DNA from: Liolophura sinensis
Taxonomy: Eukaryota; Mollusca; Polyplacophora; Chitonida; Chitonidae
Reading direction: 5' to 3'
NCBI RefSeq assembly: GCF_032854445.1
Contig: NC_088306.1
Span: 28,679,764 to 28,743,763 of the forward strand
Length of the DNA stretch: 64,000 nt
Every line of letters starts with the position of its first letter. Position 1 is the first letter of the stretch. Made by a program: the position numbers and the translations under genes. Below, one piece after another: positions 1 through 64,000 of the stretch. The notes beneath the pieces are model-generated. The model was not told where the DNA came from. It did no database searches and worked only from the letters and a program-made list of their open reading frames with translations.

Positions 1-129
1 TAAAGTGTGGAGTAATATCTATAATAAAAACGACTTCAGGCGAGATTTGAAAAGGGAGTATAATAATGGAGTAATTTAATGGCTGAGAAAAGCCGCACTG
101 CAGGCATGATGAACGTAGTGGTTTTAAAG

Positions 130-240
130 CCGAATGAGTTATTCTAGACTAGTCAAGTCTGATACATTGCAATTAACATCACTGCATTTCTATTACCTAA
201 TTCTGTTTAGGCCATGGCACACAACACATGCTTAGTTGGA
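130..240 (-). mobile_element. Element A fragment, minus
   Basis: cattgcaattaacatcactg and ctaattctgtttaggccatg match the minus strand of the element middle. Confidence 0.5.
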
Positions 241-844
241 TTTCAAGTGCTTTTATGGATTTCAAATACTTCCATAAAATGTGTAAGTCGTTGATTAAAC
301 AATGCCAGTGTTATTATGTTGTGGCGAGAGAATAAGTGAGGAATCATGCACGATGTTCTAACTAATACGATGGCGCCCACTTTTCTACCTCTTGGATCTG
401 TAAATGTCAAATCAGGGATCCATATAGCAACCGTCAACCAAAACGGTCAGTAACAGCAAGACCAGTTTCTACCAAAGCGTTGAATACAAAGGACCAGGTA
501 ACTACTGTTTCTCATCTTTCTACTATAAGAAGCTTTGTTTAGAAAAAAATAAAAACTATTGATGAATATCGAAATTGAGCAGAAAATTGGATCTCTGCGT
601 CTTCGCGTGGAAGACGCTATTTAGTAGTAAAACAATAAAGAGCCTATGTAGGAGATACATAAGGCTGCGTTAATGACGCCTACCTTTACAAATACTTTGA
701 AGATAAAGTCTTGGTATATTTAGCCAAAGGCCACAAAGGGTCCGGCTCAAATTAAAATGGCATAACAAGAAAAGCTCAAGGACAGCAAAATAACAGATAT
801 ATATTGCTATTAATATTGCTGTCCCAGTAGGTATTACTCAAAAT
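241..844. other. No gene seen
   Basis: AT-rich, short ORFs only. A fragment like repeat C (cgtcaaccaaaacggtcagt) lies near 433. Confidence 0.5.
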
Positions 845-1200
845 ATCAAGAGTAAAACTATCCCTCTTGTCGTATAGTCTTTGTACGAACAGAAGTTTAG
901 AGAAGATTTCACACACGGAGAGTTTGTGGTTCCGTTTCAAGCGAGCAAAAAGTGGAAATTTATCTTTGACAGCCCTCGCTTTTTATCGATTGTTTAAAGA
1001 TGGGATATCATCGATATACCGATACGTGAATGAGCAAGGTGGAGCCTGATGACGATTTCTTTCTAATGATTTCTGCATATCGCCGTAGCATAATTGTGAA
1101 ATTCTATCTATTAAGTCTTTGTGAGGAATAATAGCATAGAGAGCAAAGAAATCTCAAAAGGATATGCCCTTGTAGGGTATACATATTTGAGCGTTTTGTT
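845..1200 (-). pseudogene. Reverse-transcriptase fragment, minus strand
   Basis: Minus-strand pieces read FSTLYAIIPHKDL, then TYRYIDDIPSLNN (RT catalytic YxDD box) and LYDKRDSF, in differing frames with stops. This is the same retroelement family as at 4290-5480. The family is RT_like, perhaps Penelope-type; I could not settle this. Confidence 0.6.
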
Positions 1201-1261
1201 CTTCAGTGAGAAGCTTTAAGTCAGTAAGATTCCACCTGTAGCTGAAGGTATAAGTTTTGTA

Positions 1262-1640
1262 ACAAAATGTTATAATGTACATGTAATTACAGATGTACAG
1301 TAAGACCAGAGCAGCGGCGACAGTGTGATAGCTGGCAAATGGTCCAGTGAAATATAACTGGTGAAATACAGCCTTTTTCGCCAATTTACCTCAGTCAGGG
1401 TTTTATTCTAACTGTTCATGTAAATGCATAAATAGTAGCAATTCACACGCTCCCTAGCCCCGTGGCTTAAACAGAACTAGATAAAAAAAATACGCAGTGA
1501 TGTTAATTCGAATTATTAGCCGTCACTGGACTAAAATTACTCAAAATGCGGTGTCGTCATTACATTTAACTTACAATCACATTAAAACAATGTAGAGGAA
1601 CGAGGTCTCGGCTAAGCTTGGCCCACCAGCAGAATCCTGG
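1262..1640 (+). mobile_element. Element A, copy 1 (near full length)
   Basis: Landmarks: gcggcgacagtgtgatagct, aatttacctcagtcagggtt, gtagcaattcacacgctccc, gtcactggactaaaattact. About 350-380 bp, no coding capacity; class not identified. Confidence 0.75.
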
Positions 1641-1644
1641 TTTA

Positions 1645-1905
1645 TGCAAACATACAGTATAATTACAGATGTACAGCATAGAGAGTAAAATCAGAGCAGC
1701 GACGACAGTGTGATAGCTAACAAATGTTTACACGTAACTGGTGAAAATCGGCCTCTTGTCAGCTTAATTGAAATTATTAGCCGTCACTGGTCTAGAATTA
1801 TTCAAAATGCAGTATTGTCATCACATTAACAAACACTCATATTAGAACAGGGCAAAGGAACCAGACCTCCAGTATAGCTACTGCACAACAACTTGATTCG
1901 TGGTG
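1645..1905 (+). mobile_element. Element A, copy 2, tandem to copy 1, internally deleted
   Basis: The same landmarks, with about 130 bp missing between the cagctt and gaaattattag segments. Confidence 0.75.
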
Positions 1906-2384
1906 AAAAGTCTGATTAGCTCTAATACATATTTTTCTTGGCTTTTCGAATCCGTTTGATAAAACAAGAGAGAGGATCATATTTGTGAGATTCTTTTGCA
2001 GCAGTATATTTTTAGTGAAGGTAAATCATATCATGGCTAGTGGAATAGTTGGCTGAAAATCCGAGTTAATACTTGTTTTAAAGGTAAAGTTAGTCAACTG
2101 TGTTTAAGTATATTTTGTAATTGTGGATATTTGTTTAGTAATAGTGACACTACTTTTTAAAGATGGAGTTTATAATTTTTTTCTTTTATTGTTATTAAAA
2201 GGCGTTACTTATCCATTTCCCACTGAGGAAAGCTGAGGTCACTGCTCTGGATTTTTACCCTCTGTGCTGTAGTCTTTTATGCTGTATTCTTACATACGCC
2301 GGTATTCAGCGGGTGGACCAAGCATTCTGTAGGAGTAGTCCCTTTCCATTGTTTTAATGTTATTGTATGTCAAACAGGATGACA

Positions 2385-2590
2385 ATACAGCATTTTGAGG
2401 TATTCTAGACCAGTAACGTCTCATATTACTGCACTTAAAAATCACTGCCTATTTCTTTTTTCACCAAATTTTGCTAGGGGGCGTGCGATTGGCTACTATT
2501 TAGGCATATATATGAACAGTTAAAATAAAAACCCTGGTTGAGGTAAATAGGCAATTTGTCATATTTTAACGTTTACGTATGACCATGTTG
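2385..2590 (-). mobile_element. Element A, minus copy
   Basis: cagcattttgaggtattcta, aaccctggttgaggtaaata in reverse order. Confidence 0.65.
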
Positions 2591-3344
2591 CAATTTACCT
2601 ACTGTCATATACTGATAATCTCTCTTCAATATTGCTGTTCCAACGGGGAGTCACGTCCGTATCAATATATGTTACAAGCTACAGATCCCAGTTGTTTTCT
2701 CGTTTTCGCTTGGAGATGGGTCCTGACCGTGATCGTCTTTCCTCCTTGTGTTCGGGTGGCTTGCATTTATTCTGTCCCTGTCTCTGGTGTGCATGGGTCT
2801 CATGATGATAGCAGACAGGAGAGAAAGGGTCATGGTTAGAGGCGGTGGGTATTGCCAATCAATAAATTATTAGTGGAATAAGAATCAAGATTCCAACGCC
2901 AGAGAGTTCTCAACGGGAGATAACTGCTGTGGAATAAACGCACGTGATCGTTGGGTATTACTTTGTGAGCACGACCTTGCATTCCTTGGCGCGCGTGATC
3001 GTTGTACGTCATGTTTTGCAGAATATCATGTGACCGTCTCTGGAAAACCAATGGAAACCGAGAATTACCCTATGTGGTCTAATAATGTGTGTTGTGTGAG
3101 GATTCCAACCAACGTCGAAAGTGATTACTACAAGAACTGGTATGTCAAGCTTGTTCCATCGCATGTCTTCAGTTTTAGTTTCTTAACATTTAAATGGGTA
3201 CAGTTCTCATGTAAGTAAATACGGATAGAGTCTCCAGAACCTTTAAATCCCTGCTTTCCTCCTACACAGAGGATGTAGGTCTATGTTCTTCGTTTTAAGT
3301 TAGATCACCAAGTTGGAAATATGAACAGTTGCAACCATAGCGCA
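2591..3344. other. No gene seen
   Basis: Short open frames on both strands without motifs. 3210-3330 resembles 5575-5720 (an ag..gtccagaa block and atatgaacag), a further dispersed repeat. Confidence 0.5.
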
Positions 3345-3495
3345 ATGATTTATTTTTTTTATCTGATTGGTGTTTTACGCCGTACTCAAAAATGCTTACA
3401 TTTATACGACGGCGGCCAGCATTATGGTGGCAGGAAAGCCACGACTATCGGCAGGTTGCTGGAAGATCTTCACACGTACGGCAAAGCGAAATGAG
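3345..3495 (-). mobile_element. SINE family 1, partial, minus
   Basis: ggtgttttacgccgtactca and gcggccagcattatggtggc; head missing. Confidence 0.8.
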
Positions 3496-3659
3496 ACACA
3501 TAATATGAATATTAACAACGTATATACTGTAGTATATTTCTTTTAGCCAGTTGACTACATTCAGTGTAAAATGAGTCATACTCGCAAAGAAAATTGCCTT
3601 TACATTAGTGACACTGAACACCACAATGTCTGCACATTGATATGCTGTACGTCTGTGTT

Positions 3660-3862
3660 ATTGCAAGGAAAACGCACTGCATAGAATGGTCTTCTAATTA
3701 ATAGTGTTAAACTCCAAAGGCCTGGTTCAACATCAAGAACTCATTACTTTGGGTGACGTTACAATTATTCAAAAGCATGTGGCATTGAGAGTAATTTCGT
3801 CTACAAGAACGACCTCCACGCAGTAACACAGCCTACACTACTGTCTCAGCTAATAAATTACA
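3660..3862 (+). repeat. Dispersed repeat G, plus copy
   Basis: Contains cacgcagtaacacagcctac and actactgtctcagc; its reverse complement recurs at 35028. Confidence 0.6.
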
Positions 3863-4289
3863 TTGTTTTTTATAACAGAATGTCGTCACATCCAGCTCTA
3901 AAACCATACTGCGGCTGAGATCATATACCCCAAGAGATAAAACCAAATCCCTTTATGAAGGATATATTATACTAAAACGTGAGAAGAATGACAAATATGT
4001 CGATAGGTAACTGGCGTTGTCAATCGTCAATGATAGTAGTAAGTTTGGGTCCTGGGTGAATTTGGGGAGGCGATTTCTCGTCTTTTCAGTATATTTTGCT
4101 TTTTCTTTTTGGGAGCAAAGCGCTAGAAAATTTGGCAGAGAATGGTCTAATCGGGGGAAGGTAAAACATTTAGTCCTTGACACTTCTCTTGAGCTAGTTA
4201 AGAAAAATCTTGTGTACGCAATCCACCATATCAATACTAATGCAAAGTAAGGTTTAAACCATCCTAACGAAAGTTACTTGATGGCCTTC

Positions 4290-5480
4290 AGAGAAAACAG
4301 AGAAAAAGGTTATTGTTCCTGCGGACAAAGTTTATTATAATATTACGTTTGTCTGGGAGAATGGTTACTATCAGGTTGTTGTGGAGGAGTTTGATATCAT
4401 CACTGCCGCAACATCGATGTTTTCCATAAAGACCTATACTCTGCAGGAACTGCAAAAACATCCTTTCTCGAACAGAGGAGTATATTCGTACCTTCCCGCC
4501 ACACTGATATATCACAACTTCACTTCATTCCAAAAATGCATAAATCCCCATACAAAGCTCGCTTTATAGCGGGGTCAAAAAGCTGTACCACCAAAGTTGT
4601 ATCCACTCTCTTAACGATGGCACTGCAAGAAGTAGTCATTCTGGGATAAGTATTGCTGTGGAACTGCGAAAAATTTAGGCGTCAACTATAAGTGGAAACT
4701 TAAAAACTCTATAAACTGCGTCTCACTGAAGAATTAGACGCTCAATTACACGTATCGTATAAGGACATGTATAAATGGGATTTCTCCACTCTACTAATGT
4801 TCCTCACAGGGATTTAACAGATACAATTTTATCGATAATTGCTTCGGTGTAAAACTGGTCACGCTATAGGACATAAAATTCAACCAATCCTGTTTCAGCC
4901 CCACTACATACAAGGATTAGAATTCATGAGATGTTTCGATCTTCATTGAATTGCTTGATTTTCTCTTTAATAACATCTGTGTGAAATTCGAGGTAACCAT
5001 TTATCAACGGTTTATTTCGAATGGGTGCAAATTGTGCCCCCCTATTGGCCGACCTACACCAGTTCTCAACTGAATACGACTATATACAGAAACTGTGAAG
5101 GACTAACTCTCACCAGGCCATATCTCCCATTCACTAAACCGGTATATTGATGATCTGCTAGGTTTAAACAATCCATATGTAGCAAAGGCTGTGAACGATC
5201 ACAACCTTTGAAAAGGCTGTGAAAGATCACAGTCACCTTCGCTTCATTTAAAGGAAACCACAAAGTCTCCAGATGGTATATCTTATCTGGACCTATATTT
5301 GTACAAAAAGCAAAACGGTTTCCTCTCTCGCAGGCTTTACTATGAGATGGTTTCAGTTTTCCCATTGTAAATTATCCTTACTTGGGCAGCAATATACACA
5401 AGGGTCCTGCATATGGCGTGTGCATATCTCGCTTTGTAGCATTTGTGTGATCCTGCGTGTTGTATGACATTTTCAATGAA
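4290..5480 (+). pseudogene. Reverse-transcriptase pseudogene, plus strand
   Basis: Successive frames read VPADKVYYN, PKMHKSPYKARFIAGS, STNVPHRDLTDTILSII, RYIDDLLGLNN (YIDD box), SYLDLYLYKKQNG and FPIVNYPYLGSNI, in the order expected of one RT. Many stops and frameshifts show it is long dead. Clade provisional (Penelope-like or related). Confidence 0.68.
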
Positions 5481-5834
5481 TGTCACAAATGATTACGGTA
5501 AAAACTGCAATTGCAACTACTTGCTGCAAAGGCCTTCACTCCAAGTTTCTTACCTTTTACAAATAGAATAATTCTTTTGTAAGTAAATATGCACAGAGCG
5601 TCCAGAATAACTGGCGCTCTGCTTCATGACTGTGCCCAATTCCGTTCAACCCGGGGATGAGAACAATATATGCATCGTGTTGAATTGGATGGCCATGTTT
5701 GATATATGAACAGTAGCAATCAGTTGTATACGAACGCCTGTTTCGAGACATAGAGTAATAATAGTTAGCAAGGTCAGACCACATCAGCTAAATCAAACGC
5801 TGTCGACACTGTCCGCCGTCTTTGTGATTTTATG

Positions 5835-6330
5835 AAAAAAATTATACAAAATCACATGAAAACAACGCAAAAGGACCAGGAATGGGGGACACACAGCACC
5901 TCACAGGAATCTTGGTTTATGGAGGAATAATCCTAGAGAGTAAAACCAGATCAGCGACAGCAGTGTGATAGCTGGCAAATGTTCACATATAACCGGTGAA
6001 ATCCGGCCTATTTTCAATTTCCCTCAGTTACAGTTTTATTTAAATTTCATGTAAATGTTTAGAGAGTAACAACTTATACCATCTCTAGACTCATGGTCTA
6101 AGTAGAATCAGACAAAACATACGGTGATATTTTTTCAGTATTTTAGACGTCACTGATCTGGATATACACAAAATGCTGTGCTGTCATGATATTTGTAGAT
6201 AATCACAAAATGTAAAATATAATTAAAGACGTGCAGCAAAGGGAGTACAAGCAGTGCAGCGACGACAGTGTCATAGCTGACAAATAGTCACACGTTGTTA
6301 AAACAATGCAAAGGAACCAGGCCATGGCAG
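5835..6330 (+). mobile_element. Element A, tandem pair
   Basis: Copy 5835-6215, then a second partial copy restarting at attaaagacgtgcagcaaag and ending aacaatgcaaaggaaccagg. Confidence 0.7.
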
Positions 6331-6395
6331 CATCAAAATACTGTAGAAAGTGACGTCAAACGCAAAGACACAAACAAAAGGGCTCAAAATAAAAT

Positions 6396-6670
6396 TGGGG
6401 CCTCCGTGGCTCAGTCGGTTAGCGCGCTAGCGCAGCGTAATGACCCAGGAGCCTCTCACCAATGCTGTCGCTGTGAGTTCAAGTCCAGCTCATGCTGGCT
6501 TCCTCTCCGGCCGTACGTGGGAAGGTTTTTCCAGCAACCTGCGGATGGTCGTGGGTTTCCCCCGGGCTGTGCCCGGTTTCCACCCACCATAATGCTGGCT
6601 GCCGTCGTATAAGTGAAATATTCTTGAGTACGGCGTAAAACACCAATCAAAAAAAAAAAAAAAAAAAAAA
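6396..6670 (+). mobile_element. Full-length SINE family 1 with 12-bp target duplication
   Basis: tRNA-like head with A box (ctcagtcggttagcgcgc) and B box (gagttcaagtcc), body ending gagtacggcgtaaaacacca, and a poly(A) tail. Perfect direct repeats tcaaaataaaat flank it (6384-6395 and 6671-6682). Copied by LINE machinery; not itself coding. Confidence 0.93.
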
Positions 6671-6699
6671 TCAAAATAAAATCGATTCAGAGACAGTTT

Positions 6700-8500
6700 G
6701 GATGCTGCAGCTTCGACCTGTTAACATACTGTCAACTGAATTAACTCAATAAATCGTTTCTTTTTACGTTTCTTGGGAAGTTTCGCCTCTCATGCCAGAT
6801 GAGTGCCACAGGACACCGTCACGGTGACTTTTGGGAGACGATTGGTGAGATTTATGACATTCGTCTGTGCATCATGCTTTGTATAAACCAATATAAAATG
6901 TTTTCAGTTGAACTATTTAATTATTATCACATTGACTATAAAAAGCACGTAGTTTACATATATTGGGTATTGTAACACATGGATAAGGCGCACCGAGGTG
7001 ATGATTCGCCAACAATCACATCACAGACAATAGAAGGCATAATTATGTACCTGTTGTATTTTTGTACATACCATTTTTTGGTCAGTAACCTATTTGTTCT
7101 TAGGAAACGGCAGGTGATAACATTTAACAGATAGGCTGTACAACCAGACGACATTATTCGGTCACGCCTGAAACAAAACATTTCCAAACCTTCTCCTAAT
7201 GTGAGAAGAACATCAAAACGTAAATGATGCTACATAAATTCATCAAAATCCGGTACTTTGGGGAGGGGGGGGGGAGGGAAATTTGTGTCCTATGCTGATC
7301 TTAAAATACAGCACACATAATTCTCCAGTGCAAGAAACTGTGCCCCCTCAAGAAGAGAAAATGACTATAGCTGTGAGTGAGAGCTCCCGACACACTCGTG
7401 AGGGCACTTCTTTCTCCAGTTTTGTCCCCTTCCATAGGATAAGGACACAGGCTCCCATTACAAGAATGTGATTCTGTGTATTTTAGGGTATAAAGTCTTT
7501 TTTTGGCTCCCAGGCAGCCATTTTTGGTGTACAGGTGCATGCTTGGTATTAAAATACTGGAAATTGTCTAAACTTTGAGGGAGTATGAGCTTTATTGATG
7601 AAAATTCGAAATTCTGGGCGAGAGGACACAAGGTGTTAGGTAGTGATGAGGCTGCGAGTGACGTCCCCTTGGGGTTGCTAGGCACGCGTCCCAGCTGCCG
7701 GCATGGAAAGGTCCAGATTTTGACGGTCAACCTATGTCAAGATTTTTATGGCTTCTTTCTCACAGGCTGGGCCAGGTATGCACCATAGCTTTTTGGCCAC
7801 GAAATGTTTGGGACTGAGTTTCAGCGCTAAACGTTAACAGGGCAGAAATGCGCTGAATTGATGTATAGCTCATAAAATCGTCGAGAAATGGTACCTACTT
7901 TTTAGTATTTGTCACTGTAGAGTGAGACAAATCAATGCATCACAGATGTATCTTTCTGGGAAAAAAATCCCGGAGCAGTCAGTAATGCACCAATCAGTTA
8001 AATAAATATATAGCAAATGGAACTTTCAGCCTCATAATACGCTGTGCATGACATGTTAATGATAGACTACCACATTTGCTCCCAAACAGGATTTACCTAT
8101 GATTTCGCTATAGTGTCCACGTTAGCCAGGATAACGTCTCTATTGCAAGACGGCCTACGTCGTTTTACTCCCAATAAAGTGTGTTTTCACAGAAAAAAGA
8201 TTCATACTCTTCCCTGAAGTGCTACCTGTATTCCACGGTAACTACGTGGAATACTAACGTTAGTAACTACGTTAGTTCACTGCGATATGAAGGATGCCTG
8301 AGACGGATTTTAAACTTTGCCAGAATACGACAAAACGTATCACATTATAAACTTTATATTTTACACATGAAGACAAACGTTAACCAAAACGACACTTTGA
8401 CGGAACGTAGAAATACATTCACGAAAGTTTCAGTAAAATGTTTTTTTTCTGGTTAATGTCATACTGTCTTGGTTGATCGAAGAATTGTTGTTCTTGATCG
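6700..8500. other. No gene seen
   Basis: Several short ORFs lacking domains or splice support. A G-rich run (ggggaggggggggggaggg) at 7260-7278. Nothing else noted. Confidence 0.5.
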
Positions 8501-9286
8501 AGTTGGCAACTTTTCTGCAATGAACGAGAATTGTTAACTTTTCCGCAATAAACGAGATAGGTTAACTTTTCCGCAATACACCAGAGATGTTAACATTTCT
8601 GCAATAAACGAGATATGTTAACTTTCCCGCAATAAAGCAGAGATGTTAACTTTTCTGCAATAAATCAGAGATGTTAACTTTTCTGAAATAAACGAGAAAT
8701 GTTAACTTTTCTGCAATAAACGAGATATGTTAACTTTTCCGCAAAAACGAGATATGTTAACTTTTCCGCAAAAAACGAGGGAGGCTAACTTTTCTGAAAT
8801 AAACGAGAAATGTTAACTTTTCTGCAATACACGAGAGATGTTAACTTTTCTGCAATAAACGAGATATGTTAACTTTTCTGCAATAAACGAGATATGTTAA
8901 CTTTTCCGCAAAAAACGAGGGAAGCTAACTTTTCTGAAATAAATGAGAAATGTTAACTTTTCTGAAATAAACCAGAGATGTTAACTTTTCTGCAATAAAC
9001 AAGATATGTTAACTTTTCTGCAGAAAACGAGGGAAGCTAACTTTTCTGAAATAAACGAGAAATGTTAACTTTTCTGCAATAAACCAGAGATGTTAACTGT
9101 TCTGCAATAAACGAGATATGTTAACTTTTCTGCAATAAACGAGATATGTTAACTTTTCTACAATAAACCAGAGATGTTAACTTTTCTGCAATGAACGAGA
9201 TATGTTAACTTTTCTGCAATAAACGAGATATGCTATCTTTTCTGCAATAAATTAGAGATGTTAACTTTTCTGCAATAAATGAGAGA
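8501..9286. repeat. Minisatellite A, 28-bp unit, about 28 copies
   Basis: The unit is like gttaacttttctgcaataaa plus cgagatat. Small indels give 27-29 bp variants; no open frame results. Confidence 0.93.
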
Positions 9287-9556
9287 CAAATGCTTTTCTA
9301 AAGGAAGCATGATTCCTTGCACAGGAGAAGAACACTAATGTATCAGTGTGATATACATGTATGTTTTAAACTGGCACTCCTTTTAACCTGGACAATTTCT
9401 TTAGAAAGCAATTTGTCCTAGGAACAAGTTGAGGCAAATCTCAATGAAAAATCTTTGCTGAAAAAACTGTTATAAACATGAAATAAGATATCTTACCTTG
9501 TATAATGGCCATTTTTTAAGAACATATTTAATGGTAGAATAACTATCAGGGAGATA

Positions 9557-9745
9557 AATCTATACGTCGAAACAGACATTCGTATACCTGTCGTCAACCA
9601 ATATGGACTTTCCATGTCAACAATCGCAAGGCCAACTCCCAAAAACGACGTATAACACAAACCACCGAAGAAGTAAGAAAGTATATAAAGTACGAAAATA
9701 GGACGGAGTCATACAAAGAGAAGCAGTCTCTTAAAAGTGTTTAAT
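9557..9745. repeat. Dispersed repeat C, copy 1
   Basis: aaacagacattcgtatacct ... aaataggacggagtcataca; also at 34650 and, more diverged, 31548. Confidence 0.65.
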
Positions 9746-9749
9746 GATG

Positions 9750-11300
9750 TTAGAAAGACGCAAGATATGTCCAAGGCGACTGAGTCAGATCAGTATTCAA
9801 ATCGTATACCATGCTACAATATCAATTGTCGATAACAAAATATGTATCTCAGTAGCACTTTGATTGCAACTCTTCATATATCCAGCACGGCGATCTAATT
9901 CAACAGGATGCTTACCCCGGGATCACGAAGCAGAACCCCAGAGATTCTGGGCGCTCTGTCCATTTTTGCTTTACACACACACATAAGTATCTCGTATACA
10001 ATGCTATCACATATTTCCTAACTTCAGAGTTCTATATCTTGCTACATCAACCGTGGTAATTATTCCCTTTAGATTAGATTAATTACCGGGTGTGTCTCCT
10101 GTACTAATAGCTGCCAGAATGCAGATATCAGAAACTACAAGTTAGATGATATAACTTGGTCGTGACACTGAATGAGCAGTTCTAGTTAATCAATCCAGAG
10201 CTGGGTAAACCCAGAATTGTAGACCATTATCGAATCCCATGCCGTCCTAATGTTGAGCTCGTGCTAAACTACTAGTTAGCAGATGTCTTAAGAAACCTAA
10301 CGACAGACCTCCCAGTCAATAAATGCCAAGGACAATCGCAAATCGTTGCTTATAAAGTGATTTCAAATATTCCAGTTCTTCAAAAGGTTGGACCTGTATA
10401 TGTCCGAGTAGATTCACATAGGTGGAGATCTAACGAAGTGGAGAGCCGCCATTTTTTTAATCCAACAGTTTGGTGTCAGCACAAGGCTGGGGACAGGTAG
10501 TGACTATTTCTTTATTTAAAGATGAAAAGGCTGGACTGAAGTTATTTGCTGTGGGTATGTGTTTGTCAGATGCATTTTAACGATCAGCTTTTCTCAGAGG
10601 AAACCGTTAGTTGATGTAAACCCCATCTGTAAACAAGCCTTAGCAGAAAGTACCAAAATTTGTTTTTATTTTTAATTTCTTGTTTGGGAAAAAGAGCTGG
10701 TTGTAATTAGGGATGTACTTATTGAAGTTAATCAAGAAGTATATTTGTGCTAAGTTTTTTAGAAGTTTAATCTCCGAACTGTTTTATGTTAATTTCTTTC
10801 GCTGTTATTTCGTAATGAGATAATAATATATTTTATTTCCACACATATTTCGTCCATGAAAGAAACAAGACGAAATAAGAAAAAAAATTCCAGTATGTAA
10901 AGGGACTAGTTGGCGAAAGAATGGGTATTTCGTGGGATGTATCAAGTCTACTACAGTTTGTCATTTGCTTTGAAAAGACGAATGGAAAAAAAGATTAGTC
11001 CTTGGGAGAAATCGTTCCCTGTGAACAAGGCTTTATTTATTTTATTGCCACTCTGAAGAATTATTAATTCATGTTAGGTGTATGCGTGTAGGAAACTAAG
11101 GTGCTCGGAGTAAGCCAGCGGCCTTCGCCAGGTACGTGACAAATGTTCTTAGTATATCTTCTTATTTCCTGCTTCAAACATAAAATGTTGTGAACTGTGT
11201 GTGCACTGTATTTGACATATCCGACATCACTGACTACCTCTGTATGTACTTTCCGGTAACCATCTTCCGTTGTAATTATGTATACATGTATATAATTTAA
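9750..11300. other. 5' flank of the lectin gene
   Basis: 9780-9975 carries a reverse-orientation relative of the block at 5580. No convincing exon was seen; a tatataatt near 11290 could be the lectin TATA region. Confidence 0.4.
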
Positions 11301-11456
11301 GAGATTGTGATGCTTGGTATATTAATGGAATCGGTCTTTCGGAATTTGAGATTAGACTTTTTTTCTATTCTTGACGATCTGTGCGTTAGGTTAGGTTTTC
11401 ACTTTCACGTTGATTTCAAATTGCATGACATCTTCCAAGACGTCGTGTCACAGAAA

Positions 11457-11538
11457 ATGATGACAAAGCTGGATGTGGCACACAAAATGATGACGAAACT
11501 GGCTGTGGCTGTTTTAATGTTTATTCCACTTACAGAAG
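11457..11538 (+). CDS. Lectin gene exon 1, signal peptide
   Basis: The sequence encoding MMTKL occurs twice in frame, at 11457 and 11487, because about 26 bp are duplicated (aaatgatgac...ctgg.tgtggc). The second copy begins a classic short signal peptide; the first adds ten residues including charged DVAHK. The exon ends GAAG before gtgcgta, leaving one base (phase 1), which matches the next exon. The frame is also open upstream to in-frame ATGs at 11310 and 11325, so the true 5' end is uncertain. Confidence 0.72.
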
Positions 11539-14500
11539 GTGCGTAAATAACACATACCATCTCAACACTTTGAAAGCTGAAGAGTGTAACATAACATGAT
11601 GCCAACATCAAATGAAAGAACGTCAAGACTTGTTTGCAAATGTGGTCTTTCAAATTGTTTTCGATTTTTTCTTTCTGTAGATATGGGTGTGTAAAAACAT
11701 GTGTGTATGGTGGGTATCTGGGTCCACCTGTTTGCTTAATAATGTTCTGAATAAGGATGTAATGCATGCCCAATGAATTTTTTTGAATGTAAATTTGTTG
11801 TTTATGTCCAAACACATGCATTTAATCTGAATTACAGTAATATTTATGAATATGTTACACACACATCTAAATCCAGGTAGAACACATTTGTAAGCTCAGA
11901 GGACCATATTCTAGTGCAACTATTTTTATTAAACATGTGTTATATTCACATTTATATCATTATTACGCAACACATATCCCAAGGGGAGGTCTCTTATACG
12001 CGCCATTATTTTAAAGTGTCTCCTTCGCATTAAAGAAAAATCGAAAAAACACACACCTCATTCATAACTAATTTTTCGCTCTCATGCAACTGGAATTTAT
12101 GTAACTTTTATGTTTTCACCACTTTTAAATATTAAAGCAATACTATCACTGGGTTACTACTAAAGATGCTGCTACATGTATTATTGCCAATTCAGCTATT
12201 GTTACTGATTTTTCCTGGTATTAAAACTATTACTGTTGGTGTTATTGTTATATGTGATCCAACTGATGTTGTGGTTGCTCCATCTTTCGGTGGTGCTCCA
12301 TCTCCATATGGTGGTGCTCTAACTCCGCTCAACCCAGGGCTAGGGTCAGTATATTAATCCTGATGAATTAGACCGCTACGTTGGATATATGAATACCTGC
12401 ATTTTAAGCCGAACTGGAATACATTTTTAAATGCCCATGTTGTTACCGTTATTGCTGCATTCTTTGTTGGTGTTGTCGCTGTTGTTTCTGCTGATGTTGT
12501 GGTGATGCATTTACTATTCCTGCCCAGGTTGGCACCGTTCCTGCTGCATACGGTGTTGGTGATGTCACTGTTCTTTCTGCTGATGTTTGTGGTGATGCAT
12601 TTACTGTTCCTGCCCATGTTGTTACCATCCCTGCTGCATACGGTGTTGGTGATGTCGCTGTTGTTTCTGCTGTTGTTTGTGGTGATGCATTTGCTGCTCC
12701 TGCTCATGTTGTTATCGTTATTGCTGCATTCTTTGTTGGTGTTGTCGCTGTTGTTTCTGCTGATGTTGTGGTGATGCATTTGCTATTCCTGCCCATGTTG
12801 GCACCGTTCCTGCTGCATATGGTGTTGGTTTTGTCGCTGTTGTTTCTGCTGATGTTGTGGTGATGCATTTACTGGTCCTGTCCATGTTGTTACCGTTATT
12901 GCTGCATACGGTGTTGGTGTTGTCGCTGTTGTTTCTGCTAATGTTGTGGTGATGTATTTACTGCTTCTGTCCATGTTGTTACCGTTATTGCTGCATACGT
13001 TGTTGGTGTTGTTGCTGTTGTTTCTACTGATGTTGTGGTGAAGCATTTACGGCTCCTGCCCATGTTGTTACCTTTATTGCTGCATTCGTTGTTGGTTTTG
13101 TGGCTTTTATTTCTGGTGATGCATTTTCTGCCCCTGCCCATGTTGTTACCGTTTCTGCTGCATACGGTGTTGGTGTTGTCGCTGTTGTTTGTGGTGATGT
13201 ATTTGTTGCTACTGCCCATGTTGTTACCGTTTCTGCTGCATACGGCGTTGGTGATGTCACTGTTGTTTCTGCTGTTGTTTGTGGTGATGCATTTACTGCT
13301 CCTGTCCATGATGTTACCGGTATTGCTGCATTCGTTGTTGGTGTTGTCTCTGTTGTTTGTGGTGATGTATTTGTTGCTACTGCCCATGTTGTTACCGTTT
13401 TTGCTGCATACGGTGTTGGTGTTGTGTCTTTTATTGGTGCTGATGCATTTTCTGTCCCTGCCCATGTTGTTATTGTTCCTGCTGCATTCGTTGTTGGTGT
13501 TGTCGCTGTTGTTTGTGGTGATGTATTTGTTGCTACTGCCCATGTTGTTACCGTTATTGCTGCATACGGCGTTGGTGATGTCACTGTTGTTTCTGCTGTT
13601 GTTTGTGGTGATGCATTTACTGCTCCTGTCCATGATGTTACCGGTATTACTGCATTCGTTGTTGGTGTTGTCTCTGTTGTTTGTGGTGATGTATTTGTTG
13701 CCCCTGCCCATGTTGTTACCGTTATTGCTGCATTCGTTGTTGGTGTTGTCTCTGTTGTTTGTGGTGATGTATTTGTTGCTACTGCCCATGTTGTTACCGT
13801 TTCTGCTGCATACGGTGTTGGTTTTGTCGCTGTTGTTTCTGCTGATGTTTGTGGTGATGCATTTACTGCTCCTGTCCATGATGTTACAGTTATTGCTGCA
13901 TTCGTTGTTGGTGTTGTCTCTGTTGTTTCTGCTGATGTATTTGTTGCTACTGCCCATGCTGTTACCGTTATTGCTGCATACGGTGTTGGTTTTGTCGCTG
14001 TTGTTTCTGCTGATGTTTGTGGTGATACATTTATTGCTCGTGTCCATGTTGTTACCGTTATTGCTGCATTCGTTGTTGGTGTTGTCTCTGTTGTTTGTGG
14101 TGATGTATTTACTACTCCTGCCCATGTTGTTACCGTTATTGCTGCATTCATTGCTGGTGTTGTCGCTGTTGTTTGTGGTGATGTATTTGTTGCTACTGCC
14201 CATGTTGTTACCGTTTCTGCTGCATACGGTGTTGGTTTTGTCGCTGTTGTTTCTGCTGTTGTTTGTGGTGATGCATTTACTGCTCCTGTCCATGATGTTA
14301 CCGGTATTGCTGCATTCGTTGTTGGTGTTGTCTCTGTTGTTTGTGGTGATGTATTTGTTGCTACTGCCCATGTTGTTACCGTTTTTGCTGCATACGGTGT
14401 TGGTGTTGTGTCTTTTATTGGTGCTGATGCATTTTCTGTCCCTGCCCATGTTGTTATTGTTCCTGCTGCATTCGTTGTTGGTGTTGTCTCTGTTGTTTGT

Positions 14501-17500
14501 GGTGATGTATTTGTTGCCCCTGCCCATGTTGTTACCGTTATTGCTGCATTCGTTGTTGGTGTTGTCTCTGTTGTTTGTGGTGATGTATTTGTTGCTACTG
14601 CCCATGTTGTTACCGTTTCTGCTGCATACGGTGTTGGTTTTGTCGCTGTTGTTTCTGCTGATGTTTGTGGTGATGCATTTACTGCTCCTGTCCATGATGT
14701 TACAGTTATTGCTGCATTCGTTGTTGGTGTTGTCTCTGTTGTTTCTGCTGATGTATTTGTTGCTACTGCCCATGCTGTTACCGTTATTGCTGCATACGGT
14801 GTTGGTTTTGTCGCTGTTGTTTCTGCTGATGTTTGTGGTGATACATTTATTGCTCGTGTCCATGTTGTTACCGTTATTGCTGCATTCGTTGTTGGTGTTG
14901 TCTCTGTTGTTTGTGGTGATGTATTTACTACTCCTGCCCATGTTGTTACCGTTATTGCTGCATTCATTGCTGGTGTTGTCGCTGTTGTTTGTGGTGATGT
15001 ATTTGTTGCTACTGCCCATGTTGTTACCGTTTCTGCTGCATACGGTGTTGGTTTTGTCGCTGTTGTTTCTGCTGATGTTTGTGGTGATGCATTTACTGCT
15101 CCTGTCCATGATGGTACCGGTATTGCTGCATTCGTTGTTGGTGTTGTCTCTGTTGTTTCTGCTGATGTATTTGTTCCTACTGCCCATGCTGTTACCGTTT
15201 CTGCTGCATACGGTGTTGGTTTTGTCGCTGTTGTTTCTGCTGATGTTTGTGGTGATACATTTATTGCTCCTGTCCCTGTTGTTACCGTTATTGCTGCATT
15301 CGTTGTTGGTGTTGTCTCTGTTCTTTGTGGTGATGTATTTACTACTCCTGCCCATGTTGTTACCGTTATTGCTGCATTCGTTGTTGGTGTTGTCGCTGTT
15401 GTTTGTGGTGATGTATTTGTTGCTACTGCCCATGTTGTTACCGTTTCTGCTGCATACGGTGTTGGTGATGTCACTGTTGTTTCTGCTGATGTTTGTGGTG
15501 ATGCATTTACTGCTCCTGTCCATGTTGTTACCGTTATTGCTGCATTCGTTGTTGGTGTTGTCTCTGTTGTTTGTGGTGATGTATTTACTACTCCTGCCCA
15601 TGTTGTTACCGTTATTGCTGCATTCGTTGTTGGTGTTGTCGCTGTTGTTTGTGTTGATGCATTTGCAGCTCCAGTTCATGCTGCTACCGTTATAGCAGCA
15701 TACGGTGTTAGTATTGCCGCTGTTGTTGATGCTTTTTCTGCCGTTTTACTGTTCTTGCTGCCGCTATACTACGTTTTTGCCACCCCTGCTACCGCAACTA
15801 CTGCCACATGCACAACTACACTTACAGCTACTGTTACTGTTCACCTTACAATTATTATTGTTGTGGTCACTAGTATTGTTTTGCTTCAGGCGTCGAGGAC
15901 TGCGTAATCCAGTCGGGCGTCGGTAACGCGTTCCGCCTCCACGCAGAAGACATGCACTCGTGTTATTACGTGAGCTCTGAGACTTTAACCCTCTCAGAAG
16001 CTGTGGGCTTATGTGAGAACCAACTCGGGTGTCACATCGCCTTTATAGAGACAGAGACAGAAAACAAGCTATTGGAAAGCTGTGGTAAGTGGTTGTTCCT
16101 TTAAATGACACAGTCAAAGAAAACTACAGTTTATGGCTTAGACAGTCCCATAAATAATTACACTGTGAGCTTGATCGAGAAAAATTCTATGAACAAACTA
16201 CATGAGTAATCAAGAGAATCCTCACTGGCTGAAAATGAGATTCACTTCTTTATTTGATTGGTGTACTCAGTAATATTTCACTTATGCGACAGCGGCCATC
16301 ATTATATAGTGGTAAGAAACCAGGCAGAGCCCGAGGCAAACCCACGACCATCCGCGGGTTGTTGCCAGGCACCCTTTGAGACACGGCCATTTGTATATGG
16401 CTGTCACATATACATGTGTATGTAGTTAATACGCCAAAGTAGAAGTGAAACTTTATTGCCTATAGCAGATGTGTCACACTGAGCAGATTCATTTCATTTG
16501 ATTTACAGTTAGTAAATAGTTACTTAAATTTTGCGACTATGCTCAGGTTTGTGGATTAATAACTTATATATTTACTGATGTGATTGGTATTTTACTCCGT
16601 ATTTAAGACTATTTCACTCATATACCATCTGCCAGCTTTAGCTTAAGCGGGACAACCCACAGTCATCCACAGGTTGAAACTTGTAAAAGCGGGATAAAAG
16701 CTTTAGCCGCTTTGCCAGGTAAGTCCTACTTGACAAAGCTGCGTCAAAATACTTAGGGTTGATCCCGGGTACTTGATGTTGCTGTGTGAGTATAATGTGT
16801 CCGAGGCATGGAGTGACAAAAAGACACAGTAAATGTACACACACCCAATAACTCCTCGTCGTCCAAGGCATGGAGTCACAGGAAGACACTCTATATGTAC
16901 ACACCCCCAATGGCTCCTCGTCGTCCGAGGCATGGTGTCACAGGAAGACACAATATATGTACACACACCCAATGACTCCTCGTTGTCCGGGGCATGGAGT
17001 CACATATGTACACACACCCATTGACTGCTCGTCGTCATATGACTGAAAAATTGTTAAGTACGACGTTAAACCCAAAGCATACATACATACATACATACAC
17101 ACACGCACACACGCACGCACACACACGCACGCACGCACACACGCACATATACATACATACATACATACATACATACATACATACATACATACATACATAC
17201 ATACATACATACATACATGGTCTAAATGTTCATGTAAAAAAAAACCTAAAGCATACATGCCAACATATCAATACTGATGATATGAAATATCATCAGTACT
17301 AACAAAATACACGCCCTCTGGCATTAAAAAGTAACACCTTTCAGCATTTAAGAATTCCTCTTTCTCAAGGAAGAGAGTTTCCATTGTTCAATGTGTTTAC
17401 TGATTGTTGTCCTTCTGATCGACGCCTTGAACTGTGTTTTGATTATTTCGCTTATTGCATATTTTTTTTTTGCCTTCGTTGAGAACAGGTATTTCCCAAG

Positions 17501-19651
17501 TCTGGCTAGGAGCTGTGAATGTGAACGATAATTGGTACTGGAAACGTTGGCAGGATAGCACTTTGAAACCAATGACATATACTGACTGGAACGACGCGGA
17601 TTCGGGATTCACTGCTGCAGTGTTTGGAATTGTTCACAGTAGATGGGGCCAGGTCAACGCCTCGGGGTCCTACAAAACTCTGTGTGAGAGAGACGACGTA
17701 GGCAAGTCAATCAGCGCGAGAAATTCACCTCAGTCGAAATCAAGCTTTAACACAATTCCTATCATTTTCCAGAGTCTTCGCGCTTAGAAGCTGAATTTTG
17801 CATTTAGATAAACAATAATACGCCAAATACTGAACAGGCTTATATTAGTGTTCTGCTTACTGTCACCGGCCATCCACGGGCTAATATTTATTAATTTATT
17901 TCATAGGCGTTTTACGCCGTAACCAGGGCTATTTCCGTTATCCAACAGCGGCCGGCATTATGATGAGAAAAAACCGGGCAGTGCAAGAAGGAAACCAATG
18001 ACCATCTGCAGGTTGCTGAGAGACCTTCTCACGTAAACCAACTAATAATAACTACATGTACCACCTGGGTTTCCATTTAGACTTGTTCATTCACTTGATG
18101 GGCTACCTTTAAGGGGAAAACTTAAAGTTTTCTAGTTTTGGTGTAGCATTATGGCTGGCAGTTTCTGTTCGCGAGATTATTGTGATTACGAAGAAAACAT
18201 GATCGGCCAATGTTAACACATCATATCCGGGGTTTGAGTAACGCAGGATTACGAATACAAGGCATTTATCAAGGCTTCTATAAGGAGACCTTGTTGGAAT
18301 TATATTTTTTTATATATATTCCATCTTTTACCCTGTGCACATGGCTTATCCACTGTTTGGCTGGGGATAGCTTCGGTACTCAAGAAATGGCACGTCCGCT
18401 AAAATCCCCAAATGAGATCATAGACGTTCTGTTGTTGTTGTTTGAAGTGGAATTCGCTCATTTACAATTAACTTCCATTGCTCCGCTCAATGCATTTTTT
18501 TCGTTTACGGGGATTTTTTTGCAAACAAAGTGTATGCTGTTGATACAGTCACGATCTCTTGGCGTCTCAATGAAAGTAAATGAGGTTTTCTAAAAAAAAC
18601 ATAGTTTTTCGAAGCATGTGTCTAAATTTTGCTTTGTAATCTGAAAGCTGATTTGCATTAAAGCGTCATATTCAGCGGTGATCTGTAATGACCCAGAAGG
18701 TATCAATGGCAGAACATCCATCTTTGTTTAAAATACTTCGCTTCAATGGTTCATTCGGCAAAAGCTTTTATAGGCCTACATGCATATACATTTTGAATGA
18801 TGAAATCCAGCAATCTGAGTGCGTTAAGTAGCGAAAACATGATGTGATGTCACTTGTCCCAGTATGGTCAGGAAAGGTAATATACTTACGTTTGTTTACT
18901 TTGTCTTTAAGGGACAAACATATTTACGTTCTCGCAATTCCTTATAGTTGACGTTCTCTCACTCATGAGGTTTTGTTGGTGAAATAATTCAAAACACAAC
19001 ACAGTATTTAATGGTAATGCATTTAGACTGAGTTCCAACAATGAACCGCAATCGGCTCTGTTTATTGGTGGATCGAGGGTTTGCCCTATATATTTTATTA
19101 TAAGTGACTGACCTAGCAAAAAGGCCACATCGACGTCTTGTCAGTTGTCTCGGCTAGTGAAAATTAACGATTGTTGAAATGAAAATATAATTTTAGCAAC
19201 AGAAACAGAAGCAACAATACGAAGAGTACACGTATACTACTTAACTCTGTTCATACAATCACGGGTCTTTTAACGTTCGTAAAATGTTTTGTCTTAAAGA
19301 TGGTAAACGTAACAAAGGATCGGGAATATTAAACAAGTCAATACGAAATCAAACAAATGCACACCAACTGCAATTTCTTGATATGATTATTTTTCTTTTT
19401 GATTTCTGTATTCAGGTATCTCCGGACGTACAGTCGCCAGTTCCCAGTCGTCAACGTCTCACGATGAAATCTTCATGTCCTATCGTCCCGTGAGCCTGCA
19501 ATGCACACCGGATACCTCTACCCAGCTGTCCGCCAGTCTTTGTGCGCGAAGCTGCGCAAATCAAGATAAGTGTATAGCGGCTTGCTACTCCGCCGCCTCC
19601 CTGACCTGCTGCACGGTTACCTCCCCTGATAATACCGCCTCACAGCCGTAA
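11457..19651 (+). CDS. Secreted C-type-lectin-like protein, 4 coding exons
   Basis: Spliced model: 11457(or 11487)-11538, 15890-16084, 17489-17701, 19416-19651; about 231 aa from the ATG at 11487. Exon 1 gives a short hydrophobic signal peptide (LAVAVLMF). Exons 2 and 3 encode one long-form CTLD: N-terminal hairpin Cys22/Cys42, Cys59 opening the core, the VWLG motif at 87-90, and closing Cys148. Exon 4 is a Cys-rich tail (about 9 Cys in 40 residues), loosely PAN/apple-like, ending in TAA with AATAAA about 108 bp further on. Every junction is phase 1, so the frame closes without adjustment. The usual Ca/sugar-site motifs (EPN or QPD, WND after the loop) are missing: residues 115-122 read DWNDADSG and the later Trp is followed by GQ. 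The loop disulfide cysteines are also missing. The family recognises glycans or proteins outside the cell; Ca-dependent sugar binding is doubtful here. Exon structure rests on splice sites and frame only. Confidence 0.82.
12431..15720. repeat. Minisatellite B, 78/90-bp units, in lectin intron 1
   Basis: About 3.3 kb of tandem units of 78 bp, alternating with 90-bp variants carrying an extra tctgctgatgtt-type block. The + strand is GT-rich with very few A's. Units differ by substitutions and multiples of 3 bp, so four reading frames stay open for 2.4-2.8 kb. Higher-order copies are visible: the variant ttacagt at 13884 recurs at 14700 (816 bp), and tattgttcct at 13471 recurs at 14455 (984 bp). 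The array lies wholly between lectin exons 1 and 2, so it would be transcribed in the pre-mRNA. Confidence 0.92.
15890..16084 (+). CDS. Lectin gene exon 2, N-terminal half of CTLD
   Basis: The exon is bounded by a pyrimidine-rich acceptor (ttttgcttcag) and a strong donor (g|gtaagt). It is 195 bp, phase 1 on both sides. The translation contains SCYYV, a Ser-Glu-Ala helix start, LCENQLGCHIAFIE, and ends at Cys82. This is the alpha1-alpha2 half of a C-type lectin fold. Cys65 and Cys82 are extra to the canonical set and may pair with each other. Confidence 0.85.
16250..16385 (-). mobile_element. SINE family 1 fragment, minus, in lectin intron 2
   Basis: Diverged 3' body (gtgtactcagtaatatttca, gcggccatcattata). 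Confidence 0.7.
16570..16690 (-). mobile_element. SINE family 1 fragment, minus, in lectin intron 2
   Basis: Old copy: ttggtattttactccgtatt and gacaacccacagtcatccac. Confidence 0.6.
16799..17045. repeat. 62-bp tandem repeat, 4 copies, in lectin intron 2
   Basis: Units start gtccgaggcatgg and end caatgactcctcgtc, at 16799, 16861, 16923 and 16985 (exactly 62 bp each; the last is shortened). The array ends in cgtcgtcatatgactg, the SINE family 2 tail. Confidence 0.9.
17030..17086 (+). mobile_element. 3' tail of SINE family 2 or its LINE
   Basis: gactgaaaaattgttaagta then cgacgttaaaccc matches the 3' end of the family 2 SINE at 42775 and resembles the 3' end of the LINE at 55510. Confidence 0.65.
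17080..17218. repeat. (CATA)n/(CACG)n microsatellite
   Basis: catacata, then cacacgcacg, then catacata tracts directly after the SINE tail; probably the expanded tail. Confidence 0.9.
17489..17701 (+). CDS. Lectin gene exon 3, C-terminal half of CTLD
   Basis: The acceptor is ...gagaacag at 17488. The translation starts GISQVWLGAV, the CTLD WIGL-type motif, and ends KTLCERDD, the last conserved Cys. If the exon ends at 17701 with donor GCAAGT it is 213 bp and phase 1 on both sides. A GT donor at 17698 would put exon 4 into a frame that stops early. Exon 3 has only one Cys, so the normal loop disulfide cannot form. Confidence 0.83.
17885..18040 (-). mobile_element. SINE family 1 fragment, minus, in lectin intron 3
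   Basis: ggcgttttacgccgtaacca and gcggccggcattatgatgag, with a TTTA-type tail. Confidence 0.75.
19416..19651 (+). CDS. Lectin gene exon 4, cysteine-rich tail and stop
   Basis: The acceptor is tttctgtattcag. Read in phase 1 the exon gives a Ser/Thr-rich linker and then a Cys cluster (QCTPD, LCARSC, KCIAAC, LTCC) before TAA at 19649. The spacing resembles a short PAN/apple module, but this is a weak call. Other frames stop early or lack the Cys pattern. Confidence 0.75.
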
Positions 19652-19758
19652 ACGTAGCCGAAATTCCATTGTTACATGGCTGCATAGTTCGTACAAATTT
19701 TTACTTTTCTTTTCTAGTACAATATATGTTTATCCTATGATATATTTTAAGTTCATAT

Positions 19759-19764
19759 AATAAA
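19759..19764 (+). terminator. Poly(A) signal of lectin gene
   Basis: A canonical AATAAA lies 108 bp after the stop codon in AT-rich 3' UTR sequence. Confidence 0.65.
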
Positions 19765-20221
19765 TATTGCCGAACTCGTGCTTGATTTGATTTGTGATAT
19801 TATTTTTATGTCTATAAACTAACTTGATTTCATCGATTTCAATTAGACATTACAAAATCGTCTTCGTAGAAATGCACGAAACACTGAATAGTAGGGAAGT
19901 TTTTAGTTCAAACTATTTTATGGCTAAACAGCCGTACTGTATCATGTGACGTGTCAAACGTTACGCAACTATTATTAATCACATGTACTATAAAGTAATT
20001 TAGAGAAGACAAACGACGGAGAAAAGCTGAATGTTGAGTGTGCCTATGGAACACGGCGAGATAAGTGATGAGTAAATTAATGTCAACGAAGGCTGCCTAA
20101 CATTTTCAAAAGTCACATGACAGAGTAGGGCTGTTTTTTACCTTAAACAACAAAAGAGTTTGAACTTGAAATTACCCTATTGAGGATTGAAGAATTTTGC
20201 TTCGGTAGCATTTTATTATTG

Positions 20222-20560
20222 CGAGTGAGTGCGAGTGCTTGGGAGTTCAACGTCATACTTAACAATTTTTCAGCCATATGACGACGAAGGAATCCTTAGA
20301 GTGCATGTAATGTGCCTTCTTGTTGCAGGACGGATTTCCACCGCTCTTTTATCTAGTGCTGCTTCACTGAGACGCCTTACCAAAAGCATTTAACCCGCAC
20401 CGCTCAAGCCATTATACTGATACGGGTCAACAGTCGTTGGACTATCCCAATTCATGCTAAACGCCAAGCGAGGAAGTTACAACTTCCTGTGTTGAGGCCT
20501 TAGGTGTGACTCGACCGAGGATTGACTCCGGATCTACCGCTCCCGAAGCGTTTATTATTA
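20222..20560 (-). mobile_element. SINE family 2, minus
   Basis: Reads from a (gagt)n tail through acttaacaatttttcagcca to ggattgactccggatctacc, the B-box region. Confidence 0.85.
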
Positions 20561-21649
20561 CAACAAAGCTGCTTACTGAGTGGTATCGACTGACCTTCAA
20601 GGCAAGAGATATTTTGACATAAATGTGAGGAAATTAGTAGTGAGGCCAAAAAATACAGTCGTTTAATGTATTTATTTGTTTTGTTGTTTAATGCAAAACT
20701 CATAATTTTTCACCTATACAATTCACCTACACATGTTAGCTTTTGGCAAACAAAGGGCGATAACTCTCATAACAGGCAGTGGAAGGGAAACATTTGCGCT
20801 TTGGTAGTTTTGAGGTTGGTTTTAAAAAGACTTTTATTGCTGAAAGAAGCTGACATATTCCTATTGATCCCCGACCAATAAATAAATGCTAAAAATTCGG
20901 ACTGATATATTTTAATGCGGAATTTGTTTGCCTAGCAACTTTCTGACGTGACTAAGAATTTTGCACTGTCTTTCAAAATATAAAACCAAAAGTTTTAGTC
21001 GATAGCCAAAATACTTTCTTTGTGAAACGGGCTGGAAAAAATAGCTAGTGCACTAAGTAAAGTTAACCGTCTAATCTCAGCCCCTAGACGTTTTGTGTAA
21101 CGGTCCTCAGATTCGACGGTAACACCAGCTATGAATTTGCCATTTGAGGCAATGTACGAATCGACCTTTGAACGACCAGCGCTGAAAATAGTAATTGTCG
21201 ACAGGGCGCTTTATACACCGTACCTTATGTGTACATCAACATTATTGATTTAACACAGCCCCATAATTTATGTATGTATGTACAGTCCAATAAGCTATAT
21301 TTAAACTATAACCTATGGAGACAAACAAAACAAATGGTCTTCGACGATGGATCCTGCCCTAATTAAATACGATATCATATGTCATTCCTTTAGCCTGGCA
21401 AACATACTACGCATCTTAAAATCGTCAATAATAGAAACCTTGTATATTCACTGGCCGGGGAACCCAAAAAGACTCATACGGAAGATTTCATTACCCCTCA
21501 CCTGTGAAGTCTTCAGCTCAAATCTAGGTTCAGATGGTTCTATCTCGACATGCTCTCAGTAGATTGATTTTGTACCTGGCTACATGCGGTTTTCTGTTTG
21601 CATAAGTCAGCCATCTTCTTCCTGACTTAATTCCCTCGAATGATATCTA
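20561..21649. other. No gene seen
   Basis: AT-rich unique-looking sequence without motifs. Confidence 0.5.
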
Positions 21650-21960
21650 GAACAATACAGTAAATACCGAGAGGAAAGTCAAAGCAGTGACGATAATATG
21701 AAGGTTGGCAAAGGTTACACGTAACCGTCGAATCCCGCATTGTGGCAATTCACCTTACACGGTTAGAAAAATTATGATATTTGGCAAGTGGTGAGGTTGG
21801 TGAATTTATTTGACGTCGCTTGTCCAGAATTACGCAAAAAGATATGTCATCGTTACATATAATATACAGATGGAAGCAATACAAAACCACTATACCTCAT
21901 CGTCGACTAGAAGATCCTAGGCTATGCAGGAATACAACATAAAATACTACATGATGGATA
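21650..21960 (+). mobile_element. Element A copy, head-to-tail with the one at 21960
   Basis: aagcagtgacgataatatga through gtcgcttgtccagaattacg. Confidence 0.6.
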
Positions 21961-22090
21961 GTAAAACCAAAAGAGCAGAGAGGAAAGTGTAATAACTAGG
22001 AAATAGTTTTTCGTGAAATCTGGACTTTTGTAAATTTATCTCAGTTATGGTTTTCTTTTAAGTGTTCATATTAATGGTTAAAAAAAGGCA
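21960..22090 (+). mobile_element. Element A, left part, interrupted by minisatellite D
   Basis: Matches other A copies from the gagcag...agtgt segment through ttttctttt and tgttcat, and runs without a break into the first 30-bp unit. Confidence 0.75.
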
Positions 22091-25000
22091 ATATTCACAT
22101 CTGTGAGCACCATGGCACCAACATTCACAACTCTGAGTACCATCACACCAACATTCACATCTCTGAGCACCTTCGCACCAACATTCACAACTCTGAGTAC
22201 CATCACATTAACATTCACATCTGTGAGCACCAATGCACCAACATTCACATCTGTGAGCACCATCGCACCAACATTCACATCTGTGAGCACCATTGCACCA
22301 ACATTCACAACTCTGAGCACAATCACATCAAGATTCACATCTGTGAGCACTATCGCGCCAACATTCACATCTCTAAGCACCATGACACCAACATTCATAT
22401 CTGTGAGCACCATCGCACCAACATTTACATCTGTGAGCACAATCACACCAACATTCACATCGCTGAGCACCATCGCACCAACATTCACATCTGTGAGCAC
22501 CATCGCACCAACATTCACATCTCTGAGAACAATCACACAAACATTCACATCTCTAAGCACAATCACACCAACATTCACATCTCTGAGCACAATCACACCA
22601 ATATTCACATCGCTAATCCCCATCACACCGACATTTACATCTCTAAGCACCATCGCACCAACATTCACAACTCTGAGCACAATCACACCAAGATTCAAAT
22701 CTGTGAGCACCATCGCGCCAACATTCACATCTCTAAGCACCATGACACCAACATTCACATCTGTGAGTACCATTGCACCAACATTTACATCTGTGAGCAC
22801 AATCACACCAACATTCACATCGCTGAGCACCATCGCACCAACATTCACATCTGTGAGCACCATCGCACCAAAATTCACATCTCCGAGAACAATCACACAA
22901 ACATTCACATCTCTGAGCACAATCACACCAATATTCACATCGCTGATTCCCATCACACCGACATTTACATCTCTGAGCACCATCGCACCAACATTCACAT
23001 CTGTGAGCACCATTGTACAAACATTCACATCTGTGAGCACCATCGCACCAACATTCACATCTCTGAGCACAATCACACCAACATTCACATCTCTGAGCAC
23101 CATTGCACCAACATTTACATCTGTGAGCACAATCACACCAACATTCACATCGCTGAGCACCATCGCACCAACATTCACATCTGTGAGCACCATCGCACCA
23201 AAATTCACATCTCCGAGAACAATCACACTAACATTCACATCTCTGAGCACCATCGCACCAACATTCACATCTCTGAGCACAATCACACCAATATTCACAT
23301 CGCTGATCCCCATCACACCGACATTTACATCTCTGAGCACCATCGCACCAACATTCACATCTCTGAGCACCATTGCACAAACATTCACATCTGTGAGCAC
23401 CATCGCACCAACATTCACATCTCTGAGAACAATCACACCAACATTCACATCTCTGAGCACCATTGCACCAACATTCACATCTCTGAGCACCATCACACCA
23501 ATAATCACAACTCTAAGCACAATCATACCAACATTCACATCAGTGAGAACCATCACACCAACATTCACAACTCTGAGCACCATCACACTAACATTCACAT
23601 CTGTGAGCACCATCGCACCAACATTCACATCTCTGAGCACAATCACACCAATATTCAAATCTCTGAGTATCATCACCCCAACATTCACATCTCTGAGCAC
23701 CATCGCACCAACATTCACAACTCTGAGCACAATCACACCAAGATTCAAATCTGTGAGCACCATCGCGCCAACATTCACATCTCTAAGCACCATGACACCA
23801 ACATTCACATCTCTGAGCACAATCACACTAACATTCACATCTCTGAGCACCATTGCACCAACATTCACATCTCTGAGCACCATCACACCAACATTCACAA
23901 CTCTAAGCACAATCACACCAACATTTACATCTCTGAGCACCATCACAGCAACATTCACAACTCTGCGCACTATCACACCAATAATCACAACTCTAAGCAC
24001 AATCATACCAACAATCACATCAATGAGAACCATCACACCAACATTCACAACTCTGAGCACCATCGCACAAACATTCACAACTCTGAGCACCATCACACTA
24101 ACATTCACATCTGTGAGCACCATCGCACCAACATTCACATCTCTGAGCACAATCACACCAATATTCAAATCTCTGAGTATCATCACCCCAACATTCACAT
24201 CTCTGAGCACCATTGCACCAACATTTACAACCCTGAGCACCATTACACCAACATTCATAAATCTGAGCACAATCACACCAACATTCACATCACTGAGGAC
24301 CTTTATACCAACATTCACATCTCTGAGCACAATCACACCAATATTCACATCGTTGAGCACAATCACACCAATATTCACATCGCTGAGCACTATCACATCG
24401 ACATTTACATCTCTATGCACTATCGCACCAACATTCACATCTCCGAACACCATCACACCAACATTCACATCGCTGAGCACAATCACACCAACATTCACAT
24501 CGCTAAGCACTATTCCACCAACATTCACATCTCTGAGCACAATCACACGAACATTCACATCTCTGAGCACAATCACACCAACATTCACATCTCTGAGCAC
24601 AATCACACCAATATTCACATCGCTGAGCACCATCACACCAACATTCACATCTCTAAGCACTATCACATCAACATTCACATCTCTGAGCACCATCACACCA
24701 ACATTCACATCTCTAAGCACCATCACACCAAAATTCACATCCCTGAGGACCATTACACCAACATTCACATCTCTGAGCACAATCACACCAACATTCACAT
24801 CTCTGAGCACCATCACACCAACATTTACATCTCTGAGCACCATTACACCAGCTTTCACATCTCTAAGCACAATCACACCAACATTCACATCTCTAAGCAC
24901 AATCACACCAACATTCACATCTCTAAGCACTATCACACCAACATTTACATCTCTAAGCACAATCACACCAACATTTACATCTCTAAGCAATATCAGACCA

Positions 25001-26495
25001 ACATTCACATCTCTGGGCACAATCACACCAACATTCAAATCTCTGAGCACAATCACACCAACATTTAAATCTCTGATCACCATCACACTAACATTCAAAT
25101 CTCCGAGCACCATTACACCGACATTTACATCTCTAAGCACCATTACACCAATATTCACATCTCTGAGCACAATCACAGCAACATTCACATCTCTGAGCTC
25201 CATCACACCAACATTCACATCTCTGAGCACAATCACACCAACATTCACATCTCTAAGCTCTATCACACCAACATTCACATCTCTAAGCACCATCACACCA
25301 ATATTTACATCTCTGACGACGATTACACCAACATGCACATCTCTGAGCACCATCACACCAATATTCAAATCTCTGAGCTCCATCACACCAACATTCACAT
25401 CTGTGAGAACCATCACACCAACATTTACATCTCTGAGGACCATCACACCAACATTTACATCTCTGAGCACCATCACACCAACATTCACCTCTCTGAGCAC
25501 CATCACACCAACATTCACATCTCTGAGCAAAATCACACCAACATTCACATCTCTGAATACCATCGCACCAATATTCACATCTCTGAGCACCATTGCACCA
25601 ACATTCACATCGCTGAGCACCATCACACCATTATTTACATCTGTGAGTACCATTGCTAGAACACTTACAACTGTGAACATCATCACACCAACATTCATAT
25701 CTCTATGCACCATCACACCAACATTTACATTTGTGAGGACAATCGCACCAACATTCTCCTCACTGAGCACCATTACACCAACATTCACATCTCTGAGCAC
25801 CATCACACCAACATTCACACCTCTGAGCACCATCACAAAACATTCACAACTCTGAGCACCATCACACCAACATTCACATCTCTGAGCACAATCACACCAA
25901 CATTCACATCTCTGAGCACCATCACACCAACATTCACATCTGTGAGAACCATCACACTAACATTCACATCTCTGAGCACCATTACATTAACATTTACATC
26001 TCTTAGCACCATTACACCAACATTCACATCTCTGAGCACCATCACACCAACATTCACACCTCTGAGCACCATCACAAAACATTCACAACTCTGAGCACCA
26101 TCACACCAACATTCACATCTCTGAGCACAATCACACCAACATTCACATCTCTGAGCACCATCACACCAACATTCACATCTGTGAGAACCATCACACTAAC
26201 ATTCACATCTCTGAGCACCATTACATTAACATTTACATCTCTGAGAACCATCACACCAACATTCACATCTCTGAGCACCATCACACCAACATTCACATCT
26301 GTGAGAACCATCACACTAACATTCACATCTCTGAGCACCATTACATTAACATTTACATCTCTGAGAACCATCACACCAACATTCACATCTGTGAGCACAA
26401 TCACACCAACGTTCACATCTCTGAGTACCATGGCAACAACATTTACATCTCTGAGCACCATCGCACCATCATTCACATCTCTGAGCACCATCGAT
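22091..26495. repeat. Minisatellite D, 30-bp unit, about 147 copies
   Basis: The unit is like accaacattcacatctctga plus gcaccatcac. The + strand is rich in A and C. Higher-order copies: the variant ctaatcccc at 22613, ctgattccc at 22943 and ctgatcccc at 23303 (330 and 360 bp apart); aataatcacaa at 23501 and 23981 (480 bp). A one-base deletion (catcacaaaa) at 25831 recurs at 26070, a 239-bp duplication. The first unit continues colinearly from an element A copy. Confidence 0.95.
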
Positions 26496-26504
26496 CACCT
26501 TTAA

Positions 26505-26710
26505 TTTGTTTATTTATTTATCTGATTGGCGTTTTATGCCGCACTCAAGAATATTTCACTTATACGACGGCGGCCAGCATTATGGTGGGGGTAAACAGGG
26601 CAGAGCCCGGGGAAAACGCACGACCATCCGTAGGTTGCTGATAGACCTTCCCACGGACGAACGAAGAGGAAGCCAGCATGAGCTGGGCTTAAACACACAG
26701 CGACAGCAAG
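26505..26710 (-). mobile_element. SINE family 1, minus strand
   Basis: Minus-strand tail, the block gcgttttatgccgcactcaa, the gcggccagcattatggtggg segment and part of the head. It lies between the end of minisatellite D and the right part of element A. Confidence 0.8.
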
Positions 26711-26729
26711 GCATAATTTATTACAATTT

Positions 26730-26800
26730 AGTACATTCAATGGACGTCACTAATCTAAAATTACTCAAAATTATGTCGTGTCGTCACATTTAACAAAGAT
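26730..26800 (+). mobile_element. Element A, right part
   Basis: ggacgtcactaatctaaaat, tactcaaaatt and gtcgtcacatttaac match the 3' half of other A copies, resuming the element cut at 22090. Confidence 0.7.
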
Positions 26801-27182
26801 GTTTTTTAAATTTATGTTGACAGTTGATAAATCGTCAACTTCCACGATCAGACAGTCTGGAAAGAAAGGTTTTGGAATCAGAACAAAACTCGCCCCAATC
26901 ACTAGAGAGTACAGTGAATGTCGTAACTCACATGCGGAAGTTTCACATTTGGTTGGGTCACATGTGTTTTGCTTTTCAGGGATTATCATGATATAGTGAT
27001 GGCCTTAAATGACGCATGATAAACGCCACCGCTCTGACACCCTGTGTTTCATTTTCCCTTTTATAACAACCAGGTTTCATGTACTGATCCTTTGCTATGT
27101 TCCCTACACGCTCCAGTAGAATGTGAGCTAACGTAACCATGCAACTGTTAGTATTATGTGAAGTTTAGTTCCGCTGAGAAAA

Positions 27183-27515
27183 TGAGTTTGTGAGTGAGTG
27201 AGAGAGTAAGTGAGTGCTTGGGGTTTAACGTCTCACTTAACAATTTTTCGGACAGATGACGACGAAGAAATCCTTAGAGTGCATATCATGTGTCTCCTTG
27301 TTGCAGGACGGATTTCCACCGCTCTTTTATCTAGTGCTGCTTCACAGAGACGCCTTACCGAAGGCAAGTAAGTCGCACCGCCCGAGCCATTATACTGATA
27401 CGGGTCAACCAGTCGTTGGACTATCCCCTTCATGCTGAACGCCAATGTAAATTCCTCTTTAAAGTCTTAGATGTGACTCGACTCAGGATTGACCCTGGAT
27501 CTACCGCTCCTGAAC
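27183..27515 (-). mobile_element. SINE family 2, minus
   Basis: gagtgagtgagagag tail, acttaacaatttttcggaca, down to ggattgaccctggatctacc. Confidence 0.87.
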
Positions 27516-27774
27516 CGGACTGAGAAAATGAAGACATGTAAACCCTCGTGGGCGTGCTGCCTTATTCAGTTCGTATATTCCTTCCAAAATTAATGCATTA
27601 AAGACAGAAGCGAACAACCCGAATAATTATTTTACATGATTATGTTTTATTCACAGCGGCACGAATACACCCGTTAAATGTAGGACTCTCACCAATACTT
27701 TATAACGTTAACAAGTGCTTTAGACTTTATGCTACTCTGTGCATTTTTTGTTTCTACCAGTAAATTTTTCAGTC

Positions 27775-29660
27775 CAGTTATGAATCACTGGAGCAGCCCT
27801 GTTATGAATCACTGGAGCAGTCCTGTTATGAACCACAGGAGCTGTCCTGTTATGAACCACTGGAGCAGTCCTGTTATGAATCACTGGAGCAGACCTGTTA
27901 TGATCCACTGGAGCAGGCCTGTTATGAACCACTTTAGAAGCCCTGTTATGAACCACTGGAGCAGCCCTGTTATGAATCACTGGAGCAGTCCTGTTATGAA
28001 CCACTGGAGCTGTCCTGTTATGAATCACTGGAGCAGCCCTGTTATGAATCACTGGAGCAGCCCTGTTATGAATCACTGGAGCAGTCGTGTTATGAACCAC
28101 AGGAGCAGCCCTGTTATGAACCACTGGAGCAGCCCTGTTATGAATCATTGGAGCAGCCCTGTTATGAACCACAGGAGCTGCCCTTTTATGAACCACTGGA
28201 GCAGTCGTGTTATGAAGCACTGGAGCAGCCCTGTTATGAACCACTGGAGCAGCCCTGTTATGAACCACTGGAGTAGACCTTTTATGAACCACAGGAGCTG
28301 TCCTGTTATGAACCACAGGAGCTGTCCTTTTATGAACCACTGGATCAGTCGTGTTATGAACCACTGGAGCAGCCCTGTTATGAATCACTGGAGCAGTCCT
28401 GTTATGAACCACTGGAGCTGTCCTGTTATGAGCCACTGGAGCAGTCGTGTTATGAACCACTGGAGCAGTCCTGTTATGAACCACTGGAGTAGACCTTTTA
28501 TGAACCACAGGAGCTGTCCTGTTATGAACCACAGGAGCTGTCCTTTTATGAACCACTGGATCAGTCGTGTTATGAACCACTGGAGCAGCCCTGTTATGAA
28601 TCACTGGAGCAGTCCTGTTATGAACCACAGGAGCTGTCCTGTTATGAGCCACTGGAGCAGTCCTGTTATGAACCACTGGAGCAGTCCAGTTATGAGCCAC
28701 TGGAGCAGTCCTGTTATGAACCACTGGAGCAGTCCTGTTATGAGCCACTGGAGCAGTCTTGTTATAAACCACTGGAGCAGTCCAGTTATGAGCCACTGGA
28801 GCAGTCCTGTTATGAACCACTGGAGCAGTCCAGTTATGAACCACTGGAGCAGTTTTGTTATGAACCATTGGAGCAGCCCTGTTATGAACCAGAGGAGCTG
28901 TCCTGTTATGAACCACAGGAGCTGTCCTTTTATGAACCACTGGAGCAGTCGTGTTATGAACCACAGGAGCTGTCCTTTTATGAACCACTGGAGTAGACCT
29001 TTTATGAACCACAGGAGCTGTCCTGTTATGAACCACTGGATCAGTCGTGTTATGAACCACTGGAGCAGTCCTGTTATGAACCACTGGAGTAGACCTGTTA
29101 TGAACCACTGGATCAGTCCTGTTATGAACCACTGGAGCAGTCCTGTTATGAACCACTGCAGCCGTCCTGTTATGAACCACTGGAGCAGTCGTGTTATGAA
29201 CCACTGGAGCAGTCCTGATATGAACCGCTGGGGCAGTCCTATTATGAACCATTGGAGCAGTCGTGTTATGAGCCACTGGAGCAGCCCTGTTATGAACCAC
29301 TGGAGCAGTCCTATTATGAACCACTGGAGCAGTCTTGTTACAAACCGCTGGAGCAGTCCTGTTATGAATCACTGGAGAAGCCCTGTTATGAACCACAGGA
29401 GCAGTCATGTTATAAACCGCTGGAGCTGTCCTGTTTTGAACCACTGGAGCAGTCTTGTTTTGAACCACTGACGCAGTCCTGTTATGCACCACTGGAGCAG
29501 TCCTGTTATGAACCACTAGAGCAGTCCAGTTATGAACTACTGGAGCAGTCTTGTTATGAACCACTGGAGCAGTCCTGTTTTGAACCACTGGAGCAGTCTT
29601 GTTTTGAACCACTGACGCAGTCCTGCTATGAACCACTGGAGCAGCCGTGTTATGAACCAT
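27775..29660. repeat. Minisatellite E, 24-bp unit, about 79 copies
   Basis: The unit is like ctgttatgaaccactggagc plus agtc. Being 24 bp and stop-free it leaves frames open on both strands (580 and 646 codons), coding only 8-residue repeats. No promoter, flanking exon or composition suggests a real protein. Confidence 0.93.
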
Positions 29661-29664
29661 TTCG

Positions 29665-30999
29665 TACTTCAAAGTCAGACGGATTTATAATTCAAATGAA
29701 ATGCATGTATTTGGATGCAAATTTACATTACAAAAATGTATTACGTATTTGTCACATCTTTATTGAGAACATTATGTTTTCTTCTCCACTGACAAGTTGT
29801 GATGTAGGTATGACTGACTCTTGATTACACATAAACTGGTGTTGAAGGATACATGAAAAGGTACTGCTAAGCAAAGAGTATGGTTTTGGGAAAATGAAGA
29901 TATGCCCCCAAAATGAGAACATCTTTTCAGGTATATTTATATTTGCTAATAATCTTCCTAATTTGTGCACATTTTCCTTCAATGGTCGGTGATATTCTGA
30001 AATGACGTCATCAATGAACATACTGAGAACCCGAGGCCATCTTAGTTCGGATTCTCCCCAATAAACTAGTTCTGAAACAAATCGCCGCAGACTTCAACCC
30101 ATCAGGCTACTTAATTTCCAGTCCGACAGCTGAGAACCATAGGCAAACTATCTAGTTAATATATATTTGTGCATTCCAAAACGTTTCGGTACTTTTATAT
30201 GTTAGACCACACCATAAACTTCATATTAAGAAATAATAACCAAGCGTTTCATGTATCTCTTGCAATTAGCTTAACCTGAATCATCTTGTTTGACCTAACG
30301 GAAATGTCAGCTAACCCTGAGCTCACATCTGACAGCTGTTTCGCTTTCAAGACTTCGTAATAATGATTTCAAGAATCGGGTTGATAATAAAATTCTCACT
30401 TCAATAAAATCCCACCAATATAGTTCACATTGCTGCATAACGATGGTTTTGTGGATAAATTTGGCATAAAATTCTCCAAACAGTGCAATAGTGTTCATGG
30501 TAGAAATGATTACCATTTATAAAGCATGTAAGCGTTGCAAATTAGGTAGCACATTCAGCAAAAGTCAGTTTATTTTGATTTGTACCAACTGATGAGATAA
30601 ATTTATTGCCTTTTCCCCCAAAAAAGTATAACTGATACTAGTACATTAATTTTTCAGTTCACATTTTTCATCTTCTACGTGTACTTTCAGCTTGAATTCA
30701 GGGAGAACAATAAATTCACACTTTTCACAAAACGTGTGGTGTCTTTGCATTGCAAAGTCGTTACATTACTACATGTATGCCCTTTGGCTGGAGTAATGTT
30801 TCATTTAAGTTGAACATGGCCAAATTCAACAATAAGGTATGACGAAGAGGTCATGAAAAGTTGTTGGACAACAATCACACACCATTAATCTTGTGTCTTT
30901 GTGTAACGGACATTTCTTCTTTAAACTCGAATACGTTATTATAATTTGAATGAAAATGACAAATCAGACACAGTACCGAACACGATTACACAGCCCTGT
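29665..30999. other. No gene seen
   Basis: AT-rich sequence after minisatellite E; short ORFs without recognised domains. Confidence 0.5.
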
Positions 31000-31075
31000 T
31001 CGGTTTCTGCCACCATAATGCTGGCTGAAGTAGTATAAGTGAATTATTCGCGAGCACATTGTAAAACCCCGATGA
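31000..31075 (+). mobile_element. SINE family 1 fragment
   Basis: Only the 3' body (ccaccataatgctggctgaa to attgtaaaacccc). Confidence 0.6.
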
Positions 31076-31547
31076 GAAAAGTGTAACCAACATTCATGGA
31101 TAAAGCTGGTTTCCATGTTCATTAGAATCCTATTGCGATGATGCATATTAATACATCATTAATTAATTATTAATACAAGCACAGGCTTTGACAGAGTTGT
31201 TTCCATTTCCTGCCTTATCAACGTGACATTTAAATTAGCAACGTTGAAGATTTCTGTACAAAACGAATAGCAGCCATGATGTTATGTGAGAGTAGAGAGT
31301 GGCGCATGCGCTGTAAGTGTTTCAGCACTGACCACGTTAGTTCTGACCACGGCCCCATTTCGTTAGATGATGCATAGGAGAATATAGGCAAAGCTGTAAA
31401 CCTATTTCCTTCACATGAAGAAGAAAGGATTTACCAGGCAGTATTTTGTGAAGAATTCCTTAAATTGGTGAGCCTTTTCTACCTGATAAAGGAGCCATAC
31501 ATTACTGTTTTGGGTGTTTAACGTTTTTATTTTTGAAATATAAGCTT

Positions 31548-31760
31548 CAAGTCCGACATTCATATACCATTCGTAGTCCGTAAAGGCGTTCCAAGTCGAT
31601 AATCGTAAGATTCATTTCCAAAACAACGTTTAACACTAGCTCCAAAAGACATAGGTATGTAAGAAATTATACAAATAAGAAATAAAGCCGGTAACACACA
31701 AGAGAGAAGTGGTCTTCAGTTTTCAGTGATGCCGGGCAGACAGTGGATATTCCAGACATG
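31548..31760. repeat. Dispersed repeat C, diverged copy
   Basis: The same order of blocks (cgttccaagtcgataatcgt, acgtttaacactagctccaa) with many substitutions. Confidence 0.45.
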
Positions 31761-31937
31761 AAAGCGTTTCACTTACACATTGGTGTTCTGCACTAAATTT
31801 ATGAGTCAGAATAAATTCGTTACATGGCTATTCGGATATAGGATACGCAAATCTGTGGTGTCAATAATCCTCACACTGGGCGAAGTGACGCCTCGTCCAG
31901 TTTCACGATTACTGACACCACCGATTTGGGTATCCTA

Positions 31938-33046
31938 TTGTTGCGTAACCGTGTAGCTAGGGAGTCCGCCTTGCATGTGGTAGAGCGAAGACGTGCTTTT
32001 GAGTTTTCTTGGTGTATGATTATTTTCAGAGTTGCCTTTGTTATGTATGACTATTTAACGTTTTCATGTACTGTTAGTCTGCGGACCTTTGTGTTATATG
32101 TTATAAGCATAACAGGCCCTGTTATATATGTACAGCGCGGACCTGGCCGAAAGCACCTTGTTCAATGCTCTGTTTATTTAACTGGCTGTTCATTGGCTGT
32201 TAATTCTGTGTCTAAGAATAGTTGAATCCACCTGGCACGTATATAAGCCGTGTTTTCTGTGCAGAGAGGAGGTATTTTTGCTGCATCCACTGGGAGCCAG
32301 GAGAGTGTGAGACGCTCTCGTATCGAGTCCATTATGTTTATATGAGCTGGTGATGCCAGTTTCATTTGGGAGGACAGTTTTTTATGCCGGCACCGTTTGT
32401 GTACCACAGTAGTACTGATGTCTGGTTTATGTGAATTTCTGCGGAAGTCACGTTTATTGGTGTTCGGATCTTTATTATGATTATACAGTGTGGACTGTGT
32501 AATTTGTTTAACACGCTGACCTCACCTGACCGACAAGGTCGTCAAGGACTCTAAACTGAAGTTTTCAGTTTTGCAAAGGACGTTCGTTCTGCCACAAGGT
32601 GACATTACTCTACGTCTCTGAACGGCTCGTTTGTGAGCTTCTGCGGGAGCTGTGACTGATCTGAAGTGGACTATACCTCCATGCCTGTATTTACCCTGTG
32701 TTGTGCTCTGCGGGTGTGACGTCATTCAAAGGCTTGACTGTTCCAGTTCTGTGTAACCTGTGTTCGTGTTTGCTAACCTGGCGAAGTGCCTGTCTAGGAC
32801 AATTTGTGACTTGTGTGAATTGTGTGTTTATCCCATGGTCTTTACGTTGGATTTCCTGGAATACATTCCTTGGGATGCAAAGGTGAACTGGAAACTTGTA
32901 AAGACCGGTAATACTGATGTGTATGTTGTTGTTGTTGTTGAACTGTCTGTAAAACTGTACGTCTCATTTTATATATAAAGCATTGTTTACATTGTAATAT
33001 TACGTCACTGAGTCTGTTTTCTGTTGCCGTTTTCAATACCGTAACA
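31938..33046 (+). other. Possible solo LTR or promoter-bearing repeat
   Basis: Starts tgttgcgtaac and ends ccgtaaca, enclosing a clear TATA box. Length and layout suit a Gypsy-type LTR, but no 5-bp target duplication was found and no second LTR is in the window. Confidence 0.25.
32240..32247 (+). promoter_or_regulatory. TATA box inside the possible LTR
   Basis: TATATAAG, followed by GC-containing sequence and a plausible start about 30 bp on. It is the best TATA match seen in this gene-poor interval. Confidence 0.35.
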
Positions 33047-33966
33047 CTTTGTATACTTGACTCTACATAGTTTGTGTGTGTGTGTTCTTATACAAAAGTT
33101 TGAAGTTTAACTTGATTTGTTTTTTTCCCTTTTTCTGCATATTGTATAATGTTAAGCCTAGGTTAATGTTTAGGAGATATTTAGGCTGTTTTGATTGTAT
33201 ATACAGTCTTTCAGCAATACCAACATGGGCTCCTGCTGTTCATGCCAATTGCTGTGCACTGCGCCACAACACACCTAACTCTCGTTAGAACAACAAATTA
33301 GGTTCCCTGTCCGTGTCGTCTTGCACGAAGTTTCACCTGTACAGTCAATAGCTGTTTCTGCTTGTTTACCATGGAAGGGTCTGATTATTTCCATGAATTC
33401 TGACATGGAATATGTGCTAAGCACTCTCCACTCGGGTAAACGTCGAACTAACCCAATGAACCAGGATGTGGCAGGTAGATGTAATAAAAGCTCGTCTGGC
33501 GCTTCATCTGTTTCTGCTATCAAGGGAACTACTGTATTTATGAAAGCGATTAGTAAGTAGTCATTGAGAAACTAAGCCCACTGAGATTAGATAAAGCTCT
33601 AGAGCAGGTTATTTAAATGGCACATTAAAATCTGTCAAACGACTGTCTGCTGGTAATTTGGCTATTGAATGTAATAACACTAGACACACCCATTCCCTTC
33701 TCGCATGTACCAACATTATAAAAGTTGGCGTCAGATGCTTTCAGAATGAAAAAGCAGTTGTAAAAGGGGTGATTTGGGTTTTGGCTGATGAATGCAATGA
33801 AAATGAAATCACATAGTATTTTCCTAGGCATAAGGTAATACATGTTGAGTGCATGCTTCGCAGAGATAAATCGTAATCTGTACATGTTCAGTTCCACCTA
33901 GAGTCTTAACCTGGTATAATTACTATTCCATTTAAGCAGTTTTCTGTAAACCAATATATTCTGCGT

Positions 33967-34200
33967 GTGGTGCGTTGTTTCTGGTTTCAGAGAATGGGCC
34001 GCATAGCAGCTGACTGCAAGGTTGGTGAAAGGTGTGCCAGATGTGATTCGATTGCCCCAATATGGATTCACTCAAATGTTGTAACTGTAAAGATAACCAC
34101 TCTGCCGCCTTCGGTGGCTTTCCTGAGGCCAACACGGCCTAGTATATCAAAACCGTACAAAGATTATCTTTTGCAGAGGCATTAAGGATTGTAAGAAACG
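33967..34200 (+). pseudogene. LINE gag-like (zinc-knuckle) fragment
   Basis: Reads CFWFQRMGRIAADC then GERCARCDS, a CCHC knuckle with its second Cys changed to Phe, then shifts frame to NCKDNHSAAFGG and SFAEALRIVRN. It resembles ORF1 of I- or Jockey-type LINEs and is distinct from the LINE at 50.4 kb. Confidence 0.55.
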
Positions 34201-34649
34201 ACTCCCAAAATTTTAAGAAGCCAGTTCGAAAAAACATGAATTAGGGACTACAGGTGCGGAGAAGTCGTCCCATCTCATCTCAAGCTCCCGGTGATATGAC
34301 CACTGTAAGCACTTCTAAACCGAGAGAAACGGCAAGTACAGCTAAATGCAGTGTACAGTTCGATGTATAACCTTCATCATTGACATTTTTTGTATTCCTT
34401 AAAGCTGAGAAAAGGAATTGTGTCTTCAGCTAGTCTCTGTCTTGGAGAAGACACTATCTCACTTTGATCCTTTCTCTCAGTGTTATAATCCGGTAGCCTA
34501 GACGCTGCTCATGAATCTTCGTGTTTCCGTGCCAACAGCAATGTCGTTCTTTTTACTTCATTAAAATTTCTAGAGTTTATATGCTCAAGGCCAGGAGTAA
34601 AATATACATTTAATCCAACCGACTTGCCCGATGAAATTTGTTACAGGAT

Positions 34650-34860
34650 CTATGCGTGGAAACAGACATTCGTATAACAGCCGTCAATCAATAAGGACGT
34701 TTCAGGTGAATAATCGCAAGGCCAGTTCCCAAAAGCGACGTAGAACACAAACCGCTTGAGGACTATCGAAGTATATAAATCACGAAAATAGGACGGAATC
34801 ATCCAAAGAGAGGCAGTCAACAGTGTTCAATGATGTTGAAAAGATCAGTTACTTGGACTA
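34650..34860. repeat. Dispersed repeat C, copy 2
   Basis: aaacagacattcgtataaca ... aaataggacggaatcatcca. Confidence 0.65.
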
Positions 34861-35027
34861 CTGTCGACTTGTGTTTCTGACACTGCCATATTTGACATTA
34901 CTCCCAAGTCCTAGTATAATATAAACCGCCACAAATGAGTGTTATTTCTTCTAGTATGTGACCTCACTGCAGAGTGGTTTTGTTTGGTGTTAGGAAATTT
35001 TGTTAAAAACAGCAATGTATTTCGTTC

Positions 35028-35290
35028 GCTGAGACAGTAGTGTAGGCTGTGTTACTGCGTGGAGGTTGTTCTAACCACGTGTTGGTGCATCTATTGTTTA
35101 ACAAAAATTACTCTTCACGCCCATTGTCCAACATGCGCCTTGTTTTTGAACAATTAATTTGAGACATTGAGCTCTTGGTGGCGACACTGAGCTTATAGAG
35201 TTAAACATTATGCATTAGAAAACGTATTCTGCCTGCATTTTCTTTCCAATAATACAGACGTGTAACGTATCAATGTGTAGTGCTTGTCTT
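35028..35290 (-). repeat. Dispersed repeat G, inverted copy
   Basis: Begins gctgagacagtagtgtaggc and then tgtgttactgcgtgga, the reverse complement of 3862 backwards. Confidence 0.6.
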
Positions 35291-35684
35291 GTTACAAATC
35301 ACTAAAGAAAGGCAATTCTTTACGGTACTATGTATCCCTGGTGAGAACGAAAGTTTGAGACTGCAATGGCGTAAAAAATTCTCTATTTTTTCCGGTTTAT
35401 GACAGTGCCTCTGGTTTTAAGGATCAATACACCACGGCAAGATATTTTCATCGCATTCTGAAAGTAGCTTATTAAACTGAGCTGGTCTTATTTTCATTGG
35501 ACGACAAAATTAACCGTGTTAATGCGTTAATCAGAACCCGTCGCATGACTACAGTAGAAATAGACCAGTGGATACAACAAATAGAAACATGCGAACGCGG
35601 ATTACACGAACTGTCATTGTGCCAAATACTAAATAGTACTTGGTCTAGTGGTTTGTAGATGTAAATATTTATTCTGTTCAGTGA

Positions 35685-35710
35685 ACACACACACACACAC
35701 ACACACACAC
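35685..35710. repeat. (AC)n microsatellite
   Basis: Thirteen AC units. Confidence 0.95.
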
Positions 35711-35849
35711 GCCCGCGTGCCATACAGGTTCCCTGAGATATTTGCTCGCACAAAGACCGCTGCGTGAGTTTGTATGACTTGTTTAAGTAGGACATATTAC
35801 AACAAATAGACATGTATATAAATTTTAAAACAAATATTTTAACCACTAA

Positions 35850-37380
35850 TAGGGTTAATTCTTTTCATTGTATTCTACCAGGTTAACTACTACCCTATAT
35901 TTCTTCAACCTTTAACATGTTCTCCTGGTGTTTTAAACCTATTCTGAGGAGATTTCTCTATCTAGACTAAAACCTGATTTTCCTCTGTGAAGCCATGATG
36001 TTGGCAAACCCAGTTAAACATAAACATGCAAAAAAGTTGTAGAAATAGGGTAGTTATCTGGAATGCTATATTACATGTAATAAAAGATGAACTTCAGTGC
36101 AGCACAAGATTGTTAAATTTCATTAAGACCTTTTGGAGCATATGCCATTTAAGTGTGACTTAGTTTACATAACTCCGCACTTCATAGCCATATAATTGTA
36201 TGAGTTAGTTGATGTACTTTTATTCTGCGACTTTCCAGACTCTAACTCAGACTGCTTACTGGTGTGCGTGTCTTGAAATGTAGTCACAAACAATATCAGT
36301 TATGATGTTAGGGAGAGAGGGAATACAAAGTGTTTACATGATGAGTTTGTTCATACACAGTTAGTTGAGTTGTCAGACGAGACCCATGTAACTTAACCAC
36401 CATGTAAATATTTTCACCATGCATCGTGCAAAATACCCGTCATTTCATTGGACAGCAGAAGTGACGTGTATATACCCTTATCCTGCAGTGAGATCCATAT
36501 GCATCTATTGAGTACATGTACAGGTGGGCTACATTTGTGTGACAATTGGCACGTCGAGGCCATTCACTTACATCAAGCTGGTACGCTCAATTCATGGACC
36601 TTTTGCAGGACAAATTTGTTACACAGATAAAAATATATGCTATTAGTGACCCTCTTGTATCATTGTTGTATTATATCAATATGAGGGTTACTAACACCAG
36701 ATATTTCCATATTCGTGTAACCATATAACTAAAAATATTCTTCCTCTCACTACGCCATAACAGTGTTTTTATCACATTTTTGGTGTTTTCATTTTCATTT
36801 GCTATGGATCAGTCAATACCAATACAATACAAAAGCATCGCCTATCATACAACACTGTTATGAATTACAGGATGCAAGCAGCTGTGGTGACAGCATTGTT
36901 CCAAAACCATGTCACAATTATTAGTATAGCGGTCATTTTTGTGACATTAAAGTGCTAGATGTACAGGAGTCTCAGGAGAAACCAAGCGGAAATATCAAAA
37001 TGTGAAGGATACCCCATGGGATATAGCTGGCACTATGGTTAAAAAACAATGAATAACGCTATTTAACCGTAAAGGTGAAGAGACATTTGGAAATGTGGCC
37101 ACGGAGATCATGAGGTCTATATGTTGCATTTACATATATCTGTAGCAATAATCTAATTATCCTTGTTGCCGGAAATGAGAAAGTACAAAACATGATTTTA
37201 CTGGTTTATTGCATTTGAAGTTCATATACGGTGTCTATCAAAAGAAAAAAAAATGTACATTACAGGGGAAAATGTATATCTATAAGGTGCCCAAATTTAG
37301 CAACCAACGTATTTATAATTCTATCAAGCCTGTGTGATTGAAGGATGGAAATTGTTAATCGTTCAAAAAATGGAACGGTT
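35850..37380. other. No gene seen
   Basis: AT-rich; nothing recognisable on either strand. Confidence 0.5.
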
Positions 37381-37382
37381 CA

Positions 37383-37386
<4 letters not shown>

Positions 37387-37462
<76 letters not shown>

Positions 37463-37484
37463 TGCATTTATCTTGCATATTTCT

Positions 37485-37545
<61 letters not shown>
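37387..37545. repeat. (CA)n(TA)n(TG)n palindrome and (TA)n tract
   Basis: CA, TA and TG runs in this order form a self-complementary block of about 75 bp. A longer TA run follows, flanked by two copies of tgttgcatttatcttgcata. Confidence 0.95.
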
Positions 37546-38283
37546 CATTTATCTTGCATATTTCAGCAGTAAAGATGCATTGTAGAGAGAAAATGACTCC
37601 GACTACATTCACTTGAGAAGGGCCATGTTGCCTCAGTGGCAGTGTATGCAGTGTATAAGAAGCTTTGGCCTGTCTGGCGTGCTGCCCACTGACACTGTCA
37701 CAGTTTTCACAGACAATGTCAATTCACCAACAAGGATAGCCGAAAGAACCTCTTCTAGAGTATAGATTTTAGTACTGTTAGCCTGTCAGTACAAATGAAT
37801 ACAAATAGCAAAACAAAAATAGATTTTTTTGGTTAAAAATTAATAATCAACAGTTTAAAAACTACATGTTGGTTTCCGTGAGGTCATCACACTAATTTCA
37901 AACAGAAAAAGGGGGTAAAGTTTGATGTATGAATGGGGTCTTAAAAAATGAGTTCTTAACTTCAACTTAAAAAGCAAAAGATAATGAAAACGTGATGTCA
38001 TAAAGTGAATTTTTTGCAATTTGAACCCATTTGAAGGTCACATCATCAGAATTCAATATAAAAATCCATTTCATACCATATTTGAAATATCCTACATATA
38101 TGTAATAATGGGGAACTCGTGAACAGCAATTCCTGTCTGTATCAAGAGGGTCCAAATCTGTGAACTCGTTTGTTTATTACGTCACAATTATCGGTGTATG
38201 TGTGCTCATAAAACATATATGAGGTACACGCGCACTACAACGTCACAGAAGAAAGTCTTCAGATTTCAAGGCATGAGGAAATG

Positions 38284-38646
38284 TCAATGACCTAATAAAA
38301 ACCAGGTCTTGGCATGAACATGGAATTCGTCAGAGTTACTCACACTGATTGCAATGGCCTTAGCCTTATTATTTTGGCCACAAATAGTCAGAAGACCGAC
38401 AGTATATGTTACTGCAGTTAAGTCGTACTTGTTATCGTAGCCCATGAAAAACTGGCTAAACTTGTGGGCTAGTGTCAAATTTTCATTTTTTGCCAATACA
38501 AAATGGTAGCAGCGTTTAAAATTTTGGAATCCACGCTGAAAAAGTAGAACTGAATCTGAATTTGTTTCATAATTTTCTGAGCATTTCTCCAGTCTGAACA
38601 ATATAATGCGTGTTTGTCCAATTTTTAATGCAGCCTTGTACTGCAT
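38284..38646 (-). CDS. Unrecognised 120-aa ORF
   Basis: Minus strand, ATG-led, with protein-like composition (LTLAHKFSQFFMGYDNKYDL, FHVHAKTWFLLGH at the end). No signal peptide or membrane segment, no family recognised. It lies 280 bp after the GATA-like fragment on the same strand and could belong to the same element. Confidence 0.3.
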   Translation of the reverse strand: MQYKAALKIGQTRIILFRLEKCSENYETNSDSVLLFQRGFQNFKRCYHFVLAKNENLTLAHKFSQFFMGYDNKYDLTAVTYTVGLLTICGQNNKAKAIAISVSNSDEFHVHAKTWFLLGH

Positions 38647-38926
38647 GTACCAGTTTTACGTGTGTTTGAATTTGTTCAGCTGTTGTACACTCGCGCAGAT
38701 GTTTCAGGTTTGGTGTACCTTCAGTATGAATTGAACTTTCTTCTGTTCATTTTCATTTGGTTTGCTGATGCCTTTTGTGTTGTTTGCGTTCTGTCCATTT
38801 TATCACTGTCAGATAAGTTAAGTCTTTTGTGCTGTTGTGTAGCATCTCCTTGGTGATATCTGTCGTTAGTTAACTATTCTGTGCATAAATTTTCCAGGTA
38901 TTGAGATCGATAGAAAATATCTAACA

Positions 38927-39154
38927 TTAGATTTTCCATTTACAATCTAAATGTGCATGGTATGTGGGTCCTGTTGCAAAATTTATAGTAACTGGTCGTG
39001 GTTTGTTGTATTTCTTAAAGTATCTGTAACAAGCAGTACACGTAGGATTATCACCATTATTACTGTACCATTGTTGGCTTTGGTTAGTATTACACTTTGT
39101 ACAGACATTTTCATTGACTAAATTATGGTCACAACCAGAACAGTGTAATAACTC
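38927..39154 (-). CDS. GATA-type zinc-finger fragment
   Basis: A 75-codon minus-strand frame bounded by stops has C-x2-C (CSGC) and then C-x2-C-x17-C-x2-C (CTKC...CTAC), with Trp in mid loop and a basic tail KKYNKPRP. This is the GATA finger spacing and layout, which binds DNA or protein. It ends at a stop 37 residues after the last Cys. No ATG lies in the frame, so it is an exon or a truncated copy. Host gene or mobile element cannot be decided. Confidence 0.5.
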   Translation of the reverse strand, partial: ELLHCSGCDHNLVNENVCTKCNTNQSQQWYSNNGDNPTCTACYRYFKKYNKPRPVTINFATGPTYHAHLDCKWKI

Positions 39155-39297
39155 TTACTCTCGTTAAGAGAGGTGAGAAGTAAGCCACAATCAGCTCTAC
39201 ATCGTTGTGACTATCCAGAACACTGGACATATAAACTTACCACAGCTATGTTTTCGTTTGGCTTATGTGAGTTTGGTTTATACATATAACTTTCATC

Positions 39298-39555
39298 CTA
39301 TCGATGTGATTGTCCCCATTTGGGATTGTTTGTGACCGATGATTTAACTATTATATTATTACCTTGATAGTTACGCGTTACACTGTTATGTATTTTGTAA
39401 CGTTTCCGGACATCAAACTTAACAAAATAATGTTTCATGTCTTGTCGTACTTTGATTTTATCAATTTGTTCCCATTCAAGTAATGTAGTCTGTTTGCTGG
39501 TTGTGTTGTTTTCATTTCCACTTATACCTTGTCGCATTCTGTGGTAGAGGTACAT
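39298..39555 (-). CDS. Unrecognised 85-codon ORF upstream of the GATA-like fragment
   Basis: Minus strand, ATG-led, basic, no motif recognised (contains KIKVRQDMKHYFVKFDVRKR). It may be an earlier exon or a frameshifted part of the same gene or element. No splice pair is convincing. Confidence 0.25.
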   Translation of the reverse strand: MYLYHRMRQGISGNENNTTSKQTTLLEWEQIDKIKVRQDMKHYFVKFDVRKRYKIHNSVTRNYQGNNIIVKSSVTNNPKWGQSHR

Positions 39556-39559
39556 GTAT

Positions 39560-40660
39560 GCTTTGTGTTAGAGGTGTTTTCAGTTTTATCACTCTAGTTT
39601 GCAATATTTTACGCATTCAGCCTTTCAAGAATGTACTCAATTTGAGCAGTTTGTAAGTAATTACTTATGGTTGCTTTTGCACTAATTCTAGTTCGATGTT
39701 GTTATATTTAGTCTTCTTATTTTGGTCTTATCGGTGCCCTTAGGCAAGATACTTAAGCAAAATATGATTTCCCTATATTTGAAAGTCAATCTTGGTCTAT
39801 TCATTAAATATGCATAGGATAGATGGTACTGCTTATATTTTCGAGCTGTTGTTGTTGGCCTACACCTAGTATTAGATATACTTGTGTTTTAACTTTGTGA
39901 CTCTCTGTAACTGTGCTGGGCTTTGTTGTTTTTCAATGTTTTCTACCATGTAGTAGTCCTGGTTGCCAAATAATCCATTTTTTTTAGGAAGCACTACCTT
40001 AGCTGGTAGCCATTTTGGCCTGCCAACATTCTGTTGTAGGGCTCACCTTAACCAGGTCCGTAGACATCGGTCTAAGGGTGACTTATGTATACTGAAACGC
40101 CGGGACCGCTGGCCACCCTTAGCCCGAGAGTTAGTTGGACCCGATTCGGGTATAATACTTACAAAGAGCTACTCTCTCGTTCAATTCCGATGCATGTGCG
40201 TTAGATTTGTTCTGAATAAACATATAGCACGGCAATACTGAAAGCTAAAATATTTACGCACATTTTGCCACAATCGCTACTTGCCGTTACATACCATTCT
40301 CCGGTAAATTTTAGCCGAAGTCGAAAATAGGCTCGTATTACCCAGATCGCCGTGGGCCGCCATGTTTTTAAAATCTGGGTCAGCGAGGCGCACATGCGCA
40401 GCAGCGGTTAGCCTTTCCGTGAATTTGGAATGGAACGGTTTCCGAAGACACCCCCTCTCCCCTCTTTTCTTTTTTTACTGCAGACTTAATTTGACATTTC
40501 GCACAAATTGTGGGGTGCGTGATTCCTAGGACAATTGCAAAGTCGTGCCTCCGCATTAACATGGCTTTCTGTCTGTCATAACTGACAGCCAACTGATCAA
40601 AACATAGGGTGCATTCGATTCGTGCCTATGGGTTAGGGTTCGATAGGTCACGGCGCAGGC
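39560..40660. other. No gene seen
   Basis: No coding signal. 40384-40400 has gcgcacatgcgcag, an NRF1-like palindrome, close to the Harbinger remnant. Confidence 0.4.
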
Positions 40661-40668
40661 GTAGGATC

Positions 40669-41265
40669 AAAATGAACCTAACAGCTGGTGTAGGTGTAAG
40701 TATGGCCGACTGGATGAGGTTTCAAAAACCAGGATTTGCAGAAGTAACTGTTCCCTTGTATTCAGACAAAGACTTCAGATCTGATTTTAGAATTAGTACA
40801 TTCACATATCAAACTTTGTTATTTGAACTGTGACCCGCTCTTAAATATGTTGAATGACCGGATGGAAAGGAAGCCGTGTGAGTTGAACGACAAGTGTTGG
40901 TTTTCCAGGCATTGCTGGCGACAAGTTCAAGTACCTCAGCCCTTTAGATCCTAATAAACAACAAGGATGGTTCATCCGGGGGTTCGATCCTCTATCGGGT
41001 GACAAGCAAGAGTTTAAAAATGGTACCTCCTGCGCGACAGAATGTATTAAGGGCCATTGGACACCTAAAGGGTCGTTTTAGAAGATTTCAGAGTGTTTAT
41101 TGCAATGATCTAGAGCATGTTTGCCAGTTGATTGTTGCTGCATGTGTTTGTTATAACCTCTGCATCTTGTGTCACGATGATGTTGAAGGTTTCTTTGAAG
41201 AGAACATTGCCAATAATGCTGCAGTAAACAACTACCCAGCACTTTTCCAAAACAATATATTTTGA
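40669..41265 (+). pseudogene. PIF/Harbinger (HARBI1-like) transposase remnant
   Basis: The N-terminal piece reads DFRSDFRISTFTYQTLLFEL, as in the HARBI1 helix region, then TGA where Arg is usual. The middle, including most of the DDE core, is missing or unreadable. The C-terminal piece (40999-41265) reads RAIGHLKGRFRRFQ and QLIVAACVCYNLCI, the hallmark end of DDE_Tnp_4 transposases. Terminal inverted repeats were not found. Confidence 0.7.
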
Positions 41266-41359
41266 ACCTGACAGATTTATTTTTATTCTGATAGATCCAT
41301 CTTAATTAGAGTTAATATCCTAAATCGGATCTTTGTTGTTTATGTGGAATTTGCAAATA

Positions 41360-41480
41360 TTTATTTATTCGCTTGAGGTTTTACGCGGTACTCAAGATTA
41401 TTTCACTCATATGATGGCTTGCCAGCATTATTATGGGAAGAAACAGGGCAGTGTTTGAGGGAAACCCACAACCATTTGCA
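41360..41480 (-). mobile_element. SINE family 1 fragment, minus
   Basis: gaggttttacgcggtactca and gccagcattattatgggaag. Confidence 0.7.
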
Positions 41481-41599
41481 AAAATTTGTGAATAATAAAC
41501 ATTGATTTCTGTTGTTTTCAATCACTGGTGGTCTTCATGTGGAAGTTGCTCACTCATTAACCCAAGTTCTTAAGCAGGACCTTTTATAATGATCTTCTG

Positions 41600-41800
41600 T
41601 ATTTTCATGGTAATGCCCTACTCAAGATTATTTCTAATAAGACAGTAAAATCAACGCATCCTGGCTTACTTAACTACCGAAAATTAGAGAAAAAAAATGA
41701 AGTCATTGTCCAATAGCTGGAATTGAACTCGGTACCTCATTGGTTAAATGCTACGTTGACCCATTATCCACTGAGCTGCAGAGGCCCAGAAATTGGACTG
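41600..41800 (-). mobile_element. tRNA-like SINE or tRNA pseudogene, minus
   Basis: On the minus strand gcctctgcagctcagtggat resembles an A box and gagttcaattccagc a B box, followed by an A-rich stretch. It differs from families 1 and 2. Confidence 0.5.
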
Positions 41801-42366
41801 AACTCACAAGTCCACTCTAGAACTAGGAGTAGTCATGTGTACATTTTGAGTGGTAATGATGAACATTGTCTGTCTGTGTTACGTGCCATATAACGCTTTC
41901 TAAACTTTATTAAATTTTTTTTTAATTTAAATTTTTTAAAATCTTTCTGAAATAATGTTGTAAATTTCATTACAGACCATCACCAGAAAAATAAAAAAAA
42001 ATGACAAGAAAGAATTTCAAATAAGACTTCTAAACATCTTATTATGAAGGCAGGAAACCTTGACCGACTAGATTTTTTTTACACAGTTAATAAGGTTACG
42101 AAATAACACAGGCTTCCGGCTCAAAATCAAAACGAAATGAACGCTCTTAATCACTAAACATAAATAATTTTTCAAATAAAAACATGAAGCTATGCATCTG
42201 GATACCCCTCTGCAAGAGCTTTCTTAAGGTCTAACGATATAATAATAATATTTGGATATAACAACAAGTTTTAACAGAGGGTAGCGTTAAAAAGGAAAAT
42301 AAGATAATTACGTAATAAGTTGATGGTGCTCATTTTCATAGCAATCTGGAACACCAGTTTATGGAG

Positions 42367-42369
<3 letters not shown>

Positions 42370-42424
<55 letters not shown>
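42370..42424. repeat. (TA)n microsatellite
   Basis: About 27 TA units, just upstream of the full-length SINE family 2. Confidence 0.95.
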
Positions 42425-42430
<6 letters not shown>

Positions 42431-42480
42431 TTACTGAAAGTGTTTTTTTTACCCAAGAGACATACGCTTCCATGATTTTG

Positions 42481-42833
42481 ACGGGCTCGGATAGCACAGT
42501 TGATTGAGCGTCCCCTTTAGGATCCAGTATCGAACCTGGGTCGAGTCTCAAGTAAGACTTTAAAAGAGGAAGTGGTAACTTCCTCGCTTGGCGTTCAGCA
42601 TGAATGGGGTAGTGCAACGACTGGTTGACTCGTATCAGTATAATGGTTCAGGCGGGGCAGTTCACTTGTCTTCGGTAAGGCATCTCAGTGAAGCAGCACT
42701 AGATAAAAGAGCGGTGGAAATCCGTCCTGCAACAAGGAGGCACATCACATACACTCTGAGGATCCCTTCACCGTCATACGACCGAAAAATTGTTAAGTTC
42801 ACCGTTAAACCCCAAGAACTCACTCACTCACTC
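42481..42833 (+). mobile_element. SINE family 2, full length, tRNA head and LINE-like tail
   Basis: Head ggctcggatagcacagttga with A-box character and a B-box-like tatcgaacctggg, a 250-bp body, and a tail gaaaaattgttaagt...cgttaaacc followed by (cact)n. The tail matches the 3' end of the I-type LINE at 55.5 kb in layout and bases. Confidence 0.85.
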
Positions 42834-42839
42834 TGTCTC

Positions 42840-43590
42840 TTTCTGTCTCTTTTCGTACCCTTCCGGCCACTCAAATGAAATACTATTTGGAGGAGCCCGT
42901 GATGCCCTGCTACGTTTAAATTTCCCTGAAGAAACAAGTACACTAGTAGTACTTGTTTAGTCATTTACATTTCAGCTAAAAATAGTTACTTTTGGTCGCG
43001 TTACATTTCCTCAAATTCTTCATAAAAGCAACATGTTTTTCTTTCATTACCTGAACTGTAGGAACTGTGGTCAGGGGTGCAGCTGTAATTGGTGCACTTG
43101 TACTTGAGGAAGGAGTAATGGGTACTGGGGTACTGAGGGGAGGTGTACTGGGCAGTGGTGTACTAGAACAGCTGCTCTAGATGATATGTTAACTTTGTCA
43201 TCTCCACTCCAATAAAATAAAATTCTGAAATGGGATAGTAAGTGGACAGAAAGGGGTGGTGTTAGAGGTGGGATGCACGGCACGGGGCGAGTGCTTATGT
43301 GTGTGGCCATGCTGTATACTGTATTTTACCTTTGATTTCATCCACAAAGGTAAAGCATATCTGATTATTTTGAGCAAACAACAGGAATTTTACAGCTTGT
43401 CACAAGTTCGTAAAACGGGAAAGTAGCATTTTTTCATCAAATATTTCCAACTGATATCTTCAAAATGAATCTAAACTTATTTTCTGATAATTTCTTTGAA
43501 TGGTATTTAGAACTTGGTTGTGTCCTACTTATCGAATTTAACAGCTGTGATATGTCCTCTTCTACGAGGAATATATGTTTCATACATCTA
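42840..43590. other. No gene seen
   Basis: A Pro/Leu/Val-rich minus-strand ORF at 43071-43310 translates low-complexity GT-rich sequence (tactgggg repeats); not supported as a gene. Confidence 0.45.
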
Positions 43591-43595
43591 TACAT

Positions 43596-43606
43596 ATATA
43601 TATACA

Positions 43607-43678
<72 letters not shown>
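43596..43678. repeat. (TA)n microsatellite
   Basis: About 35 TA units ending in cacacac. Confidence 0.95.
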
Positions 43679-43967
43679 AAATTCTCTCGCTAATACAAGA
43701 ATAAGGTGAGAGATTGTAAATTTTTTAGCTTTCAGTAAACCGGTTTTACTCACTGAATTGAACGTTCGGTCGCCGTCTTTTATCATTATGATATTTGTGG
43801 GGCTACCAGAATGACTGGTGGTCCTATAAATGTTGTAAAGATACCCACTGGGACCTACGTGTAATACGACTGACTGCACATGCTTATAACACAGCAGCCG
43901 CCCTATTTACACCCAATCCTTAGTTTAGTATCGCTGTGTAATACAAGCAATTGAGTTACTTAGGCCA

Positions 43968-43977
43968 CGCATGCGCG
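43968..43977. promoter_or_regulatory. NRF1-like palindrome upstream of DED gene
   Basis: CGCATGCGCG, 172 bp before the ATG, matches the core of the NRF1 site (GCGCATGCGC type). No TATA box is evident between here and the ATG, as is usual for housekeeping or signalling promoters. Assignment is by motif only. Confidence 0.3.
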
Positions 43978-44148
43978 TCAAGCAATAACCTGATTTATTA
44001 CTTCACGATATTGACACATCATGTGAGTGTGAGTCACAACTGTGAATTATCTTGGAAAGTAGCAAAATTGGCAGAGGAACAGTGAATGTCTTGGTGAATA
44101 TAACATCTTAAGCCTGTACGAAAGATTTAGTAAATATTCGTCATCCAG

Positions 44149-61518
<17,370 letters not shown>

Positions 61519-61854
61519 GTAAGTTTGGTGTCCTCTTCTCCACCATAATGTGGTCTGGAATATTATTCCGGTCATGTCTTATCTGTGTTCAGTTGCATGA
61601 TGACCAGAGAGAAAAGTGCAGCAAAGCCCAGGCATCTCTCTTGACAAGTTTAGAATTCATCAGATTTCTTTTGAAAACTAGCTAAAAAGATAAGCAAAGA
61701 GCCTTTAAGGAGAGAAGTGCAAATCAGTGTTTTTTCACAGTATTCTGTAGGATTGTTATTGACATTTAAAATATATCTGAAGAATATATGACGTAAGAAA
61801 GGAGTTTGTTTTTATTCCAAACCAAACATGTTAACTGCTATGGCTGTATTTACA

Positions 61855-63325
61855 GTATGTTCTACTATTTACCTACAATCTGTTCTACTACTTACTTTTA
61901 CTCTGTTCTACTATTTACCTTTACTCTGTTCTACTATTGACACACATTATAATCTATTATTTACTCACAATCTATTCTACTATTCACCAACATTCCTTTT
62001 TACTATTTACCCAAAATCTATTCTACAATTTACCCACGATATCTTCTACTATTTGCCCACAATCTGTTCTACTATCAACCTACAATGTGTTCTACTATTT
62101 ACCTACAACCTGTTCTGCTATTTACCAACAATCTCTTGGACAATTTACCTGTAATCTCTTGTACTACAATCTGTTTTGCTATTTATCTACAAGGTGTTCT
62201 ACTATTTACCTAAAATCTGTTCTATTATTTAAGTACAATCTGTTTTACAATTACATTTTACCTCTAATCTCTTCTACTAATTACTTGCATTTTGTTCTCC
62301 TAATAACCTATAATGTCTTCTACTATTTACCTGCAATCCTTTTTGCTTTTTACCTGGAATCTCTTCTACTATTTACCTACAATCTGTTCTGCTATTTACC
62401 TGCAATCTCGTCTAATATTTACCTATATTCTCTTCTTCTATTTTACTAAATACCTACAATCTGTTCTATTATTTACCTACACACTGTTCTACTATTTACC
62501 AACGATCTGTTCCACTATATACCTACAATGTCTTCTACTGTTTACATGCAATCCGTTTTACTATTTACCCATAATCTATTCTACTACTTACCCAGACTCT
62601 GTTCTACTATTGACCTACAATCAGTTTTGCCATTTACCCACCATCTCTGCTACTATTTACCTACAGTTTGTTTTAAGTATTTACCCAAAACCTCTCCTAC
62701 AATTTATCTACGATATCTTCTACTATTTCACTACAATCTCTTCTACTATTTACGTACAGTCTGTTTAACTATTTAACTAAAATCTCTTGTACTATTTACC
62801 TGTCATCTCTTGTACTAATTACCTGCAATCTGTTCTGCTATTAACCTACAATCTATTCTACTAGGTACCTTTAATCTCTACTACTATTTACCTGCAATCT
62901 GTTCTACTATTTACCTACAATATCTCCTATACTATTTATCTACAATGTGTTCTACTATTTACATACAATCTGTGCTGCTATTTACCTGCAATCTGTTCGG
63001 GTGATTGCCTACATTGTCCTCTACTATTTACGTACAATTTGCTTTAGAATTTACCCAAAATCTGTTCTACTAATTACCTACGATATCTTCCACTATTTCC
63101 CTACAATCTCTTCTACTTTTTACCTATAATCCGTAATGCCTTGTACAATTTACCTGTGATCTCTTGTACTATTTCCCTAGAATCTGTTTTGACTTTTACC
63201 TACGAGGTGTTCTGCAATTTACCTACAATATCTTTATTTATTTACCTGCAATCTCTTCTCTCATTTGTCTACAATCTCTTCTACTATTTACCCACAATCT
63301 CTTCTATTACATACCTACATTCTGT
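61855..63325. repeat. Minisatellite F block 5
   Basis: About 64 degenerate 23-bp units downstream of DED exon 5, ending at a SINE. From about 63133 the sequence is a near copy of 49934 onward. Confidence 0.9.
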
Positions 63326-63329
63326 TCTG

Positions 63330-63533
63330 GGGGCCTCTGTGGCTGAGTTGTTTAGCGCGCTAGCGCAGCGTAATGACTCAGTAGTCTCTCACCAACGCGG
63401 TCGCTGTGAATTCAAGTTCAGCTCATTCTGCCTTCTTCTCCGGCCGTACGTGGGAAGGTTTGCCAGAAACCTGCGGATGGTCGTGGGTTTCCCCCATCGT
63501 AGTACAACGTAGAGCACCAATGAAAAAAAAAAA
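63330..63533 (+). mobile_element. tRNA-derived SINE (family 1), partner of 50129 copy
   Basis: Head with A box and B box, body through ccggccgtacgtgggaagg, short A tail. It is flanked by a near-perfect repeat (acattctgttctg before, acaatctgttctg after), a likely target-site duplication, though the host repeat makes this less certain. Confidence 0.85.
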
Positions 63534-63534
63534 A

Positions 63535-64000
63535 CAATCTGTTCTGATCTTTTTCTAAAATCGGTTCTACCATTTACCTACAAGATGCTCAACTTTTTAC
63601 CTACTATGTGTTATGCTATTTGTCTCCAATCTGTTCTACAATTTACCCACAATTTGTTCTTCTCCTGACTTACAATCTGTTCCGCTATTTACCTACTCTC
63701 TGCTTTACTGTTTACCTACAATCTTTTCTAATATTTACTTACAATCTGTTTTTCTATTTACCTAAAATCTCTTCTGCTATTTACCTACAATCTCTTTTAT
63801 TGTTGACCCACAATCTATTCCACGATTTATCCACAATCTGCTCTATTATTTACCTACAATCGCTTCTGCTATTTTCCTACAAACTGTTCTACTTATTATC
63901 CACAATCTATTCTGCTATTTACCTACAATCTGTTCTCCTGTTTACCTACAAATTTTTCTACTATTTACTTACTATCTGTTCTGCTGTTTATCTGCAATCT
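63535..64000. repeat. Minisatellite F block 6, runs off the window
   Basis: 23-bp units colinear with 50318-50428 plus 55545-55915. It preserves the site without the LINE. Confidence 0.9.

Follow-up and report, generated by a model that had tools for sequence, protein, structure and literature searches.

A 30-bp minisatellite of the chiton Liolophura sinensis that probably grew inside one copy of a dispersed repeat

The array and its borders

The window analysed here is the 64,000-base stretch at positions 28679764-28743763 of NC_088306.1 (C12) of the chiton Liolophura sinensis; genome-wide searches covered 609.46 Mb in 632 contigs. It carries a minisatellite at 22089-26492 on the forward strand, which Tandem Repeats Finder (TRF) reported as one array of period 30 and 146.9 copies and which we split into 147 units, 144 of 30 bp and three of 29 bp. 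The 144 full-length units show a mean pairwise divergence of 0.151, and no marked higher-order period was found in the 147-unit array at the lags tested. Three open frames of 997-1,292 codons overlap within the array, two on the forward strand (22082-25855 and 22075-25068) and one on the reverse strand (22078-25956). The window as a whole holds 13 tandem arrays over 14,570 of its 64,000 bases. A 23-bp unit (TTCTACTATTTACCTACAATCTG) forms several arrays, separated by gaps, over the 14 kb from 49936 to 64000, and neither this group nor the arrays at 8.5, 16.8 and 27.8 kb matched anything elsewhere within the window.

The minisatellite is bordered by pieces of a noncoding dispersed repeat, termed element A here, for which we derived a majority consensus of 378 bp from 20 copies, cut to one unit; this consensus holds one unit at the segment of interest and no tandem units. 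Copies of element A, whole or partial, are often arranged head to tail, and the first 20 consensus positions form the start of 61 of the 79 matches of at least 80 bases, the opposite end being ragged. The first genome survey returned 4,677 candidates, and one match was present in 42 kb drawn from 14 arbitrary places. Within the window, the copies at 1.4, 45.0 and 59.2 kb that an earlier note on this DNA had used for comparison were recovered by similarity searches (blastn) and are real.

Directly upstream of the array, a degraded 5' part of element A (consensus about 7-161) occupies 21939-22088 on the forward strand, as revealed by blastn against the 378-bp consensus and by alignment. Just upstream of this part, a second and more degraded fragment (consensus 26-114 and 233-298) lies at 21669-21868, also forward (blastn), which corrects the earlier reading of the array's surroundings. 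At the far side, a forward-strand SINE-like repeat (26505-26708) stands between the array and the remainder of the element; it was recognised by its 87.3% similarity to 6667-6463 on the minus strand, has similar copies at other places within the window, and offers only a weak candidate for a target duplication, ATTTATT at 26512 and 26716. Past it, element A resumes in the same orientation at 26714-26830, from about consensus position 223 (blastn and alignment): blastn matched consensus 234-294 to 26735-26795 at 82%, and, once the SINE-like repeat is removed, the sequence beyond the array can be aligned with the element starting at about 223. That is, the element does resume after the array and the SINE, at about 26714-26735, as the earlier note had it, with the correction that about 25 bp of element A are missing or unrecognisable between the array and the point of resumption.

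The first array unit (22089-22118, forward), identified by alignment, register test and unit split, is collinear with element A 162-191 and has the motif CATGGC. The earlier observation that this unit keeps CATGGC while the others mostly differ is largely accurate: the motif occurs in only two of the 147 units, the first one and a unit near the far end (26407-26436, forward; unit split), and at the same site 88 units read ATCAC and 25 read ATCGC. The presence of CATGGC at the array edges is as one would expect if homogenisation were weakest in the edge units. In overall likeness to element A, the first unit shares the top rank among the 147 with one other unit, and there is no clear trend in likeness along the array.

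Origin of the repeat unit

Consensus positions 7-189 of element A match 21939-22116 at 69.9% identity (blastn against the 378-bp consensus), and the alignment runs gaplessly from the flank into the first unit, as far as CACCATGGC. With the register set by the flank, the first unit shares 20 of 30 bases with element A 162-191, a score reached by none of 100,000 shuffles and by none of 5,000 30-mers taken from other parts of the window, which bears out the earlier claim that the element's flank continues in register into the array. The consensus of the array scores 18/30 at the same register (reached by 34 of 100,000 shuffles) and has its best place in element A there, the runner-up scoring 14; the best element window fell at 160-164 for 116 of 146 successive 30-mers of the array, although these do not amount to 116 independent tests since the units are related. 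Aligned locally to element A with its position left free, the array consensus gave no significant score (483 of 2,000 shuffles equalled it), and the case for an origin from the element therefore rests on the register. Likeness is unevenly placed as well, with only nine identities in the first 17 bases of the 30-bp unit.

The unit also appears to be private to this locus. A 41-base piece of the array, searched genome-wide with up to three mismatches, gave 87 forward matches, all 87 inside this array, and the same search gave no reverse-strand match genome-wide and none in the control. Hence, of the two outcomes that the earlier note had named as telling against it, neither was observed: the unit is not widespread apart from element A, and the consensus of 20 other copies does hold a segment alignable at this position. 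A unit in register with the flanking element, continuation of the element past the array, and a unit that is not dispersed are the features of a transposable element (TE)-derived minisatellite that arose in place, and all three are found here. They support the earlier view of the monomer as a fragment of element A amplified where it stood, and we estimate a probability of roughly 0.86 that the array is the internal segment at about 162-191 multiplied in place after the insertion of this copy.

Two other identities for the array have to be weighed against this one. If the array were older than element A or unrelated to it, the match of the first unit would be a matter of chance or of a small capture; the insignificant free search and a unit of 30 bp rather than 39 bp, the length most common at the other loci described below, speak for such an origin. 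However, we regard it as very improbable given the continuity of register, unmatched in 100,000 shuffles, the presence of element A on both sides, the privacy of the unit, and the eight other copies in which this segment has been amplified. Less probable still, by a little, is a coding origin, in which the array would be a mucin-like repeat exon read in the frame TFTSLSTITP (22082-25855, 1,257 codons). This frame is long and encodes a Thr/Ser-rich decapeptide repeat, its third positions are the most variable, and 43.0% of the common variants are synonymous vs. 28.9% of all possible changes; on the other hand, two further frames (997 and 1,292 codons) are open too, as a 30-bp unit allows, distinct changes show no clear synonymous excess (31.1% vs. 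28.9%), the three 29-bp units disrupt the frame towards its end, inspection by eye revealed no convincing splice site, and a Pfam search with a 300-codon piece returned one match, below the cut-off. Based on the open frames, the synonymous test and the Pfam search, a coding mucin-like exon is not supported. Amplification of an element A segment in place remains the favoured reading, and the array is most likely a neutral product of mutation, for which we propose no function.

Other expanded copies of element A

At least eight further copies of element A have the same internal segment in amplified form, mostly as 39-bp units and with the element on at least one side. The check that the earlier note had proposed, for other loci multiplied at the same internal place, was accordingly productive as to place but not as to unit, the units being about 37-46 bp long and not the 30-bp unit itself. 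One expanded copy (L010) came from a set of 20 loci retrieved for the similarity of their flanks; its array holds 9.3 units of 39 bp at this position and is bordered by element A on both sides. A query of three 39-bp units in tandem yielded seven more multi-unit loci among the 40 scored of 775 candidates, and all seven, each of which was fetched, adjoin element A on one side or both. The total of eight is a minimum, as L010 was absent among the matches listed for the triple query. Element A lies on both sides of the arrays at L070 (units of about 46 bp) and L071 (39 bp), on one side only at L065 and L068 (both 39 bp) and L069 (37-39 bp), and in full on one side with about 15 bp on the other at L066 (39 bp), while L067 (C2:4766300-4767500) is a head-to-head inverted pair of arrays with 37-39-bp units and element A at both outer ends.

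The joints between units in the 39-bp arrays offer a clue to how the expansion may have started. Element A contains imperfect direct repeats 39 bp apart, GC(A/T)TAAATAG at position 149 and GCTTAAGCAG at 188, and the joints are of the kind CTTAAGCAG-TAGCAA, that is, the downstream repeat fused to the sequence that follows the upstream one. Joints of this form would be expected if short direct repeats had slipped or exchanged unequally, suggesting that such events may have founded these arrays. The best alignment of the 30-bp unit of the window treats it as the fused unit of 39 bp minus 9 bp right after CATGGC. Founding repeats one unit apart fit the 39-bp arrays; stronger pairs exist in element A (those 55 and 70 bp apart score 10/12, and the 39-bp pair 9/12 in its T variant only), and to fit this scheme the 30-bp unit of the window would require either the loss of another 9 bp or a separate start. 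The idea that the best direct repeats of element A predict where arrays form was rejected, given that a control segment inside the 55-bp unit gave no multi-row locus among 40 scored. A hairpin at the amplified segment was likewise rejected, 199 of 200 shuffles folding at least as well.

The upstream repeat is kept in seven of the nine expanded copies (the window, L010, L065, L066, L069, L070 and L071; L067 and L068 lack it and were dropped), and by eye all seven have T at element position 151, which gives GCTTAA and resembles the downstream repeat. The same base was read by eye in 27 of the 100 copies listed of 363 exact matches (Fisher 0.0002) and in nine of the 19 loci L009-L028 without L010, one copy per locus (Fisher 0.02); a wider tally (41 A and 12 T of 58) was left unused as it includes the window copy, and L027 and L037 twice. 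This preference for T is no more than a hint, and it may reflect the age of the copies.

Taken together, these observations can be arranged in the following sequence of events, under the favoured reading. A copy of element A would have inserted first, and its internal segment at about 162-191 would then have multiplied on the spot. The first duplication would have come about when short imperfect direct repeats paired out of register or exchanged unequally, as we infer from the joints; the unit of the window would either have had its own start at 30 bp or have lost 9 bp from a 39-bp unit later. More unequal exchange or slippage would have brought the array to 147 units, and a SINE-like repeat would have inserted into its far border.

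Whether the expanded copies descend from one another or were amplified separately can be approached from their units, flanks and joints. Mean distances between units are 0.07-0.19 within arrays and 0.16-0.39 between them, and every unit compared has its closest match in its own array at L010 (4/4), L066 (11/11), L068 (13/13), L069 (6/6) and L070 (7/7), as do 14 of 15 units of the window, but only 4 of 8 of L065 and 2 of 4 and 0 of 4 in the two halves of L067; these counts include only part of the units of L010, L065 and L068, and L071 contributed none. Flank divergence is 0.245 between expanded copies (21 pairs among the seven of nine with a usable 5' flank, that is, all except L065 and L067), 0.198 between expanded and unexpanded copies, and 0.141 between unexpanded copies, the last figure being lowered by a set partly chosen for likeness to one window copy. 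By their flanks, the expanded copies are apparently not a subfamily. The fused joint, searched genome-wide with up to three mismatches, gave 41 matches: five array loci account for 31, and the other 10 occur singly, their letters being those of the normal upstream repeat; two-unit copies dispersed through the genome were not found at this stringency. The unfused junction gave 3,052 matches genome-wide at the same stringency, and expansion is therefore rare.

An unlikely, though not negligible, alternative is that the duplicated segment was already present in a source element, was spread by transposition and later grew into arrays at some loci, a course suggested for LTR12 in a human study (PMC3389668) and described for the repeats borne by oyster Helentrons. 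In its favour, the same segment and mostly the same 39-bp unit recur at several loci, an older variant at position 151 may be common to the expanded copies, and unit variants are common to L067 and L069, which both lie on C2, 0.29 Mb apart, and may be related. Against it, fused joints at up to three mismatches are confined to the five array loci, apart from the 10 upstream-repeat-like singles, vs. 3,052 unfused ones, and the flanks of the expanded copies are no closer to one another than to those of other copies. Thus, the expansion shows no sign of spread by transposition at the three-mismatch stringency, and the flanks and junction counts together point to separate local amplifications as the probable origin of these arrays.

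Genomic background and known systems

The recurrence of arrays at one internal place raises the further question, compatible with amplification in place, of whether segment 153-197 is a strong and specific hotspot of element A, which we consider doubtful. The segment yielded seven multi-unit loci vs. one, two and five for three further segments of 39 bp, with 40 candidates scored in each case: the first control gave a single imperfect duplication (L073), and the second gave L074 (two copies) and L072 (C13:26035000-26036500), where 26 copies of a 36-bp unit arose in place from element A 109-143 with the element on both sides. If only the first two controls are counted, the contrast is 7/40 vs. 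3/80 (Fisher 0.015), a value that we do not rely on because the third control weakened it, leaving seven vs. five loci, two of the five being perhaps one duplicated locus and all five unfetched. The hotspot is further opposed by arrays born in place from other segments, not only L072 but also L035 (30 bp; from the first genome survey), L046 (48 bp) and L048 (78 bp; both met unsought in a second set of 20 loci), and by the fact that the test unit was picked after L010 had been seen. Moreover, TRF detected 10 arrays in seven of 14 arbitrary 3-kb places, covering 7.3% of 42 kb or about one array per 4.2 kb, and the in-element arrays L010, L046 and L048, three among 40 loci, are in no clear excess over this background. 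Tandem arrays are common in this genome, and a special hotspot is therefore not demonstrated, nor is anything peculiar to element A needed; the element may be an ordinary target in an array-rich genome. The table of the genome paper lists 0.08% other/simple repeats and 14% unclassified (PMC11068029), and much of the tandem-array content of the genome may be within that 14%.

Beyond the earlier note, the present results add apparently separate origins at several loci, a direct-repeat junction, and arrays elsewhere in the element and in the genome. It is a tentative proposition, with the odds somewhat against it, that the element A family has undergone repeated independent minisatellite births at the same internal point and with the same founding junction in an array-rich genome. 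If this is true, TE copies would constitute a natural mutation-accumulation assay with thousands of known pre-amplification sequences, from which one could learn how often minisatellites are born, what rule their junctions follow and which sequence conditions must be in place beforehand. The origins of minisatellites are usually hard to trace because the starting sequence is lost; the sister copies of element A preserve it, and several copies have been caught after seemingly separate amplifications, making the founding junction and the rate readable. It also follows that molluscan tandem arrays can be single-locus products of dispersed repeats. None of the literature matches on chiton satellites, tandem repeats or TEs, judged by title and the start of the abstract, dealt with tandem arrays of chitons.

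Helentrons and Helitrons are recognised by terminal motifs, a 3' hairpin and a Rep-helicase partner. In the nonautonomous oyster Helentron CgHINE, central tandem repeats are described as carried and spread by the element (PMC7492417, PMC9659126). Like CgHINE (PMC7492417), element A of the chiton is molluscan and has internal tandem repeats in some copies; unlike it, element A is as a rule unexpanded, the window unit occurs in a single copy, and tandem units are neither found in most copies nor scattered along with the element. The Alu-derived minisatellites of Jurka and Gentles 2006, as described in later papers (PMC3389668, PMC9659126), are closer in that a TE piece became tandemly repeated owing to short direct repeats, and a TE piece is repeated in the chiton too, albeit in a different element and phylum.

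Closest in kind are the minisatellites reported to arise within individual TE copies in human, with some TE regions hit more than others (Ahmed and Liang 2012, PMC3389668), where 300 TE-derived arrays with flanking direct repeats of 5-20 bp were related to the model of Haber and Louis; a review, for its part, states that there is no conclusive evidence for preferred TE portions in the origin of minisatellites (PMC9659126). The chiton array resembles the human arrays, as described in that study, in having been born, in all likelihood, inside a single element copy, and it is a clear example of an already published route, the birth of a minisatellite from a piece of a TE. It differs from the human case (PMC3389668) in that the element is a chiton noncoding repeat of which nine copies have one and the same segment amplified, the unit mostly measuring about 39 bp, and in that 3,052 unexpanded junctions display the starting state.
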